A stretch of 64,000 bases of DNA. It comes from an uncultured Allomuricauda sp. GTDB taxonomy: Bacteria > Bacteroidota > Bacteroidia > Flavobacteriales > Flavobacteriaceae. The notes under the pieces were generated by a model. The model was not told the DNA's origin. It ran no database searches and was given only the letters and a program-made list of their open reading frames with translations. A program made the position numbers and the translations under genes. The DNA is taken from positions 62,001 through 126,000 of the forward strand of contig NZ_CAMYIC010000012.1 in assembly GCF_947258355.1 (NCBI RefSeq). Direction: 5' to 3'. Positions 1 through 64,000 of the stretch are shown piece after piece; position 1 is the first letter of the stretch, and each line of letters starts with the position of its first letter.

Positions 1-913
1 CAGCGACCCATAGCAGAAATAAAAAGGTTCCTGTCAATCCTGTGATAAATAAGAGCGAAAAGTCCAGCCAGCGGCTGCGTGCTTTATGTTTATAATCGAA
101 ATAAGTTATAACTCCTGTGAATGCCATAAGCAGAATAAACCAAAAAAAAGGAGAGAGTGGGAAAAAGTTGTTCTGGGTATGTTCGCTATAATCTAAAATA
201 GTACGTTCCCGCTTTACCAATGGTTTTCCGTTTAAAGTGGTGTTTCGGATTTGTTCCATAGTATAGTACGGCAAAAACATGTGCTCTTGTACTGTGGCCT
301 TTCTATCTACCGGTGAACCAAAGGCCAAATCAATTCCAAACATGGACCATGTGTTCACATTCATAAATTGACGGACCAACTGGCGGAAGGTATATTGCTT
401 CTTTAGGTGGGAACCATCAAAAACGATGGCATCACCAAATTGTTCTTTTAAAATATCGCCTGTAATGCTGGAACAGTTGTTCAGCAAGGGGTCGTAAAGG
501 TAGTCCCTGTTTTCGGGAAGATAGTTTTCCTCAAAAAAAGCCAAGAGTTGATTGCGCTGTTGTAGGCTGAGGTCCAAAATTTGCTCCTTCACCCATCTTT
601 TTTCCAGTTCGTATTCATACAAGAACGCCTCAAAACTTCTACGGGAAAGGGAATAAATCATTTTACCCTTGGTAAAATTCAAGTAGAAATTGGGTTGATT
701 AAAATCGAAAGTACCATAATTGTAAACAACATCGATTCCCAAAGCGGAATCTTGCACCCTAAAAGCAGTGTGCCCAAAAGCAGAGTATAGCTCGTCGCCT
801 GTGGCACAGGTAAGCAAACTCACTTTTGAACTTTCCATGAGCTGTGGGATCTGGGAAAAAAGGAATTTCCCGATGATGAAAAAAAGAAATAAAAGATGGA
901 GCTTTCGTCTCAT
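1..913 (-). CDS. DUF4105 / Lnb-type membrane protein, partial (3' end beyond window)
   Basis: Start is the ATG at 913; about 304 codons are visible and the frame stays open to the left edge. An N-terminal signal/anchor (residues 5-20) is followed by a periplasmic DUF4105 domain with the family's two hallmarks, a His in YSAFGHTAFRV (H48) and a Cys in NNCSS (C147). Hydrophobic segments begin near residue 255. DUF4105 proteins have been linked in Bacteroides to N-acylation of lipoproteins (Lnb), with a Cys/His thiol-transfer chemistry. That role is inferred here from family membership; the many lipoproteins in this window would be its substrates. It diverges from pssA. Confidence 0.78.
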   Translation of the reverse strand, partial: MRRKLHLLFLFFIIGKFLFSQIPQLMESSKVSLLTCATGDELYSAFGHTAFRVQDSALGIDVVYNYGTFDFNQPNFYLNFTKGKMIYSLSRRSFEAFLYEYELEKRWVKEQILDLSLQQRNQLLAFFEENYLPENRDYLYDPLLNNCSSITGDILKEQFGDAIVFDGSHLKKQYTFRQLVRQFMNVNTWSMFGIDLAFGSPVDRKATVQEHMFLPYYTMEQIRNTTLNGKPLVKRERTILDYSEHTQNNFFPLSPFFWFILLMAFTGVITYFDYKHKARSRWLDFSLLFITGLTGTFLFLLWVA

Positions 914-967
914 TCTGAATTTTATCAGAACAAATATCAGAATAAAAACGGCTCGGTGCACTATCCC

Positions 968-999
968 TTGCCCACAGTTTAATTTTTCCGCTATTTTTA
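968..999 (+). promoter_or_regulatory. Bacteroidota-type promoter upstream of pssA
   Basis: TTG at 968-970, a 21-nt spacer, then TATTTTTA at 992-999. This matches the Bacteroidota consensus (TTTG or TTG, 17-23 nt, TAnnTTTG) with one mismatch at the last base. The box ends 15 nt before the pssA ATG, so the leader would be about 10 nt. Confidence 0.5.
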
Positions 1000-1014
1000 C
1001 GGAAACCTAATTTT

Positions 1015-1746
1015 ATGAAGTCCTATATTCCTAATTTTTTAACCCTTCTCAATGTTTTAAGTGGTTGTATTGCTACGGTGTTTGCTGTGCTCAATCATTT
1101 GGAATGGGCCGCGCTTTTTGTGTTTATCGGGATTTTCTTTGACTTTTTTGATGGTCTCGCGGCACGTGCGCTCAATGTACAGAGCGAAATAGGAATTCAA
1201 TTGGATTCCTTGGCCGATGTGATTACCAGCGGCCTTGTACCGGGCGTGGTTATGTTTCAATTGTTGAGTATGGCGGAAAGAGGCGGTTGGAATCTCGGAT
1301 TTATAGGTCACGATACTGAACTCACCCTTTTACCTTTTGTTGGTTTTGCCATTACCTTGGCTTCGGCCTACCGGTTGGCCAAGTTTAATGTGGACGAGGA
1401 TCAAGTTTCTTCTTTTGTAGGCCTTCCTACTCCAGCGAACGCACTTTTGATTCTTTCACTGCCCATGATTTTGTTGTACCAAAACAATGAGGTACTTAAC
1501 AGCATTATTTTGAACCCATGGTTTTTGGTGATATTGACCATTTTGAGCTCCTATTTATTGAACTCACCCATAAAATTGTTCGCATTGAAGTTCAAAAACT
1601 GGAGTTTTAAGGATAACGGAATCCGTTATTTGTTCATTATAGGTAGTTTGGTTTTGTTGTTGACCCTGCGATTTTTGGCCATACCCGTAATCATATTAAT
1701 TTATATTTTGATGTCTCTTATAGATGGAGGGGGAAAAGCAGCATAA
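1015..1746 (+). CDS. pssA: CDP-diacylglycerol--serine O-phosphatidyltransferase (phosphatidylserine synthase)
   Basis: This is a 243-residue integral membrane enzyme. The full CDP-alcohol phosphatidyltransferase signature D-G-x2-A-R-x8-G-x3-D-x3-D is present (D46, G47, A50, R51, G60, D64, D68), followed by several membrane helices. It transfers the phosphatidyl group from CDP-diacylglycerol to serine, the first step to phosphatidylethanolamine. The length suits the bacterial PssA subclass; a different CDP-alcohol acceptor cannot be fully excluded. The gene overlaps the next one by 23 nt, suggesting co-expression. Confidence 0.87.
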   Translation: MKSYIPNFLTLLNVLSGCIATVFAVLNHLEWAALFVFIGIFFDFFDGLAARALNVQSEIGIQLDSLADVITSGLVPGVVMFQLLSMAERGGWNLGFIGHDTELTLLPFVGFAITLASAYRLAKFNVDEDQVSSFVGLPTPANALLILSLPMILLYQNNEVLNSIILNPWFLVILTILSSYLLNSPIKLFALKFKNWSFKDNGIRYLFIIGSLVLLLTLRFLAIPVIILIYILMSLIDGGGKAA

Positions 1747-2191
1747 CGATAAACATGGGAATGTTTCTGGAGAATGTGTGGTATATCCGTCCAAAGTTGG
1801 GTTGGAATTGCTGATTCCCATTGTTTTGATTTTTGGAATCGGTATTGTCAGTAGCTTTGGGCAAAGTAGTTTAACGGGTGTGATTGTTCAATTTGTGCTC
1901 CTTTTTGTTTTTGTTGCTCTGTTTTTTTCTATTTCTTATGAAGTTACTGATGAAGTTTTAACGGTAACTACCTTTTTCTTTATCAAAAAAAGTGTTTTGA
2001 TCAAAGATATTACAAGGATAGTGGAGTCAAACAATCCACTAAGTTCCCCAGCAGCCTCTTTGGATCGTTTGGAAATATATTATGGGAAATATAACAGTAC
2101 TGTTATTTCTCCAAAAGATAAAATGAAGTTTATTGAACACTTAAAGCGGCTTTCGCCATCTATTCAAGTGGAATTAAAGAAGAAAAAATAG
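1724..2191 (+). CDS. Membrane-anchored bacterial PH-domain (bPH_4-like) protein
   Basis: The 155-residue protein has a short polar N-terminus, two hydrophobic segments (about residues 26-45 and 50-70) and a C-terminal domain. That domain carries the pattern SSPAASLDRLEIYYG followed by ISPKDKMKFIEHL, typical of the bPH_4 (formerly DUF1200) family. Function is unknown; such proteins are thought to be membrane-associated binding modules. The ATG at 1724 lies inside pssA, giving a 23-nt overlap in another frame; no later in-frame ATG precedes the domain, so this start is likely. Confidence 0.7.
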   Translation: MEGEKQHNDKHGNVSGECVVYPSKVGLELLIPIVLIFGIGIVSSFGQSSLTGVIVQFVLLFVFVALFFSISYEVTDEVLTVTTFFFIKKSVLIKDITRIVESNNPLSSPAASLDRLEIYYGKYNSTVISPKDKMKFIEHLKRLSPSIQVELKKKK

Positions 2192-2198
2192 GAAAGTG

Positions 2199-2939
2199 TT
2201 AAAAATCAAGCTTCTTTTTTCGTAGCTCAAAGTTCTGCCCCAGATAGACTTTTCTCACCATTTCATCAACGGCAAGTTCTTCAGGTTCACCTGCTTTTAG
2301 AATGCCGCCTTCGAACATAAGGTATGAACGTTCGGTAATGGCCAAGGTTTCCTGTACGTTGTGGTCGGTAATCAAAATACCTATGTTTTTGTTCTTCAAC
2401 TGGGCCACAATTCGCTGAATGTCCTCCACCGCTACGGGATCTACCCCCGCAAAAGGTTCATCCAACAGAATAAATTTAGGGTCGGTTGCCAAGGCTCGGG
2501 CAATCTCGGTACGTCTCCGTTCACCACCAGATAACAAATCACCTCGGTTTTTACGGATATGTCCCAGACCGAACTCATCAATCAAGGACTCCATTTTCAT
2601 GTGTTGCTCTTTCTTGCTCAAATTAGTGAGTTGCAACACACTCAAGATATTTTTCTCAATGCTCAATTTTCGGAAAACCGATGCTTCTTGCGCCAAATAA
2701 CCAATACCATGCTGGGCCCTTTTGTACATAGGGAAGGTGGTAATGTTCATATCATCCAGATAAATGTTTCCACCATTGGGTTTGATCAACCCGACTATCA
2801 TGTAGAAAGAAGTGGTTTTTCCAGCTCCATTGGGACCCAATAATCCAACGATTTCACCTTGATTGACCTCTAGGGAAATGCCTTTAACAACTTTACGGCC
2901 ACGGTAGGCCTTCATTATATTTTCTGCGCGTAGCTTCAT
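2199..2939 (-). CDS. lptB: LPS export ABC transporter ATP-binding protein
   Basis: This 246-residue ABC ATPase powers extraction of lipopolysaccharide from the inner membrane with LptF and LptG. Visible motifs are Walker [10 protein letters not shown] (35-43), signature LSGGE (136-140), Walker B FILLDE (156-161) and the switch His (H193). The sequence [17 protein letters not shown] (about 81-97) is characteristic of LptB rather than of amino-acid importers. Length matches the family. The OstA-like gene at 25.5 kb is a probable pathway partner. A TAGTTTTG box lies just upstream. Confidence 0.93.
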
Positions 2940-2949
2940 AGGAATTTGC

Positions 2950-2957
2950 CAAAACTA
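2950..2957 (-). promoter_or_regulatory. -7 promoter box upstream of lptB
   Basis: TAGTTTTG on the minus strand is an exact TAnnTTTG match, ending 10 nt before the lptB ATG. No TTG/TTTG was found at the expected distance upstream, so only half of the promoter is supported. Confidence 0.35.
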
Positions 2958-2996
2958 AACATATTCTTGGTCTGCTGTATGGTCTTTTGGATTTTT

Positions 2997-3347
2997 TTAA
3001 GCTTCGTTTGCTTCCAGATCTTCCCAATATTCGTAAGCGCGACGCAAGTGTGGAATTACGATGGTTCCGCCTACCAATGTGGCTATACCAAGGGTTTCCA
3101 TCACTTCTTGTTTATTGGCGCCTGCTTCTTTGGAGCTTTCCAGGTGGTACTTTACACAATCGTCGCAGCGTAGCACTGCAGAGGCTACCAGTCCTAAGAG
3201 CTCCTTTGTCTTAACATCCAAAGCGCCTTCCATAAAGGCATTGGTATCGAGATTGAATATGCGTTTGATCAGTTTGTTGTTCTCGGCAAGCAGCTTATCG
3301 TTCATCTTGGCACGATAGGCATTGAACTCTTCTACTTTATTTGGCAT
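2997..3347 (-). CDS. Carboxymuconolactone decarboxylase / AhpD-like family protein
   Basis: The 116-residue protein contains the CxxCxxxH motif of the AhpD-like alpha-helical fold (C61, C64, H68, in RCDDCVKYHLE). Members with this motif act as thiol-dependent peroxidases or disulfide reductases, whereas true carboxymuconolactone decarboxylases usually lack it. A redox role is therefore more likely than decarboxylation, though the substrate is unknown. The start overlaps the end of tatC by 11 nt, placing it in the kdsD-tatC transcription unit. Confidence 0.82.
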   Translation of the reverse strand: MPNKVEEFNAYRAKMNDKLLAENNKLIKRIFNLDTNAFMEGALDVKTKELLGLVASAVLRCDDCVKYHLESSKEAGANKQEVMETLGIATLVGGTIVIPHLRRAYEYWEDLEANEA

Positions 3348-4179
3348 TTTTTCTTGCTTTCTCTTTTCTTTCTTCTTTTTTGACTACCATTCTTGAAATA
3401 AAAATACTTACCTGATATAAAACAAGTACGGGTATGCACACAATAATTTGACTTGTAATATCCGGAGGTGTAATGATTGCGGAGAGTATCAGGATAATTA
3501 CCAAGGCTATCTTCCTGTATTTCTTAAGGATTTCAGGGGTTACCAATCCAACTTTCGTCAAAAAGAAAATAACGATGGGCAATTCAAACATGATACCACA
3601 GGCAATTACCGAAGCCCTGACCGTTCCAATATAGGATCCGAGATCGATTTCGTTCAACACTTCCTTACTTACCTGATATGACCCCAAAAAGTTGATGGAT
3701 AATGGAGCAACGATATAATATCCGAAAAGTACACCTAGGAAGAACAATCCTGAAGCGGTAATGATGAACCCTCTGGAATGCTTTCTTTCCTTTTCGTAAA
3801 GCCCAGGGCTGATAAACTTCCATAATTCCCACAAAATATAGGGGAACCCAAGAATAACGCCCGCCCATATGGAGGTCCAGATATGTGCGGAAAATTGTCC
3901 AGCCATTAATCTACTCTGAATGGTAAATGGAATGGTATCACCACAGAACTCGGAATCCACTCCGAAGAACTTTCCAATGTTGCAAAAGAACTGATAGGTG
4001 GGGAAGTCCATGTTCTTGGGACCAAATAATATGGTATCAAAAATAAAGCCTCTAAAAACAAAGGCCATACAAGCAATGATCACAACTGCCAAAGTGGAGC
4101 GCACCAAATGCCAACGTAACTCTTCCAAATGGTCCAAAAAGGACATTTCATCTGGATTTTTTCTCTCTTTTTTAGCCAT
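3337..4179 (-). CDS. tatC: Sec-independent protein translocase subunit TatC
   Basis: This is a 280-residue polytopic membrane protein with about six hydrophobic helices. The cytoplasmic N-terminus has the family motif MSFLDHLEELRWHLVRS (residues 12-28), which contacts twin-arginine signal peptides. TatC is the receptor of the Tat pathway for folded proteins. No tatA/tatB lies nearby. The start codon shares one base with the kdsD stop (TAATG), which indicates translational coupling. The C-terminus is strongly basic. Confidence 0.95.
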   Translation of the reverse strand: MAKKERKNPDEMSFLDHLEELRWHLVRSTLAVVIIACMAFVFRGFIFDTILFGPKNMDFPTYQFFCNIGKFFGVDSEFCGDTIPFTIQSRLMAGQFSAHIWTSIWAGVILGFPYILWELWKFISPGLYEKERKHSRGFIITASGLFFLGVLFGYYIVAPLSINFLGSYQVSKEVLNEIDLGSYIGTVRASVIACGIMFELPIVIFFLTKVGLVTPEILKKYRKIALVIILILSAIITPPDITSQIIVCIPVLVLYQVSIFISRMVVKKEERKEKARKNAK

Positions 4180-5144
4180 TATAGGATTCCCTCGTTTATA
4201 AGGTTATGAATGTGGACCACGCCTGCATAGGTTTCGCCATCAAAGGCCAACAACTGGGATATGCTCTTTTCCTGCAACAACTTTAGTGCCTTAATGGCCA
4301 ACGTATCCACGTCTATTGTCTTGGGATTGGAGGTCATAATGTCCCGGGCGGTTAGTCCGCTTATATTATCGTATTTGCTCAACATTCTTCGTACATCTCC
4401 ATCGGTAACAATACCAACTACTTTGCCTTGATCTAGAACCGCGGTAACACCTAGCATTTTTTCGGATATCTCTATGATCACATCTTTAACCTTGGTGTTA
4501 ATGTCCACCTCAGGTTTTTGGTTATTTACCACAATATCGGCAACGCGCAAATATAGTTTCTTTCCCAAAGCGCCACCAGGGTGGTATTTGGCAAAATCCG
4601 AACTACTAAACCCTTTTAGTTCCAATAGGCATATAGCCAGTGCATCTCCCATGGCCATTTGTGCCGATGTACTTGTGGTGGGTGCCAGATTGTTTGGACA
4701 AGCTTCTTTTTCCACGTAGGTGTTAAGTACAAAATCCGCCTGTTTTGCCAAGATAGAGTCCATGTTTCCCGTAATCCCTATAAGCTTATGGTTTGCAATT
4801 TTAATTAGGGGAAGCAAAGCTTTGATTTCTGGAGTGTTCCCACTTTTGGACAAGCAGATGACCACATCATTTTGTTGGATGGTTCCCAAATCGCCATGAA
4901 TGGCATCAGCGGCGTGCATAAAAATGGCCGGTGTTCCAGTTGAATTCAATGTGGCCACAATTTTAGAAGCTATTATGGCACTTTTGCCTACGCCTGAAAC
5001 AATAACCCTTCCGTGCGATTCTAATATACATTGTACAGCGTTTGCAAATTGGTCGTCTAAAAGACCAATTAAATTGGCTACGGCCTTGCTTTCTATTTCA
5101 AGGGTCCGTTTTGCTATGGATAAAATTGACTTGGTGTCGCTCAA
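4179..5144 (-). CDS. kdsD: Arabinose-5-phosphate isomerase (KpsF/GutQ family)
   Basis: The 321-residue protein has an N-terminal SIS sugar-isomerase domain (about 35-170; GVGKSAIIASK, then CLSKSGNTPEIKALLPL) and two C-terminal CBS domains (about 205-320). It interconverts ribulose-5-phosphate and arabinose-5-phosphate, the first committed step to Kdo for the lipid A inner core. Length and architecture match KdsD. It is the first gene of the kdsD-tatC-AhpD-like unit and is divergent from recQ. Confidence 0.92.
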   Translation of the reverse strand: MSDTKSILSIAKRTLEIESKAVANLIGLLDDQFANAVQCILESHGRVIVSGVGKSAIIASKIVATLNSTGTPAIFMHAADAIHGDLGTIQQNDVVICLSKSGNTPEIKALLPLIKIANHKLIGITGNMDSILAKQADFVLNTYVEKEACPNNLAPTTSTSAQMAMGDALAICLLELKGFSSSDFAKYHPGGALGKKLYLRVADIVVNNQKPEVDINTKVKDVIIEISEKMLGVTAVLDQGKVVGIVTDGDVRRMLSKYDNISGLTARDIMTSNPKTIDVDTLAIKALKLLQEKSISQLLAFDGETYAGVVHIHNLINEGIL

Positions 5145-5201
5145 AGTAATTAACCGATTAACTGATTGTATTCCTAAAAGAATGTCTTATATTTAAGATT
5201 A

Positions 5202-5209
5202 CAAAACTA
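5202..5209 (-). promoter_or_regulatory. -7 promoter box upstream of kdsD
   Basis: TAGTTTTG on the minus strand matches TAnnTTTG exactly, 57 nt before the kdsD ATG. No clear TTG/TTTG partner was found upstream. It lies in the 185-nt divergent region shared with recQ, where no equally good box faces recQ. Confidence 0.35.
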
Positions 5210-5329
5210 ATCAAACTATCTTTTACAGACTATTATGGAGGTGAGAATAGATTCTTCTGTAATTGAAAGGTTAAAATAACAGCTTCAACTGCCTTTTAGG
5301 TTGCTTGTAATTAATTGAAAAATGCGGAA

Positions 5330-7531
5330 ATGAGCCTAACGAACACTGATTTGCATTCCTCGCTCAAAAAATATTTTGGTTTCTCAAAGTTTAAGGGATT
5401 GCAGGAAGATGTAATCCAGAATATACTAAGTGGTAACGACACCTTTGTGATCATGCCTACGGGAGGCGGGAAATCCCTTTGTTATCAATTGCCCGCTTTA
5501 ATGAAAGAGGGAACTGCAATTGTTGTTTCCCCTTTGATTGCTTTAATGAAAAACCAGGTGGATGCCATACGCGGAATATCCGAACAACATGGTATCGCAC
5601 ATGTATTGAACTCCTCTTTGACCAAAACAGAGGTGAAGCAGGTAAAAGAAGATATTGTGAATGGAGTGACCAAATTGCTCTACGTGGCTCCGGAATCCTT
5701 AACGAAGGAGGAAAACGTGGATTTTCTTAAAAATGTAAAACTCTCTTTTGTTGCTGTGGATGAGGCCCACTGTATTTCGGAATGGGGGCACGATTTTAGG
5801 CCAGAATACCGTAATCTTCGTGGCATCATCAATAGGTTGGGCGACAATATTCCCATTATTGGGCTTACCGCTACTGCAACACCAAAAGTCCAGGAAGATA
5901 TTATTAAAAACTTGGGCATGACGGACGCCAAAATCTTTAAAGCATCTTTTAATAGGCCCAATCTATTTTATGAAGTACGACCCAAGACCAAAAATGTAGA
6001 TGCCGATATAATCCGTTTTGTAAAACAAAATCAGGGTAAATCAGGTATAATATATTGTTTGAGCCGAAAAAGGGTTGAGGAATTGGCCCAGGTACTTCAA
6101 GTGAACGGGGTGAGTGCCGTTCCGTACCATGCAGGGTTCGATGCGAAGACCCGTTCCAAATATCAGGATATGTTCTTGATGGAAGAGGTGGACGTGGTTG
6201 TGGCCACCATTGCCTTTGGGATGGGTATCGATAAACCCGACGTCCGTTTTGTGATCCACCACGATATTCCTAAAAGTATAGAAAGCTATTACCAAGAAAC
6301 AGGTCGTGCCGGTAGGGATGGAGGCGAAGGACATTGTTTGGCATATTACGCCTACAAGGATGTAGAAAAGTTGGAAAAATTTATGTCGGGAAAACCCGTT
6401 GCAGAGCAAGAAATTGGAAACGCATTGTTGCAAGAAATCGTCGCCTATGCCGAGACATCCATGTCCCGGAGAAAATTTATATTGCATTACTTTGGTGAGG
6501 ATTTTGACGAGGTAAATGGCGAGGGAGCCGATATGGACGATAACGCCAGAAACCCTAAGCCCAAAGTAGAGGCCCAAGAGGATGTGGTAAAACTCTTGAA
6601 TGTGGTCAAGGACACCAATGAGAAATTTAAGACAAAAGAAATTGTCAGGGTGTTGGTAGGAAAGACCAATGCCATGATATCTTCCCACAAAACGGATGAG
6701 AAAAGCTTTTTTGGAATAGGTAAGGATAAAAGCAAGGAATTTTGGATGGCATTGACCAGACAGGTTTTGGTCGCAGGACTCCTTAAAAAGGAAATTGAGC
6801 GATACGGTATTCTTCATTTGACCAAAGAGGGTGAGAAATACTTGGGGAACCCAGAATCGTTTATGATGACCAAGGATCATGTTTATTCAAAAGAAGATAC
6901 AGGTAACATAATTACGGCGGAGAAATCCAATGGAGCCGTAGCCGATGATCAATTATTAAAATTACTTCGAGATCTCCGAAAGAAAGAAGCACAAAAGAGA
7001 GAAGTACCTCCATTTGTGGTCTTTCAAGACCCCTCCTTGGAAGATATGTCCCTTAAATACCCCATTACCATGCAAGAGCTGATCAATATTCAAGGTGTGG
7101 GTGAGGGTAAGGCAAAAAAGTACGGAAAACCGTTTGTTGAGCTTATTTCCAAATATGTTGATGAAAACGATATTACAAGACCGGATGACCTTGTTGTTAA
7201 AAGTACAGGAGCCAATTCTGGGTTGAAATTATACGTGATTCAAAGTGTGGACAGGAAATTGGCTTTGGACGATATTGCCTCTGCAAAAGGCTTGGAGTTG
7301 ACCGATTTGATCAAAGAAATGGAGCAAATCGTATTCAGTGGTACAAAGTTGAACATCGGTTATTGGATCGATGAAATCTTGGATGAAGACCAACAAGAAG
7401 AAATCCATGACTATTTTCTGGAAGCAGAGACCGATTCCATTTCGGCTGCCGTGGATGAGTTCGAGGGGGACTACGAGGACGAAGAGCTTCGTCTGTACCG
7501 CCTTAAATTTATAAGTGAAGTCGCAAATTAA
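5330..7531 (+). CDS. recQ: ATP-dependent DNA helicase RecQ
   Basis: I place the start at the ATG at 5330; an upstream in-frame TTG at 5315 is less likely. The 733-residue protein has Walker A PTGGGKS (43-49), DEAH box (144-147), a helicase C-terminal domain with TGRAGRDG, an RQC region and an HRDC-like domain (about 560-620). It unwinds DNA 3'-5' in recombination and repair. Oddly, the four RQC zinc-binding cysteines are absent: the region around MSRRKFILHYFGE (from residue 377) and GEGADMDDNARN contains none. The stop overlaps the convergent gene by 4 nt. Confidence 0.93.
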   Translation: MSLTNTDLHSSLKKYFGFSKFKGLQEDVIQNILSGNDTFVIMPTGGGKSLCYQLPALMKEGTAIVVSPLIALMKNQVDAIRGISEQHGIAHVLNSSLTKTEVKQVKEDIVNGVTKLLYVAPESLTKEENVDFLKNVKLSFVAVDEAHCISEWGHDFRPEYRNLRGIINRLGDNIPIIGLTATATPKVQEDIIKNLGMTDAKIFKASFNRPNLFYEVRPKTKNVDADIIRFVKQNQGKSGIIYCLSRKRVEELAQVLQVNGVSAVPYHAGFDAKTRSKYQDMFLMEEVDVVVATIAFGMGIDKPDVRFVIHHDIPKSIESYYQETGRAGRDGGEGHCLAYYAYKDVEKLEKFMSGKPVAEQEIGNALLQEIVAYAETSMSRRKFILHYFGEDFDEVNGEGADMDDNARNPKPKVEAQEDVVKLLNVVKDTNEKFKTKEIVRVLVGKTNAMISSHKTDEKSFFGIGKDKSKEFWMALTRQVLVAGLLKKEIERYGILHLTKEGEKYLGNPESFMMTKDHVYSKEDTGNIITAEKSNGAVADDQLLKLLRDLRKKEAQKREVPPFVVFQDPSLEDMSLKYPITMQELINIQGVGEGKAKKYGKPFVELISKYVDENDITRPDDLVVKSTGANSGLKLYVIQSVDRKLALDDIASAKGLELTDLIKEMEQIVFSGTKLNIGYWIDEILDEDQQEEIHDYFLEAETDSISAAVDEFEGDYEDEELRLYRLKFISEVAN

Positions 7532-7839
7532 AATTCACCACTTAACTCTCCGGTTGTAATCATGGCTACAATAAATCCGAAATATAGGATAAAAAGTACC
7601 AAATAAACCAATGACAATGCTAATCCAATATAGGATAAGATTTTTCCTGTCTTTACATTGCTGTAATCCGTATAATTCTCTGGGTTCTGTTGGTACAATT
7701 CGCTAGCGGTCTTGGCCTTTACCAAGCCGATTATGCTAAAAAGCGCACCAAAAGGACCACAACAAAATAAAGTGCCGACAATGGAGAGTATCCCCATTGT
7801 CAACACTGTGCTTGCCCCTGGTATGGGTTGCTGGCTCAT
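7528..7839 (-). CDS. Small 'CCC motif' membrane protein
   Basis: The 103-residue protein has two or three hydrophobic segments (about 8-38 and 62-97). A polar hinge carries YQQNPENYTDYSNVKTGKIL, matching the hinge of the next upstream gene, so the two are paralogues. The cysteine cluster reads FCCGPFG near the first helix. This resembles the Bacteroidota CCC-motif membrane protein family of unknown function. It is last in a three-gene minus-strand unit with a paralogue and a DUF2752 gene, 4 nt apart from the former. Confidence 0.7.
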   Translation of the reverse strand: MSQQPIPGASTVLTMGILSIVGTLFCCGPFGALFSIIGLVKAKTASELYQQNPENYTDYSNVKTGKILSYIGLALSLVYLVLFILYFGFIVAMITTGELSGEF

Positions 7840-7843
7840 ATAA

Positions 7844-8173
7844 TTATTGTTGATATTGTTCTAGAATTTCTTGCATTCTTTCTGGGTCTTGAAGCGTGTC
7901 CCATCCAAATTTGGATATGGCCCAAATAGACAACAGTAGATAGATTACGTTTAAAACAATCCCTATAATGGATAGGATTCTACCTGTTTTCACATTTTGG
8001 ACGCCTTCATACATTTCGGGGTTTTCAGCATAAAGTTTCAATGCCTTATTGGCCAATATTAAACCAATTACACCGAAAATAAGTCCGATGACACCGTAGC
8101 AGCAACAAGTTATTATCGAAATAATGCCAAAGACGATGATCAGCGTTGCGTTTGGAAGTTTTTGTTGTTCCAT
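7844..8173 (-). CDS. Small 'CCC motif' membrane protein (paralogue)
   Basis: The 109-residue protein has an N-terminal hydrophobic segment containing consecutive cysteines (ITCCCYG), a polar hinge YAENPEMYEGVQNVKTGRIL and a second hydrophobic segment. It ends in a Gln-rich tail. It is a tandem paralogue of the 7528 gene. The CCC motif is intact here and reduced to CC in the neighbour. Function is unknown; the fused hinge-plus-helices design suggests a DUF4190-like membrane protein. Confidence 0.72.
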   Translation of the reverse strand: MEQQKLPNATLIIVFGIISIITCCCYGVIGLIFGVIGLILANKALKLYAENPEMYEGVQNVKTGRILSIIGIVLNVIYLLLSIWAISKFGWDTLQDPERMQEILEQYQQ

Positions 8174-8185
8174 GATTTTAAGTTT

Positions 8186-8506
8186 TTAATTAAAAAGGTT
8201 ATTCATTTTTAGGATATAACTTACTATAATGGTACCAGCTGCAATAAACATAAGTGCCATCTTTATTTGCTGGGAATATTTGAGTTTTACAAAGGTGCTC
8301 GTAATTAAGAATACTAGGAGGACCAATATGGGGTAAATGGCCGGGTACATTTGGAAAGCAGCTAAAAACTCACCGTGTAACAACAAATCAACCGAGCGTT
8401 GCATGCCGCAACCAGGGCAGTCCAGCCCCAAAAGTTGTTTGTTGAGGCAAGGCAGCATGTAGTCCTTTAAGCTAATGGCGTTTATGGTTGGTGTTAGGTA
8501 CATCAT
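8186..8506 (-). CDS. DUF2752 family membrane protein
   Basis: The 106-residue protein shows the DUF2752 hallmark CPGCGMQRS (C30, C33) preceding two hydrophobic helices. The CxxC could bind metal or form a disulfide; no function is established. It is first in the unit with the two CCC-motif proteins, separated by 12 nt, an arrangement suggesting a small membrane complex. Two tandem ATGs open the gene; I use the first. Confidence 0.83.
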   Translation of the reverse strand: MMYLTPTINAISLKDYMLPCLNKQLLGLDCPGCGMQRSVDLLLHGEFLAAFQMYPAIYPILVLLVFLITSTFVKLKYSQQIKMALMFIAAGTIIVSYILKMNNLFN

Positions 8507-8532
8507 AGTCTGTGGTAGCCGAAAAATACTAT

Positions 8533-8540
8533 TATTTTTG
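8533..8540 (+). promoter_or_regulatory. -7 promoter box upstream of the Smr-domain gene
   Basis: TATTTTTG matches TAnnTTTG exactly and ends 46 nt before the ATG at 8587. No TTG/TTTG at the expected distance was seen upstream. Confidence 0.35.
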
Positions 8541-8586
8541 TATTCGGGTTTAATTTTTACATCATTTTTTGCCAGAGAGATTAATT

Positions 8587-9129
8587 ATGGGGAAATTTTC
8601 GATTGGAGATAGGGTTGAAGTTTTGGATGAAACCATTTCGGGAACCATTCAAAAAGTGGATGGTGATTTTGTGACCTTGATCACAGATGATGGATTTCAG
8701 ATGCAATATACTGCAGCTGATCTTGTCAAAATTGAAGGAGATATTTCTGTTACCAATTACGAAGTGGCCAAAGTCAAAAAAGAAAAGGAAATTCCAAAAA
8801 GAAGAAAAGCACCAACCATTAAACCCAAGGAAAGAAGCGCCCCTAAAATGGAGGTGGATTTACATATTTACCAATTGGTGAAATCCAGCAAGGGTATGAG
8901 CAACTATGATATGCTAAACATTCAATTGGAGACCGCTAAAAGGCAGTTGGATTTTGCGATTGGAAAACGTATTCAGAAAGTCGTGTTCATCCACGGAGTG
9001 GGTGAAGGTGTTCTAAAGGAAGAATTACGTTATTTGTTCAATAGGTATGACAACGTCAGATTTTATGATGCGGATTATCAAAAATACGGTCTAGGGGCAA
9101 CCGAAGTTTATATTTATCAGAACACCTGA
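8587..9129 (+). CDS. Smr-domain protein
   Basis: The start is the ATG at 8587 (MGKFSIGDRVEVLDE), preferred over an upstream TTG. The 180-residue protein has an N-terminal beta-rich Tudor/KOW-like domain (1-55), a basic linker (60-88) and a C-terminal Smr domain. The Smr core reads EVDLHIYQLV and KVVFIHGVGEGVLKEELR. Stand-alone Smr domains are nicking or RNA-cleaving nucleases; HGxGxG is the conserved loop. Its exact substrate is unknown. It ends directly against the convergent lipoprotein gene. Confidence 0.82.
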   Translation: MGKFSIGDRVEVLDETISGTIQKVDGDFVTLITDDGFQMQYTAADLVKIEGDISVTNYEVAKVKKEKEIPKRRKAPTIKPKERSAPKMEVDLHIYQLVKSSKGMSNYDMLNIQLETAKRQLDFAIGKRIQKVVFIHGVGEGVLKEELRYLFNRYDNVRFYDADYQKYGLGATEVYIYQNT

Positions 9130-9648
9130 TTATGGTGCATCTGTGGTAACATCGCCAAATTCGCTGATCGTTAAATTGGTAATGCGTTCCCCGCTTCCGG
9201 TAACAAAAGATATTCCGCTTAGGCTTATAGTGTGAATAAACACTGAACTATCATTGGGGTCAACGGTAGTTTCAACGATTACCATCCCGTCCTCTGCTTC
9301 AACTTCATCGATTACCGTGGGTTCGGCAGGAGGTATGATGTCACAAAAATAACCATCGTCCACTTCATCGGAGAAAATTCGATAGGTAACTTGGGATTGG
9401 TTGGGTACCGAGCTTTCGGTGGTCACGGTCTCACCAGCCACGCCATTGTTCAAAACACCACTTTGAAGTTCCAATATAAGTGCTTCGCTATCGTTTATTT
9501 TAAAAAATAAATTGGTGGACGCCGGTACGGGAGCACTGCAAAATTGCACGGAAATGCTATCAAAGTCAATGGTCTCTATCTCCAAATCACCATCGCTGCA
9601 AGAAAGGAACAAAACCAAACTAAAGATTGAAACGATAAATTTTCTCAT
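9130..9648 (-). CDS. Hypothetical lipoprotein
   Basis: The 172-residue protein has a lipoprotein signal peptide with lipobox LFLSC (Cys 17) and an SDGDLEIE sequence after the cysteine, acidic as in surface-exposed Bacteroidota lipoproteins. The mature part is beta-rich, acidic, and has two or three further cysteines (for example FCSAP and YFCDI). No family was recognised. A full promoter lies so close upstream that the mRNA may begin at the ATG. Confidence 0.72.
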   Translation of the reverse strand: MRKFIVSIFSLVLFLSCSDGDLEIETIDFDSISVQFCSAPVPASTNLFFKINDSEALILELQSGVLNNGVAGETVTTESSVPNQSQVTYRIFSDEVDDGYFCDIIPPAEPTVIDEVEAEDGMVIVETTVDPNDSSVFIHTISLSGISFVTGSGERITNLTISEFGDVTTDAP

Positions 9649-9652
9649 GCTC

Positions 9653-9685
9653 CAAATTTAATGTAATTCCATTTTAATACCCCAA
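9653..9685 (-). promoter_or_regulatory. Promoter of the 9130 lipoprotein, predicted leaderless
   Basis: On the minus strand, TTG (9685-9683), a 22-nt spacer, then TAAATTTG (9660-9653). Only 4 nt separate the box from the ATG, so transcription starting about 5 nt after the box would begin at the start codon itself. Confidence 0.5.
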
Positions 9686-9726
9686 TACTTAGAGTGTACT
9701 TATAAAGAAATTAACTTTATTTCCCG

Positions 9727-9734
9727 TATTTTTG
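9727..9734 (+). promoter_or_regulatory. -7 promoter box upstream of cysteine desulfurase
   Basis: TATTTTTG is an exact TAnnTTTG match, 25 nt before the ATG at 9760. No TTG/TTTG at 17-23 nt upstream was seen. Confidence 0.38.
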
Positions 9735-9759
9735 CCCCTGTTAAAAAGTGAACTCAGCC

Positions 9760-10908
9760 ATGCAAAAAGTGTATCTGGACAATGCTGCAACAACGCAGGT
9801 AAGGGACGAGGTTATAGCGCGAATGCAAGAGGCACTCGCCGAACACTACGGGAACCCATCATCGACCCATAGTTTCGGGAGGTCGGCAAAAACTGCTGTG
9901 GAACAAGCAAGGAAAACCATTGCCAAAACCTTAAATGCTCAGCCATCGGAAATTATTTTTACTTCTGGGGGCACAGAAGCTGATAACATGATTTTAAGGT
10001 GTGCAGTAAGAGATCTGGGCGTTGAGACGATAATTACTTCCAAAATAGAACACCACGCTGTGCTCCATACCGCAGAGGAGCTTGAAAAAGAGTACAATAT
10101 CAATGTTTGGTATGTGGATTTGGATGAATTTGGAAACCCTAACCTTGAGCATTTGGAAGCATTGCTAAAAAAGGACGATTCCAAAAAATTGGTCAGCTTA
10201 ATGCATGTGAACAACGAGATTGGAAATATCACGGATATTGCTGCCGTAGGTGAACTTTGTAAAGAGAACAATGCGCTTTTTCATTCAGATACGGTGCAAT
10301 CCATAGGTCATTATCCTTGGGATGTGCAGGCTGTTTCTGTTGACTTTATGACTGCTGCTGCCCATAAATTCCATGGTCCTAAAGGAATCGGGTTTGCGTT
10401 TATCCGTAAAAATTCTGGTTTAAGACCACTTATTGTCGGTGGAGCACAAGAAAGAGGTTTTAGAGCTGGAACAGAACCTTTCCATAACATTGTTGGTTTG
10501 GAAGAAGCTTTTGTAAGAGCTTATGAGCATCTGGAAGAAGAGACCAAAACGGTAAGGGAGCTTAAAAAATATTTCTTGGAAAGGATGAAGCAAGAAATGC
10601 CTGAGGCAGTTTGTAATGGACTTTCAGGGGATTTGGAGAAAAGCACCTATACCTTGACCAATATTCGGTTACCGTTTGATAAACAAAAAGGCCTAATGCT
10701 GTTGTTCCATTTGGATATGAAGGGTATCGCCTGTTCCAAAGGGAGTGCCTGCCAATCCGGTAGTGATCAGGGGTCTCATGTTCTTTCTGAACTATTATCT
10801 GGATCAGAGTTGGAAAAACCTAGCTTGCGATTCTCTTTCTCCATGTACAATACCAAGGAAGAACTCGATTATACAGTTGAGGTTTTAAAGGAGTTCGCGA
10901 ATAGTTAA
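9760..10908 (+). CDS. Cysteine desulfurase (class V aminotransferase fold, NifS/IscS type)
   Basis: The start is the ATG at 9760 (MQKVYLDNAATTQV); a GTG four codons upstream is less likely. This 382-residue PLP enzyme removes sulfur from cysteine as an enzyme-bound persulfide. PLP lysine is K203 in AAAHKFHGPKG; the acceptor cysteine is C331 in GSACQSGS within a long loop, typical of IscS/NifS. No Fe-S scaffold gene is adjacent, so the sulfur acceptor (Fe-S cluster or tRNA thiolation) is not settled. It abuts a convergent gene. Confidence 0.9.
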   Translation: MQKVYLDNAATTQVRDEVIARMQEALAEHYGNPSSTHSFGRSAKTAVEQARKTIAKTLNAQPSEIIFTSGGTEADNMILRCAVRDLGVETIITSKIEHHAVLHTAEELEKEYNINVWYVDLDEFGNPNLEHLEALLKKDDSKKLVSLMHVNNEIGNITDIAAVGELCKENNALFHSDTVQSIGHYPWDVQAVSVDFMTAAAHKFHGPKGIGFAFIRKNSGLRPLIVGGAQERGFRAGTEPFHNIVGLEEAFVRAYEHLEEETKTVRELKKYFLERMKQEMPEAVCNGLSGDLEKSTYTLTNIRLPFDKQKGLMLLFHLDMKGIACSKGSACQSGSDQGSHVLSELLSGSELEKPSLRFSFSMYNTKEELDYTVEVLKEFANS

Positions 10909-11556
10909 TTAGTTTCTGTTCCTTCTTTTTTCTCTATCGTAAGGAAATTTTCTAGATGCGGTTTTCATCATTTTATCAATGAGTTCCGTGGTGTTCTTAC
11001 CTGTTTTTTTGGAGATTTCGTTCTCATACTTCCAAAGAAGTTTTCCTGTTTCTCCGTCACTTATCTTAACCCCGATTCTACCATAGTTGGCATTTCCACT
11101 AAAATAATCCAGAATGCTAAAATCTGTGGGCACACCTTTTGAAAGTAGGATATTGAGGTTCAGGTTGCCGCTAATAATCCCATCTACATCCAGAATTTTA
11201 CACAATTCCTGTGTGGTATAGGTGTCAATGTTATCGTAGTCGATATTGTTTTGCGCCAAAATAGCATTGGTGTTCATAATGTTCTGGAAGTCAACATTGA
11301 ACTTCTTTCGCTTTTTCCGTTTGGAAAAATAGGTTTCCAGTGCATTCTGTACAGCATAACCTTCTTTTTCTGCCAACACGCTGAGTTCATTCCTGTCAAC
11401 CGCTTTTTTTAACTCCAAATGCGCTATGAATGGAACAATGGCCAATATCTTATGGTCATTGGTGAGTTCATCGAACCTAATGTTTTCATAGATGTTTTTT
11501 TGTGCGGATAACATCGCAGTAGTCAAAAGGATGAAAACAAAGACAATTTTTTTCAT
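10909..11556 (-). CDS. Secreted hypothetical protein, weakly LpoB/CsgG-like
   Basis: The 215-residue protein has a signal peptide (1-18, cleavage near SAQ). The pattern KILAIVPF, then CKILDVDGIISGNLN and a later GETGKLLWKYENEI resembles the fold shared by CsgG and LpoB, in which periplasmic lipoproteins form partner-binding domains. This similarity is weak and seen only by eye. The C-terminus is very basic. No function is assigned. Confidence 0.55.
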   Translation of the reverse strand: MKKIVFVFILLTTAMLSAQKNIYENIRFDELTNDHKILAIVPFIAHLELKKAVDRNELSVLAEKEGYAVQNALETYFSKRKKRKKFNVDFQNIMNTNAILAQNNIDYDNIDTYTTQELCKILDVDGIISGNLNLNILLSKGVPTDFSILDYFSGNANYGRIGVKISDGETGKLLWKYENEISKKTGKNTTELIDKMMKTASRKFPYDREKRRNRN

Positions 11557-11679
11557 TAATCTATTTTTAGTGTAATGATCCTGATTTATTGGCTACGAGT
11601 TGCAAACAGTTATGGTTGATCTATTGATAGGTTGATATGAGAAAAAAGTGATTTGTTGGTCCATCACATTTTTCGTTTG

Positions 11680-11713
11680 CAAAAATAAACCTATTTCCTG
11701 AAAAAATTACCAA
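11680..11713 (-). promoter_or_regulatory. Possible promoter for the 10909 gene
   Basis: On the minus strand, TTG (11713-11711), a 23-nt spacer and TATTTTTG (11687-11680). The gene starts about 124 nt downstream, a long leader for this window, so the match may be chance. Confidence 0.28.
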
Positions 11714-13382
11714 CATAGGTGGTGGAATTGCCCACATTGTCCGTAACCGTGACTTTTAATTCACATTCTGTCTCGTTGATGATGTTATCGTCAAAATCGT
11801 AGGTTATGGTATTTGTTTTTGGCTCGTATTCCATTAAGATCCATTTGCCATTCAAAGTAGCGGAATAGGAATCGATACCACTTAAATCGTCTGAAATTTT
11901 TAGGCTTAAATAACTATAGTTGCTCAACCATTGCTTTTCCTTAAAATTTTTGGGTCTTACCTCAGGGGCAACACTGTCTTTAACAAGGGTGTATGTTCCC
12001 AATGTTCGTGTTCTTGTGGTAAAGGAACCGTCCCGTTTGTAGGTTTTTGAGTAAGATGGTCTCATTTTGATATCCAGATGGGCAATGAACATTTGTTTTC
12101 TATCTTCTTCGGAATATTTGGAAGGGTCAAAGCTGATAGTGAAATTTCGATGTGCCGCTACGCTATTGTCATGTATGGTTATGGTGTCGGTGCCCTTTTC
12201 AAGGTTAATGAAGAAATCCTCATAAAAGGTATTGGCCGGGAAATAGACTTTTGCGGCACCAAGGTCAAAATTGTTCGGCTTGGATGCGATTACAAAGTTA
12301 TCGGTAGTCTCATCGTCCTTGGCTATTTTTTCCTCTTGTTTTTTTCCATCTATGGGGATAATGAGCTTTGTGGTATTTCCAGCAATATCCGAAATCAACA
12401 ATTCTACCCGATAGGACATGCCTTCTTCTATTTTGATTTTCCCATCGTTGTAAAGTGTTTTGTAAATACTCAAGTAGTTGTAGGGCTCTTTAAAGCATTT
12501 TTGGATTTTTTGCCTGTGATCGTAAAAATGGGCATAGTCGATAAGTGTATTTATATATCGTGTTTCCCCAAACGAAAAAGAATCAAAATCAAATTCGGAA
12601 TATACCCTGCCATTTACAGTTTGTTTTATGGCATACACTCCATTTTTGTTGGCGGCCATGTCCAAGCGGTCAAAACTATTGATGCCAAAGCCAATGGTGC
12701 CAATGGCGGTAACCTTATCGGCCAAAAAAGAACCATCTGATTGCCGTGTGTAATTTAATTGGATCTTGTCCGCACTCTGGTTGATCAAAGCACCTTCGGA
12801 CAACGGGTAGCCATAAAGCCCCAGTAAAGTTGGATCTGTGGCATCCCTCACCTCATAACCGTAGAGTAGGGGGTTTGTGGGCTTGCCATTTACACTGTTG
12901 CGTATTTCAAAATGGAGATGGGGTCCAGCAGAGCTTCCGGTGTTGCCGGAGTATGCTATTGTACTTCCTTGGGTTACTTTAAGCTCTCCATAATCCGGAA
13001 ACATTTCCACTTCGTAAGATTGCTTTTCGTACTGCACTTTCTTTACATATTCCTCTATTTCCGGTCCAAACTTTTTTAGGTGGGCATATACCGATGTATA
13101 TCCGTTTGGATGAGCTACATAAAGAGCTTTTCCATAGCCCCAATGGGATACTTTGATACGGGTCACGGTTCCATCACCAATGGCAAAAACAGATAGGCCT
13201 TCCCTTTGTTGAGTTTTTATGTCCATTCCGGAATGGAAGTGATTTGAACGTAGTTCACCAAAAGTTCCGGCTAGGACCAAAGGAATCTCCAATGGGGGGC
13301 GAAATGTATCTTGAGGGTATTTTTTTTGTGCAGGTAAGTACAATGCAATCAAAAAAAGGACTAAAAAAAAGTTGCCGCGCAT
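11691..13382 (-). CDS. M23 family metallopeptidase (LytM/peptidoglycan DD-endopeptidase type)
   Basis: The 563-residue secreted protein has a signal peptide (1-19) and an N-terminal M23 domain (about 40-165). The zinc-ligand motifs are intact: HFHSGMD (H50, D54) and PHLHFE (H155, H157), with H101 also conserved. The remaining 390 residues are beta-rich and Ig-like, including TVTDNVGNST near the end, probably a substrate- or surface-binding region. M23 enzymes cut peptidoglycan cross-bridges, so a cell-wall remodelling role is likely. Confidence 0.88.
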   Translation of the reverse strand: MRGNFFLVLFLIALYLPAQKKYPQDTFRPPLEIPLVLAGTFGELRSNHFHSGMDIKTQQREGLSVFAIGDGTVTRIKVSHWGYGKALYVAHPNGYTSVYAHLKKFGPEIEEYVKKVQYEKQSYEVEMFPDYGELKVTQGSTIAYSGNTGSSAGPHLHFEIRNSVNGKPTNPLLYGYEVRDATDPTLLGLYGYPLSEGALINQSADKIQLNYTRQSDGSFLADKVTAIGTIGFGINSFDRLDMAANKNGVYAIKQTVNGRVYSEFDFDSFSFGETRYINTLIDYAHFYDHRQKIQKCFKEPYNYLSIYKTLYNDGKIKIEEGMSYRVELLISDIAGNTTKLIIPIDGKKQEEKIAKDDETTDNFVIASKPNNFDLGAAKVYFPANTFYEDFFINLEKGTDTITIHDNSVAAHRNFTISFDPSKYSEEDRKQMFIAHLDIKMRPSYSKTYKRDGSFTTRTRTLGTYTLVKDSVAPEVRPKNFKEKQWLSNYSYLSLKISDDLSGIDSYSATLNGKWILMEYEPKTNTITYDFDDNIINETECELKVTVTDNVGNSTTYVGNFFRK

Positions 13383-13511
13383 ATGAAAATCAATAATTCA
13401 ATACGAAAGTAACCAATGTTTTTATTTGAAAAAAAGATTTAAAATGCTCATTTTGGGCTTCAAGCGTAGCTTCAAGAATAAATCTTAAAACTATTGCGAG
13501 GTTGTACCAGG

Positions 13512-13541
13512 TTGGTTAACTTTGTGTAATACGTATTGTTG
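13512..13541 (+). promoter_or_regulatory. Possible promoter of the coiled-coil/zapA unit
   Basis: TTG (13512-13514), a 19-nt spacer and TATTGTTG (13534-13541), one mismatch from TAnnTTTG. The box ends 9 nt before the ATG at 13551, predicting a very short leader. Confidence 0.33.
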
Positions 13542-13550
13542 TTTGCAAAT

Positions 13551-13841
13551 ATGAGCGAACTTGTTGAGATTGTGGATTCTTTGGAGAACAAGGTGAGCAA
13601 ACTGCTGCACAAAATGGAGCTGTTGCACCAAGTCAATGCCAAGTTAAAACAGGAATTGAAACTCTTGGAAGAGAAAAACGAACTCAAAGAGAATGCTCTA
13701 AAAGAATGGGAGGAGAAATATGACTCCCTTAAAATGGCAAACACAATGCTGGGTAGTAATACAAGTAAAACAGAAGCTAAGCTCAAAATAAATACATTGA
13801 TTCGCGAACTTGATGTTTGCATAGCCAAGTTGGCGGATTAA
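13551..13841 (+). CDS. Short coiled-coil protein next to zapA
   Basis: The start is the ATG at 13551. Of 96 residues, about 5-65 form a continuous charged coiled coil (SLENKVSKLLHKMELLHQVN, then LLEEKNELKENALKEWEEKY), followed by a short C-terminal helix. It has no membrane segment. It lies 14 nt upstream of zapA in the same direction. Size, coiled-coil character and position suggest a ZapB-like partner of ZapA at the division ring, but homology to ZapB is not demonstrated. Confidence 0.68.
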   Translation: MSELVEIVDSLENKVSKLLHKMELLHQVNAKLKQELKLLEEKNELKENALKEWEEKYDSLKMANTMLGSNTSKTEAKLKINTLIRELDVCIAKLAD

Positions 13842-13855
13842 CTGGTACTGGGATT

Positions 13856-14149
13856 ATGGACGAGAAGCTCAAAATAAAGCTTTCCATTGCTGATAGGGTA
13901 TATCCTTTAACGATAGACCCCAAGCAAGAGGAAGGGTTGCGAAAAGCGGCCAAGAACATAGAAAATTTGGCTAAAAAGTTTGAGCAAAACTATGCCGTTC
14001 GGGACAAGCAAGATGTATTGGCCATGTGTGCCTTGCAGTTTGCATCCAAAATTGAGCAAGGAGGAATTGATCGTTCGGAAAATGCAGAGGCAGCAATGCA
14101 ACGCCTTAGAGCATTGGACGAATTGGTACATTCCAAATTAGGCGAATAA
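13856..14149 (+). CDS. zapA: Cell division protein ZapA
   Basis: The start is the ATG at 13856 (MDEKLKIKLSIADRVYPLTI). The 97-residue protein has the ZapA layout: an N-terminal beta-hairpin domain (1-25), then a helix and coiled coil ending in a basic/acidic tail. ZapA binds FtsZ and bundles protofilaments at the division site. The 6S-like RNA follows 26 nt downstream, the same order (zapA then ssrS) as in gamma-proteobacteria. Confidence 0.83.
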   Translation: MDEKLKIKLSIADRVYPLTIDPKQEEGLRKAAKNIENLAKKFEQNYAVRDKQDVLAMCALQFASKIEQGGIDRSENAEAAMQRLRALDELVHSKLGE

Positions 14150-14175
14150 GTTCTTTTAAATAAAATATTGTTACT

Positions 14176-14347
14176 GCCCACATTGGTAATTAATTTTTGA
14201 CAAACTCAACACTATTATAATTAGAAAGGGTGAGTTTAGGCTGTAAAAGCAGGCCCTACTTGTATAGGGATCCTTGATCAGTCTGTTAGCCCTAAACCTG
14301 TATTTAGGAGTTTGTACAAAACTTCGGCCAATGTGGGCTTTTTTTTT
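14176..14347 (+). ncRNA. ssrS: 6S RNA (6S-Flavo type)
   Basis: A long rod-like structure is visible. The closing helix pairs GCCCACATTGG (14176-14186) with CCAATGTGGGC (14328-14338), 11 perfect pairs, then nine T residues (14339-14347) end it. Inside are ACAAACTC/GAGTTTGT, then GTTTAGG/CCTAAAC, and an apical CCCTA/TAGGG hairpin. A roughly 26-nt A/T-rich unpaired strand sits between the second and third helices, as in the open-promoter-like bubble of 6S RNA. 6S RNA binds and inhibits the housekeeping RNA polymerase. Position between zapA and rny supports the call. Exact ends are inferred. Confidence 0.8.
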
Positions 14348-14365
14348 AACTAAACATAAGCAAAC

Positions 14366-15937
14366 ATGGATAATATCATAATAATAGTCGTTGCAGCCGT
14401 TGTAGGGCTGGCGATTGGATTTGCAATTGCCAAGATGATGGAGAAAGGCAAAGCGTCCAAGACCATCGCCAATGCAAAGAAAGAAGCATCCGACATCATC
14501 AAAGAAGCCAAAAAGGAAGGTGAGAGTATAAAAAAAGATAAGATTTTCCAGGCCAAGGAGAAGTTTTTAGAGTTGAAGGCCGAGCATGAGAAAGTCATTA
14601 TCAGCAAAGACAAGAAGATTGGTGAAGCAGAGAAGAGGACAAGGGACAAGGAATCCCAAGTAAGCAGTGAACTTGCGAAAAACAAAAAACTGAACGATCA
14701 ACTACAAGAAAAAATAAAGGAAGTTGCTTATAAAAGTGATATCCTTGAGAAAAAGCAATCCGAAGTAGAGAAACTTCATAAAAGCCAGGTTCAACAGTTA
14801 GAGGTGATATCCGGACTTTCTGCCGAGGATGCCAAGGCACAACTACTCGAGTCTTTAAAAGAAACTGCCAAAAGCGATGCCATGGCCTACCTTCAAAACA
14901 CTTTGGAAGAAGCCAAACTCACCGCACAACAAGAGGCCAGGAAAATTGTGGTCAACACCATTCAGCGTATTGGCACTGAAGAAGCCGTGGAAAATTGTGT
15001 TTCCGTATTTAATCTGGAGTCAGACGATGTAAAAGGACGAATCATTGGACGTGAGGGTAGAAATATTCGCGCCCTTGAATCTGCCACAGGAGTAGAGATT
15101 ATTGTGGATGATACGCCAGAAGCTATTATTCTGTCTTGTTTTGATTCGGTTAGGCGGGAAGTAGCCCGATTGTCCCTGCACCGTTTGGTCACGGATGGTA
15201 GAATTCACCCTGCACGTATCGAAGAGGTGGTGAAAAAGACCGAAAAGCAAATCAATGAGGAAATTGCGGAGATTGGAAAACGTACCGTGATCGATTTGGG
15301 AATACACGGATTACATCCAGAACTCATAAAGGCAGTAGGTCGAATGAAGTATCGTTCCTCTTACGGACAAAATCTCTTGCAACACTCCAGGGAAGTGGCT
15401 AAACTTTGTGGTGTAATGGCTGCAGAATTGGGGCTCAACCCAAAAATTGCCAAGCGAGCCGGACTGCTACATGATATTGGGAAAGTACCTATGGCAGAAG
15501 TGGAAGTGGAAACACCGCACGCGATTTTGGGAATGCAATGGGCACAAAAATATGGTGAAAAGGATGAGGTTTGTAATGCTATCGGAGCTCACCATGATGA
15601 GATTGAAATGACTACTTTAATTTCTCCCATTGTTCAAGTTTGTGATGCTATCAGTGGTGCACGTCCCGGGGCAAGAAGACAGGTACTGGATTCCTATATT
15701 CAACGTTTGAAGGATTTGGAAGATATTGCCTTTGGCTTTAACGGAGTGCAAAAAGCTTATGCCATTCAAGCAGGTAGGGAATTGCGTGTAATTGTGGAGA
15801 GCGAGAAAGTAAACGATGATAAAGCAGCGGAGCTTTCTTTCGAAATCTCACAAAAAATACAGACCGACATGACCTATCCAGGCCAGGTGAAAGTTACCGT
15901 GATCAGGGAAACCAGATCGGTAAATGTGGCCAAATAG
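14366..15937 (+). CDS. rny: Ribonuclease Y
   Basis: This is a 523-residue membrane-anchored endoribonuclease that starts mRNA decay. Domains in order: N-terminal transmembrane helix (3-25), long coiled coil (about 30-190), KH RNA-binding domain (about 205-275, [16 protein letters not shown]) and HD domain (about 330-430, with [11 protein letters not shown] giving the metal-binding HD pair). Length matches the family. The start follows the 6S-like RNA by 18 nt, so read-through could supply part of its expression. Confidence 0.95.
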
Positions 15938-15943
15938 ATAAAC

Positions 15944-17188
15944 CTAATTTCTGGTATTGCTCAAAATCCAATTGATGGGAATGTCCTGGTATTGAGAACT
16001 AGATCGGTTTGTAGTATTGGTTGTATTTTTTGACATGACAATAAGCCACATACCATCCCCATAAGTTATTGTGGTAATTGAATACCCTTTATCCGCACGT
16101 TCTTTTATCCATTCGAACGGATAGGTGGTTTCGGTTTTCCACGATTGTGAACCGAGTTTGGAACCTTTGCTCATTGTCAAGGCCCAAAGCCCATTCCCGT
16201 AGGTTGCCGAGGTGATTGCATAACTTTCGTTCCAATTATCAATGATCCAGTCTCTAGGTATATCGTAACTGGTCCTCCATCTTTGGGTTTGAATTCCCGT
16301 ATTTTTGCTCATGGTCAAATACCAATTGCCGTTACCGTTCATCATGGAGGTGATGCTATAGCCATCGTTCCATTTTTCGTTCACCCAATCTTTTGGGAAA
16401 GTGCTGGACCTTCTCCAAGATTGCGGACCCAAGCCATACCCTTTGCTCATTAAAACCGCAAACTTCTTCTTACTTTCATCATAATCAAAAGTGGTGATGT
16501 GAAAACCTTCATCCCATTGTGTTTTTATCCATTCGTTGGGGAAGGTCGAAGATTCAATTATTCTCTGTTCCGAGTAAGATGTTTTGCTGTTGTTTTCCAT
16601 AACGGCGGCCCACACGGATTCCCCATCCATACCATTGGCCAGTACCGTCACCGCATTGGTTTCCACAGGAAAGGATATTTCACCCTTGTTCAAATAAACC
16701 AATACTTGAAAAAGCTCTTCGTCCTCTTCAAAATAATCGTCCATATACCCTTTTGTAAGCGCTTCTGGATTTAATTTGACCCAGTAGAGCATGGGTTTCA
16801 TGGTCTGTGTGAAATCACCTCCACCAAAAGCATTGTCGTCCGCTGTGTATGCTTGGTACGAAGCCCCGTTTTCTTTAATGTAAAAATTGTCGGCACTATA
16901 GCTGCTATTCGATGGCCCCCTCACTATTTGTGCGCCAAATCCATCCAAATATCTATCGGTTGAGCCATCTGATTTAGTGAAGTTTTTATAGACACATGTA
17001 TAAGTAGCTAATTTGTCGGCCCCATTGGCATAATATTTTACGCGAACCAAAGCTTCGTTTTCTTCATAAAAAATTACAAGGGCGGTATATTTCACTTCAC
17101 CACTGACCCAGCTTGTTTCATAGTAGTTTTGTGAATATCCAGAAATCGAGCAAAAGAAAAATAGGAGGGGAACAAAAAGATTTTTCAT
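15944..17188 (-). CDS. Secreted protein with W-rich DUF7477-like repeats
   Basis: The 414-residue protein has a signal peptide (1-19, cleavage near GYSQ). The C-terminal half holds four repeats of about 46 residues and a fifth partial one, starting near residues 214, 263, 309, 354 and 401. Each has P-x-x-W-I/V, W-D/N-x-G/S-Y/F-x-I-T and L/V-x-M-S-K. This resembles the repeats of plant casein-kinase-like proteins (DUF7477). The N-terminal half is beta-rich and unrecognised. Its function is unknown; a surface or ligand-binding scaffold is a guess. It converges with rny, 6 nt apart. Confidence 0.7.
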   Translation of the reverse strand: MKNLFVPLLFFFCSISGYSQNYYETSWVSGEVKYTALVIFYEENEALVRVKYYANGADKLATYTCVYKNFTKSDGSTDRYLDGFGAQIVRGPSNSSYSADNFYIKENGASYQAYTADDNAFGGGDFTQTMKPMLYWVKLNPEALTKGYMDDYFEEDEELFQVLVYLNKGEISFPVETNAVTVLANGMDGESVWAAVMENNSKTSYSEQRIIESSTFPNEWIKTQWDEGFHITTFDYDESKKKFAVLMSKGYGLGPQSWRRSSTFPKDWVNEKWNDGYSITSMMNGNGNWYLTMSKNTGIQTQRWRTSYDIPRDWIIDNWNESYAITSATYGNGLWALTMSKGSKLGSQSWKTETTYPFEWIKERADKGYSITTITYGDGMWLIVMSKNTTNTTNRSSSQYQDIPINWILSNTRN

Positions 17189-17416
17189 GATTGGTGGTGG
17201 GATTGGTTTGTTGATTCAATTCTTAAAATTGCCAATAAATTGAAAAAAAAACCAAAAAAATCAGGTGTATGGCCCAAGAAACCATGTAAATGCCAGATTT
17301 ACGCCAGAAATCAGCTATACTTCCCGCGTTCAACTTAAGCGCCAACTGACAATTATCATAATTTTTAAAAGATGATCACGGTAACTTCATTCGAAGATTA
17401 GTTAAATACCGGAAAG

Positions 17417-17839
17417 ATGAAAAATGGTGTACCTGTTTCGAAAATAATGACCAAAAACTTGGTCACATTGAGCACCAAGGATGATTTGGTGACTGCTGAA
17501 CGACTTTTTAAAAAACATCACATAAGACATATCCCTGTGGTTGAGGGCAACAACATAAAAGGTATGCTGAGTCATACGGACTTAATGCGCATAAGTTTTG
17601 CCGATGCCATTGATGAACACGAGGAAGTTGTGGATACCATTGTATATAACATGTTTACCATTCCGCAAGTAATGGTGCACGATGTGGTCAGTGTAACTTC
17701 CGACACAACTATTAAAGATGTGGCTGAAATTTTGTCCAAACGTGAATTCCACGCTTTGCCTGTCGTAGATGATGGAAAGCTCAAGGGTATAGTAACCACT
17801 ACGGACCTGATAAGGTACTTTTTAAAAAGTATTTTTTAA
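17417..17839 (+). CDS. Two-CBS-domain protein
   Basis: The 140-residue protein consists of a tandem CBS pair: residues 8-62 (MTKNLVTLSTKDDLVTAERL, then HHIRHIPVVEG) and 78-138 (VMVHDVVSVTSDTTIKDVAE, then REFHALPVVDDGKLKGIVTT). CBS pairs bind adenine nucleotides and regulate partner proteins. It has no catalytic domain, and no obvious partner is adjacent. It is transcribed alone between two convergent or divergent minus-strand genes. Confidence 0.87.
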   Translation: MKNGVPVSKIMTKNLVTLSTKDDLVTAERLFKKHHIRHIPVVEGNNIKGMLSHTDLMRISFADAIDEHEEVVDTIVYNMFTIPQVMVHDVVSVTSDTTIKDVAEILSKREFHALPVVDDGKLKGIVTTTDLIRYFLKSIF

Positions 17840-17889
17840 AATTTGGGTTAAAAAAGGAATGCGATTGGCTTAAAAGAGTGGTTTAATGA

Positions 17890-19947
17890 CTACTCCTCTT
17901 CATTGCTCTCATTTTCCACCTCTTCGGATTCCTTGTTGAGTTTATGCTCTAAAATATTGAGTTTTTTCATTTTTTCCTTCCAAGTCTGGAGTGCTTCTTT
18001 TTGCTTGTTTAATTTTTGCACAACCTCCTTTACCAAAGGATTGTCCTCCGAGTCATCCGAGAAAAACTGTAGGTTGTTCTCCAATTGACGGATTTCAGAT
18101 TTTACTTCATCGATTTTGCGCTTAACAAAAACCCGTTCGTTGCCTATGGCATAGTTGTCTTCCGTTTTCGCAAGTTCCTGTACTTTGTTCCCGTATTTTA
18201 GTATTTCGGATTGCTGTTTGCCAACCCCCAATTTTTTGAAAAGAGCATCAATTATTTTGTTGAACTTACTATTGATATGCTTTTTATTATAGGGTAGGCG
18301 ACCATGCTTTTTCCATTCGGCCAAGAAGGACTTAATTTCTTCAATGTCCTTTTTCTTGTCGCCGCTTAGTTGGAATTCCTTTAAACGGTCCAAGCATTCA
18401 CTTTTCTTTTTAAAGTTTTCGAATTCTTCCTTATGGGCTTCATTCTTTTCAGAATGTAACCGGTCAAAGTAATGGTTACAAGCGTCTTTAAATTCTTTCC
18501 AGATTTTATCGGAATACTTTCTTGGAACATGGCCAATTTTTTTCCAGTCCCTTTGTATACGTTTCATTTGAGGGGTTACCTCGGCCCAGTCATCACTATC
18601 CTTCAAAGAAACAGCCAATTCCAACAGCTCTTTTTTCTTTTCAAGGTTTTGCTGCTGTTCTTTCTTCTGGTTCTTGTAAAAGGCATTTTTGGTTCTGTTG
18701 AATTTGCGCACCGTTTCCTTGAATTGGCTCCAAGTTTCTTCATTTACCTTTTGTGGAACCCTACCTGCTTTAAAGAATGTTTCCCTTAGGGCTTCCACTT
18801 CTTTGATTTGTTGTTGGATACCTCTGTGGTTGTCCGCAACATTCTCGGCTATTTTGGCAATGTTTCCTATGATCTCCTGTTTTTTCTCCAGGTTTTTCTC
18901 GTAGGACTTTTCCAGCTCTTGAAAGTGTTCCTGCCTACGTTGGTGCATGGCCTTGGTGGCATTACTGAATTTTTCCCAGATTTCTTCGCGATGTTCCTTG
19001 GCCACAGGACCTATATCCTCTTTCCAAATCTTATGAAGGGTTTGCAGTTCCCTGAATGCTTTGTTCAAATCCGGTTCCTCTACCAAGGCTTCGGCTCGTT
19101 CCACCAATTTTTGTTTTTCCTCCAGATTGTGCTTAAAATCGAGGTCACGCAGCTCACGGTTTAGGTGAAGGAAATCGTAAAAGATTTCCATATGGTGATG
19201 GTAAGTACGCCATACATCGTTATAATTGGCACGTGGAATAGGTCCTGCATTTTTCCAACGGTTCTGAAGGTCCTTAAAGTTATTATAGGTGGTGTTAATG
19301 TCTTCCTCAATGTCAATAAGACCTTTTAACTCTTCGATAATATCCAATCTCTTCTGAAGGTTCGCCTTCAAAGATTGATCCAATTGCTTGTAGTATTGGT
19401 CCCGCTTTTCACGAAAATCGGAATACACTTCGTTAAATTGCCTTTTGGCAACTGAATTATATCGGAAATCTATTTCGTTTCCGCCTTTGGATACAAATTC
19501 CTCTTTTTTCTCATCAAGGAACTCTTGGAATTTTTGGTCAAACTCATGTTTAATGGAGCTAACATGCTTGTTAATGGCCTGCACTTTCTCATTTTTGACC
19601 AAACGCTGTAATTCGCCAACAAGGTTTTCCATGGACATGGAATGATAGTCCAGCATTGGGATTGTGTGACGCTTTTCATTTTCACTATCCTCAGCGTCTT
19701 CAGCATTGGATTCATCTATTTCATCCAGATGCTCGTTGGAATCATCATTTTTTGCAGTTTTTTCCTCGCTTTTGGTTTCGGAAACAGTTTTCCCTTTGGA
19801 TTCTTTTGAACCATCGGTTTCGGGTACAGTTTCTTCTGCTACTTTTGGTTCGGCCTTTGTGGTCTCCTCCAAATTAGCTTTTTTGTTCTCTGTTGTTTCC
19901 TCTGTGCCACCTTCAGCTTGCTGAAGTTTACGATCGTTTTCCTGCAT
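17890..19947 (-). CDS. DUF349-repeat protein
   Basis: The 685-residue cytoplasmic protein begins with an acidic, low-complexity region (1-95, rich in E, K and T). At least five helical DUF349 modules follow. Each has a pattern such as W-K-x-x-G-P/H-V/I-P-R followed by W-x-x-F and F-x (for example RWKNAGPIPRANYNDVW near residue 230). The C-terminus is a charged coiled coil. DUF349 proteins are widespread in Bacteroidota and have no assigned biochemical role. No neighbour hints at one. Confidence 0.85.
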   Translation of the reverse strand: MQENDRKLQQAEGGTEETTENKKANLEETTKAEPKVAEETVPETDGSKESKGKTVSETKSEEKTAKNDDSNEHLDEIDESNAEDAEDSENEKRHTIPMLDYHSMSMENLVGELQRLVKNEKVQAINKHVSSIKHEFDQKFQEFLDEKKEEFVSKGGNEIDFRYNSVAKRQFNEVYSDFREKRDQYYKQLDQSLKANLQKRLDIIEELKGLIDIEEDINTTYNNFKDLQNRWKNAGPIPRANYNDVWRTYHHHMEIFYDFLHLNRELRDLDFKHNLEEKQKLVERAEALVEEPDLNKAFRELQTLHKIWKEDIGPVAKEHREEIWEKFSNATKAMHQRRQEHFQELEKSYEKNLEKKQEIIGNIAKIAENVADNHRGIQQQIKEVEALRETFFKAGRVPQKVNEETWSQFKETVRKFNRTKNAFYKNQKKEQQQNLEKKKELLELAVSLKDSDDWAEVTPQMKRIQRDWKKIGHVPRKYSDKIWKEFKDACNHYFDRLHSEKNEAHKEEFENFKKKSECLDRLKEFQLSGDKKKDIEEIKSFLAEWKKHGRLPYNKKHINSKFNKIIDALFKKLGVGKQQSEILKYGNKVQELAKTEDNYAIGNERVFVKRKIDEVKSEIRQLENNLQFFSDDSEDNPLVKEVVQKLNKQKEALQTWKEKMKKLNILEHKLNKESEEVENESNEEE

Positions 19948-20090
19948 TGGTTGCTTATTTACCTATTTGATTGATGAAAGTTATAGCCAATTTAACAACT
20001 AAATTGTCTAATAGCAAAAGTATTGATTCTTCTTTTCGGGCATATAAAGGTTGTGTAGACTGACTCCATCCTTTTATCGAGTGCAGGTTT

Positions 20091-20822
20091 TTAGGCTTTG
20101 TTCCAAATTTCCCAGGCTTTTTCAGCTTGTTGTTCCAGCATTGTTATACCGTTGCATATGGCTGCTCCATTAGCTTCTCCCATGGCTAGGAAACTGGTTT
20201 TATCGGGATTGTAGATCAAATCGTATAACAAATGCTTGGGACCTATATATTGATAAGGTAGTGAGGGCTTGTCTTCAATATTTGGAAAGGTTCCCAGGGG
20301 GGTACAGTTAATGATCAGGGTGTTTTCCTGAATAATGGTTTTGTCCAGTTCTCCATAAGTATACTGTCCCTCTTTTTTGTTACGGGAAACATAGGTGTTG
20401 GCAATTCCCAATTCATTCAGGACAAAATGAACAGCTTTGGACGCTCCGCCTGTCCCCAAAATCAATGCCTTGGTATGGTGGGGTTTAAGGAATGGTTCCA
20501 AGGATTTTCGAAACCCGTAAGCATCAGTATTGAACCCCTTCAATCCCTTTGTGGTGATTTGAATGGTGTTCACTGCTCCTATCTTCTCGGCCTTTGGGTC
20601 CAATTCATCCAAATAGGGTATAACCTCTTGTTTGTAGGGTATGGTTACGTTAAGTCCTTTAAGGTTGTCTTGGGAAAGAATATTTTTGAACTCTTCTATT
20701 TTTTGAATGTCAAAATTCTCGTAGCTATGGTCAGTAAGCCCTAGATCCTTGAACTTTTGGGTGAAATATCCTTGTGAAAAAGAATACGAAATGTTTCTAC
20801 CGAGAAGCCCGAACCTTTTCAT
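20091..20822 (-). CDS. aroE: Shikimate dehydrogenase
   Basis: The start is the ATG at 20822 (MKRFGLLGRNISYSFSQGYF); an upstream in-frame ATG at 20843 would deepen overlap with the preceding gene. The 243-residue enzyme reduces 3-dehydroshikimate with NADPH. Catalytic K64 (NVTIPYK) and D100 (NTDAYGF) are present, as is the nucleotide loop GTGGASKA (123-130). The start lies 26 nt inside the DUF368 gene, so the two are cotranscribed. This operon link is not explained by the aromatic pathway. Confidence 0.93.
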   Translation of the reverse strand: MKRFGLLGRNISYSFSQGYFTQKFKDLGLTDHSYENFDIQKIEEFKNILSQDNLKGLNVTIPYKQEVIPYLDELDPKAEKIGAVNTIQITTKGLKGFNTDAYGFRKSLEPFLKPHHTKALILGTGGASKAVHFVLNELGIANTYVSRNKKEGQYTYGELDKTIIQENTLIINCTPLGTFPNIEDKPSLPYQYIGPKHLLYDLIYNPDKTSFLAMGEANGAAICNGITMLEQQAEKAWEIWNKA

Positions 20823-21834
20823 TTTTCTGTCTATTGTTACCATACCAATCCAAAATCAATAATACCAAAATCCCCATTAAAATAAAAAGTATGGCCCACC
20901 AGGTTTCGGTTTCTGCCAAATGTGGTAAATGGCGTTCGTAGTTGAGGATAATCTTATCCCCATTGGAATCCAATAAAGGATGGCCGGCCCCATCCAACTT
21001 AAAAATGGTTCTCTTCCATGGCCAAAGAACGCCTAAAGACCCTGTGATAAAACCCAATAAAACAGCTGTAGTTATGGCTTTAAAGTGTTTTAGGACATAA
21101 CTGAGAAGATGGGAAAAAGTAACCAATCCAGTGGCCGAGCCTAAAGTGAAAATACCCAAAATTCTAAGGATTCGCATACGTTCCGAATCTTTTGTAAAGC
21201 TAAAATCCCCTGCAAAAATTTCCGAAAAAGTATCATAAAGTGCATTCACCGAATCTACCAATAAAAGGACGTAATTACCGAGCAATATCAGAATAAAAGA
21301 GCCAGACAAGCCCGGAAGTGTCATACCGGAAACACTGATTATTCCACAGAAAAAGATGAAAATTAAATTATCGTTCTCCTTGGCGGGACTTAAAAAACTA
21401 ATGGACAAACCAATTATCAATCCAATGGCTCCAGCAATTATGGTGCGTTTGTTCCAAGGAGCAAAATCCTTTCCTATGTGATAAATGGACCCTACGACCA
21501 TACCAAAAAAAGTGGCCCAAACAAAAAGCTCATTATGATCCAAGAAGTAGTCAAGAATTCGGGAAACACTAAAGTAGCTCACCAACATTCCAAAAATCAG
21601 CAGGCTCAGAAAGCTTGCGTTTGTATATTGAAAAAAGCTTTTGAATCTGCCGTTGAACAATAGTTTTAAGGCTTTGGAATTCAGTTTTTGTAAAGAGTAG
21701 ATGAATTCCTCGTAAAAACCTGCCACAAATGCAACAATACCACCAGAAACACCAGGGACTTTATTGGCAGCACCCATACATAGGCCTTTTATGACCAAAA
21801 AGAAGTTGTCCAGCAATGTTCTAGGTTGATGCAT
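20797..21834 (-). CDS. DUF368 membrane protein (undecaprenyl-phosphate translocase family), copy 2
   Basis: The start is the ATG at 21834 (MHQPRTLLDN); a TTG three codons upstream is unlikely. The 345-residue polytopic membrane protein has two inverted-repeat-like halves, each carrying a glycine/proline motif: KVPGVSGGIVAF near the start and TLPGLSGSFILILLG in the middle. DUF368 proteins (PopT) have been shown in other bacteria to flip undecaprenyl phosphate back across the membrane for reuse in wall and glycan synthesis. It is a tandem paralogue of the next gene upstream. Confidence 0.85.
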   Translation of the reverse strand: MHQPRTLLDNFFLVIKGLCMGAANKVPGVSGGIVAFVAGFYEEFIYSLQKLNSKALKLLFNGRFKSFFQYTNASFLSLLIFGMLVSYFSVSRILDYFLDHNELFVWATFFGMVVGSIYHIGKDFAPWNKRTIIAGAIGLIIGLSISFLSPAKENDNLIFIFFCGIISVSGMTLPGLSGSFILILLGNYVLLLVDSVNALYDTFSEIFAGDFSFTKDSERMRILRILGIFTLGSATGLVTFSHLLSYVLKHFKAITTAVLLGFITGSLGVLWPWKRTIFKLDGAGHPLLDSNGDKIILNYERHLPHLAETETWWAILFILMGILVLLILDWYGNNRQKNEKVRASR

Positions 21835-21853
21835 GCGCCTCAATAGGTTTTCC

Positions 21854-22771
21854 TTATTTTTTAGAAGCTAATCTTTCTAGGATAAAAATAAGTGAAAAAC
21901 CTAGGATGGCGAGAACGATGGCCAGCATTAATTTGCTATCGCCTTCAAAAGCGCCTGGAAGTACGTTCATATCATCCACCACAATGGTCTTTTCACCAAA
22001 AGTTTTGGTCTCCAGGACTTTTTTCCATGGCCAAATTTTGTTCAAAGAGCCGAGAATGAACCCGGTCAATAAGGCCAAAGTGATGTTTTTGTAGTGGTTG
22101 AACATCCATTTGAGCAGGCGGGCAAAGCTCAGAAGCCCGAAAATAGCACCAACACCTACCGTTAGAATGATTTTAATATCCCTTTCGTGAACGGCATCCA
22201 AAATGGTCTTATAGGAGCCCAATAGTACGAGAATGAAAGCACCGGATATACCGGGAAGGATCATGGCGCAAATGGCCAATGCCCCCGAAAGAAACAGATA
22301 GGGCAGGCTGTCCACATTGTCGTTGGCAGGTAATTCGGTGATAAAGAATGCCAGAGCGGCCCCTAATACAAGGACCACAACTGTAGCCGCAGTCCATTTG
22401 GTGATTTCCTTGCCAACAAAAAATATAGAGGCAACCACCAATCCAAAGAAAAAGGACCACAGCAAGATAGGTTCGTTTTCCAAGAGCCAGCTCAGAAATT
22501 TTGCCAAAGAGAGCACACTGATAAATATTCCAAGGAAAAGGGCCAATAAAAAGTTGCCGTTGACCTTGTTCCATACGGCTTTTATACCTTCTTTTCTCAA
22601 GATTTTGATCAAGGAAAGATCAATGTTGTTAATGGAGGTTATTAGTTCTTCATAAATACCGGATATAAAGGCTATGGTTCCTCCTGATACTCCGGGGACA
22701 ACATCTGCGGCACCCATGGCCATTCCTTTTAGGGTGATAAATACATAGTCCAGTATACGACGTGCTTGCAT
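21854..22771 (-). CDS. DUF368 membrane protein (undecaprenyl-phosphate translocase family), copy 1
   Basis: The 305-residue polytopic membrane protein carries the same paired motifs as its tandem copy: DVVPGVSGGTIAF (residues 23-35) and ILPGISGAFILVLLG (about 170-184). Its family is linked to recycling of undecaprenyl phosphate. The two copies are 19 nt apart but clearly diverged, so the duplication is old. It follows the TPR gene by 22 nt. Confidence 0.87.
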   Translation of the reverse strand: MQARRILDYVFITLKGMAMGAADVVPGVSGGTIAFISGIYEELITSINNIDLSLIKILRKEGIKAVWNKVNGNFLLALFLGIFISVLSLAKFLSWLLENEPILLWSFFFGLVVASIFFVGKEITKWTAATVVVLVLGAALAFFITELPANDNVDSLPYLFLSGALAICAMILPGISGAFILVLLGSYKTILDAVHERDIKIILTVGVGAIFGLLSFARLLKWMFNHYKNITLALLTGFILGSLNKIWPWKKVLETKTFGEKTIVVDDMNVLPGAFEGDSKLMLAIVLAILGFSLIFILERLASKK

Positions 22772-22793
22772 GGATTTGGGATATGGTGTGGGG

Positions 22794-24194
22794 TTATTTA
22801 GCTGTTTTTCTGATTTTTGATACCAGCGTTTTTACCCAATCAACTTCAATGAATTCCGGGAATTCTTTTTCGAACTGGCGCAATTTACCAATATCCAATT
22901 TCATAGCCTTGGATAAGATGGTTTTTGCTTCATCCAAATCATTATTTCTTAAATGGATGCCCGCCAATTTATAGGTGAGGTCCGAATTATCCGGGTAAAA
23001 CTCCAACCCCTGGATCAAAACTTGAATTGTTGAATTGTAATCCCCAATTCTATTGAGTACTTCTGCCCAGTTTTTCCAGGTCTCCAACTCATAATTACCT
23101 AAGTCAACGGTTTGTTTGTAGGCAAAATCAGCTTCATCCAAGTTGTCCATGGCAGAATAAATTTTTCCTGCTTTTTTCCAATATTTTGGATTCTCACCGT
23201 CAATATTTATGGCCTTGTTGATATAATACAGGGCTTTTTCATAGTTTTTTTGTCCAAAATGAAAATTGGTAATGGCCAACCACCCTTTGTCCAACAATGG
23301 ATCTTCATGTACCGTATGGTAGTAATAGTATTTCGCTAAATCGTAATTTCCTAGTTTTTCATGGCACTTGCCCAAGCGAAGAAAAGCATAGGAAGTAGGG
23401 TCTTCCATCGAAATGGTTGATTCGTAATTTTCAATGGCTTCGTTATACCTGCCTAATTTCTCCAGCACTTTTCCTTTTTCGAAGTAGGCGCCGATAAAGG
23501 AATCATCGGAAATAACGGCAAAATCAAAAGAAGTCAAAGCCTCGAGATATAGATTCTTGGACAGATACATTTTTCCTAACTGATGCCACGCTACCTCACA
23601 ATAGGGGTTTCGGTCCAAATAGTCATTCAGGTAATATATTCCACCATCAAAATCTTCCAAAAATTCAAAACAGTAAACAACATTGTAGAGTGAAGCGTAA
23701 TCTCTATCATCAATCTCCACGCAGCGCATAAAACTAAGTTTTGCCTGTTCGTAGTTGTCCATAAATAGGTATTCCATTCCCAACAGGGAGTGAATGTCAA
23801 AAGAGTGTTCTGTAATATCCAGGGCCTCTAACAATAAGTTCACTGCCTCTTGGTGTTTGTCCTGTTTGGAACGGATATTGGCTCTTTGAATATAGATTTC
23901 CTCGTTAGCCACGTTTATGTTCTGAATTTCATCCAGAAGTGTTTCAGCAGCATCAAATTTGTCTTCAAACGCCAAAACTTCTACCTGCAAAAGCTTAAGT
24001 TCCATGGAATTGGGATGTTGTTCCAAACCAATTTGAATGGCTTTTTTGCCAAGTGAAATTTTACCGTTGTTCAGATAGTGGTGAATGATTTCCTCAAAGT
24101 CCTCCGCATCAAAGAAATAGACGTCATCCGTCTTGAGCATGGACTCAAATTTGTTTATGGATTTGTCAGGATATTCGTTAGATTCTAACGCCAT
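22794..24194 (-). CDS. Tetratricopeptide-repeat protein
   Basis: The 466-residue protein has no signal peptide and contains about ten TPR motifs through residues 40-430 (for example YASLYNVVYCFEFLEDFDGG, then AWHQLGKMYLSKNLYLEALT). TPRs mediate protein-protein contacts. It heads the TPR-DUF368-DUF368-aroE operon, so it may assist the membrane transporters, but no direct evidence supports this. Confidence 0.87.
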   Translation of the reverse strand: MALESNEYPDKSINKFESMLKTDDVYFFDAEDFEEIIHHYLNNGKISLGKKAIQIGLEQHPNSMELKLLQVEVLAFEDKFDAAETLLDEIQNINVANEEIYIQRANIRSKQDKHQEAVNLLLEALDITEHSFDIHSLLGMEYLFMDNYEQAKLSFMRCVEIDDRDYASLYNVVYCFEFLEDFDGGIYYLNDYLDRNPYCEVAWHQLGKMYLSKNLYLEALTSFDFAVISDDSFIGAYFEKGKVLEKLGRYNEAIENYESTISMEDPTSYAFLRLGKCHEKLGNYDLAKYYYYHTVHEDPLLDKGWLAITNFHFGQKNYEKALYYINKAINIDGENPKYWKKAGKIYSAMDNLDEADFAYKQTVDLGNYELETWKNWAEVLNRIGDYNSTIQVLIQGLEFYPDNSDLTYKLAGIHLRNNDLDEAKTILSKAMKLDIGKLRQFEKEFPEFIEVDWVKTLVSKIRKTAK

Positions 24195-24280
24195 AGGAAC
24201 GTTTTTGGTTGAACTATGGACTTAAAATTAACCCTTTGTGGTTCTGTTTAAGTCCAAATTCGGGGTATGTTATCAACAAA

Positions 24281-25477
24281 TTAGTTAACAGTAATGGATT
24301 GGTAGCTATTTAAAATATTGAGGATTTGGTCGCAACCTTGCTCGATTTCTTTCATGGAAATGGTTAATGGGGGAGATATTCTCACTGCTTTATCCTCAAA
24401 TAAAAGCCAGAAAAGTATAAGCCCCTTCTTAGCGGCCTCAATAACTAAATAATCGGCTACTTCCTTGCTGTCCATAATCGGTGCGAGCATTAATCCTTTG
24501 CCCCGTATTTCTTTTATTAAAGGATGTTGCAACAATTCTCGGAAAAGTTTTTCCTTTTCCAAGGTTTGCGGAATCAGGTTTGCCTCTGTGATTTCTTTTA
24601 AGGTGGCCAAGCTAGCGGCTGCAATTACCGGATTTCCACCAAAGGTGGTGATATGTCCAAATTTTGGTTTCTCCTTTAAATCGGCCATTAGCTCGTGAGA
24701 CCCCACGAAAGCTCCCACGGGCAGACCAGAAGCCATACCTTTTCCAATGACCAATATATCGGGCGGGCAGTTAAAGTGTTCAAAAGCGAACAATTTCCCC
24801 GTACGCCCAAAGCCAGGTTGTATTTCGTCCAAGATGAGCAGGGCTCCCACTTCGTCGCAACGCTTTCGTACTTTCTCCAAATAACCGTTTTCAGGCACAA
24901 TAAATCCAGCACCACCCTGTATGGTTTCCAATACTACTGCAGCGGTTCGCTCAGTAATATTTTCAAGTTCTTCTTCTGCATTAAACTGAACATATCTAAT
25001 ATCCGGAATCAATGGTCGGAAAGCACTTTTGCGTTCTTCCAGTCCCATTAGGCTCAAACTACCCATAGTGTTTCCGTGATAAGCATTTTTGGCTGCGATT
25101 ATTTGTGACCGACCTGTATGCCTACGTGCCAATTTAATGGCCCCTTCGATAGCTTCCGTACCCGAATTCACCAAATAAGTGGTGTTTAAATTGTTGGGTA
25201 GGAGTGAGGCCAATAGTTTGGAGAACGCTACCGCGGGTTTTTGCACGTATTCCCCATAAACCATTACGTGCATATATTGGTCCACTTGGGTTTTGATGGC
25301 ATCCACTACTTTTGGATGACAATGTCCCAAACTGCAGGCCGAAACCCCTGCCACAAAATCCAAATGGGCGTTGCCATCTTGGTCGTAGATGTAACTTCCT
25401 TTGGCATGCGAAACTTCCAAGGCCAATGGGTGCGGGGAAGTTTGGGCTTGGTATGTGAAAAAATCGTTTTTGGACAT
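24281..25477 (-). CDS. Class III aminotransferase (acetylornithine/ornithine aminotransferase-like)
   Basis: The 398-residue PLP enzyme has the class III signature: LILDEIQPGFGRTG binding the cofactor ring, and K246 in VIGKGMASGLP as the Schiff-base lysine. NSGTEAIEGAIKLAR is the phosphate-binding region. The substrate is uncertain; no arginine-biosynthesis genes are nearby. Its ATG overlaps the stop of the upstream OstA-like gene (TAATG), so the two are translationally coupled. Confidence 0.85.
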   Translation of the reverse strand: MSKNDFFTYQAQTSPHPLALEVSHAKGSYIYDQDGNAHLDFVAGVSACSLGHCHPKVVDAIKTQVDQYMHVMVYGEYVQKPAVAFSKLLASLLPNNLNTTYLVNSGTEAIEGAIKLARRHTGRSQIIAAKNAYHGNTMGSLSLMGLEERKSAFRPLIPDIRYVQFNAEEELENITERTAAVVLETIQGGAGFIVPENGYLEKVRKRCDEVGALLILDEIQPGFGRTGKLFAFEHFNCPPDILVIGKGMASGLPVGAFVGSHELMADLKEKPKFGHITTFGGNPVIAAASLATLKEITEANLIPQTLEKEKLFRELLQHPLIKEIRGKGLMLAPIMDSKEVADYLVIEAAKKGLILFWLLFEDKAVRISPPLTISMKEIEQGCDQILNILNSYQSITVN

Positions 25478-27180
25478 TATGGGCTTTGTGCTTTCTTTTT
25501 AAGAACGGGCTTTTTGGGTTTTACCGCCTTGGTATTTGGCGTATTAATGGGGTCGTTTTCGTTGTTTTGCCGCTCGTTTTCCTCTGCATCAATATCAATT
25601 GGGTTGTCTATGCCACGGATTTTGACCAGTTCAATATTGTTGTCGTCTTCGTCGAATATTTCTTCTTTGGACATGATTCGTTCATCACCTCGCCAAACAA
25701 AACCTTTTAATTTCCGGCTCTCCACGGGCAAATCGGTCTCGGGGAAAATATCTCCATCAGGATTCACAAAAAATGTAATATCCTCTATGTCGCTATCTGC
25801 CATTAGTAATCTGATCTTACTACAGATGGTTTTATCTATCCCGACGAGTTCATCATCATCGTTGTACACATAATAAATAACCTCAGTGTTCTGGACCAGA
25901 TCAATGATTTTCAATTCATTTTCTATGAACTTGCCGAAGAGGTTTTTTCCCTTGGCTTGATTGTACCCTGTACCACTAATGGTATCCAATGAAATAATAA
26001 AGGCATTCTCGATGACTTTTAGGGAATCCAGTTTATCGGTTTCCGTGTCCGATATTAAATGTATGCTGTCCCCTGTAATCTGATTATCCACGTTCCATAA
26101 AATGGGGTCGGTAATCAATTGGGTAATGCCTGATTTTTCCTCGAAATGAATGGAATCACATTTGCCGCTCAAGTCCGTTTTGTAGAATTTGGCATTCCTG
26201 AATGCACGTAAAATACGTTCTTCTTCCTTTCCGGTTACCATCAGGGTGTCGCCGTGCATATAGAGGGAATCTTTTTGAACCAGACTAATGGAAACTGCCC
26301 TTTTGGTGGCAAAAACGGAATCTTTGGCCTTATGCACTTCGGCATAATGTGCCCTGATCACCCCATTATTGATGGTATCCGTAATCTGAATATTGTTCGT
26401 TGCCGAGGCAAACTCCGTAGCCTTGTCAAAATAAAGGCTGTCCCCCTCAATGATCTTGTTGTCGTAATCGATTCGGGTATTCTTGATGCCGTAGCCTTGC
26501 TCGATAGTGGTATCATAAAAACCTCGCTCGCAATATATTTTGTATTCCTCGCCAGTTATGGTGGAAGGACCGTACATGTAAGCATTTTTGGAGGTGGTGT
26601 AGTAGTCCAATTGTTCCGAATCAATGATATAATCCGGATTGTCTATATGCACTTTGCGTTGAAACTGGTACTTCTTTGGCGTCATAAAATAGGTGCCCAC
26701 AATGCTGGTGAGCACATTCGCAGAATCCACAACTTTCCCACCCGAATTGTAATAGGCCTCTTGTTTTTCTCTGTCAAAATAAAGGGTGTCAGTGGTCAAC
26801 GTCATTTGGCCATTGGTGAGATCAACTTTTTCCCATGCCTTGGCCAATTTTGAGTTTCCGTCATAGTCCATTTTCGCGCTGTTCATTTCTATGGAATCGC
26901 CTTGCTGCAAACGAATGTTCCCTATGGCTTTCAAGCGGTTTTCCTTAGCGTAAAATATAGCAATATCGCACCACAGGTCAGCTCCTTGATGTTCAAATTG
27001 TACCTGTCGCTCATCATCTTTGCTAAAAATGGAAGCACCGGGATATTGGGCCTCATCTTTGGTGAAGTTGGCCCCGTAGACGATGTTGATTTGTCGGCCA
27101 CCTTCCGGCTGCTGCTCTTGGGCAAACATGCCAAAAGTGAAAAGGGCCAGAATGAAAAATGAAATGCTTTTCAAATTCAT
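25477..27180 (-). CDS. OstA-like / LptA-related periplasmic protein
   Basis: I start at the ATG at 27180: it opens a signal peptide (MNLKSISFFILALFTFGMFA) and follows a -7 box by 11 nt; an upstream in-frame ATG at 27225 adds an unlikely leader. The 567-residue beta-rich protein has repeats of the type GDSIEMNSAKMDYDGNSKLA, typical of the OstA_2/LptA jelly-roll family. It probably bridges LPS transport in the periplasm with LptB and LptD. The C-terminus is Lys/Pro-rich. Confidence 0.8.
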   Translation of the reverse strand: MNLKSISFFILALFTFGMFAQEQQPEGGRQINIVYGANFTKDEAQYPGASIFSKDDERQVQFEHQGADLWCDIAIFYAKENRLKAIGNIRLQQGDSIEMNSAKMDYDGNSKLAKAWEKVDLTNGQMTLTTDTLYFDREKQEAYYNSGGKVVDSANVLTSIVGTYFMTPKKYQFQRKVHIDNPDYIIDSEQLDYYTTSKNAYMYGPSTITGEEYKIYCERGFYDTTIEQGYGIKNTRIDYDNKIIEGDSLYFDKATEFASATNNIQITDTINNGVIRAHYAEVHKAKDSVFATKRAVSISLVQKDSLYMHGDTLMVTGKEEERILRAFRNAKFYKTDLSGKCDSIHFEEKSGITQLITDPILWNVDNQITGDSIHLISDTETDKLDSLKVIENAFIISLDTISGTGYNQAKGKNLFGKFIENELKIIDLVQNTEVIYYVYNDDDELVGIDKTICSKIRLLMADSDIEDITFFVNPDGDIFPETDLPVESRKLKGFVWRGDERIMSKEEIFDEDDNNIELVKIRGIDNPIDIDAEENERQNNENDPINTPNTKAVKPKKPVLKKKAQSP

Positions 27181-27191
27181 GAAATTTTGCC

Positions 27192-27199
27192 CAAAAGTA
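27192..27199 (-). promoter_or_regulatory. -7 promoter box upstream of the OstA-like gene
   Basis: TACTTTTG on the minus strand is an exact TAnnTTTG match, 11 nt before the ATG at 27180. It supports that start and a leader of about 6 nt. No TTG/TTTG partner was seen. Confidence 0.38.
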
Positions 27200-27273
27200 G
27201 GATTTTTAACGGAAGTGGCATACATCGTTTAGAAAGCTTTGGGATTTCTCTTTCAAGTGATTGTGCCCGTTTT

Positions 27274-27714
27274 TTACTTTCCGCGTTTAAGGGTAAGCGT
27301 GATTTGTCCGCAGTGATAGGTATTGTGAAATAACACGTGTCCCAATAACTTGGCTCTGGAAATGGCGCCAAAAAATGGTGTTTCGATGGTTTCCGTCCAT
27401 TCTTTTTCGGATAGACTTTCAACGAGATCGCTTAGCTTTTTATATCCATCATCCACTAGGTTTTGACTTTCCTCCAAGTTATACACTTCACCAGTATCCT
27501 TTTCGCCCATGGTGGTGTTTTTAACTTCGGTGGGAATACCAAAAAATTGTGTGAGCAGATGCATAATTTCCCCAATATGACGATATATGAATCCGACGGA
27601 AGCGGTATCGTCGTTCAATTTTAGGGTGCTATTTTCTTGAGTGATCTCGTTGAAAGTGAAATCACATGTTTTTCTGTTCTGTGCGATTAAATCCGTAAGA
27701 ATGCTTTTCGTCAT
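27274..27714 (-). CDS. DinB-family metal-binding protein
   Basis: The start is the ATG at 27714 (MTKSILTDLI); an upstream extension would overlap dps. The 146-residue helical-bundle protein carries the DinB/YfiT His triad: H46 in IYRHIGEI, then H130 and H134 in LFHNTYHCGQI. Such proteins bind a divalent metal and often act in thiol or detoxification transfer reactions; this one is unassigned. It follows dps by 5 nt. Confidence 0.8.
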   Translation of the reverse strand: MTKSILTDLIAQNRKTCDFTFNEITQENSTLKLNDDTASVGFIYRHIGEIMHLLTQFFGIPTEVKNTTMGEKDTGEVYNLEESQNLVDDGYKKLSDLVESLSEKEWTETIETPFFGAISRAKLLGHVLFHNTYHCGQITLTLKRGK

Positions 27715-27719
27715 ATGAT

Positions 27720-28199
27720 TTATTGGTTCAAATATGCGGAATACATCCAAATGAGTTTTTCCTGCTCACGAATGTAATCGCTCATTAAGGCATTGGTGCC
27801 TTCATCATTGGAGTCTCCGGACATTTCCAGGAGTTCTCGTTCCAATGGCAATAGTACCTCGTATCCATTTAAAATTTCTTGAATGGCCTTGTTGCCGCTC
27901 GATACATTTTTTGCAGCTTTGATTTTTGATAGTCCCGTATAATCTGCATATGTGTGCATGGGAGTAAAGCCCAAGGTTAAAATACGCTCTGCAATTTCAT
28001 CAATTTTCACCAACGAATCGTTGTAGAGTTCTTCGAACTTAAGGTGCAGTTCAAAAAACTTTTCACCCTTTATGTTCCAGTGAAAACCACGGGCATTCAT
28101 GTAGAATATCTGATAATTGGCCAACAATTCGTTTAGTTTATCGGCCAAATCGCTAGAGGCCTGTTTGTCCAGTCCTATTTTGTTGAGTTTATCTGTCAT
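27720..28199 (-). CDS. dps: Dps-family DNA-protection ferritin
   Basis: The 159-residue protein matches the Dps fold. The intersubunit ferroxidase ligands are all present with canonical spacing: H40 (HWNIKG), H52, D67 and E71 (KIDEIAERIL). Dps oligomers oxidise and store iron using H2O2 and protect DNA in stationary phase. The DinB gene follows by 5 nt. Upstream lie a TACCTTTG box and a CRP/FNR-like palindrome. Confidence 0.93.
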   Translation of the reverse strand: MTDKLNKIGLDKQASSDLADKLNELLANYQIFYMNARGFHWNIKGEKFFELHLKFEELYNDSLVKIDEIAERILTLGFTPMHTYADYTGLSKIKAAKNVSSGNKAIQEILNGYEVLLPLERELLEMSGDSNDEGTNALMSDYIREQEKLIWMYSAYLNQ

Positions 28200-28221
28200 A
28201 ACGGTATATTTTGATTTTGTT

Positions 28222-28229
28222 CAAAGGTA
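28222..28229 (-). promoter_or_regulatory. -7 promoter box of dps
   Basis: TACCTTTG on the minus strand is an exact TAnnTTTG match, 22 nt before the dps ATG. There is no good -33 element, which suits a promoter that depends on an activator. Confidence 0.45.
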
Positions 28230-28251
28230 GTTCATGCGTCCCGTTTTTACA

Positions 28252-28265
28252 GTGATATAGGTCAC
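28252..28265. promoter_or_regulatory. CRP/FNR-like operator upstream of dps
   Basis: GTGATATAGGTCAC is a perfect outer palindrome (GTGA/TCAC) matching the CRP consensus TGTGA-N6-TCACA in four of five bases of each half. On the dps strand it reads TGTGACCTATATCACT. Its centre is about 43 nt upstream of the start predicted from the -7 box, the class II activator position. Confidence 0.5.
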
Positions 28266-28281
28266 ATAAACCAACACTAAA

Positions 28282-30396
28282 TCAATCGTTTTTCTTTAAT
28301 AAACTAATTGCAAATCCTCCTCCTTCAGCCATTTGTATGGTCAAAGATGAATCTTTGTCAACGTCGATTTGCTCAATATTGATAGCTGTTGGATTATTTT
28401 CATAATGGGCGTCTGCCGTATCTTTGTAAATGATTGCATCATATGAAACACCCTCGTCCAGAAAATCAAAATCGATCGTGACTTCCCGTGCATTTTCGTC
28501 GGTAATTCCACCAACAAACCAGTTGCCTGTTTCCCTTTCTTTTCGAGCTATGGTAACGTAATCACCTACCTCTCCATTTAAGACCTTGGATTCGTCCCAA
28601 TCCACACCCACATCCCTAATAAATTGCAATGCAGGTTGCCCTTCGTAATTTTCGGGTAGGTCGCAGGCCATTTGCACTGGACTGTAAATAACGACATATA
28701 GCGCCAGTTGCTGTGCCAGAGTAGTGTTTACACGGTTATTTTCCTTGCTTGGAATTTCGATGTCGAAAACTCCGGGCGTAAAATCGATAGGACCCGCCAA
28801 CATTCTGGTGAAGGCCACAATGGGCAAATGCTCGGGAGGGTTTCCACCGTCGGCCGACCAGGCATTGAATTCCTGTCCGCGAAGTCCTTCGCGTGCGATG
28901 GCATTTGGATACGTCCTTCTGATACCAGTGGCTTTAATGGGTTCGTGGGCGTTTATGGCCACATTGTACTTGGCCCCTGTTTCCAATACTTTTCTATAAT
29001 GATTTACCATCCATTGTCCATGGTGATATTCACCTTCTGGAATTATTTTACCTACATAACCTGTTTTAACGGAGTGGATGCCCAATTGGTTCATTAATTG
29101 ATAGGCGGTGTCCAACTGTTGCTCGTAGGTTCTCGGAGCGGCCGAGGTTTCGTGGTGCATTATGATTTCCACGCCTTTTTCCTTGGCATATCTGTTCAAT
29201 TCCTCTAGGTCGTAATCAGGATAGGGGGTTACAAAATCGAAAACTCCTTCCCGGTCCTCAAAACCTATCCAATGTTCCCATCCCGTATTCCAACCTTCGA
29301 CCAAAACTCCAGAAATATTGTTTTTTGCTGCAAAATCGATATATCGTTTGGTGTTTTCTGTGGTGGCACCATGCTTGCCTGTAGGCTTTAAGTCGTTGGT
29401 AAAGGTGTTCATGTCTTGGGAACCTGCATAGTCCCAAGTGGACTTGCCGACATGCATTTCCCACCAGATACCTACATATTTTTTAGGCTTAAACCAGCTG
29501 ATATCCCCCAGTTTGTTGGGTTCATTAAGATTTACAATCAATTTTGATTCGATAAGTTCACTGGCTTCGTCAGCAATTTGAATGCTACGCCAAGGTGTTT
29601 TAAAGGGCAGTTCTCTTTTTACTTTATATCCCGACCTATCGGAACCTACTAATTCGCTTGTAAGAAGTAAGGATTCATTGTCCACTTTTAATGTCATCCC
29701 AGCGTAATCGGTAAGATTGGCTTCGTGAAAGCTGAGGTGCAAACCATCATTTCCTCTCATGGTGACTGGGGTATTCACAGCATTTTCGGGAATATATGTT
29801 GCGGCAAGGTCTTCGTTGTCCCTCTTGGAAATGGCATCAATTTCGGAAACCTTGGTGGTGTTGTACAGATGTTCGTAGATATCCCAATCTCCTGGTATCC
29901 ACCAAGTAGTATAATCCTCGGTCAGTTGGAATTCTGTGTTTTCGTCCATTATAATAAGACTGTCAATCCCTTGTTGGGGTAAAAACTCGTATCGGAAGCC
30001 AATGCCATCATCATAAGCCCTGAAATAGATATTGAATTTACGGTTGGGTTCTTGGATCTCCTCAAGCTCTACAACCAGTTCGTTGTAGTGGTTCACCACT
30101 TCTTTTTGTTCGCCCCAGGGCATTTCCCAAGTTTCATTTACCGTATTTGTGATTGAATTGACAATATTCAATCCACCTTTTAATGATTCTTGGTTTTTAA
30201 AGTCAAAACTCATGGAAGAGGAATCGATAACAATTTTGTTGTTATGATTCACAACATAGTATGGCGAACCATCCTCTGAAAGTTGGAAATCGATTGAATT
30301 GGTGCCATTAGGTGATGTAACAGATAATTTTGCAGGTTCTTTAGTGCAGGAAATAAGCGTAGCTATTAAAAATAGCAGGGTCAGTGTTTTGTTCAT
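28282..30396 (-). CDS. GH97 glycoside hydrolase lipoprotein (SusB-like alpha-glucosidase)
   Basis: The 704-residue lipoprotein (lipobox LISC, Cys 17) has the GH97 layout: N-terminal beta-sandwich, central (beta/alpha)8 barrel and C-terminal beta domain. Three carboxylates aligned with the inverting SusB type are visible: VLVEGWN (near 365), NAHE (near 482) and RGQEF (near 507). The SVKTGY segment keeps a Gly where retaining GH97 galactosidases have Asp. It probably releases glucose from alpha-glucans. No SusC/SusD genes are adjacent. Confidence 0.9.
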   Translation of the reverse strand: MNKTLTLLFLIATLISCTKEPAKLSVTSPNGTNSIDFQLSEDGSPYYVVNHNNKIVIDSSSMSFDFKNQESLKGGLNIVNSITNTVNETWEMPWGEQKEVVNHYNELVVELEEIQEPNRKFNIYFRAYDDGIGFRYEFLPQQGIDSLIIMDENTEFQLTEDYTTWWIPGDWDIYEHLYNTTKVSEIDAISKRDNEDLAATYIPENAVNTPVTMRGNDGLHLSFHEANLTDYAGMTLKVDNESLLLTSELVGSDRSGYKVKRELPFKTPWRSIQIADEASELIESKLIVNLNEPNKLGDISWFKPKKYVGIWWEMHVGKSTWDYAGSQDMNTFTNDLKPTGKHGATTENTKRYIDFAAKNNISGVLVEGWNTGWEHWIGFEDREGVFDFVTPYPDYDLEELNRYAKEKGVEIIMHHETSAAPRTYEQQLDTAYQLMNQLGIHSVKTGYVGKIIPEGEYHHGQWMVNHYRKVLETGAKYNVAINAHEPIKATGIRRTYPNAIAREGLRGQEFNAWSADGGNPPEHLPIVAFTRMLAGPIDFTPGVFDIEIPSKENNRVNTTLAQQLALYVVIYSPVQMACDLPENYEGQPALQFIRDVGVDWDESKVLNGEVGDYVTIARKERETGNWFVGGITDENAREVTIDFDFLDEGVSYDAIIYKDTADAHYENNPTAINIEQIDVDKDSSLTIQMAEGGGFAISLLKKND

Positions 30397-30493
30397 TGTA
30401 TTGATTTTTAGTCAATTATATATGTAGTAAACTAATTGTCCGTGATTGGGAATTGGACCTTAATTTACTGAAAACTGAACAAAAAACCGAGGC

Positions 30494-31762
30494 TTATCTG
30501 TGAATAGTTTGGAGCCTATCGGGACCTACGGATACTATTTTAATGGGTACGTTCAACTGCTGTTCCAAGAACGCGATATAGTCGTTCAGGGTAGCTGGTA
30601 AATCTTCTGCTTTGGACAGTTTTGTTAGGTCCTTGGACCACCCTTTCATCTCATTATATATGGGTGTCACATATTCTTCCTCAATGTTGTACGGTAAATG
30701 CTGAATTTCTTCGCCCTTGTATTTGTAAGCAGTACATACTTTAATGGTATCGAAACCACTCAAAACGTCGGCCTTCATCATCATAAGCTCTGTAACTCCA
30801 TTGATTTGAACAGCATATTTTAGGGCTACCAAATCCAACCAGCCGCAACGACGTGGTCTTCCCGTAGTGGCACCGAATTCGTTGCCTATTTTAGCCATTT
30901 TAGCGCCATCCTCATCAAAAAGTTCGGTAGGGAAAGGTCCGCTTCCCACACGAGTCGTGTATGCCTTAAAAATCCCCAAGACGCGTTTAATTTTGTTAGG
31001 TGCAACACCTAATCCGGTGCAAGCTCCAGCGGCAGTGGTGTTGGAGGATGTTACAAAGGGATAGGTTCCAAAATCAATATCCAATAACGAACCTTGTGCA
31101 CCTTCTGCCAAGATTTTCTTTCCTTCTGCCTGCACTTTAAAAATATATTCCTCGCTATCAATAAAGGTCAATTTTTTCAGGGTTTCAACGCCTTCGCAGA
31201 AGTCGGCCTCCAATTCATCCAGGTTATATTGAATGTCCACATCGTAAAAATCGATCATGGCTTCGTGCTTATCGGCCAAGGCACGGTATTTTGTTTTCCA
31301 ATCATCAAACTCCAAATCCCCAACACGCATACCATTACGACCTGTTTTATCCATATAAGTTGGTCCGATACCCTTTAGAGTAGAGCCGATTTTAGCCTTC
31401 CCTTTAGAAGCTTCGGATGCGGCATCCAATAAACGGTGCGTTGGTAGAATAAGATGTGCCTTTCTGGAAATGAAAAGCTTGGATTCGATATCTATGTTGA
31501 ATTTCTCCAAGTTGTCCAGTTCTTTCTTGAAGATCACGGGATCTATCACAACCCCATTGCCCACAACATTAATGGCATTCTCGTGGAATATTCCGGACGG
31601 AATGGTGTGCAGAACGTGTTTTATCCCATCAAATTCCAGGGTGTGCCCAGCATTTGGACCTCCTTGAAATCTGGCGATAATATCGTATTCCTTGGTAAGT
31701 ACATCAACAATTTTACCTTTTCCTTCGTCTCCCCATTGGAGTCCAAGCAATAAATCTACCAT
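30494..31762 (-). CDS. purA: Adenylosuccinate synthetase
   Basis: The 422-residue GTP-dependent enzyme joins IMP and aspartate in AMP synthesis. The P-loop region GLQWGDEGKGKIVD holds catalytic D12, and H40 follows in GGPNAGHT. TTGRPRRCGWLDL and NTTAAGACTG are further family signatures. Length matches the family. It lies 12 nt after the fur-like gene on the same strand. Confidence 0.97.
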   Translation of the reverse strand: MVDLLLGLQWGDEGKGKIVDVLTKEYDIIARFQGGPNAGHTLEFDGIKHVLHTIPSGIFHENAINVVGNGVVIDPVIFKKELDNLEKFNIDIESKLFISRKAHLILPTHRLLDAASEASKGKAKIGSTLKGIGPTYMDKTGRNGMRVGDLEFDDWKTKYRALADKHEAMIDFYDVDIQYNLDELEADFCEGVETLKKLTFIDSEEYIFKVQAEGKKILAEGAQGSLLDIDFGTYPFVTSSNTTAAGACTGLGVAPNKIKRVLGIFKAYTTRVGSGPFPTELFDEDGAKMAKIGNEFGATTGRPRRCGWLDLVALKYAVQINGVTELMMMKADVLSGFDTIKVCTAYKYKGEEIQHLPYNIEEEYVTPIYNEMKGWSKDLTKLSKAEDLPATLNDYIAFLEQQLNVPIKIVSVGPDRLQTIHR

Positions 31763-31774
31763 GTAATGTTCGGG

Positions 31775-32245
31775 TTATTCGGTTAGGTTTTCTTCTTCTT
31801 TGTTTCGAGTTCCGTAGAAATATAATGAGTGATTGTTGATCTTGATGTCAAAAACCTCTTCTATTGTTTTTTTGATGGATTGAATGCGTGGGTCACAAAA
31901 TTCCACTACTTCGCCAGTGTCCGTTAAGATGACGTGATCGTGCTGACGGTCAAAATATGATTTTTCGTACTGGGCCTGGTTTTTTCCAAACTGATGCTTG
32001 CGTACCAACTTGCTCTCCAGTAAAAGTTCAATGGTATTGTAGAGCGTTGCACGACTTACCCTATAGTTCTTTGTCTTCATTTTAATGTAGAGGGATTCCA
32101 CATCAAAATGATCGTCACTATCATAAATTTCCTGTAAAATGGCGTAGCGTTCAGGAGTTTTGCGGTGTCCTTTCTCCTCTAAGAAGGAGGTGAACACGTT
32201 TTTCACAATTTCCTGATTTTTATTGTTTCCCATGTCTTTCTGCAT
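31775..32245 (-). CDS. Fur-family transcriptional regulator
   Basis: The 156-residue protein has an N-terminal winged helix (about 15-90; [18 protein letters not shown]) and a C-terminal dimerisation domain with the metal motif [15 protein letters not shown]. Both CxxC structural-zinc motifs of typical Fur/PerR are missing; a single cysteine (FCDPRI) remains. It may be Fur, PerR or Zur. It sits between relA/spoT and purA. The ATG at 32245 follows a promoter box by 10 nt; an in-frame ATG at 32233 is possible. Confidence 0.87.
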
Positions 32246-32255
32246 AGCTAATGCA

Positions 32256-32263
32256 CAAAGGTA
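32256..32263 (-). promoter_or_regulatory. -7 promoter box of the fur-like gene
   Basis: TACCTTTG on the minus strand is an exact TAnnTTTG match between the relA/spoT stop and the fur-like ATG, 10 nt upstream of the latter. No -33 element was seen. Confidence 0.38.
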
Positions 32264-32273
32264 CAGTTAAAAA

Positions 32274-34478
32274 TTAAATTCTTGTCACTTTATCTATCCC
32301 TTCGACCTGCTTTAAACTGTTCATCAATTTTTTAAGGATATTGTTGTTTTTCACGACCAAGGTAATTTTTCCCTTGAAGGTGCCACCATCCGCACTAAAG
32401 TTTAGATTACGCATATTAACGTGCATATTTTCGGATATAATTTTGGTGATGTCTTTTACCAATCCCATGTTATCTATGCCCGTGATTTGAATATCAACAG
32501 AAAATTCCTCTTGCGACGAATCTATCCATTTGGCACTGATGATCCTGTAAGCGTAATTGGATTGTAATGAAATAGCATTTGGACAGTTCTTTTTGTGCAC
32601 CTTTATTCCATCATTAACACTTACAAAGCCAAATACCTCGTCCCCGGGAATGGGATTGCAACATTGGGAAAGTTTATAATTGAGCCTTTCTTCTTCCTTG
32701 CCAAAAACGAGTAGATCATATTTAGTGGTGATTTCATTTTTGTCAATATCTTTTGGAACGGGAGTCTTACGTATTCTGTTCTTAAAGAAATTGATGAATG
32801 CATTATGATAAGAAGAGGCAAAATCCTTAAGCTTTTCATTGTCGATAACCCCGATGCCCACTCTATAAAATAGGTCCAAACTGGTCTTCAACTTGAAGAA
32901 GGTCACCAATTTGTTCACGGTGTCCTCGTTTAGATTGATTTTTTGTGCTTTCAACTTTCGGCGCAATATTTCCTTTCCTTCCGCAGCAACTTCTTTTTTC
33001 TCCTCGCTTAGCGATGATTTTATTTTAGATCTTGCTCGAGCTGTTTGTGCATAATCCAGCCAGGTTTGGGTGGGCTTTGCGCTTTCTGATGTAATGATCT
33101 CAACCTGATCACCACTACGAAGCACTGTTCCCAGAGGCACAAGTTTTCCGTTAACTTTTGCACCACGGGTCTTCATCCCGACTTCCGTATGGATATTGAA
33201 AGCGAAATCCAAGGCAGTGGCACCTTTGGGCATCGATTTTAAATCACCTTTGGGTGTAAAAACAAATATTTCTTTGGAATATAGGTTAAGCTTAAACTCC
33301 TCAACAAAATCAACAGCATTGCCATTGGCATTTTCCAATGCTTCCTGCAGTTTGTTCAGCCATTCCTCTATTCCTTGTTCTTTTTGGGTTCCATGCTTGT
33401 ATTTAAAGTGGGCCGCATAGCCTTTTTCGGCAATTTCGTGCATTCGCTCACTTCGTATCTGTACCTCGACCCATTTGCCTTTAGGTCCCATTACAGTAAT
33501 GTGGAGTGCTTCATAGCCCGTTGATTTCGGCGATGTTATCCAATCACGCAATCGAATAGGGTTGGGGGTAAAGTGGTCCGTGACAATGGAATATATTTTC
33601 CAAGCCAGGAATTTCTCATTTTTACGGTCGGATTTATATATGATCCGAATCGCAAACTTATCATAGACCTCGTCAAAGGTGACATTCTGGGTCTTCATCT
33701 TTTTGCGGATGGAAAAAATGGATTTCATCCTGCCTTTGATGTAGTAATTCAATCCTTCTTTGTCCAAAGAAGTTCGTATTACATTGGCAAAATCCTCGAT
33801 ATAGGCAGAACTTTCCTCTTCAGTATCCTCTATTTTTGCCTGAATATCATGATAGACTTCTGGCTCCGTATACTTTAAAGAAAGATCTTCAAGATGAGTT
33901 TTTATGTTGTACAATCCAATTCTATGTGCTAAAGGGGCATAGATGTACAAAGTTTCCGATGCAATTTTTACCTGTTTGTGCTCTGGCATGGAATCCATGG
34001 TGAGCATATTGTGGTAGCGATCGGCTATTTTAATGATGATCACCCGAACATCATCATGAAGGGTCAATAGCATTTTACGGAAGTTCTCCGCTTGTTGGCT
34101 AATGTCCTTATCCTTTTTTAAATGGGCGATTTTGGTAAGCCCATCCACAATTCGGGCCACGGTCTCGCCGAACATCCGTTCAATATCGTCCAAAGTGTAG
34201 GCTGTGTCCTCAACAACATCATGGAGCAGGGCAGAGGCAATGGAAACGGCATCCAGTCCAATTTCCGAAGCAACAATTTTGGCCACGGCGATCGGATGGA
34301 AAATATACGCTTCCCCAGATTTTCTTCGCTGGTCCTTATGGGCGTCAACGGCCACATCAAAAGCGGAACGAATCAATTTCTTGTCCTCATCCGTCAGCGT
34401 TTGGTAGCTTATGCGAAGTAATTCCTTGTACTGCTTCGCAATCTCCTTATTCTCTTTTTCAATAGCAGCCTCTGTCAT
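32274..34478 (-). CDS. RelA/SpoT family (p)ppGpp synthetase/hydrolase
   Basis: This is a 734-residue long RSH protein. Domains in order: HD hydrolase (about 35-190, with HDxxED at 86-91 intact), synthetase (about 240-380, with TSPKSTGYEALH), TGS (about 400-465), a zinc-finger/CC region (SQCCNPIPGDEVFGFV) and a C-terminal ACT domain. The intact HDxxED suggests hydrolase activity is retained, so this is probably bifunctional and controls the stringent response. It lies 28 nt upstream of the fur-like gene. Confidence 0.94.
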   Translation of the reverse strand: MTEAAIEKENKEIAKQYKELLRISYQTLTDEDKKLIRSAFDVAVDAHKDQRRKSGEAYIFHPIAVAKIVASEIGLDAVSIASALLHDVVEDTAYTLDDIERMFGETVARIVDGLTKIAHLKKDKDISQQAENFRKMLLTLHDDVRVIIIKIADRYHNMLTMDSMPEHKQVKIASETLYIYAPLAHRIGLYNIKTHLEDLSLKYTEPEVYHDIQAKIEDTEEESSAYIEDFANVIRTSLDKEGLNYYIKGRMKSIFSIRKKMKTQNVTFDEVYDKFAIRIIYKSDRKNEKFLAWKIYSIVTDHFTPNPIRLRDWITSPKSTGYEALHITVMGPKGKWVEVQIRSERMHEIAEKGYAAHFKYKHGTQKEQGIEEWLNKLQEALENANGNAVDFVEEFKLNLYSKEIFVFTPKGDLKSMPKGATALDFAFNIHTEVGMKTRGAKVNGKLVPLGTVLRSGDQVEIITSESAKPTQTWLDYAQTARARSKIKSSLSEEKKEVAAEGKEILRRKLKAQKINLNEDTVNKLVTFFKLKTSLDLFYRVGIGVIDNEKLKDFASSYHNAFINFFKNRIRKTPVPKDIDKNEITTKYDLLVFGKEEERLNYKLSQCCNPIPGDEVFGFVSVNDGIKVHKKNCPNAISLQSNYAYRIISAKWIDSSQEEFSVDIQITGIDNMGLVKDITKIISENMHVNMRNLNFSADGGTFKGKITLVVKNNNILKKLMNSLKQVEGIDKVTRI

Positions 34479-34522
34479 AGTATTTTAAATTTACTACAAT
34501 CTTATAATCTAACCAACAAAAT

Positions 34523-35755
34523 CTATGCCTTTAGGTTACGAATACGTTCTACCAGGGGAGGATGTGAGTAGTGAACAAAAACATAAGCGGGATGCGGCGT
34601 TAAGTTGCTCAAGCTTTTCTTTGATAGTTTTTTTAGTGATGAAACCAAGGGTGTCGCAGCAAATGTCGTTTTAGCAAAATCATCGGCCTGGAACTCGAAT
34701 TTTCGAGATAAGTAGTTCATGATCAAACCTGTCAGTTCCGAGATTGGACTGTACAAAAGCGCAAACCCTACCAAAGCGGCATGAAAACTTGGTGTGGACA
34801 CTCCGATGGCCAACGACATTTCCGGATGATTGATGAACAACGATAATATAAAAAGCGTAAAACCTGTGGTCAATAAGGAGACCACAAGATTCACAATGAT
34901 ATGTTTACGTTTGTAATGACCTACTTCGTGGGCCAAGACCGCCACGATTTCATCCTCGCTCAAATCGTTGATCAATGTATCGAAAAGGGTAATGCGCTTT
35001 TCCTTTCCAAAACCTGAAAAATAGGCGTTTGCCTTGGTGGATCTTTTGGAACCATCGATCACAAAAATATTTTGAAGTTCGAACCCCACTTTTTGGGCAT
35101 AATTTTCAATAGAGCTTTTAAGACTTCCATCTTCCAGCGGCGTTTGTTTGTTGAATAACGGAACGATTAACCTGCTGTAAAATAAATTGATGAACAAGAT
35201 GAAAACACCGACTGCTATCCAAGCGTATACCCAAAAATTGGGTCCTGTGGATTGGTAGAACAGCATAAATAGCGTCAAAATACCACCTCCTAGAATGATG
35301 GTGAGAATGCCACCTTTTATTTTGTCGGATAAAAAGGTGGATTTCGAGGTTTTATTGAACCCGTATTCTTCTTCGATCACAAATGTTCGGTAATAGGAAA
35401 AGGGGAGTCCCAGTATAGCACTTCCCAGCATAATGATTCCGAAGAAAATCAAAGCCATCGGGATACTTTCCTCCGTTATGGAGCGTGTGAGTTGGTCCAC
35501 CCATTCAAAACCTCCGAATGCAAGAAAACAGATGGTCAATACCAGTGAAAATCCATCGGAAATAACACCGAATTTGTAATTGGTCTGTTTGTATTGTTGC
35601 GATTTTTGATACTCATCCTCATCAAAAACATCGGCAAGTTCGGGGGGTAAAGTAGATTTGAAACGCTTGGCGTTCAGGTACTCCAAATACTGGTGAACCA
35701 GATATTGGACCACAAGAATGGCCAGAATGACATAAAAGAGCACATTTTTTTCCAT
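34523..35755 (-). CDS. M48 family metallopeptidase (Ste24/CAAX protease-like)
   Basis: The 410-residue membrane protease has about seven hydrophobic segments and the zinc motif HEVGH (H276, E277, H280). A downstream Glu (KFEFQADDFA) serves as third ligand, as in the Ste24 group. ATP-independent proteases of this type process or clear membrane proteins; no prenyl substrate is expected in bacteria. It is 4 nt from the SpoU methyltransferase gene. Confidence 0.9.
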   Translation of the reverse strand: MEKNVLFYVILAILVVQYLVHQYLEYLNAKRFKSTLPPELADVFDEDEYQKSQQYKQTNYKFGVISDGFSLVLTICFLAFGGFEWVDQLTRSITEESIPMALIFFGIIMLGSAILGLPFSYYRTFVIEEEYGFNKTSKSTFLSDKIKGGILTIILGGGILTLFMLFYQSTGPNFWVYAWIAVGVFILFINLFYSRLIVPLFNKQTPLEDGSLKSSIENYAQKVGFELQNIFVIDGSKRSTKANAYFSGFGKEKRITLFDTLINDLSEDEIVAVLAHEVGHYKRKHIIVNLVVSLLTTGFTLFILSLFINHPEMSLAIGVSTPSFHAALVGFALLYSPISELTGLIMNYLSRKFEFQADDFAKTTFAATPLVSSLKKLSKKSLSNLTPHPAYVFVHYSHPPLVERIRNLKA

Positions 35756-35758
35756 AGC

Positions 35759-36559
35759 TTAAAATCCGCGCTGGCGTTTCGCCTCAAATATAAGTATTGC
35801 AGCGGATACCGAAACATTCATGGAGTCTATTTCTCCCTGCATCGGTATAATTATGTTTTGGTCGGAATTTTGAAGCCATTTTTCTGTTAATCCAGTAGCC
35901 TCCGTGCCCATTACAAGAGCAGAGGCGGCTTTAAAATCACAATCCACATAATTTTTGGAAGCGGTTAAGGCAGCACAGTAAATTTTGATTTGGTTGGTTT
36001 GTAAAAATTCAATGATATCGTCCGTTGTTCCCACGCCAATCTGGTTGGTAAAAAGGCAACCCACGCTGGAACGGATAATGTTTGGACTATATAGGTCGGA
36101 TTTGGGATTTGCGATAAGAACGGCATCAACCGCAGCGGCATCGGCAGTGCGCAACAGTGCGCCGATATTGCCTGGTTTTTCAGGAGCTTCGGCAACCAAC
36201 ACCAATGGTGTTTTATTCTTGAAGGAGATATGTTCCAAAGCATGGGTTTTGGATTGCACAAGCCCGATAACACCTTCCGTTGTGCCCCGATGTGCAATTT
36301 TACCGTAAACGCTTTCGGAAACTTGGATGATTTCTGGGTTTGATGCCTTGGTGAAAGCATCTATGGAACTGGAACCTATGATTTCAGGACAAAATAGAAG
36401 GGTTTGTAGCGTATACCCTCCCTTTTGGGCCAATTCAATTTCCCGCTGTCCTTCCAAAACAAAAAGTCCACTTTTTCTCCTTTCGCGCGATTTCTCCTTA
36501 AGGAGCAGGACTTTTTTTATCAAAGGGTTTTGGGCACTACTGATCAGTTTAGCTTCCAT
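35759..36559 (-). CDS. TrmH/SpoU-family RNA 2'-O-methyltransferase
   Basis: The start is the ATG at 36559 (MEAKLISSAQNPLIKKVLLL), supported by a promoter ending 8 nt upstream; longer upstream frames would cross it. The 266-residue protein has an N-terminal substrate-binding domain (1-95) and a C-terminal SPOUT methylase fold. The SAM-knot motifs are EAPEKPGNIGALLRTADAAA, then VMGTEATGL and IPMQGEIDSMNVSVSAAI. It methylates a ribose in rRNA or tRNA; the target is unknown. Confidence 0.9.
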   Translation of the reverse strand: MEAKLISSAQNPLIKKVLLLKEKSRERRKSGLFVLEGQREIELAQKGGYTLQTLLFCPEIIGSSSIDAFTKASNPEIIQVSESVYGKIAHRGTTEGVIGLVQSKTHALEHISFKNKTPLVLVAEAPEKPGNIGALLRTADAAAVDAVLIANPKSDLYSPNIIRSSVGCLFTNQIGVGTTDDIIEFLQTNQIKIYCAALTASKNYVDCDFKAASALVMGTEATGLTEKWLQNSDQNIIIPMQGEIDSMNVSVSAAILIFEAKRQRGF

Positions 36560-36567
36560 ACTGTTGG

Positions 36568-36597
36568 TAAAAATAGCCATTCCTGTAATTAAACAAA
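36568..36597 (-). promoter_or_regulatory. Promoter of the SpoU methyltransferase
   Basis: On the minus strand, TTTG (36597-36594), an 18-nt spacer and TATTTTTA (36575-36568). It is one mismatch from the full Bacteroidota consensus. The box ends 8 nt before the ATG at 36559, giving a leader of about 3-4 nt. Confidence 0.55.
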
Positions 36598-36629
36598 GGG
36601 GTTTTCGACCAACTGGTAAAATCCTTATC

Positions 36630-37433
36630 ATGAATAAATTGACCATCCTATTACTTTTTATGGGCTTGATTGCTTGCAAGCAAAACCCCAAAACAGAAAA
36701 AACTGAAGTTTCCGTTCAACAGGAAATCATGGGGGACGAAGCTGTTTATCCAAATGCCTTAACGAAGGTTTTTGAGGCCCATGGAGGGTTGAAACAGTGG
36801 AAAGCACAGCGTACATTGTCATTTGTGCTCCCCAAACCAAATTTACCTGAAACGCACACCATTGATCTCTGGACCAGAAAGGATAGAATTGACACCGAAC
36901 AATTTTCAATGGGTTTTGATGGCGAACAATCTTGGCTTTTGAATGGAAGCGGCAGTTATGAAGGAGATGTCGGCTTTTACCATAATTTGATGTTTTACTT
37001 CTATGGTATGCCCTTTGTTTTGGCGGATGATGGCATCATGTATTCCGCTACTGAGGATTTAGCATATGAAGGCAAAAGATATCCGGGACTACAAATAGCG
37101 TATGAATCAGGAGTTGGTGCTTCATCTAAAGATGAATACTACATTCATTTTGACCCGGAGACCCATAAAATGGCCTGGTTGGGTTACACGGTGACCTACC
37201 GGTCCGGGGAAAGTTCAGATAACGTCAAATGGATTCACTATGATAATTGGCAAGAGGTAAACGGGTTAATACTGCCAAAATCCATCACTTGGCATAACTA
37301 TGAGGGAAGAAAAATCTTGGAGCCAGCCAGTACGATTACCTTTGAGAGTGTCACTGTCAGCGAGAGTCCTCTTGAAGATGATTTTTATGCTAAGCCTGAA
37401 AATGGGGAATACGTGTCGATCAACATACAATAG
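36630..37433 (+). CDS. DUF6503-family lipoprotein
   Basis: The start is the ATG at 36630 (MNKLTILLLFMGLIACKQNP), which opens a lipoprotein signal with Cys 16; frames extending upstream run antisense into the methyltransferase. The 267-residue protein has AHGGLKQWKAQRTLSF at its mature N-terminus and a beta-rich body, as in the DUF6503 family. The fold may resemble LolA/LolB-type lipid-binding barrels, but function is unknown. It ends upstream of a hairpin-rich intergenic repeat. Confidence 0.82.
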   Translation: MNKLTILLLFMGLIACKQNPKTEKTEVSVQQEIMGDEAVYPNALTKVFEAHGGLKQWKAQRTLSFVLPKPNLPETHTIDLWTRKDRIDTEQFSMGFDGEQSWLLNGSGSYEGDVGFYHNLMFYFYGMPFVLADDGIMYSATEDLAYEGKRYPGLQIAYESGVGASSKDEYYIHFDPETHKMAWLGYTVTYRSGESSDNVKWIHYDNWQEVNGLILPKSITWHNYEGRKILEPASTITFESVTVSESPLEDDFYAKPENGEYVSINIQ

Positions 37434-37460
37434 ATGTAGAAGTGAAATTGATTATTATTT

Positions 37461-37550
37461 CGTCAACCTGAACTTGATTCAGGTTCTCATATTGATTTTA
37501 CAATCAACAGGGTGAGATTCCAAAATAAGTTTGAAAAAAGACTTTTTCAA
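37461..37550. repeat. REP-like triple-hairpin element
   Basis: Three consecutive hairpins fill the gap between convergent genes: AACCTGAA/TTCAGGTT (37465-37485, 5-nt loop), TTGATT/AATCAA (37492-37507, 4-nt loop) and TTGAAAAA/TTTTTCAA (37531-37550, 4-nt loop). The first, with CGTCAACCTGAACTTGATTC, resembles a dispersed 'CCTGAACTTGATTCAGG' element I recall from other Bacteroidota and Proteobacteria genomes. The third hairpin could terminate both genes. Confidence 0.5.
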
Positions 37551-37579
37551 TTATTTTTAGACCATTCCTACTTGTGTGT

Positions 37580-39268
37580 CTACTTTTCCAAAACCCAATT
37601 ACCGATACAAAGCGCATCCAAACCAGTTGAATAAAAGCAACGCAACGCATGTTGGGGTGATTCAACAACAGGTTCTCCTTGTATATTGAAACTTGTATTC
37701 AGCACAACGGGCACACCTGTTTTTTTCTCAAATTCGGAAATAAGTTGATGATATCGTGGGTGCAACTCTTTGTTGACAGTTTGTAACCTAGCACTGCCAT
37801 CAACATGGGTGACTGCAGGAATTACATCTTGTTTATCATTGAGTACATTACAAACTTTGAGCATAAATGGAGCCTCAACCTCTAAATCAAAAAAGTCCTT
37901 GTATTTTTCCACCAAGGCAGATGGGGCAAAAGGTCTATAGGCTTCTCTAAACTTGACTTCTGCATTGATCTTGTCCTTCATGTTCGGATAAGCAGGGTTT
38001 GCGAGAATACTTCTGCTGCCCAAGGCCCTTGGTCCGATTTCCATTTTACCTTGAAACCAACCAATGATTTTTCCCTCGGAAAGAAGAGCGGCAGCTTTCT
38101 CACAAATGTTCTCCACATAATTGGCCTTTAGTTTTGCCCCTTTTATGGCTTTTTCTATTTCCTCATTATCATAGGATGTTCCTATATATGCATTATTGTG
38201 TATAGAATTTCTTTTCTTTTTGAAGATTCCGTTGTACAGGTAATAGGCTGCTCCTATTGCAGTTCCATTATCTCCGGCTGCGGGCATTACATATACATCC
38301 TTAAATTTACTTTCCCGAACGATTCTTCCATTCATAACACTGTTCAAAGAAACTCCACCAGAAATCACCAAATAGTCCGCCTTTGTTTTTTCATATAAAA
38401 TGTCACATATCTCCAAAACACGATCTTCCAACACTTTTTGAAACGCTGCAGCAGCATTTTTATGTCTATCCTCAAATAGACCATTCTTATCTCTTGGTTT
38501 TCCAAAAACTTCTATGAATTTATTGGAATATGTGTTTTTAATAAGATATTGAAAGTTGAAATAGCTAAGGTCTATCTTTACCTTTCCTTTGCTATTGATT
38601 TTTAGAATTTTTTCTACCTCACCTTTAAAAACATTTGGGTCGCCCATTGGAGCCAATCCCATTGTTTTGCCTTCATCATAGTTAGGCCTAAACCCGCAAA
38701 ATTGTGTTACTGTTTCGTAAAATGAACCAAATGAATTAGGGAAAAATGATTCTTGAAACCTCTCAATGGAATTATCTTTTCCATAACCCATCCATGTCGT
38801 TGCCCATTCACCGGATCCATCGATTCCTAAAAGAGCCGCCTCTTTGTATGGTGAAACAAAAAAAGAACCCGCAACATGGGTCAAATGGTGCTCAATAAAA
38901 TGAACCTCTGGTTTTTTTTGGTTTGGTTTCCAATGATTTTTGTACCAAAGCCAAAATCTTCTCTGTTTTGCATATGCATTTACAACATGATGCCCAAAAA
39001 ATGGCAGAAACGATTTTGGTCGTTTTAAGATATAAATTAGCTTTTTGAGCCAATGTGTGGAAGGTTTTATTGAAACTGCAATATGATCAATGTCTTCATA
39101 GGATATCCCCGCTATCTTTAAACATCGATCAATGGCCAATCGTGGAAATGCTTGCGTATGTTTATCCCTATTTAGTCGTTCTTCCTCAATCGCTACGACA
39201 AGCGCGCCATCCTTTACAATGCATGCTGTAGAGTCATGGAAATAATAATTTAATCCAAGGATTATCAT
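37580..39268 (-). CDS. Carbamoyltransferase (NodU/CmcH family)
   Basis: The 562-residue protein has an N-terminal ASKHA/Kae1-like domain (MIILGLNYYFHDSTACIV; metal-binding HHLTH near 127-131). The C-terminal YrdC-like carbamoyltransferase domain carries WFQGKMEIGPRALGSRSI. It makes carbamoyl-AMP from carbamoyl phosphate and moves the carbamoyl group to a hydroxyl of a sugar or secondary metabolite. No glycan or natural-product genes are adjacent, so the acceptor is unknown. It looks more A+T-rich than its neighbours by eye. Confidence 0.88.
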   Translation of the reverse strand: MIILGLNYYFHDSTACIVKDGALVVAIEEERLNRDKHTQAFPRLAIDRCLKIAGISYEDIDHIAVSIKPSTHWLKKLIYILKRPKSFLPFFGHHVVNAYAKQRRFWLWYKNHWKPNQKKPEVHFIEHHLTHVAGSFFVSPYKEAALLGIDGSGEWATTWMGYGKDNSIERFQESFFPNSFGSFYETVTQFCGFRPNYDEGKTMGLAPMGDPNVFKGEVEKILKINSKGKVKIDLSYFNFQYLIKNTYSNKFIEVFGKPRDKNGLFEDRHKNAAAAFQKVLEDRVLEICDILYEKTKADYLVISGGVSLNSVMNGRIVRESKFKDVYVMPAAGDNGTAIGAAYYLYNGIFKKKRNSIHNNAYIGTSYDNEEIEKAIKGAKLKANYVENICEKAAALLSEGKIIGWFQGKMEIGPRALGSRSILANPAYPNMKDKINAEVKFREAYRPFAPSALVEKYKDFFDLEVEAPFMLKVCNVLNDKQDVIPAVTHVDGSARLQTVNKELHPRYHQLISEFEKKTGVPVVLNTSFNIQGEPVVESPQHALRCFYSTGLDALCIGNWVLEK

Positions 39269-39667
39269 TTTAGTAAGATTAATTGAAGAGTGGGTTTTTA
39301 CGACTATGAAGATAGGTCCCGGGATCTTAATTTGAACAGATTTTAGTTAAAAGCATTTTTTTATCGATAATGAGTGAATGAACTAAAACAGTTGAATGAA
39401 AAACTTCGACCTTTTGCTCCTAGAACATTTTTTTCTCAGTAGAAAGGATGCCTTTTCACACACATGCCAATTCGGTTCCAGAGAGGCTACGTGACTTATT
39501 CAATTTTCTGAAATTCCTTTGGAAAAGAGCTATTCCAAGATATGGCAGGCTCCTATTTCCGAAACAAATGGATTATATTTTTGTTCTTTTTCCGATTTCT
39601 TTAGATTAGCGAATAGCTATTTGCTATTTCTTGAATGGGGTTTTAATATTTCTAAAAATGATTTTAT
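39269..39667. other. Gene-free stretch (about 400 nt)
   Basis: No convincing gene lies between the carbamoyltransferase start and the terminator at 39668. The sequence is A+T-rich. A plus-strand TATTTTTG box ends near 39580 and could start a short RNA running to the terminator. A near-palindrome AGCGAATAGCTATTTGCT lies near 39608-39625. Nothing else stands out. Confidence 0.6.
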
Positions 39668-39697
39668 AAAAAAGGCGCCCATTTGGGCGCCTTTTTT
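39668..39697. terminator. Bidirectional intrinsic terminator
   Basis: AAAAAAGGCGCCC (39668-39680), loop ATTT, GGGCGCCTTTTTT (39685-39697): a perfect 13-bp stem with a U-tract on either strand. It ends the minus-strand amidohydrolase unit (stop at 39713) and would also stop any plus-strand transcript from the gene-free stretch. Confidence 0.9.
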
Positions 39698-39712
39698 ACA
39701 ATACTATTTCCT

Positions 39713-41011
39713 CTATTGTCCTTCGTTTTCTCTTTCGTATTTGCCCATGTACCGTTCCCATAATTCGGTTTGGTGGGTTTCCAACGAAACGTCCCTACCA
39801 TCAATATAAGCTTTGGAAAGTTGGTTGGTCCTCATGTCCAAGGCATCGCCTTCAGAAATAAATAGGGTAGCGCTCTTACCTTCTTCCAAAGTTCCGTACA
39901 TATCGTCGATGCCCAAAATTTTGGCGGTATTGCCAGTAATTAATTGCAAAGCTGTTTCTTTATCCAGGCCTTGTGCCACTGTCTGGCCTGCATAAAAAGC
40001 AAGGTTCCTAACTTGGAAATTTGCGGCATCCTCATTCTGTAAGCCAACCAAAAGTCCTGCATCAACCAATAATTTTGGCAATTTGTAGGTTATGTCGTAG
40101 TCATCATCATCAAAACTCGGCAAGGAGTGGGTGCGCCCCACCAAAACAGGAATATTGTGCTGTTTTAGCAAATCAACGATTTTGTTGGCACGGTATCCAC
40201 CTACAATTACTACGTTTTTAACCCCCATTTTTTTCGCCAAGGTTACTGCATCGGTTATTTCCTTTTCGCCATCGGCATGAATGTACAAACGCTGGGAGCC
40301 ATCAAAAAGGCCTTGCATGGCAGCAAAAGGTAAGTTCTTCTCATCTCCGCCAGCTTTTCCGTAAGCAATGGAATTTTGGAAAAACATTTTAACGTCGTCC
40401 ATTTCTTTACTATAATCTTCGTTGGGAATGTATCCTCTTTCTTCACCAGCCCACCAACGGCCTCTTCTAAAAAAGTTAGGCCAGTTCAGGTGAATGCCAT
40501 CGTCGGTTTTTATTGCGGCGTCTTCCCAGTTCCAGGCATCGAACTGGACAATACTGGATGTTCCTGAAATGGTACCTCCTTGTGGTGTCACTTGTCCGAT
40601 AAGAACCCCGTTCGGACGCATACTTTCCACTACCTTGGATTCTGCGTTGTAAGCGATCAAACTACGGACATGAGGAATCATTTCCCCGATTTCATCTTGG
40701 TCATCACTTGCCCTAACAGCATCGACTTCTACCAAACCAAGGGATTTGGAAGGTGCGATAAATCCAGGATATACGTGTTTGCCTTCGGCATTGATCATGG
40801 TGCCAATGGTTGGTGCCATCATATCTGCTCCAATGGCTGTAATTTTTCCATCCTTAAAAATGATGGTACAGTTCTCTATCACCTCGCCATTGCCAATATG
40901 GGCGGTCGCGCCAAGAATGGCAATTTGTTCGGATTGAGGTGGGGCAGGGGTTTGCTGTGCGTTCAATGAAACCCCTAAAACAATTGCTATGATTAAAAAT
41001 ATTCTTTTCAT
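39713..41011 (-). CDS. Amidohydrolase-family protein lacking the metal-binding motif
   Basis: The 432-residue secreted protein (signal peptide 1-19) has the amidohydrolase shape: an N-terminal beta-sandwich (VIENCTIIFKDGKITAIGAD), central barrel and a C-terminal GTLEEGKSATLFI. The strand-1 HxH that should follow VYPGFI is replaced by APSKSLGL, and I see no equivalent of the catalytic Asp. It is therefore probably not a metallohydrolase. It follows the next amidohydrolase gene by 10 nt, so the two may form a complex. Confidence 0.8.
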   Translation of the reverse strand: MKRIFLIIAIVLGVSLNAQQTPAPPQSEQIAILGATAHIGNGEVIENCTIIFKDGKITAIGADMMAPTIGTMINAEGKHVYPGFIAPSKSLGLVEVDAVRASDDQDEIGEMIPHVRSLIAYNAESKVVESMRPNGVLIGQVTPQGGTISGTSSIVQFDAWNWEDAAIKTDDGIHLNWPNFFRRGRWWAGEERGYIPNEDYSKEMDDVKMFFQNSIAYGKAGGDEKNLPFAAMQGLFDGSQRLYIHADGEKEITDAVTLAKKMGVKNVVIVGGYRANKIVDLLKQHNIPVLVGRTHSLPSFDDDDYDITYKLPKLLVDAGLLVGLQNEDAANFQVRNLAFYAGQTVAQGLDKETALQLITGNTAKILGIDDMYGTLEEGKSATLFISEGDALDMRTNQLSKAYIDGRDVSLETHQTELWERYMGKYERENEGQ

Positions 41012-41021
41012 GGTCTATTTT

Positions 41022-43967
41022 TTAAAGGGTGTCACAATTAAACTCTTGTTTCTTGCTCTGAACGGGAGTTCTGGATTTTCCACCCTTTTTGTTCTTGTTC
41101 AACATCATTCCAATCAACTGGTTGCGTTCCTTTTTGATGGATTCCCTCAGCTTTTTGTCTTTTTCAAGATCGAAATACACTTTTCCTTCGATTAAAGTCT
41201 TTTCAGCTTTGGCGTAAACGGATAGCGGATGGTCTGTCCATAGTACAACATCAGCATCTTTCCCTTCCTCTATGCTACCTACGCGATCATCTAAGTGAAG
41301 GAGTTTGGCTGGGTTTAATGTGACCATTTTCCAGGCTTCGATTTCCGACATACCTCCGTATTTTACCGTTTTGGCAGCCTCTTGGTTCAATCGTCTGGAC
41401 ATTTCGGCATCATCACTGTTGATGGCCACGGTCACACCCTGACTGGTCATAATGGCAGCATTGTAAGGAATCGCATCGTTCACTTCGTATTTGTAGGCCC
41501 ACCAGTCACTGAACGTACCGCCACCAACACCGTGCTCGGCCATTTTATCAGCTACTTTGTAACCTTCCAAAATATGGGTGAAGGTGTTCACGCGGAAATC
41601 AAATTTCTCAGCGACCTTCATCATCATGTTGATTTCACTCTGTACATAGGAGTGGCAAGAAATAAAACGCTCCCCGTTCAAGATTTCGGCCAAGGTCTCC
41701 ATTTCTTCATCGTGACGGTAAGGTTCTCCACTCTTTTTCTTTTCATCATATTCCTTTGCGCGTTGGAAGTAATCGGTGTACACTTGCTCAACACCCATCC
41801 TAGTTTGTGGGAAACGGGAGTAGCTGCCCCAGTTGGACTGCTTTACATTCTCTCCCAAAGCAAATTTGATGAACTTGGGCGAGTTGTCGAAAATCATGTC
41901 TTCAGCACTTTCTCCCCACTTTAAACGCAATATGGCAGATTGACCACCGATAGGGTTGGCGGAACCATGTAGTAATTGGGCGGTAGTAACACCTCCGGCC
42001 AAATCACGGTAAATCGCAACGTCTTTTGGGTCAACAACATCTTCCATACGTACTTCGGCAGAGGAGTTGTGACCTCCTTCGTTAATGGATAGTGCGGCAA
42101 TATGCGTGTGCTCGTCAATGATTCCAGCGGTAAGGTGTTTTCCTGTGGCGTCGACCACGGTGGCACCTCCTGCACGCAAATCTTTCCCAACTTTGGAAAT
42201 TTCACCTTTTTTGATCAGTACATCCGTATTTTCCAAAATATTCTCGCCGGTCCAAACCGTAGCATTTTTGAAAAGGATGTCCTCTTGTTCTGGCTTTTCC
42301 TTGAAGCCATATCCAACATTGGGATACGTTAGGGCCATAAGCTGAGGTTTCTCGGCAGCATCTTCGTCTTTGGATTTTTCATCAAAAGAGGAAGTCTTGG
42401 TCATTGTGGCCGAAGTTTCATCTCCATTCGGAAGCACTACATTTCCTTTAATCGTTTCGGACCCAGGTAAAACATGCGCCACCATTCGATAAGAACCAAC
42501 ATTGTCCTCGCTGAAAGAGATGTTCAACCAGTCAGCGGAATAATCTATTTTGGAGTCTACAGATTCGTCCCCTTTTTTGATTTCGGCCTTTGGTTTGGAG
42601 GCATCGCCTGTTAGCGAAACTTTGTAAGTGGTTCCGTTGACCACAAGATCATAATCCCCACGGATATCGATAACATCCATGCTCTCTATGATATTCTTGG
42701 TTCCTTGAACCCAGTTTTCGTAAAGGGTAGTTCCCTTGTCAAAAATATCTCCAGATGTAATCAAAAAGTTGGCCTGGCTTCCTGCCTGCAGTGAGCCAAT
42801 TTCGTTGGATTTTCCTAAAATTTGGGCAGGAACTGTGGTCAATGCCTCAAGCGCCTTGGTTTTTGAAAGTCCATAAGTGATGACCTTCATGATTTTCCCC
42901 TTTAATTCTTTTGGGGATTTGAGACCATGCAAGGTAATGGAGAAATCCACGCCATTAGCGGCCAAAACTTTGGGGTTGGACGGCGCCAAGTTCCAATGCC
43001 TCATATCTTGTAATGAGATGTATTTAGCTTGGTAAGGATTTGATACGTCAAACGCATCTGGAAAATCCAAGGGGAGAATCAATTTGGCATTAGTCGCTTT
43101 AATTTGATCAATGTGCTCGTATTCGTCGCCACCGCCCAAAATAGTATACTGTATTCCAAAAAGGTCTCCTATTTTATCAGCTCGTAACACATTGCCGTTG
43201 TCGCCAGCGGCATAAATTTGTGTCAATCCTTTATTGGCGATAAGCGCTTCCAAGGAACGGTCCTTGGTATCCACATTGCCCTTGCTGTACCAGTCCATAT
43301 CGTAATACACTTGGCGCATCAAGGCCATGGCACCCATTAGGGAACCTGGGTAGGATTGTCTCGATGCTCTGCTTTTTTCAAAAGAAAAGTATTGAGCGGA
43401 TTTATCAGAAAGGATTCGTTGCGCCTCCGATGCTTCATCATTCAAAGCTACCAATAGGCCTGTTCCCCTCGCGATACCGTCTTCAATATGTGCGTTTATG
43501 GTTCCAAAACCAGCATTCCTTAGTTCCTTGGCCTTTTTGGCATCATAAGTAAAACTGTTTATGGCATCATTTTCTGGCATAATGTGGTCGTTCCAGTAAA
43601 ATCCTTCTCTTGATGGACCGTATTGAGCAGACCTTCCACCGCCACTAGCTCTTTTTGGTAGCTCCACGCCAAATCCAGAAAATACATCAATGAACGATGG
43701 GTAGATTGATTTACCGCTCAAGTCTTCTACGACTGCATTTTTGGGAATGTTTACGGATTTGCCCACTTGCACTACTTTGCCGTTTTGAATAAGCAAAGTC
43801 CCATTGTTGATTACTTGGGTGGGGGTAACATAGATCTTAGCATTGGTAAATGCCGTGTAGTTGTTGTTCTTCTTCGCTTTTACACCGTCATTAATTGGAA
43901 AATAATCCTGTGCAAACAAAGAAACACTGCCCATGAAAAGGAACAGCGCTAAAAGTTTAAGTTTCAT
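41022..43967 (-). CDS. Double amidohydrolase protein: degenerate N-half, intact C-half
   Basis: The 981-residue secreted protein (signal peptide 1-19) contains two amidohydrolase units. The N-half (about 30-440) has SIYPSFIDVFSGFGVELP with no HxH. The C-half (about 570-945) keeps all ligand motifs: EHTH (H620, H622), KFALGENVK, ISCHSYV, FTHILEGYK and INSDD. It is probably an extracytoplasmic metal-dependent amidase or dipeptidase. Substrate is unknown. A 36-residue basic tail ends the protein. It is the promoter-proximal gene of the pair. Confidence 0.82.
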   Translation of the reverse strand: MKLKLLALFLFMGSVSLFAQDYFPINDGVKAKKNNNYTAFTNAKIYVTPTQVINNGTLLIQNGKVVQVGKSVNIPKNAVVEDLSGKSIYPSFIDVFSGFGVELPKRASGGGRSAQYGPSREGFYWNDHIMPENDAINSFTYDAKKAKELRNAGFGTINAHIEDGIARGTGLLVALNDEASEAQRILSDKSAQYFSFEKSRASRQSYPGSLMGAMALMRQVYYDMDWYSKGNVDTKDRSLEALIANKGLTQIYAAGDNGNVLRADKIGDLFGIQYTILGGGDEYEHIDQIKATNAKLILPLDFPDAFDVSNPYQAKYISLQDMRHWNLAPSNPKVLAANGVDFSITLHGLKSPKELKGKIMKVITYGLSKTKALEALTTVPAQILGKSNEIGSLQAGSQANFLITSGDIFDKGTTLYENWVQGTKNIIESMDVIDIRGDYDLVVNGTTYKVSLTGDASKPKAEIKKGDESVDSKIDYSADWLNISFSEDNVGSYRMVAHVLPGSETIKGNVVLPNGDETSATMTKTSSFDEKSKDEDAAEKPQLMALTYPNVGYGFKEKPEQEDILFKNATVWTGENILENTDVLIKKGEISKVGKDLRAGGATVVDATGKHLTAGIIDEHTHIAALSINEGGHNSSAEVRMEDVVDPKDVAIYRDLAGGVTTAQLLHGSANPIGGQSAILRLKWGESAEDMIFDNSPKFIKFALGENVKQSNWGSYSRFPQTRMGVEQVYTDYFQRAKEYDEKKKSGEPYRHDEEMETLAEILNGERFISCHSYVQSEINMMMKVAEKFDFRVNTFTHILEGYKVADKMAEHGVGGGTFSDWWAYKYEVNDAIPYNAAIMTSQGVTVAINSDDAEMSRRLNQEAAKTVKYGGMSEIEAWKMVTLNPAKLLHLDDRVGSIEEGKDADVVLWTDHPLSVYAKAEKTLIEGKVYFDLEKDKKLRESIKKERNQLIGMMLNKNKKGGKSRTPVQSKKQEFNCDTL

Positions 43968-43992
43968 AGGGTTTGAATTGAATTAGTCGGAT

Positions 43993-44023
43993 TAAAGATA
44001 ACCTTTGTAAAGGGACTCTACAA
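43993..44023 (-). promoter_or_regulatory. Promoter of the amidohydrolase pair
   Basis: On the minus strand, TTG (44023-44021), a 20-nt spacer and TATCTTTA (44000-43993), one mismatch from TAnnTTTG. It overlaps the end of the DUF3810 gene and lies 25 nt upstream of the ATG. Confidence 0.4.
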
Positions 44024-45100
44024 GTTTGGATTCTCCTGAAAACGCTGTTTTCGGTAGTTGATGATGAGCCCAACAACCGCATTGTAGCTTTTTATACCAT
44101 CCTTTTGGTTGTTCACCTTTAAAAAAGTGTTGAATACGGATTTAAAGATGGGTTCCATGGGATTCTTGTATTTTTCCCAAAAATCACGTAATTCATTAAA
44201 GTTTTCCTTTACTCCAAAGTTGATGGTCGCAACCATCTCATTGTATTTGTCTTCATCTTTATAATAAAGGTCGGCAAGGCAATACCCCAGGGCATGATTG
44301 TATGCTGAATATTTAAAATAAGGGTCATTGCTCTGTGAGGTGACCAAATAACCAATAAAATTGGTGGCTCCTTCAGCAGAGTAACCCAATTGATGCCCAA
44401 CTTCGTGCCCGCTTACAGTGGGCAACCTGAATTTTGGGGTAATCCCATTTACTTGAGCTTCGTTGGTAAAAGGGTTGAGATAGCCGCCGTATCCCATGAA
44501 GGTTAAAGGAACACTGTAAATGGATGATTTTATACTGCGATGCTTGTATTCAAAATCGGGATATTGCTTTGAAAATTTGGTATAGGCTTCTTCCGTTTTG
44601 GCAAAGATTTCTTTTTTGGAGTAGGGGATGTGAACAGGCGAAATAGTATCGCCAGTAAGCTCTTTTTGATATTGATTTGTTTTTTTTATGATGAATCGGG
44701 TCAATTCAACTAGTTCATCAACTGTATATTCCCGTTCGATTCCCAGTTTCCAAGTGATGGGCTGTCGATGGTAGTTCATGCCCCAAAGTAGATGAAAGGC
44801 AAAAAATATGATGGACAGGACTACTGTGATATCTTTAAGAAAAAGAAGGGGTTTTCTTTTAATGCTTTTCCAGTGTTTGTAAACAAATCGGATTGCTAAG
44901 ATGGTGATGAGGGTGTAAATCAAATCTCCGAAGGAAAACGGAATCCAACCGAAAAGGATTCTCAAAAAACCTGAAATGTAAGGGTAGATGCCATCGCTGT
45001 AATATTCTTCCACAAAGTTGGGATAATTGCCCATCCACTTAACCAATATAATTTGTAGAGGCAGGGCAATGGCAATAATTGTCTTGGTTTTTGGTCTCAT
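44018..45100 (-). CDS. DUF3810 membrane protein with HExxH motif
   Basis: The 360-residue protein has three N-terminal membrane segments (about 8-115) and an extracytoplasmic domain. That domain carries HEVGHQLGYSAEGATNFIGYL (about residues 231-251), a zincin-type HExxH with a downstream E/N. DUF3810 is a Bacteroidota family with no established activity; the motif suggests a metalloprotease. It sits downstream of the PPIase terminator and is probably transcribed separately. Confidence 0.83.
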   Translation of the reverse strand: MRPKTKTIIAIALPLQIILVKWMGNYPNFVEEYYSDGIYPYISGFLRILFGWIPFSFGDLIYTLITILAIRFVYKHWKSIKRKPLLFLKDITVVLSIIFFAFHLLWGMNYHRQPITWKLGIEREYTVDELVELTRFIIKKTNQYQKELTGDTISPVHIPYSKKEIFAKTEEAYTKFSKQYPDFEYKHRSIKSSIYSVPLTFMGYGGYLNPFTNEAQVNGITPKFRLPTVSGHEVGHQLGYSAEGATNFIGYLVTSQSNDPYFKYSAYNHALGYCLADLYYKDEDKYNEMVATINFGVKENFNELRDFWEKYKNPMEPIFKSVFNTFLKVNNQKDGIKSYNAVVGLIINYRKQRFQENPNL

Positions 45101-45147
45101 TAAAAATTAAAGCAATGGATTTTAAAATCCCATATCATCTATTCAAT

Positions 45148-45179
45148 AAAAAAGCCGCACGGAAAAGTACGGCTTTTTT
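45148..45179. terminator. Intrinsic terminator after the cyclophilin-FKBP gene
   Basis: AAAAAAGCCGCAC (45148-45160), loop GGAAAA, GTACGGCTTTTTT (45167-45179): a 13-bp stem with one C/A mismatch. U-tracts on both strands make it bidirectional. It ends the nrnA-gldI-PPIase operon on the minus strand. Confidence 0.88.
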
Positions 45180-45201
45180 AAGTTATGCTTTTGTTGTTCC
45201 A

Positions 45202-46305
45202 TTATTCGATTCCAAGAATTTCTATGTCAAAAACCAATGTGGAACCGCCGGGGATAGGACCGTAGTCATTGTCTCCATATCCCAAATGTGGAGGGATGAA
45301 CAGGCGAACCTTATCCCCGACCTTCATGGTCAACAAACCTTCACGGAAACCTGCTGCCAGTTGTGCGTCAGGGCTATAGCTCATAGGGAAGGGTCTGTAG
45401 CCTCCTTGATCTCTTCTTCCTGGGTTCAATTGGTTGAATTTGGCAGCAATTTCTTCAATATTACTGTCAAATAAATCCCCATTGAACAACCAACCTGCAT
45501 AGTTCACCAATACTTTTTGGCCCACTTTTGGTTGCTCCCCATCACCTTCTTTCAATTTTAGAATACGCAGACCACTGTTCGTTTCTTCTGCTTCGTTGAT
45601 TTGCTCGGTAAATTGGGCTGCCAAATCCTCCTTCATTTTTTTGAAGGCTTCTTCGGCTGCTTTGGCTTCTTCAAAATAGTCGCTCATAATCTGAACGGCA
45701 TCAAACTGTCTGGCTTCTTTACCATTGCGTACAATTTCCACATGGTCCATTACAACATCGGTAATGGGTCTGTCTCCTGCACCCGTTTTTACATTGGCAA
45801 TGGAATCAACCACATCCATACCTGCTACAACTTCACCAAAAACGGTGTGTTTGTCATTTAACCAAGGTGTAGCTTTGTGAGTGATGAAAAATTGACTGCT
45901 ATTGGTTTTTGGACCCCTATTGGCCATGGAAAGGATTCCTTTTTTGGAATGCCTTAGGGAATCGTTGAACTCATCTTTAAACGTGTAGCCAATATTGCCG
46001 CTTCCACTACCGGTTGGATCACCACCTTGAATCATAAAATCTTTGATCACCCTGTGGAATACAATGCCATCATAGAATTTTTTGTCTTTGTATTCATCAT
46101 TTACAAATGGGTTCTTCCCTTCGGCCAAGGAAACAAAGTTCGCCACGGTGACCGGAGTTTTTTGGTATTCCAATTGAATGATGATATCCCCTTTGGTGGT
46201 CTGGATATCGGCAAAAATACCATCTCCCAAATCGGCATACTTGCTCGATTTACATCCTATGATCACTAGGAGAAATAAGGGTATGATGTAAAATAATTTC
46301 TTCAT
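45202..46305 (-). CDS. Dual-family peptidyl-prolyl isomerase (cyclophilin-FKBP fusion) lipoprotein
   Basis: The 367-residue lipoprotein (lipobox VIIGC, Cys 18) has an N-terminal cyclophilin domain (about 30-195; FHRVIKDFMIQGG and SSQFFIT) and a C-terminal FKBP domain (about 262-367; VGDKVRLFIPPHLGYGD). A coiled linker joins them. Such cyclophilin-FKBP fusions are known from Flavobacterium (dual-family immunophilins). It probably folds envelope proteins. It follows gldI by 11 nt in an operon. Confidence 0.92.
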   Translation of the reverse strand: MKKLFYIIPLFLLVIIGCKSSKYADLGDGIFADIQTTKGDIIIQLEYQKTPVTVANFVSLAEGKNPFVNDEYKDKKFYDGIVFHRVIKDFMIQGGDPTGSGSGNIGYTFKDEFNDSLRHSKKGILSMANRGPKTNSSQFFITHKATPWLNDKHTVFGEVVAGMDVVDSIANVKTGAGDRPITDVVMDHVEIVRNGKEARQFDAVQIMSDYFEEAKAAEEAFKKMKEDLAAQFTEQINEAEETNSGLRILKLKEGDGEQPKVGQKVLVNYAGWLFNGDLFDSNIEEIAAKFNQLNPGRRDQGGYRPFPMSYSPDAQLAAGFREGLLTMKVGDKVRLFIPPHLGYGDNDYGPIPGGSTLVFDIEILGIE

Positions 46306-46316
46306 TGCTTATAAAT

Positions 46317-46865
46317 TTAGTTTAAACTGTCGTTGTCTATAATGATTGTATGTAATTCTACGGATGATTTAAGCGGCGTCTTGGGCCCGATGGCCTTATT
46401 ATCGCCTTGATAGCCATAGGCTAAGGGTGAAGGGAACAAAAATGTCACCTTCTCATTTATTTTCAAAAGCTTTACCGCATTTTGAAGCCCGGGGAATAAC
46501 TGCTGTTTGTCTATTACATGGGATGTAGGTCCAATTTCTTCTGCGGTGTAGATGGTATCATTTTTTAAGTTCATTAAATTATAGGAGAACAAAATTTGAT
46601 CACCGGTTTTTGGTTGATAAGTAGCCGTATCGTTCTTGGTCTCGTAGTAGTACCAAAATCCATCTGGACTTGAAAGATATTCATGAATGGTGTCCTTGGA
46701 AATAATTTCTTGAATGGCGGCTTCCTCTGCTGCCAACAATTTCTTGGTGCGCTCAATGGATTCCTTGTAAAAACTGCCCGATTTTACCTCCACAGGTCTT
46801 CTTGGTTCTGGACCCCCGCAGCCCACAACGAATGCAACCAATAAAACAGCTAGAAAAAATCTCAT
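46317..46865 (-). CDS. gldI: Gliding-motility peptidyl-prolyl isomerase lipoprotein GldI
   Basis: The 182-residue lipoprotein (lipobox VVGC, Cys 16) has an N-terminal helical region (28-75) and a C-terminal FKBP-type domain (about 82-180; ELHTIIIDND at the end). GldI is required for gliding in Flavobacterium, presumably folding motility or type IX secretion components. The arrangement nrnA-gldI-PPIase supports the assignment. Its ATG overlaps nrnA by 4 nt. FKBP active-site residues are only partly conserved. Confidence 0.85.
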   Translation of the reverse strand: MRFFLAVLLVAFVVGCGGPEPRRPVEVKSGSFYKESIERTKKLLAAEEAAIQEIISKDTIHEYLSSPDGFWYYYETKNDTATYQPKTGDQILFSYNLMNLKNDTIYTAEEIGPTSHVIDKQQLFPGLQNAVKLLKINEKVTFLFPSPLAYGYQGDNKAIGPKTPLKSSVELHTIIIDNDSLN

Positions 46866-47878
46866 GAGTTCAATTTGTTTTTATAGGTTTTTAAAATATC
46901 ATTGAATTTGGATATGGTCTCCTCCATGCTCGTTTCGCTTCTTCCGCCAGCCGCATTGGTATGTCCCCCACCGTTAAAATGCGCTCTGGCAAATTCGTTA
47001 ACGGAAAAATCCCCAACCGAGCGGAACGATATTTTTATGATGCCTTCTTCACGGTTTTCTATAAAAATGAGCGCAAAAACAATGCCTTCCAAAGTTAGCC
47101 CATAATTTACGAAGCCTTCCGTGTCACCCTTGTTAAAATTATATTGGTCCAGTTCATCTTGGCTGAGGGTAATGTAGGCCGTTCTGTATTCGGGCAGGAT
47201 AACCATATTGCTCAAGGCAACGCCCAACAAATGTAAGCGGGATGGCGAATTGGTGTCAAAAACTTTTTGGTGGATTTCCATATTGTCGGCACCCTTATCA
47301 ATAAGTTCGGCCACCACACGATGCGTTTTGCTTGATGTGGAACGGTATTTAAAAGAACCGGTATCCGTCATAATACCCGTGTATAAATTCGTTGCCATAT
47401 CGGCATCAATATGTTCGGTTTCACCCAAAAAGTCGATGAAATTGTAGACCATCTCGCAGGTGGAGCTCATCGAAACATCCGAATAAGTCACCTTGGCGTA
47501 ATCACTGGGCTGTTGATGGTGGTCTATCATAATAAAACTGGCCTCTGCCTCTTGCAAAGCAGCTTCCATTTGTCCAACACGGGAAAGGTCGTTAAAATCC
47601 AAGGTGAAAATTACGGAAGCTTCGTTAATCGCTTCTTTTGCCTTTGGGTTTTCCCTTTCAAAATTGATAACAGTATCGTTCCATGGCATCCATTTCAGGA
47701 ATTTGGGATAATCGTTGGGTGCAACAACCTGTACCGTATGTCCCTTCGCCTTCAAAAATCCATAAAGCGCCAAACAGGAACCCATAGCATCGCCATCGGG
47801 ATTTCTGTGGGGTATGATAGCTATCTTCTGAGGTTGGGAAAGAATCGACTTTACTGTCGTGATATCCGCTGAATTCAT
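46862..47878 (-). CDS. nrnA: DHH-family phosphoesterase (NrnA-like oligoribonuclease / pAp phosphatase)
   Basis: The 338-residue protein has a DHH domain (1-170; HRNPDGDAMGS and DHHQQPSDYA metal ligands) and a DHHA1 domain (FNGGGHTNAAGG near 305-316). NrnA degrades short RNA oligonucleotides and dephosphorylates pAp. It is first in the operon with gldI. A TATATTTG box only 5 nt upstream of the ATG predicts a leaderless mRNA. Confidence 0.92.
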   Translation of the reverse strand: MNSADITTVKSILSQPQKIAIIPHRNPDGDAMGSCLALYGFLKAKGHTVQVVAPNDYPKFLKWMPWNDTVINFERENPKAKEAINEASVIFTLDFNDLSRVGQMEAALQEAEASFIMIDHHQQPSDYAKVTYSDVSMSSTCEMVYNFIDFLGETEHIDADMATNLYTGIMTDTGSFKYRSTSSKTHRVVAELIDKGADNMEIHQKVFDTNSPSRLHLLGVALSNMVILPEYRTAYITLSQDELDQYNFNKGDTEGFVNYGLTLEGIVFALIFIENREEGIIKISFRSVGDFSVNEFARAHFNGGGHTNAAGGRSETSMEETISKFNDILKTYKNKLNS

Positions 47879-47883
47879 GCGGC

Positions 47884-47891
47884 CAAATATA
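47884..47891 (-). promoter_or_regulatory. -7 promoter box of nrnA-gldI operon (leaderless)
   Basis: TATATTTG on the minus strand is an exact TAnnTTTG match ending 5 nt before the nrnA ATG. No -33 element was seen. Transcription would begin at or within one base of the start codon. Confidence 0.42.
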
Positions 47892-47926
47892 CAATAATAT
47901 AATATAGAGGTAACTTGGTTTCTCCG

Positions 47927-47934
47927 TATTTTTG
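47927..47934 (+). promoter_or_regulatory. -7 promoter box of the phoD-like gene
   Basis: TATTTTTG is an exact TAnnTTTG match, 15 nt before the ATG at 47950. It is divergent from the nrnA box, 36 nt away. No TTG/TTTG at the right distance was seen. Confidence 0.4.
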
Positions 47935-47949
47935 ATGCAATAAAAACGT

Positions 47950-48987
47950 ATGATGAAACACTTTTATATTTTCTTGGTCGCTCTGATTCTGTTTTCTGCC
48001 TGCAAAAAGAAGGAAGAAAAACCAGAGCAATCTCCTGAAAAATCCACCCCCGATTTTACAGTGGCCTTTGGATCCTGCAATATGTCGCAAGAGCCCAACC
48101 CTTTTTGGGAAGATATTTTGGCCGAAGATCCTGATGTCTGGATTTGGGGTGGGGACATAGTTTACGCAGACACCGATGATGTGGAAAGATTAAGGTCGAT
48201 CTATGCGATGCAGGATACCGTTGCAGGTTATGCCAAATTAAGAAGCGAAGTGCCCGTTATAGGTACTTGGGACGATCACGATTTTGGTCTTAACGATGGT
48301 GGTTCCGATTTCGCTATTAAGGAGGAAAGCCAACAAGTGTTTTTGGATTTTATGGGTGTGCCCAAGGATAGTGAAAGAAGAAGTCGAGAAGGCGTTTATG
48401 CCTCCCATGAGTATGAAGTATCGGGAGGAAAAGTAAAGGTAATCGTATTGGATACCCGTTACTTTAGAAGTGAGCTCATCAAAGATGAGGATTCCAACAA
48501 GCGATATAAGCCAACAATGGATTCCACAGCGACAGTGCTTGGTGAAACACAATGGCAATGGCTGGAAAACGAACTTAACGGCTCTGATGCTGATTTCAAC
48601 CTTATCATGTCCAGTATTCAGGTGCTTTCGGGCGAACATGGGTTTGAAACTTGGGGCAATTTTCCTCTAGAGGTTAAGAAGCTGGAAAATATCATAGTGA
48701 AATCAGGAGCACAAGGCGTGATTATATTGTCCGGTGACCGCCATATTTCCGAATTTTCCAGGACCGATGTTGTCGGACTTCCGTATCCATTGGTGGATTT
48801 TACAAGCAGTGGACTCACCCATTCTTACTCAAGCTTTAGTGGTGAACCCAATCAGTATCGCACGGGTGAGGTGGTCTCCGATAAAAGTTATGGTGTAATC
48901 ACCTTTGATTTTGAGAAAAAGGAAGCCGATATGAGGATGAAAGGAGATAATGGGGTTTTGCTCCAAGAGTTAAAACAAAGCTATTGA
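47950..48987 (+). CDS. PhoD-like alkaline phosphatase lipoprotein
   Basis: The 345-residue lipoprotein (lipobox LFSAC) has the calcineurin-like PhoD motifs: GGDIVYADTDD, WDDHDFGLNDGG and SGDRHISEFSR. PhoD enzymes are phosphodiesterases/phosphomonoesterases that use Fe/Ca and release phosphate from organic esters. The lipid anchor places it in the envelope. It is monocistronic ahead of ndk. Confidence 0.88.
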   Translation: MMKHFYIFLVALILFSACKKKEEKPEQSPEKSTPDFTVAFGSCNMSQEPNPFWEDILAEDPDVWIWGGDIVYADTDDVERLRSIYAMQDTVAGYAKLRSEVPVIGTWDDHDFGLNDGGSDFAIKEESQQVFLDFMGVPKDSERRSREGVYASHEYEVSGGKVKVIVLDTRYFRSELIKDEDSNKRYKPTMDSTATVLGETQWQWLENELNGSDADFNLIMSSIQVLSGEHGFETWGNFPLEVKKLENIIVKSGAQGVIILSGDRHISEFSRTDVVGLPYPLVDFTSSGLTHSYSSFSGEPNQYRTGEVVSDKSYGVITFDFEKKEADMRMKGDNGVLLQELKQSY

Positions 48988-48990
48988 GCC

Positions 48991-49020
48991 TTGTACCTTG
49001 GTTGAAAAAGCTTAAGTTTG
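48991..49020 (+). promoter_or_regulatory. Promoter of ndk
   Basis: TTG (48991-48993), a 19-nt spacer and TAAGTTTG (49013-49020), a full match to TTG-N(17-23)-TAnnTTTG. It starts 4 nt after the upstream stop codon. The box ends 16 nt before the ndk ATG. Confidence 0.6.
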
Positions 49021-49036
49021 CGCAAAATTTAAAAAA

Positions 49037-49456
49037 ATGACTGGAAATAGAACTTTTACCATGATTAAGCCTGATGCTGTTGAAAACGGGTACATCGGGG
49101 CGATTTTGGATAAAATTACGGCTGCTGGATTTAAGATTGTGGCCATGAAGTACACACAATTGAGCAAGAGGGATGCCGAAATATTCTATGCCATCCACAA
49201 AGAGCGTCCATTTTTTGGTGAATTGGTGGAGTTTATGACAAGAGGTCCAATCGTTGCCGCCATCTTGGAAAAGGACAATGCTGTGGATGATTTCCGCGCA
49301 TTGATCGGTGCTACCAACCCAGAAGAAGCTGCCGAAGGAACTATCAGAAAATTGTATGCTGCCAGTATTGGTGAGAATGCCGTTCACGGTTCCGATAGCG
49401 ATGAAAATGCTGCCATCGAAGGTGCTTTTCACTTTTCAGGTAGGGAAATCTACTAA
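49037..49456 (+). CDS. ndk: Nucleoside diphosphate kinase
   Basis: The 139-residue enzyme balances NTP pools through a phospho-histidine. The active-site His is H117 in [11 protein letters not shown], and K11 (TMIKPDAV) is conserved. Length matches the family. It has its own promoter and is followed by a strong terminator. Confidence 0.97.
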
Positions 49457-49480
49457 TAGAGATAAAAGATATTTTTAATT

Positions 49481-49509
49481 AAAGCTACCCTTTTTGGGTG
49501 GCTTTTTTT
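49481..49509 (+). terminator. Intrinsic terminator after ndk
   Basis: AAAGCTACCC (49481-49490), loop TTTTT, GGGTGGCTTT (49496-49505), with a run of T to 49509. The 10-bp stem has one G-T pair. It ends ndk and faces the convergent DUF721 gene. Confidence 0.88.
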
Positions 49510-49519
49510 ATTTTGGTTT

Positions 49520-49816
49520 TTATCTCAAGACCAATTTTTTAACCAATTCCTTGCCCAATTCTTCATTGATCATTTTAATGATCTTGGTTTTGCCCAAACT
49601 CAATTCCTCTCGCAATACCGAAGAGGAGAGCGAAACGTATAGCGTCTCGTTTTTGAGCTCAACGGCCGATGTGTAGTTGTTCACTCCATTGCCCATCAAT
49701 TTGACCCAAGCCTCTCGGGCATCAACTTTGTCTATGCCTTTTTGAAGCTTGTTTTCCTGGATGAATTCGTTCAAAGCTTCGCTCAACGGAATGTGGGAAC
49801 TGTGTCGCTTGGCCAT
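49520..49816 (-). CDS. DUF721 (DciA-like) protein
   Basis: The 98-residue protein matches the DUF721 domain: an N-terminal helix with AREAWVKLMGNGVNNYTSAV, then LYVSLSSSVLREELSLGK. DUF721/DciA proteins load the replicative helicase DnaB in many bacteria. The nearby recF (two genes upstream in the same unit) fits a replication context. Its ATG overlaps the preceding stop by one base. Confidence 0.82.
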   Translation of the reverse strand: MAKRHSSHIPLSEALNEFIQENKLQKGIDKVDAREAWVKLMGNGVNNYTSAVELKNETLYVSLSSSVLREELSLGKTKIIKMINEELGKELVKKLVLR

Positions 49817-50238
49817 TACTTTGGGATTTTTATGGGTTCAAAGCGTTTATATCTGTAAGTTACACCTTCTTCATTGATTACTGAAAAAGTTAGCGAGTCC
49901 ATTTGTATCAGCTTTTCTTCCCAATTGCTCAATGCAGTTGCATATTGTAAAATTATGGTTTCATTTACTTTGGATACGGTAAAACCTTCAACATCTTTCG
50001 AAGTATCGTAAGTGCCATCGAACTGGGGTTTCATTTTTTTTCGGTACCCTTTCCCTTCTTTCAATTGAATGAAATCAATACTTGGGTTCATGCCGTATTG
50101 CTTTATGGAACCATCGGGAAACTCAACTTCGGATATTTCCCAATAACCGTTCAAATAATGCAAGTCTTTTTCCTTTACCGGTGAATCGCTACAGCTCCAA
50201 AATAGTAAAATCAATAAAAGGGAAAGGATACGTGTCAT
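49816..50238 (-). CDS. Lipocalin-like lipoprotein
   Basis: The start is the ATG at 50238 (MTRILSLLLILLFWSCSDSP, lipobox FWSC), preferred over longer frames that run into recF. The 140-residue protein has YLNGYWEISEVEFPDG followed by short beta strands, a lipocalin-like pattern seen in Bacteroidota lipoproteins. Function is unknown. It is tightly packed between recF (4 nt) and DUF721 (1-nt overlap). Confidence 0.7.
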   Translation of the reverse strand: MTRILSLLLILLFWSCSDSPVKEKDLHYLNGYWEISEVEFPDGSIKQYGMNPSIDFIQLKEGKGYRKKMKPQFDGTYDTSKDVEGFTVSKVNETIILQYATALSNWEEKLIQMDSLTFSVINEEGVTYRYKRFEPIKIPK

Positions 50239-50242
50239 ACTG

Positions 50243-51322
50243 TTACAAGGTAAATATTTTATAACTCTGGTGAATGTTCTTGACCACATCTTCCGTTCTG
50301 TCCGCATGCGTATCGCTAATGAATATTTGACCAAAATTGTCGTCTTTCACCAAACCTACAATGTGCGAAACCCTATTTTCGTCCAGTTTATCAAAAATAT
50401 CATCCAACAATAAAATGGGAGTGGTATCGGCCAATTCCTTTATAAAATGAAATTGCGCCAGTTTCAATGCGATCAAAAATGATTTTTGCTGACCTTGGCT
50501 TCCGAATTTTTTGATTGGGTGGCCCGCAATGGTGAAGCTTAGGTCATCTTTGTGCACACCGACCGAGGTGTACTGCAGCGCACGGTCTTTTTCGATATTC
50601 TTTTCCAAGAGATTCAAAAGGTTGTCACTGCTCAGTTGACTTTCGTAGGAAAGGTCGATTTCCTCGTCTTTTTCGGAGATGTTGTGATACTGTTCTTTGA
50701 AAATGGGCAGAAAAGAATCAATGAATTCCACCCTTTTTTGATGGATAGCCGTTCCCAAGGTATTCATCTGCTCGTTGTAAATACTTAGGGTGTCGGGGTC
50801 AAAAGTTCGGTTGGCCGCAAAATATTTCAAAAGGGAATTTCGCTGGGAGACCACTTTGTTGTACTTAATGAGGTTTTGCAGGTACACTTTGTCCGATTGC
50901 GAGATTACTCCATCCATAAATTTCCTTCTGGTCTCGCTCCCTTCTAAAATGAGGTCGCGATCGGATGGAGAAATAATCACCAAAGGCAAAAAACCGATAT
51001 GTTCGGAAAACTTTTCATAGGGTTTTCCGTTCCGTTTGATTACTTTTTTGGTGCCTTTTTTAAAAGAACAAAGAATTTTTTCGGTTCTATTGTTTTTTTC
51101 AAATTCACCCTCAACTACAAAAAAATCAGTACCATGTTTTATGTTCTGTGTTGAGACCGGGTTAAAATAACTTTTGCCAAAGCACAAATGGTAAATGGAG
51201 TCCAAAACATTGGTCTTTCCCACTCCGTTATCGCCCACCAAACAGTTGATTACAGGGTCGAATTCCAGCGTCTTGGAATCAAAATTTTTATAATTGACTA
51301 AAGATAAATGTCTTAAAAACAT
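50243..51322 (-). CDS. recF: DNA replication and repair protein RecF
   Basis: The 359-residue SMC-like ATPase loads RecA at gaps with RecO and RecR. Walker A is GDNGVGKTN (30-38), the signature is GSQGQQKSF, and Walker B is [14 protein letters not shown]. Length matches the family. It heads the recF-lipocalin-like-DUF721 unit and is divergent from the TPR gene. Confidence 0.95.
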
Positions 51323-51377
51323 AAAAAATCAGAGAAACGGTTTGGAATTAAAAGGTGGCCCTTCAAAAAAGGGTTTC

Positions 51378-51385
51378 CAAAAATA
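51378..51385 (-). promoter_or_regulatory. -7 promoter box of recF
   Basis: TATTTTTG on the minus strand is an exact TAnnTTTG match, 55 nt before the recF ATG. No -33 element was found. Confidence 0.36.
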
Positions 51386-51400
51386 ACGAATAAATTACCT

Positions 51401-51429
51401 TTTGGTTTTGGATAAAAACTTTATTTTTG
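51401..51429 (+). promoter_or_regulatory. Promoter of the TPR-ribH unit
   Basis: TTTG (51401-51404), a 17-nt spacer and TATTTTTG (51422-51429): a perfect match to the Bacteroidota promoter consensus. The box ends 20 nt before the ATG at 51450. Confidence 0.68.
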
Positions 51430-51449
51430 CGCGACCAATTAAATGACGC

Positions 51450-52211
51450 ATGGCAACATACAAGAAGAGAGGCTTTAAGCCAAAAAATAAGGAGGAGGAA
51501 GCTAAGATTGAGGAACATGACAGCACAACGGCTGAAGTTTTCAATACTTTGGACGAAAGCGCTTCCAAAACCGAAGAGTGGGTTCAGAAGAACCAAAACT
51601 ACATTTTGGGCGTTATTGGAGTTGTAGCAATAGGTGTATTGGCCTATTTGGGATATCACCAATTCATCCAGAACCCAAAAGAAGCTGCTGCTGCGAACGA
51701 ACTATTTTACCCACAGCAATACTTTGACCAAGCCTTGGCAAGTGAAAGCGAGAAAGATTCCTTGTTCACTTTGGCATTGAACGGAGCCCAAGGAAAATAT
51801 GGTTTCTTGGATATTATCGAGGAATACAGTGGTACCAAAGCAGCCAATTTGGCAAAGTATTCAGCTGGTATGACCTATTTGAACTTGAAGCAATACGACC
51901 AAGCTGTTGCGCATCTAGAAGATTTTTCTTCTGATGATGATATCATGGGGGCTATGGCCAAAGGAGGAATTGGAGATGCTTTTTCCCAATTGAATCAGCC
52001 TGAGGATGCTTTGGATTACTATGAAAAAGCTATTGCACACAGTGATAACGAGTTTACTGCACCAAGATTTTTGTATAAGGCAGGTGTAATGTCATTGGAT
52101 TTAGGTGATAAAAACAAAGCCTTGGGATACTTTGAGAGAATTAAAGAAGAGTACCCAGATTCGCAGGAAGCCAATGGTGTTGACGCCTTGATTGGCTTGG
52201 CGCAAAACTAG
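51450..52211 (+). CDS. Membrane-anchored TPR protein (YfgM-like)
   Basis: The 253-residue protein has an acidic N-terminal cytoplasmic segment (1-48), one membrane helix (YILGVIGVVAIGVLAYLGYH, 51-70) and a C-terminal TPR domain (about 85-250). This is the YfgM/TPR_21 architecture, which in gamma-proteobacteria assists SecYEG and periplasmic chaperones. The link here is inferred. ribH starts 3 nt after its stop. Confidence 0.83.
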   Translation: MATYKKRGFKPKNKEEEAKIEEHDSTTAEVFNTLDESASKTEEWVQKNQNYILGVIGVVAIGVLAYLGYHQFIQNPKEAAAANELFYPQQYFDQALASESEKDSLFTLALNGAQGKYGFLDIIEEYSGTKAANLAKYSAGMTYLNLKQYDQAVAHLEDFSSDDDIMGAMAKGGIGDAFSQLNQPEDALDYYEKAIAHSDNEFTAPRFLYKAGVMSLDLGDKNKALGYFERIKEEYPDSQEANGVDALIGLAQN

Positions 52212-52214
52212 AAC

Positions 52215-52697
52215 ATGGCCACAGAGAACAAAAACTTATCTGTTTACGATAAAAATAAAATCCCAAACGCGAAGGATCTTCGGTTTGGGATTGTTGTTTC
52301 TGAATGGAACCATGAAATAACCGAGGCACTCTTTCAAGGAGCAAAAGAAGCTCTTTTGGATTGTGGGGCGCTTTCGAAAAATGTGATTCGTTGGAACGTT
52401 CCCGGAAGTTTTGAGCTGACTTTTGGTTGTAAAAAAATGATTCAAACGGAGAAAGTCGATGCTATTGTGGCTATCGGTAGTGTTATCCGAGGTGAAACCA
52501 GTCATTTTGATTTTGTTTGCAGTGCAACCGCACAAGGTATCAAGGATTTGAACGTAGCTTACGATGTTCCTGTTATATTCTGTGTGTTGACGGATGATAA
52601 CATTGAGCAGTCCAGAGCTAGAAGCGGCGGCAAGCACGGCAACAAAGGGACCGAAGCTGCCATTGTAGCCATCCAAATGGCGGTTTTGGGCAAGTAG
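52215..52697 (+). CDS. ribH: 6,7-dimethyl-8-ribityllumazine synthase
   Basis: The 160-residue enzyme condenses 5-amino-6-ribitylamino-uracil with dihydroxybutanone phosphate in riboflavin synthesis. Visible motifs are NVPGSFELTFG, IAIGSVIRGETSHFDFV and VPVIFCVLTDDN; the catalytic His is in TSHFDFV. Other rib genes are not in the window. Confidence 0.95.
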   Translation: MATENKNLSVYDKNKIPNAKDLRFGIVVSEWNHEITEALFQGAKEALLDCGALSKNVIRWNVPGSFELTFGCKKMIQTEKVDAIVAIGSVIRGETSHFDFVCSATAQGIKDLNVAYDVPVIFCVLTDDNIEQSRARSGGKHGNKGTEAAIVAIQMAVLGK

Positions 52698-52843
52698 GGA
52701 ACAGGTTCAAGCATCAATTTCAAACTCAAGCTTAAAAATCCAATAATCTAGGGATCTAATCGTCTAGCAGTCCAAAATGACCTGGATAATCCGTTGTTAA
52801 CATTTTTTGGGAGGATCGTTCAACCCTTTTTTTCTATTTTAAG

Positions 52844-52851
52844 TACCTTTG
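52844..52851 (+). promoter_or_regulatory. -7 promoter box upstream of the small protein and mutL
   Basis: TACCTTTG is an exact TAnnTTTG match, 22 nt before the ATG at 52874, in the 176-nt gap after ribH. No -33 element was seen. Confidence 0.36.
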
Positions 52852-52873
52852 AGGTTACAGCGATAAGGATATC

Positions 52874-53158
52874 ATGCGAAACCCTTTAAAACTTCGGAAA
52901 AACAAGAGCTTTGATTATACCCCTAGATATTATAAGGGGGAGGGTAATCCTTATAAAATTGAGCACAAACTTGATAAATTTAGAACTACGGCGCACTCCA
53001 CAAAGGGACTCAAAAACAAGTTCACTTCTGCAATGGATGATTTGCAGACGGAAGGGGATAAAAATTTAAAGCTTCGTTTCTGGATTATTTTGGCCGTTTT
53101 GGTGTTACTGTTCCTGTTTATCATCGATTTTGATCTATCAATATTCCTAAATCCATAA
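52874..53158 (+). CDS. Small single-pass membrane protein
   Basis: The 94-residue protein has a basic cytoplasmic N-terminal region (KLRKNKSFDYTPRYYKGEGN), then one membrane helix (about 69-89) and a short C-terminal tail. Homologues in Flavobacteriaceae are sometimes named riboflavin synthase subunit beta because of the nearby ribH, but the sequence has no such domain. Its stop overlaps the mutL ATG by one base, so it is probably translated with mutL. Function is unknown. Confidence 0.72.
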   Translation: MRNPLKLRKNKSFDYTPRYYKGEGNPYKIEHKLDKFRTTAHSTKGLKNKFTSAMDDLQTEGDKNLKLRFWIILAVLVLLFLFIIDFDLSIFLNP

Positions 53159-55008
53159 TGGCCGACATCATTAAACTTTTACCGGACCATGTCGCTAACC
53201 AGATAGCCGCAGGGGAGGTGGTTCAACGACCCGCTTCCGTGGTTAAAGAGCTGATGGAAAATGCTATAGATGCAGGTGCTACTTCTATTAAATTGATTAT
53301 TAAGGATGGTGGCAAAACACTCATTCAAGTAGTCGATGATGGTGTAGGGATGAGCGAGACAGATGCTCGATTATCTTTTGAGCGCCATGCCACATCCAAA
53401 ATATCATCCGCACAGGATTTGTTCAATCTGGAAACAAAAGGTTTTAGAGGTGAGGCTTTGGCATCAATCGCCGCAATTGCCCATGTGGATATGCAGACAC
53501 GCACTGAGGATAATGAAATCGGGACCCATTTAAAAATTGAGGGAAGTAAAATTGTATCCCAAGAAGTAGTGGCCACTCCAAAGGGAACCTCAATATCCGT
53601 AAAAAATCTGTTCTTCAATATTCCTGCGAGACGTAACTTTTTAAAGTCCAACCAGGTGGAACTCCGCCATATTACGGATGAATTCCATCGTGTTGCCATG
53701 GTGCATCCCAATGTCGAATTTCACTTTTACAACAATGGTTCGGAAATGTTCAATTTGCCCAGTACAAAACACCGTCAACGTATTGTGCATATTTTTGGCA
53801 GTAAAATGGAACACCGTTTGGTTCCTGTAAACGAAGAAACCGAGGTAGTAAAAGTTTCTGGATTTATTTGTAAACCCGAGTTTGCCAAAAAGAGCAGGGG
53901 AGAGCAATTCTTTTTTGCCAATAACAGGTATATAAAAAGTCCTTATTTGCACCATGCTGTTGTGGCAGCTTTTGAAGGGTTGATTAAATCAGATACCTAT
54001 CCAGGCTATTTTCTTTTTTTGGATGTAGATCCAGCTTCCATTGATATAAACATTCATCCAACCAAAACCGAGGTAAAGTTTGATGATGAAAATACCCTTT
54101 ATGCCATTTTAAGGTCCACGATAAAACATAGTTTAGGACAGTTCAACGTGGCTCCGGTATTGGATTTTGATCATGATCCCAATTTGGATACACCCTATTC
54201 CTACAAAGAAAAAGGGGCAGTAATTCCAAAAGTTACGGTTGATGTAACATTTAATCCCTTCAAAGAAACAGCACCCAAAGAAAATACCTCGGGAAGCAGT
54301 TTCCGTAAACAAAGCACCAAAGGTTGGGAGGATTTGTACGAAGGACTTGGCAATCAGAATGACCATCAAGAGTTCAGTAGCGTGGTAATCGAGTCTGAAA
54401 GTGAGGAGCAAGGTACCTTGTACTCGGGAGAAGAGATCGAAGAGCATTTGGCCGCCACGTTTCAATTACGACGCAAATTTGTGGTGAGTACCGTTAAGTC
54501 GGGCATGTTGGTCATCCATCAAAATAGGGCCCACGAACGCATTCTTTTTGAGAAGTTTTTAGGTGAAATCACCGTAAAAGAAGGTGTGAGCCAGCAGTTG
54601 CTCTTTCCTTTGGAACTTACTTTTAACAAACAGGAGCTGGCCGTACTCAAGGAAATCCAAGAAAGCCTGACAAACATTGGGTTTGCTTTTCAGAGTTTGG
54701 AAGAGGAAACTGTAAAAGTGACAGGCGTGCCCATGATGGTTCCGGAAAGTGGGATTGGCACGGTATTAGACCGTTTAATTGCAGATTATATGGAGGGGTA
54801 TACCGACGGTTCCATTTCGCAGGCCGAAATGTTGGCCAAGGTGCTGAGCAGGAACCTGGCGGTACGTACAGGCGATATGTTGGATAGTGAGTCGCAGTTG
54901 ATGTTGGTAAACAACCTTTTTGCATGCAAAGAACCCACATTGAGCCCTTTTCAAAAAATAACATATACCATTATCTCCGAAGGGGATATCGATAAAAAAT
55001 TCAATTAA
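53158..55008 (+). CDS. mutL: DNA mismatch repair protein MutL, endonuclease motifs missing
   Basis: The 616-residue protein has the N-terminal GHKL ATPase (N35 in MENAIDAGA, DDGVGM near 60-65, GFRGEAL 95-101) and a C-terminal dimerisation domain. The DQHA(x)2E(x)4E endonuclease motif is replaced by HQNRAHERILFE (454-465), and the C-terminal CPHGRP position reads LSPFQKIT. It is therefore probably a non-endonuclease MutL. Length fits the family. Confidence 0.93.
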   Translation: MADIIKLLPDHVANQIAAGEVVQRPASVVKELMENAIDAGATSIKLIIKDGGKTLIQVVDDGVGMSETDARLSFERHATSKISSAQDLFNLETKGFRGEALASIAAIAHVDMQTRTEDNEIGTHLKIEGSKIVSQEVVATPKGTSISVKNLFFNIPARRNFLKSNQVELRHITDEFHRVAMVHPNVEFHFYNNGSEMFNLPSTKHRQRIVHIFGSKMEHRLVPVNEETEVVKVSGFICKPEFAKKSRGEQFFFANNRYIKSPYLHHAVVAAFEGLIKSDTYPGYFLFLDVDPASIDINIHPTKTEVKFDDENTLYAILRSTIKHSLGQFNVAPVLDFDHDPNLDTPYSYKEKGAVIPKVTVDVTFNPFKETAPKENTSGSSFRKQSTKGWEDLYEGLGNQNDHQEFSSVVIESESEEQGTLYSGEEIEEHLAATFQLRRKFVVSTVKSGMLVIHQNRAHERILFEKFLGEITVKEGVSQQLLFPLELTFNKQELAVLKEIQESLTNIGFAFQSLEEETVKVTGVPMMVPESGIGTVLDRLIADYMEGYTDGSISQAEMLAKVLSRNLAVRTGDMLDSESQLMLVNNLFACKEPTLSPFQKITYTIISEGDIDKKFN

Positions 55009-55743
55009 ATGGGTAGAATGACCGAGGCAGTAAAGCATATATTGATCATTAACGTGATCATGTTTTTTGCCACATTTTTATACGGGGATCAAATGTACCA
55101 ATGGATGTCGCTATGGTTTCCCAAAAATCCAAATTTTGAATGGTGGCAGGTGGTTTCACATATGTTCATGCACGGTAACCTAATGCATATTCTGTTCAAT
55201 ATGTATGCCCTTTGGGCCTTTGGTACACCATTGGAGCGTATTTGGGGCAAGAACAAGTTCCTGTTTTTTTACTTTTCTGCTGGTTTAGGGTCTGCTGCAC
55301 TGCATACAGGTGTGAATTATTTTCTTTTCAACGAAGGAATGAGTGCTTTGGAAGGAGCAGGCATTGCCCGTACACAGATTTTGGATATTTTGGCCAACGG
55401 GCAGTATAGTCCAGGTTGGTACGATATCGCAGGGAAAAGCACCGTGGACAGTATGCTGACTGCTTTTAATACACCAGCGGTAGGAGCATCTGGGGCTATC
55501 TATGGTATCTTGGTTGCTTTCGCGTTTATGTATTCTGAGGCAAAACTGATGCTTATCTTTTTGCCCGTACCGGTAAAAGCGAAATATTTTGTACCAATTC
55601 TAATTGCAGTTGACCTTATTTTTGGAATAGGAAATGTGAATACGGGTGTGGCACATTTTGCCCACATAGGTGGTGCTTTAATAGGATTTTTGATGATGTG
55701 GTATTGGAAAAAGAACCAGTTTAACAATAATCGATGGGATTAA
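55009..55743 (+). CDS. Rhomboid-family intramembrane protease (1)
   Basis: The 244-residue polytopic membrane protein has the rhomboid serine in VGASGAIYG (S161) and the catalytic His in AHFAHIGGAL (H219); the HGNLMHILFNMYALW stretch (about 57-71) is the family L1 region. The dyad is complete, so activity is likely; substrates are unknown. It begins immediately after mutL and is followed 3 nt later by a second rhomboid. Confidence 0.87.
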   Translation: MGRMTEAVKHILIINVIMFFATFLYGDQMYQWMSLWFPKNPNFEWWQVVSHMFMHGNLMHILFNMYALWAFGTPLERIWGKNKFLFFYFSAGLGSAALHTGVNYFLFNEGMSALEGAGIARTQILDILANGQYSPGWYDIAGKSTVDSMLTAFNTPAVGASGAIYGILVAFAFMYSEAKLMLIFLPVPVKAKYFVPILIAVDLIFGIGNVNTGVAHFAHIGGALIGFLMMWYWKKNQFNNNRWD

Positions 55744-55746
55744 CCT

Positions 55747-56610
55747 ATGATGAACGGTGGATTACGATATCAATTTGCTAGGCTCAGTATAGCGGAGAAG
55801 CTAATTGCTATTAACGTACTTATTTTTCTAATTGATGGACTTTCCGGTGCTTTGCTGGGGCATTCGTTTTCGCAATGGTTTCTACTGCCCAAGGATTTTT
55901 TTGATTTTTTGACCCAGCCATGGTCGTTGGTCACCTATTCGTTTTTCCATGCAGGTTTTGGTCATATTTTTTGGAATATGATCGTGCTCTATTTTGCCAG
56001 TCGAATATTTTTAAACCTTTTTGATTCCCAAAGGTTTATCAATGTATATTTTTTGGGGTTGATGTTGGGTGGACTGGTATTTCTGTTGAGCTATAATGTA
56101 TTTCCGACCCTTGTTAATTCCAATACAGCCTTGATAGGGGCATCCGCAGGAGTAAATGCGGTGCTTATTTTTGTTTGCGCCTATATTCCCAACCAAGAGG
56201 TGCGACTCATCTTTTTCAATATCAAGTTGTGGTATATCGGTGCGGCTTTGGTCATCAAGGATTTGGTAATGATCGGGATGGGAGATAACATCGGTGGAGG
56301 AATGGCACATCTGGGTGGTGCTTTTTTGGGATACATGTATGCGAGACAGCTGTTCAAAGGCAATGATATAGGTTCTGGTTTTACGAAATTACGGTATGCG
56401 ATAGTGGATCTTTTCAAGCCCAAAGAGAAAAAGGCACCGCTTAAAACAGTCTACAAGAAAAAAGCGTCATCAACTAGCAAGAAGGATTATGATAAACAAG
56501 CCAAACAGCGTAAAATAGACTCAATTTTGGATAAAATCAGTAAATCTGGTTATGAGAGCTTGTCCAAAGAGGAAAAAGATTTTTTGTTTAAGGCTGGTAA
56601 GGAAGACTGA
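55747..56610 (+). CDS. Rhomboid-family intramembrane protease (2), with basic tail
   Basis: The 287-residue protein has about six membrane helices; S133 in ALIGASAGVNAV and H188 in MAHLGGAF form the dyad. A basic cytoplasmic C-terminal tail (KPKEKKAPLKTVYKKKASS, then a final helix) of about 80 residues is added. It is a tandem, diverged paralogue of the preceding gene. ATG codons occur at 55747 and 55750. Confidence 0.86.
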   Translation: MMNGGLRYQFARLSIAEKLIAINVLIFLIDGLSGALLGHSFSQWFLLPKDFFDFLTQPWSLVTYSFFHAGFGHIFWNMIVLYFASRIFLNLFDSQRFINVYFLGLMLGGLVFLLSYNVFPTLVNSNTALIGASAGVNAVLIFVCAYIPNQEVRLIFFNIKLWYIGAALVIKDLVMIGMGDNIGGGMAHLGGAFLGYMYARQLFKGNDIGSGFTKLRYAIVDLFKPKEKKAPLKTVYKKKASSTSKKDYDKQAKQRKIDSILDKISKSGYESLSKEEKDFLFKAGKED

Positions 56611-56613
56611 TAC

Positions 56614-57666
56614 GTGAAAAACCTTTCATTTTTTGATAAAATCGTCTTTTTTCTGAACACTCTAGCAGCTTTGGTGTTGTCAGTTTCCTTGCTTGTACCC
56701 TATGCTCCAATCAAAATAATATCTTCTCTTTCGATAGTAAGTCTGATAGTTCCCTTTACAGTACTCATTAATTTGATTTTTGTGGTTTATTGGTTGCTGA
56801 AAAGCAAACGGAACTTTTTATTGTCAGGAATTTTACTGTTGCTTTGGTATTTATTGCTTGGACCATTTTATCAATTTTCCAATGGGGGTGATGAATCCAA
56901 TATTGACAATGAAAATTCATTTTCAGTCATGTCCTTTAATGCCAGAAGTTTTAATGAATTAAAGCAAATAAAGGAGGATAACGTTGAAGAAAGGATTTAT
57001 GAATTTGTTTCCCAACAAAATCCGGATGTGGTTTGCTTTCAAGAAACTTTGTATGCCATGAAAGTTAATGATGCCCTTAGCCAATATGAATATAAATTTG
57101 TCGATTTTATATATGGTAAGCATCGTGGAAAAGTTATTCTTTCGATTTACTCTAAATACCCTATTGCAAAAGTAGATTCCATAATATTCCCCAATAGTTT
57201 CAATAACGCGATATACGCAGATATCCTATTTCGGAACGATACTATAAGAATCTATAACTTGCACTTGCAGTCATTCAGGATAGTTCCAGGTCTGAATACC
57301 ATTCAAAATGCGGAATCGAACAGACTATTTGAGAAGTCCCGAGACGTTATGCTAAAACAATACCAGCAGGCTAGTTTAATACGTCAAAACATGAATGAAA
57401 CCAATTTTAAGAAGGTAGTGGTAGGAGATTTTAACAATACTCAATACTCCAATGTGTACCATGCTATTAAAGGGGATATGAAGGATTCTTATTTTGAGAT
57501 GGGAAAAGGTTTTGGTCGTAGTTATGATTTGCTAAAGTTTCCTATCCGAATAGACTATATATTGGCAGATCCTGAATTTGAAGTCCTTGACCATCAAAAT
57601 TTTGATGTTCGATTATCCGATCATTATCCCATTATGGCCACTTTACGCCTAAAATCAGATCAATAG
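56614..57666 (+). CDS. Membrane-anchored endonuclease/exonuclease/phosphatase-fold protein
   Basis: The start is GTG at 56614, 3 nt after the rhomboid stop; no suitable ATG precedes the first helix. The 350-residue protein has three N-terminal membrane segments (about 10-88) and an EEP domain: VMSFNARSFNEL, CFQETL, VVGDFNNTQ and SDHYPIMA, giving the N, E, D/N and D/H active-site residues. The EEP domain is probably periplasmic; its substrate (nucleic acid or phospholipid headgroup) is unknown. It overlaps the convergent gene by 12 nt. Confidence 0.85.
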   Translation: MKNLSFFDKIVFFLNTLAALVLSVSLLVPYAPIKIISSLSIVSLIVPFTVLINLIFVVYWLLKSKRNFLLSGILLLLWYLLLGPFYQFSNGGDESNIDNENSFSVMSFNARSFNELKQIKEDNVEERIYEFVSQQNPDVVCFQETLYAMKVNDALSQYEYKFVDFIYGKHRGKVILSIYSKYPIAKVDSIIFPNSFNNAIYADILFRNDTIRIYNLHLQSFRIVPGLNTIQNAESNRLFEKSRDVMLKQYQQASLIRQNMNETNFKKVVVGDFNNTQYSNVYHAIKGDMKDSYFEMGKGFGRSYDLLKFPIRIDYILADPEFEVLDHQNFDVRLSDHYPIMATLRLKSDQ

Positions 57667-57963
57667 GCAATCCATAGTGTCTGCGAAAATGTGAATGATC
57701 AAGGCCAATCCAATAATCCTTGTATGTTTAAAAAAAGGCAATATACAATAGCCTAAAATGGTCCAATAGCTGTGTAGCATATGAAATCCAATACTGCATC
57801 GATTCGGGTCGTAGAGGGGAGTGGCCCAAAGGTGATCTATGTCTATAATAATTCCTGCTAACAGTATTAGTGCCACTTTTATCCTGTTGTCCTTAAAGAA
57901 CCAAAAGGCAATCAAGATAGGAACCAAAAAATGTATGCCGTAATGAATAAGGTGCCTAAGCAT
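57655..57963 (-). CDS. DUF6122-family membrane protein
   Basis: The 102-residue protein has three or four hydrophobic segments and the polar residues HYGIHFLVP, DIDHLWATP, CSIGFHMLHS and HIFADTMDC. Conserved His/Asp in these loops suggest a metal site in the membrane, as in the DUF6122 family. Function is unknown. It overlaps the wbqC gene by 8 nt and the convergent EEP gene by 12 nt. Confidence 0.75.
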   Translation of the reverse strand: MLRHLIHYGIHFLVPILIAFWFFKDNRIKVALILLAGIIIDIDHLWATPLYDPNRCSIGFHMLHSYWTILGYCILPFFKHTRIIGLALIIHIFADTMDCLLI

Positions 57964-58588
57964 TTTTTAAATCTAAAGATAGACTTTTTAAGTAGCTGAG
58001 CGTATTGGTACCTTCGTTGAACAAAAGATCCAAAATGCTTAAATTGGGTATGAACCCATGCCGCTCCTCAAAAACTTGGGCGTAGGGTCCAATGTTCCAA
58101 TTTCTTTCTTTTTTGGCATCGACCAAAAAACGGGCATCAAAATAATTTGCGGGAACTACTTCGTATTTCTCTGTTTTTGCAGATGGAATCTGTATTCCGA
58201 TACAATCTCCAATAACCTTGATGGATTTTAAATTGAAATCGTAAAGGGAGTCGTCATTTCCTTCATAGAGCGGCCTTAGGTCATCTTCATAAAACTCAAA
58301 AAAAGGAGATGTCCTGTAGGCAGTTTCCAAAGTTCGCCAATGCTCTTTTTTCCAATTGTAGCTATTCTCCGTGGATACATCGGCATATTTTTGGCGACCT
58401 TCTTTCCCGCCAACATGTTGTATAGGGATATTTAACATATGCTTGCCCTTGTCCGTTGAAATGTAGCAACGGTTTCGATAGGTCTGTTTCTGAAAATTAT
58501 CCTGCGCCTCCCAGATCACCTCATTCTGAACAATGGCCGCAAAAGTGGCGATACTTGGAAAATAGGAAGGATGAACAAGAATTTTCAA
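57956..58588 (-). CDS. WbqC-family protein
   Basis: The 210-residue protein matches WbqC: HPSYFPSIATFAAIVQNEVI at the N-terminus and KKEHWRTLETAYRTSPFFEF. The family is associated with O-antigen and other surface glycan synthesis but its reaction is not established. It lies 22 nt downstream of lepB in the operon. Confidence 0.85.
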   Translation of the reverse strand: MKILVHPSYFPSIATFAAIVQNEVIWEAQDNFQKQTYRNRCYISTDKGKHMLNIPIQHVGGKEGRQKYADVSTENSYNWKKEHWRTLETAYRTSPFFEFYEDDLRPLYEGNDDSLYDFNLKSIKVIGDCIGIQIPSAKTEKYEVVPANYFDARFLVDAKKERNWNIGPYAQVFEERHGFIPNLSILDLLFNEGTNTLSYLKSLSLDLKNA

Positions 58589-58610
58589 AGAACAAATTAA
58601 TTAAGATTAC

Positions 58611-60350
58611 CTATGATTTTTTCTTCTTTCTCTTACGGAAGAAATCAAAAATGAACCAAGCGGCTAAAAGCGCTATAAAATACCAGAAGTAGGATACTGG
58701 CTCGCCACTTCCTCCAACAGTTGTAAATACACGGTCCCAGCGTATCCTCCAATTGGCGATTCCTTGTCTGAAGTTATCAAAGCTCATCCAAAGGAAAACA
58801 GGCTTGCCCACAATATGATTGGCAGGTACATAACCCCAAGTCCTGCTATCTTCGGAGTGGTCGCGGTTATCACCCATCATCCAGTAATAGTCCTGTTTAA
58901 AAGTATAAGAATCGGCTTCTTCCCCATTGATCAATACCTTATTGCCCGTAACCTTCACATCGTTGTATTCGTAATCCCTTATGATTTTTTTGTACAATGG
59001 AATGGTTCTGGAATTGATTTCAACCGTGGTTCCTTTCTTAGGAATATAAATTGGTCCAAAGTTATCGTTGTTCCATGGATAAAGGTTGGGTTTTTGCGGG
59101 AATGCGCCACCGTACTCTCCTTTTGGTTCAATGGTTTTAACCACGGAGTCAATGGCAGGGTTGTTTCTGAGCGTAGCTACCATTTCGTCGGTAAGATTGG
59201 CCATTCTAGATCGTGGCTTTTCCTCGGTCAGGGAAATCCTTAATTGACGAATAACGTCGGTTGGAATACCACTTTCTTTGGTGTAGAGTTCAAACTTGCC
59301 ATCTTTTGTTTGCCTTCCTCCGGAAATGTAAGGTGCCAATCCGTTATATTGAGCTTCATTAAGGTTGGTTGCAATATATTTTCTAACATAGTCTGCTGCA
59401 TCGACCTCTTCAAAGTATCTGCTCGAAACCCCATTTTTCGCATAAACTTCATAGACATACATCGGTTTTGCCCTATCCGATAGTATGAGCTTTTCACCAT
59501 TGATGTGCACAAACCCATCGATTACCTCCAAAGAGTCCCCTGGGGCGCCTACACAACGTTTTACATAGTTGGATTTTTTATCAATTGGTTTTTTGACAGC
59601 TTTGTCCGCTCTAAAAAATTGTACTAAAGTATCGGCTGGTAAACTAAAAACTACGATGTCATTCTTTTTGACCTTTTCAAACCCTGGCAAACGCATATAA
59701 GGTAATTGCAGTTTGTTGATCCAAGAGCTCTTGTAAGTTTCCGGATTTACATCGGCTAAATATGACCTTGTTTTAAAAACTGGAAGTGTATCGTGGACCA
59801 TTGGGGCCGCCAACGTGGTCATGGGTACCCTTGCACCATAATGAAACTTACTTACGAACAAGAAATCACCGACCCTTAAAGTACGTTCCAAGGAACCTGT
59901 GGGAATTACATATGGCTGAATGAAATAGGTATGTACAAAGGTGGCCGCCACAATGGCAAAAACTATGGAGCTCACCCATTCTCCCAATCCTGTTTTGGGT
60001 TTTAGGCTACGGTCTTCAATATACTGTACATCTTCGGCATAATTAATATAGTAGATATAAAAACCAAGCGTAAGGATGACCAACCAAGTGTCTACAAGCG
60101 AGTTTTTCCCAAAACTTCTGATGGTTTCCACCCAAACCACGGGGAACATCAATAAATTGATGATTGGAATGAACAATAAGAGTACCCACCACCAAGGCCT
60201 ATTAATGATTTTCATCAAAACAATACCGTTGTAAACAGGTATGGCGGCTTCCCATGCTTTTCTTCCTGCCTTAACATAGAGTTTCCAGGTTCCCAAGAAA
60301 TGGATGACCTGGATAACCAGAATAAAAATAATCCACTGTATACCGTCCAT
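58611..60350 (-). CDS. lepB: Signal peptidase I, long Bacteroidota form
   Basis: The 579-residue protein cleaves secretory signal peptides. It has three hydrophobic N-terminal segments (to about 100), another helix (about 128-148) and the catalytic domain with S153 (PTGSLERTLRVGD) and K264 (NYVKRCVGAPGDS). The family usually has SM after the catalytic Ser; here it is SL. A large insert (about 280-455) lies between conserved boxes, and GDNRDHSEDSRTWGYVP follows. The C-terminus has one more helix and a KKRKKKKS-like tail. Confidence 0.92.
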   Translation of the reverse strand: MDGIQWIIFILVIQVIHFLGTWKLYVKAGRKAWEAAIPVYNGIVLMKIINRPWWWVLLLFIPIINLLMFPVVWVETIRSFGKNSLVDTWLVILTLGFYIYYINYAEDVQYIEDRSLKPKTGLGEWVSSIVFAIVAATFVHTYFIQPYVIPTGSLERTLRVGDFLFVSKFHYGARVPMTTLAAPMVHDTLPVFKTRSYLADVNPETYKSSWINKLQLPYMRLPGFEKVKKNDIVVFSLPADTLVQFFRADKAVKKPIDKKSNYVKRCVGAPGDSLEVIDGFVHINGEKLILSDRAKPMYVYEVYAKNGVSSRYFEEVDAADYVRKYIATNLNEAQYNGLAPYISGGRQTKDGKFELYTKESGIPTDVIRQLRISLTEEKPRSRMANLTDEMVATLRNNPAIDSVVKTIEPKGEYGGAFPQKPNLYPWNNDNFGPIYIPKKGTTVEINSRTIPLYKKIIRDYEYNDVKVTGNKVLINGEEADSYTFKQDYYWMMGDNRDHSEDSRTWGYVPANHIVGKPVFLWMSFDNFRQGIANWRIRWDRVFTTVGGSGEPVSYFWYFIALLAAWFIFDFFRKRKKKKS

Positions 60351-60390
60351 ATAAAAAATTTCTTTGTTAGACTCTGGGTCTAAATATCTG

Positions 60391-61104
60391 TTACGTTTTT
60401 TGGCTAAGGTTTAACACATCTTTCATAGAAAAAACACCTGTTTTCCCTTGAATCCATTCCGATGCGATTACCGCCCCAAGGGCAAAACCTTCTCTATTGT
60501 GTGCTTCGTGCTTTATTTCAATGGTGTCCACGGGACTCTTATAGGTTATGGTGTGGGTTCCGGGTACCATTCCTGTCCGAACTGATTTTATTGGAAGCGT
60601 TTTGTCTTGGTCCGATTTGTTCAATTCCCAATTTTCGTACAGGGTGTTTTCTATAATACCTTCTGCAAGGGTTATGGCGGTTCCGCTCGGAGCATCCAAT
60701 TTTTGGGTATGATGGATTTCTTCCATCGAAACTTTGTACTGACCCAATTCTCCCATCATTTTGGCAAGATGCCTATTAAGTTCAAAAAAGATATTTACAC
60801 CTAGACTGAAGTTGGAGGCGTAGATAAAAGCACTTTTGTTCTCCTTACAGATATCGGTGGCTTCCGAAAATCTATCCAACCACCCAGTTGTGCCACTGAT
60901 TACCGGGACCCTATTTTTAAAACAGTTGGTAATATTTTTAAAAGCAGCGTCAGGTGTACTAAAATCAATAGCGACATCCATTGAGCTATAAGCTATATCT
61001 TGCGAATGGTCATCAATCTTTGCTACGATGGTATGGCCTCTATCCTGAGCGATTTGCTCGATCATTTTTCCCATTTTGCCATATCCGAACAGACCGATTT
61101 TCAT
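60391..61104 (-). CDS. dapB: 4-hydroxy-tetrahydrodipicolinate reductase
   Basis: The 237-residue enzyme reduces tetrahydrodipicolinate in lysine and diaminopimelate synthesis. Visible are the nucleotide loop GYGKMGKM (8-15), the family pattern HHTQKLDAPSGTA (about 131-143) and GTTGWL. It sits in the parAB-lepB operon between a DUF5683 gene and lepB, an order common in Flavobacteriaceae. Confidence 0.94.
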   Translation of the reverse strand: MKIGLFGYGKMGKMIEQIAQDRGHTIVAKIDDHSQDIAYSSMDVAIDFSTPDAAFKNITNCFKNRVPVISGTTGWLDRFSEATDICKENKSAFIYASNFSLGVNIFFELNRHLAKMMGELGQYKVSMEEIHHTQKLDAPSGTAITLAEGIIENTLYENWELNKSDQDKTLPIKSVRTGMVPGTHTITYKSPVDTIEIKHEAHNREGFALGAVIASEWIQGKTGVFSMKDVLNLSQKT

Positions 61105-61107
61105 ACA

Positions 61108-61764
61108 TTAAAATTTTATGACCAAGGCCATTCCATAGTTTGGCTCATTGGTAAAAGGATTTATATCTAGATAAGGGTTGAAATCAACTGCCAGATCATC
61201 GCTCACATTATATTGTTGTAGATGCGAGTCTACATTGGCATCTATGATGTTAAGGGCATATAACGTTATGGTGATAACCAGAGCCAAATCTCTGTCCCTT
61301 TGCGTATTTTCCTGTGCTTCTTGCAACGCTTCAGAGGATACATCCGGTCCACTCCCATCCCCATTAAGATCAAAAAACTCATCGTCTTCAAAGCCTGCCA
61401 GTCGACGTTTGTATGCATTTCTGGCCCTTCGATATTCAGTATTGTTTATGGAGTAAACATATATGCCCGTTCCAATAGCTCCCCAAACTATGGGCGCTTT
61501 CCAGTAGCGCTTGTTGTAAATCTGCCCCAGACCAGGGAGGATTGCCGAATAAAAGGCGGCTTTGCTGGGCGCAAGAGGGTTAATGTCCTTTTGCTTGGTA
61601 ACTTCTTCAAAGGTGACCCCTTCTCCCTTCATGTTTTTTGATAGGGAATCTACCTCTTTGGTTTGTTGGGGCCGTTCTTTACTCTCTTTTTTCTCTTCTT
61701 CTTGCGAAAAACCTGTATGAAACAATAAAAAGGCAAAGAACAATAAAAGGAGGTTTTTATTCAC
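61108..61764 (-). CDS. DUF5683 membrane protein
   Basis: The 218-residue protein has a signal peptide (1-20), an acidic/polar linker and the DUF5683 core: PSKAAFYSAILPGLGQIYNK, then YWKAPIVWGAIGTGIYVYS, then a basic loop and a helix. The family is restricted mostly to Bacteroidota and has no known function. The gene overlaps parB by 8 nt. Confidence 0.86.
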   Translation of the reverse strand: MNKNLLLLFFAFLLFHTGFSQEEEKKESKERPQQTKEVDSLSKNMKGEGVTFEEVTKQKDINPLAPSKAAFYSAILPGLGQIYNKRYWKAPIVWGAIGTGIYVYSINNTEYRRARNAYKRRLAGFEDDEFFDLNGDGSGPDVSSEALQEAQENTQRDRDLALVITITLYALNIIDANVDSHLQQYNVSDDLAVDFNPYLDINPFTNEPNYGMALVIKF

Positions 61765-62662
61765 CTGTCAACAATTTTTTGATACGCTTAAATTCTTCCT
61801 CTGAATGGAAGGGTATCACAATTTTTCCTTTTCCGTTTTTTGATGTGGTAATGTCCACCTTGGTAGCTAGTCTTTCCTTGATGGAATCCAGACTTTTGGA
61901 AACAAAATCGGGAACATCAGTGGTACTCTTTTTGTTTTCGGGACCAGAACCTTGGGGTTCTTTTCTGGATTTCACCAATTGTTCAGTGGCTCTTACGGAT
62001 AGACCGTCGGAAACCACTTTTTCGTAAATGGCAATCTGCTCTTTTTTCTTATCGATGTTGATAAGTGCCCTACCGTGTCCCATGCTAATGAATCCGTCCC
62101 GCATACCTGTTTGGATGATGGGATCCAATTTGAGCAGGCGAAGATAATTTGTGATTGTGGAACGTTTTTTACCTACTCGATCGCTTAATTTTTCTTGGGT
62201 TATTTCAATTTCGTCGATAAGCCGTTGATAGGAGAGAGCAATTTCGATAGGGTCCAGGTCTTGTCTTTGGATATTTTCCACCAAGGCCATTTCCAAAGAT
62301 TCTTGATCGTTGGCAATACGTATATAGGCTGGAATGGTCTCCAATCCGACCAATTTTGATGCACGGAACCTACGTTCACCAGAAACCAATTGGAATTTGT
62401 TGAAATCCAGCTTCCTAACGGTAATCGGCTGTATGATGCCCAGTTCACGAATGGAGCTGGCCAGTTCTTCAAGGGCTTCGTCGTTAAAATTGGAACGGGG
62501 TTGAAAAGGGTTAACCTCAATGGAATTGATGTCCAATTCCACTACATTACCAATTACCTGATCCGCATTTTTATCCGAAACTGACTTAATATCGTTCTCT
62601 GGATCTTTTAAAAGTGCGGATAGGCCTCTTCCCAGTGCCTGTTTTTTTGTTGCTTTCGCCAT
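61757..62662 (-). CDS. parB: Chromosome-partitioning protein ParB
   Basis: The 301-residue protein has the ParB N-terminal CTP-binding domain (about 40-130; NPFQPRSNF and VSGERRFRASK), a helix-turn-helix DNA-binding domain (about 145-210; KLSDRVGKKRSTITNYLRLL) and a C-terminal dimerisation domain. It binds parS and spreads to form the partition complex. It follows parA without gap. Confidence 0.95.
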   Translation of the reverse strand: MAKATKKQALGRGLSALLKDPENDIKSVSDKNADQVIGNVVELDINSIEVNPFQPRSNFNDEALEELASSIRELGIIQPITVRKLDFNKFQLVSGERRFRASKLVGLETIPAYIRIANDQESLEMALVENIQRQDLDPIEIALSYQRLIDEIEITQEKLSDRVGKKRSTITNYLRLLKLDPIIQTGMRDGFISMGHGRALINIDKKKEQIAIYEKVVSDGLSVRATEQLVKSRKEPQGSGPENKKSTTDVPDFVSKSLDSIKERLATKVDITTSKNGKGKIVIPFHSEEEFKRIKKLLTGE

Positions 62663-63436
62663 CTAAACTTTCTCCTTGTTTTTCTTCAAAATTTCGTTGG
62701 CTAAGTTAAGATAATTGGAAGCTCCTTTACTGCTTGCATCATATTTTATAATGCTTTCGCCATAACTTGGGGCCTCGCTTAGCCTAACGTTTCGTTGGAT
62801 GATGGTATCAAAAACCATATCCGCGAAGTGTTTCTTCACTTCTTCAACAACTTGGTTGGAAAGTCGTAACCTGGAATCGTACATGGTCAATAACATTCCT
62901 TCGATGTCCAAATCGTTGTTGTGTATTTTTTGAACACTTTTTACCGTGTTCAATAGTTTGCCAAGACCTTCCAAAGCAAAATATTCGCATTGGATAGGAA
63001 TCATCACAGAATCGGCAGCAGTAAGTGCGTTCAGGGTTAATAACCCCAAAGATGGGGCGCAATCAATCAATACAAAATCATATTTATCGCCCAAATTCTT
63101 CAAGGCTTCTTTCATCATGTATTCCCTGTTGTCCTTGTCCACCAATTCAATTTCGATGGCCACTAGGTCAATATGTGCTGGTACTAGATCTACATTTGGA
63201 GAATCCGTTGGGATGGTAACTTCATCCACACTCATGGTATGTTCCAAAAGTTGATATGTACCTTTTTCTATTGAGTCCACATCGACACCCAAACCAGACG
63301 TTGCATTGGCTTGGGGGTCGGCATCAATCAACAACACCTTTTTTTCCAATACGCCTAAAGAGGCTGCAAGGTTTACCGTGGTGGTGGTTTTACCTACACC
63401 ACCCTTTTGGTTTGCAATTGCAATAATCTTGCCCAT
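62663..63436 (-). CDS. parA: Chromosome-partitioning ATPase ParA
   Basis: The 257-residue protein has the deviant Walker A KGGVGKTTT (11-19), DADPQANAT and VLIDCAPSLGLLT, the ParA/MinD signature. It drives origin segregation with ParB. A TATTTTTA box lies about 19 nt upstream on the minus strand but lacks a good -33 partner. Confidence 0.95.
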   Translation of the reverse strand: MGKIIAIANQKGGVGKTTTTVNLAASLGVLEKKVLLIDADPQANATSGLGVDVDSIEKGTYQLLEHTMSVDEVTIPTDSPNVDLVPAHIDLVAIEIELVDKDNREYMMKEALKNLGDKYDFVLIDCAPSLGLLTLNALTAADSVMIPIQCEYFALEGLGKLLNTVKSVQKIHNNDLDIEGMLLTMYDSRLRLSNQVVEEVKKHFADMVFDTIIQRNVRLSEAPSYGESIIKYDASSKGASNYLNLANEILKKNKEKV

Positions 63437-63570
63437 TTCATAGTAAGTTAGGTGCTAAAAATACGATTATTTAGCATGCAATAAAATGTAATTTGTTAAC
63501 AGGGGGTGAATAAATCTTACAATCTTCGTTAAAGTAAGTTAAAGTTTTGCTTGCTAGAATGTTATGTGGT

Positions 63571-64000
63571 TTAATCCAACAAAATATTAAGAATTTCTGT
63601 GGCTGCATCCGCAATTTTGGTGCCTGGTCCAAAAACGGCTACGGCTCCATTTTTTAAAAGATGGTCATAGTCTTGCTTTGGAATTACACCTCCTACGATT
63701 ACCATAATGTCCTCTCTGCCGTATTTTTTTAGTTCTTGAACCACTTCCGGCACAAGGGTCTTATGTCCTCCGGCCAATGAAGAAATTCCTAAAATGTGAA
63801 CGTCATTTTCCACGGCTTGTTTAGCTACCTCTGCAGGGGTTTGGAACAATGGTCCGATATCTACATCAAAACCAAGGTCGGCATACCCTGTTGCCACCAC
63901 TTTGGCCCCACGGTCATGACCATCTTGACCCATTTTTGCGACCATAATACGTGGACGTCGTCCTTCTTGCTCGGCAAAAGCATCTGCGAGCTTTCTGGCA
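63571..64000 (-). CDS. Methylmalonyl-CoA mutase, C-terminal part (5' end beyond window)
   Basis: The frame stays open to the right edge, so only the C-terminal 142 codons are visible. They form the B12-binding domain with the axial-His motif in [13 protein letters not shown], then [16 protein letters not shown] and [12 protein letters not shown]. The enzyme converts methylmalonyl-CoA to succinyl-CoA. [20 protein letters not shown] precedes the motif. Confidence 0.93.

Follow-up and report, generated by a model that had tools for sequence, protein, structure and literature searches.

Class-wide loss of the MutL endonuclease ligand set, followed from the mutL gene of a marine flavobacterium

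How is the new strand nicked during mismatch repair when MutL carries no endonuclease motif and no MutH accompanies it? This question is raised by the mutL gene in a 64,000-nucleotide stretch of DNA (the window) from a Flagellimonas/Allomuricauda-like marine flavobacterium, whose class we take to be GTDB Bacteroidia. An earlier note on this DNA reported that the motif was replaced and stated that bacteria outside the Dam/MutH group usually rely on a nicking MutL. The same rule appears in the available parts of PMC12733681, PMC9159922 and PMC2965676, as a dichotomy between MutH and, where MutH is lacking, a MutL that nicks. To this dichotomy, the class of the window appears to be a major exception. 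In the literature accessible to us, partly as excerpts, no report that this class lacks the MutL endonuclease was found; priority is unsure, and Banasik and Sachadyn (2014) and Putnam (2016) may contain the point.

The metal site of the window MutL

The gene product scores 499.1 bits against TIGR00585 (MutL equivalog; cut-off, 180) and 84.2 bits against PF08676 MutL_C (cut-off, 25), passes the cut-off of PF01119, and matches the HATPase, DNA_mis_repair and MutL_C domains of Pfam. In the PDB it matches chains of the MutL family, including one fusion with the sliding clamp, and it is 95% identical to the MutL of Flagellimonas oceanensis. ELMENAIDAGA, DDGVGM and GFRGEAL are presumably the N-terminal ATPase motifs of MutL. 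One mutL copy was found in the genome (95.6% complete, 63 contigs); the search for a second MutL that the earlier note proposed gave none. The features of the gene are as follows.

53158..55008, plus strand: mutL, 616 aa, stop codon included
53248..53463, plus strand: GHKL ATPase motifs ELMENAIDAGA (residue 31), DDGVGM (residue 60) and GFRGEAL (residue 95), with Pfam HATPase matches
54439..55005, plus strand: C-terminal domain, residues 428-616, with the MutL C-terminal fold in an AlphaFold2 model
54517..54552, plus strand: HQNRAHERILFE, starting at residue 454, in the place of DQHA(X)2E(X)4E (motif II); D454H and H456N, with E460 and E465 kept
54592..54609, plus strand: clamp-binding motif III, unchanged, as QQLLFP at residues 479-484 (fits QXLLXP)
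54847..54873, plus strand: SRNLAVRTG, residues 564-572, motif IV, in which the Cys is lost (C565R)
54943..54960, plus strand: SPFQKI, residues 596-601, in the place of CPHGRP (motif V); C596S and H598F
54985..55002, plus strand: DIDKKF, residues 610-615, motif VI-like, by resemblance only

Six MutL C-terminal motifs are described in the available part of PMC2965676, which is also the source of our definitions of clamp-binding motif III and motif VI and gives H464, E468, C573, C604 and H606 as the Zn ligands of the B. subtilis protein. In an alignment with the B. subtilis domain and with canonical relatives, the window MutL has H/N/E/R/S/F at the ligand columns D454/H456/E460/C565/C596/H598, so that five of the six canonical ligand positions are changed and E460 alone survives. 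Two Glu residues are all that remains of DQHA(X)2E(X)4E, and neither the motif IV Cys nor the motif V pattern C(P/N)HGRP is present. The changes described in the earlier note were borne out on each point: H454 and N456 in motif II, by position and by alignment columns; LSPFQKIT, from residue 595, in the place of CPHGRP; and RNLAVRTGD without an ACR-type Cys. Because E460, E465 and the motif IV tail LAVRTG are kept, the metal site has been dismantled, not erased. The loss of the ligand set can be read directly from the sequence, and the nicking activity has probably gone with it.

The C-terminal domain was modelled with AlphaFold2 (pLDDT, 88.8; from 37 sequences). Its best structural match is N. 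gonorrhoeae MutL (TM, 0.79; Z, 18.4); B. subtilis MutL ranks next (Z, 14.5), ahead of that of E. coli (Z, 14.2). In this model the domain keeps the bacterial MutL C-terminal fold. When the domain was compared with that of 12 relatives, eight comparisons gave a dN/dS of 0.04 to 0.06, near synonymous saturation, and the other four were undefined on account of it. By this codon-based measure, the domain is under purifying selection; with its fold and clamp motif intact as well, it is not in decay.

The window MutL shares its domain order, C-terminal fold (TM, 0.64 to 0.79), motif III and E460/E465 with the endonuclease-type MutL of B. subtilis (3gab/3kdk) and N. gonorrhoeae (3ncv), and differs from them in the five changed ligand positions. 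It resembles E. coli MutL in its C-terminal fold (1x9z; TM, 0.73 versus the window model) and, according to the available part of PMC2965676, in combining a kept clamp motif with the lack of an endonuclease motif. However, it retains much of the motif II/IV/VI scaffold that E. coli MutL lacks.

Spread and timing of the ligand loss

Among loci with a usable C-terminal domain, none of the 78 named relatives and none of the 3 family/order genomes carries the complete C565/C596/H598 set, against 3 of 128 class genomes and 48 of 68 phylum genomes outside the class (68 of 186 examined, biased to high scorers and leaving out families f21, f37, f42 and f43); named loci and other genomes may overlap. 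The comparison of Bacteroidota C-termini proposed in the earlier note thus finds the set missing from 125 of 128 class genomes, all 3 family/order genomes and all 78 named relatives. Its absence from all named relatives rules out sequencing error or chance, and, as judged from the alignment, the loss is class-wide and not peculiar to the window MutL. An alignment-independent search of the tail for CP[HQ]G gave 0/78, 0/3, 3/128 and 49/68 for the same four groups. The ACR-motif regular expression was not used for counts, since the unrelated LFACK also matches it.

No sequence carries two of the three Cys/Cys/His residues. Among the named relatives, 76 have none and two (L064 and L101) have one; outside the class, 48 of the 68 have all six ligands, 19 have none of the Cys/Cys/His residues, and 1 has a single one. 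Each sampled family is uniform, many being represented by a single member. The three class exceptions (L114, L118 and L123) form one family, f75, the sole class family examined that has six ligands.

Two of the 80 named relatives taken were dropped as partial, leaving 78. Removed before counting were L054, L102 and L236, with partial frames, and L001 and L002, which are the window's own gene; L105 was counted with its last residues out of frame. The class search gave 148 genomes with MutL, of which 130 were taken besides the window's own and 17 were left out. The mutL frame breaks in L054, L102 and L105, all metagenome-derived assemblies, may reflect assembly error or pseudogenes.

To date the loss, trees were computed from the N-terminal region alone (residues 4-330), with the trait left out. 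Four state changes were obtained both in a larger quick tree of 130 rows, which places f75 as sister to the class losers (sequences missing the Cys/Cys/His set), and in a careful tree of 61 rows, where starred branches force at least four for the intact label. The careful tree puts 25 class, family and named losers on one side of a branch (99/87), and a single clade for all 39 losers is rejected (p-AU, 2.2e-5). The simplest account is one of four losses: in the class after the f75 split; in the f13/f25/f29/f31/f35/f39/f41 group, beside which f18 is intact; in f23; and in f24. Loss is favored over gain because the site is present in distant bacteria; change counts alone cannot separate the two. 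Given four state changes in the phylum sample, site-bearing and site-less lineages can be compared, for example f75 with the rest of the class.

Retention in losers was compared over 32 columns that hardly vary among intact sequences; it is much lower at the six ligand columns than at the other 26 (means of 0.27 versus 0.74, 0.13 versus 0.76 and 0.33 versus 0.92; p, 0.0009 to 0.0017). Part of this contrast follows from the definition of losers, which uses three of the six columns. Class/order losers retain the clamp motif in 119 of 128 cases, named relatives in 76 of 78, losers from outside the class in 13 of 20 and intact sequences in 45 of 51. In the window's order, L251 of family f2 has a far more diverged C-terminal domain (PF08676 E value, 6.9e-10) and reads SHSLLFS at the clamp motif; two further f2 genomes match PF08676 at E values of 1.4e-8 and 1.8e-7.

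Cys590 (54925-54927), six residues before C596, was considered as a substitute ligand and rejected, as 33% of intact sequences, including those of f75 and f18, carry it as well. It occurs in 99% of named relatives, 88% of class/order losers and 100% of other losers; being nearly fixed in losers and also present in part of the intact sequences, it looks ancestral.

A MutL that still cuts DNA, using a remodelled site built on D454/E460/E465 without the Cys and His ligands, would fit the conservation of A458, R461 and E465 at 85 to 100%, the presence of E460 and E465 in the window, and the fact that 74 of the 128 class/order losers, and 12 of the 20 from elsewhere, retain D454 together with E460. 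We nevertheless consider such activity unlikely: of the first-shell ligands that the available part of PMC2965676 gives for B. subtilis, only the Glu is left, D454 and E460 drift in Flavobacteriaceae (both kept in 4 of 78 named relatives), and A458, R461 and E465 may be structural. From these retention counts, a residual acidic metal site is possible outside Flavobacteriaceae.

Other strand-nicking enzymes and repair partners

Three nickase families, MutH, NucS and Vsr, were searched for. The earlier note had asked whether MutH is missing too; no match was found in the window's own genome (95.6% complete, 63 contigs), with a positive E. coli control. PF02976 (MutH) matched in 7 of 149 class-search genomes. 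Five of these proteins were scanned as candidates, those of G365 and G292 being outside this set; none passed the MutH cut-off and four passed that of Sau3AI. The fifth (213 aa, from L148) lies under every cut-off, with Sau3AI slightly best, and is ambiguous. By their profile scores, the class matches look like Sau3AI restriction enzymes. In this respect the window's genome and class, where no MutH is recognized, differ from E. coli.

NucS is absent from the own genome and was matched in 1 of 61 family/order/class genomes, below the cut-off, and in 40 of 247 genomes phylum-wide, a distribution that rules it out as a universal partner. NucS/EndoMS systems also perform mismatch repair without MutH or a MutL nuclease, but there NucS/EndoMS replaces MutS-MutL, whereas the window's genome has MutS-MutL and no NucS.

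Vsr was found in 79 of 247 genomes: 13 of 27 in the family, 0 of 3 in the order and 12 of 31 in the class (25 of 61 taken together), and 54 of 186 elsewhere. It was rejected as a universal partner, being neither in all losers nor confined to losers. The own genome carries a single Vsr that passes the TIGR00632 cut-off (L301:4204-4674, contig C18); the gene adjoins aminotransferase and HTH genes, and no methyltransferase was found among its three scanned neighbors. Vsr may matter here, since MutL raised gonococcal Vsr cleavage in vitro according to the available part of PMC6116569, although it is too patchy across genomes to explain the whole class. The check for a nicking partner suggested in the earlier note therefore yields, among these three families, none that is distributed widely enough for the whole group.

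MutS1 occurs in 246 of 247 phylum genomes and, like MutL, in all 61 family/order/class genomes. The own MutS passes the mutS1 cut-off and matches MutS domains I-V only, so that a nuclease fused to MutS was discarded. A UvrD/PcrA-like helicase of the own genome passes Pfam cut-offs and misses NCBIfam equivalog cut-offs, and RNase HII is present.

Could mismatch repair simply be inactive, with MutL serving another task such as recombination control? Our literature search gave no functional data for the class, which leaves room for this idea, but it is very improbable in view of the universal MutS1 and MutL (each 61/61), the kept clamp motif and the strong constraint.

Alternatively, the new strand might be cut by a separate endonuclease, still to be recognized, that MutL recruits and activates in the manner of E. 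coli MutH. The persistence of MutS1 and MutL under constraint and the kept clamp motif are what would be expected if MutL directs incision, and the own Vsr, together with the stimulation of its gonococcal counterpart reported in PMC6116569 (available part), points the same way. Against it, no candidate emerges among the three families (MutH, 0 of 5 scanned; NucS, 1/61; Vsr, 25/61 versus 54/186). We hold this explanation tentatively, as our next choice: the class and three independently losing phylum lineages might conduct MutS-MutL repair through such a MutL-directed nickase, without MutH or MutL endonuclease. If true, this nickase would be a third way of incising the strand.

Proposed origin of the strand break

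Our first choice, to which we give a probability of roughly one half, is that MutL is a clamp-tethered matchmaker without nuclease and that repair is guided by breaks already in the new strand. The intrinsic endonuclease would have been lost near the base of the class, and the window MutL would be an ordinary functional ortholog. It most likely still binds ATP, dimerizes and works with MutS while tethered to the clamp, acting as a matchmaker only. With no MutH recognized, strand choice would most likely come from existing discontinuities, such as Okazaki ends, gaps and nicks left by other repair (e.g., RNase HII). A UvrD-type helicase and exonucleases would enter at these breaks under the control of MutS-MutL. 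In this explanation, the lack of nicking and the origin of the break are inferences.

The all-or-none ligand loss and the presence of MutS1, the clamp motif, the fold, the constraint, a UvrD-like helicase and RNase HII argue for the matchmaker reading, as does the lack of MutH, NucS and a universal Vsr. Two points count against break-directed repair: the leading strand offers few existing breaks, and E. coli needs MutH in vivo even though a nick substitutes for it in vitro.

A model for a non-cutting MutL is offered by E. coli, where MutL sliding clamps coordinate exonuclease-independent repair (PMC6876574, available part). Human PMS1 and other non-catalytic MutL homologs of eukaryotes likewise have no nuclease motif (PMC2965676, available part); they differ in having a catalytic paralog in the same cell, whereas only one MutL was found in the window's genome. 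No mutS/mutL mutant study was found for the class in the literature accessible in part, and the portion of PMC13256674 available holds nothing specific.

A 94-aa ORF at 52874-53158, without a Pfam or NCBIfam family at an E value of 0.01, shares a single base with the mutL start codon. On the 3' side of mutL (55009-57666) lie two rhomboid genes and an endonuclease/exonuclease/phosphatase (EEP)-family gene, whose product has hydrophobic N-terminal segments, as seen by eye, and probably an exported domain.
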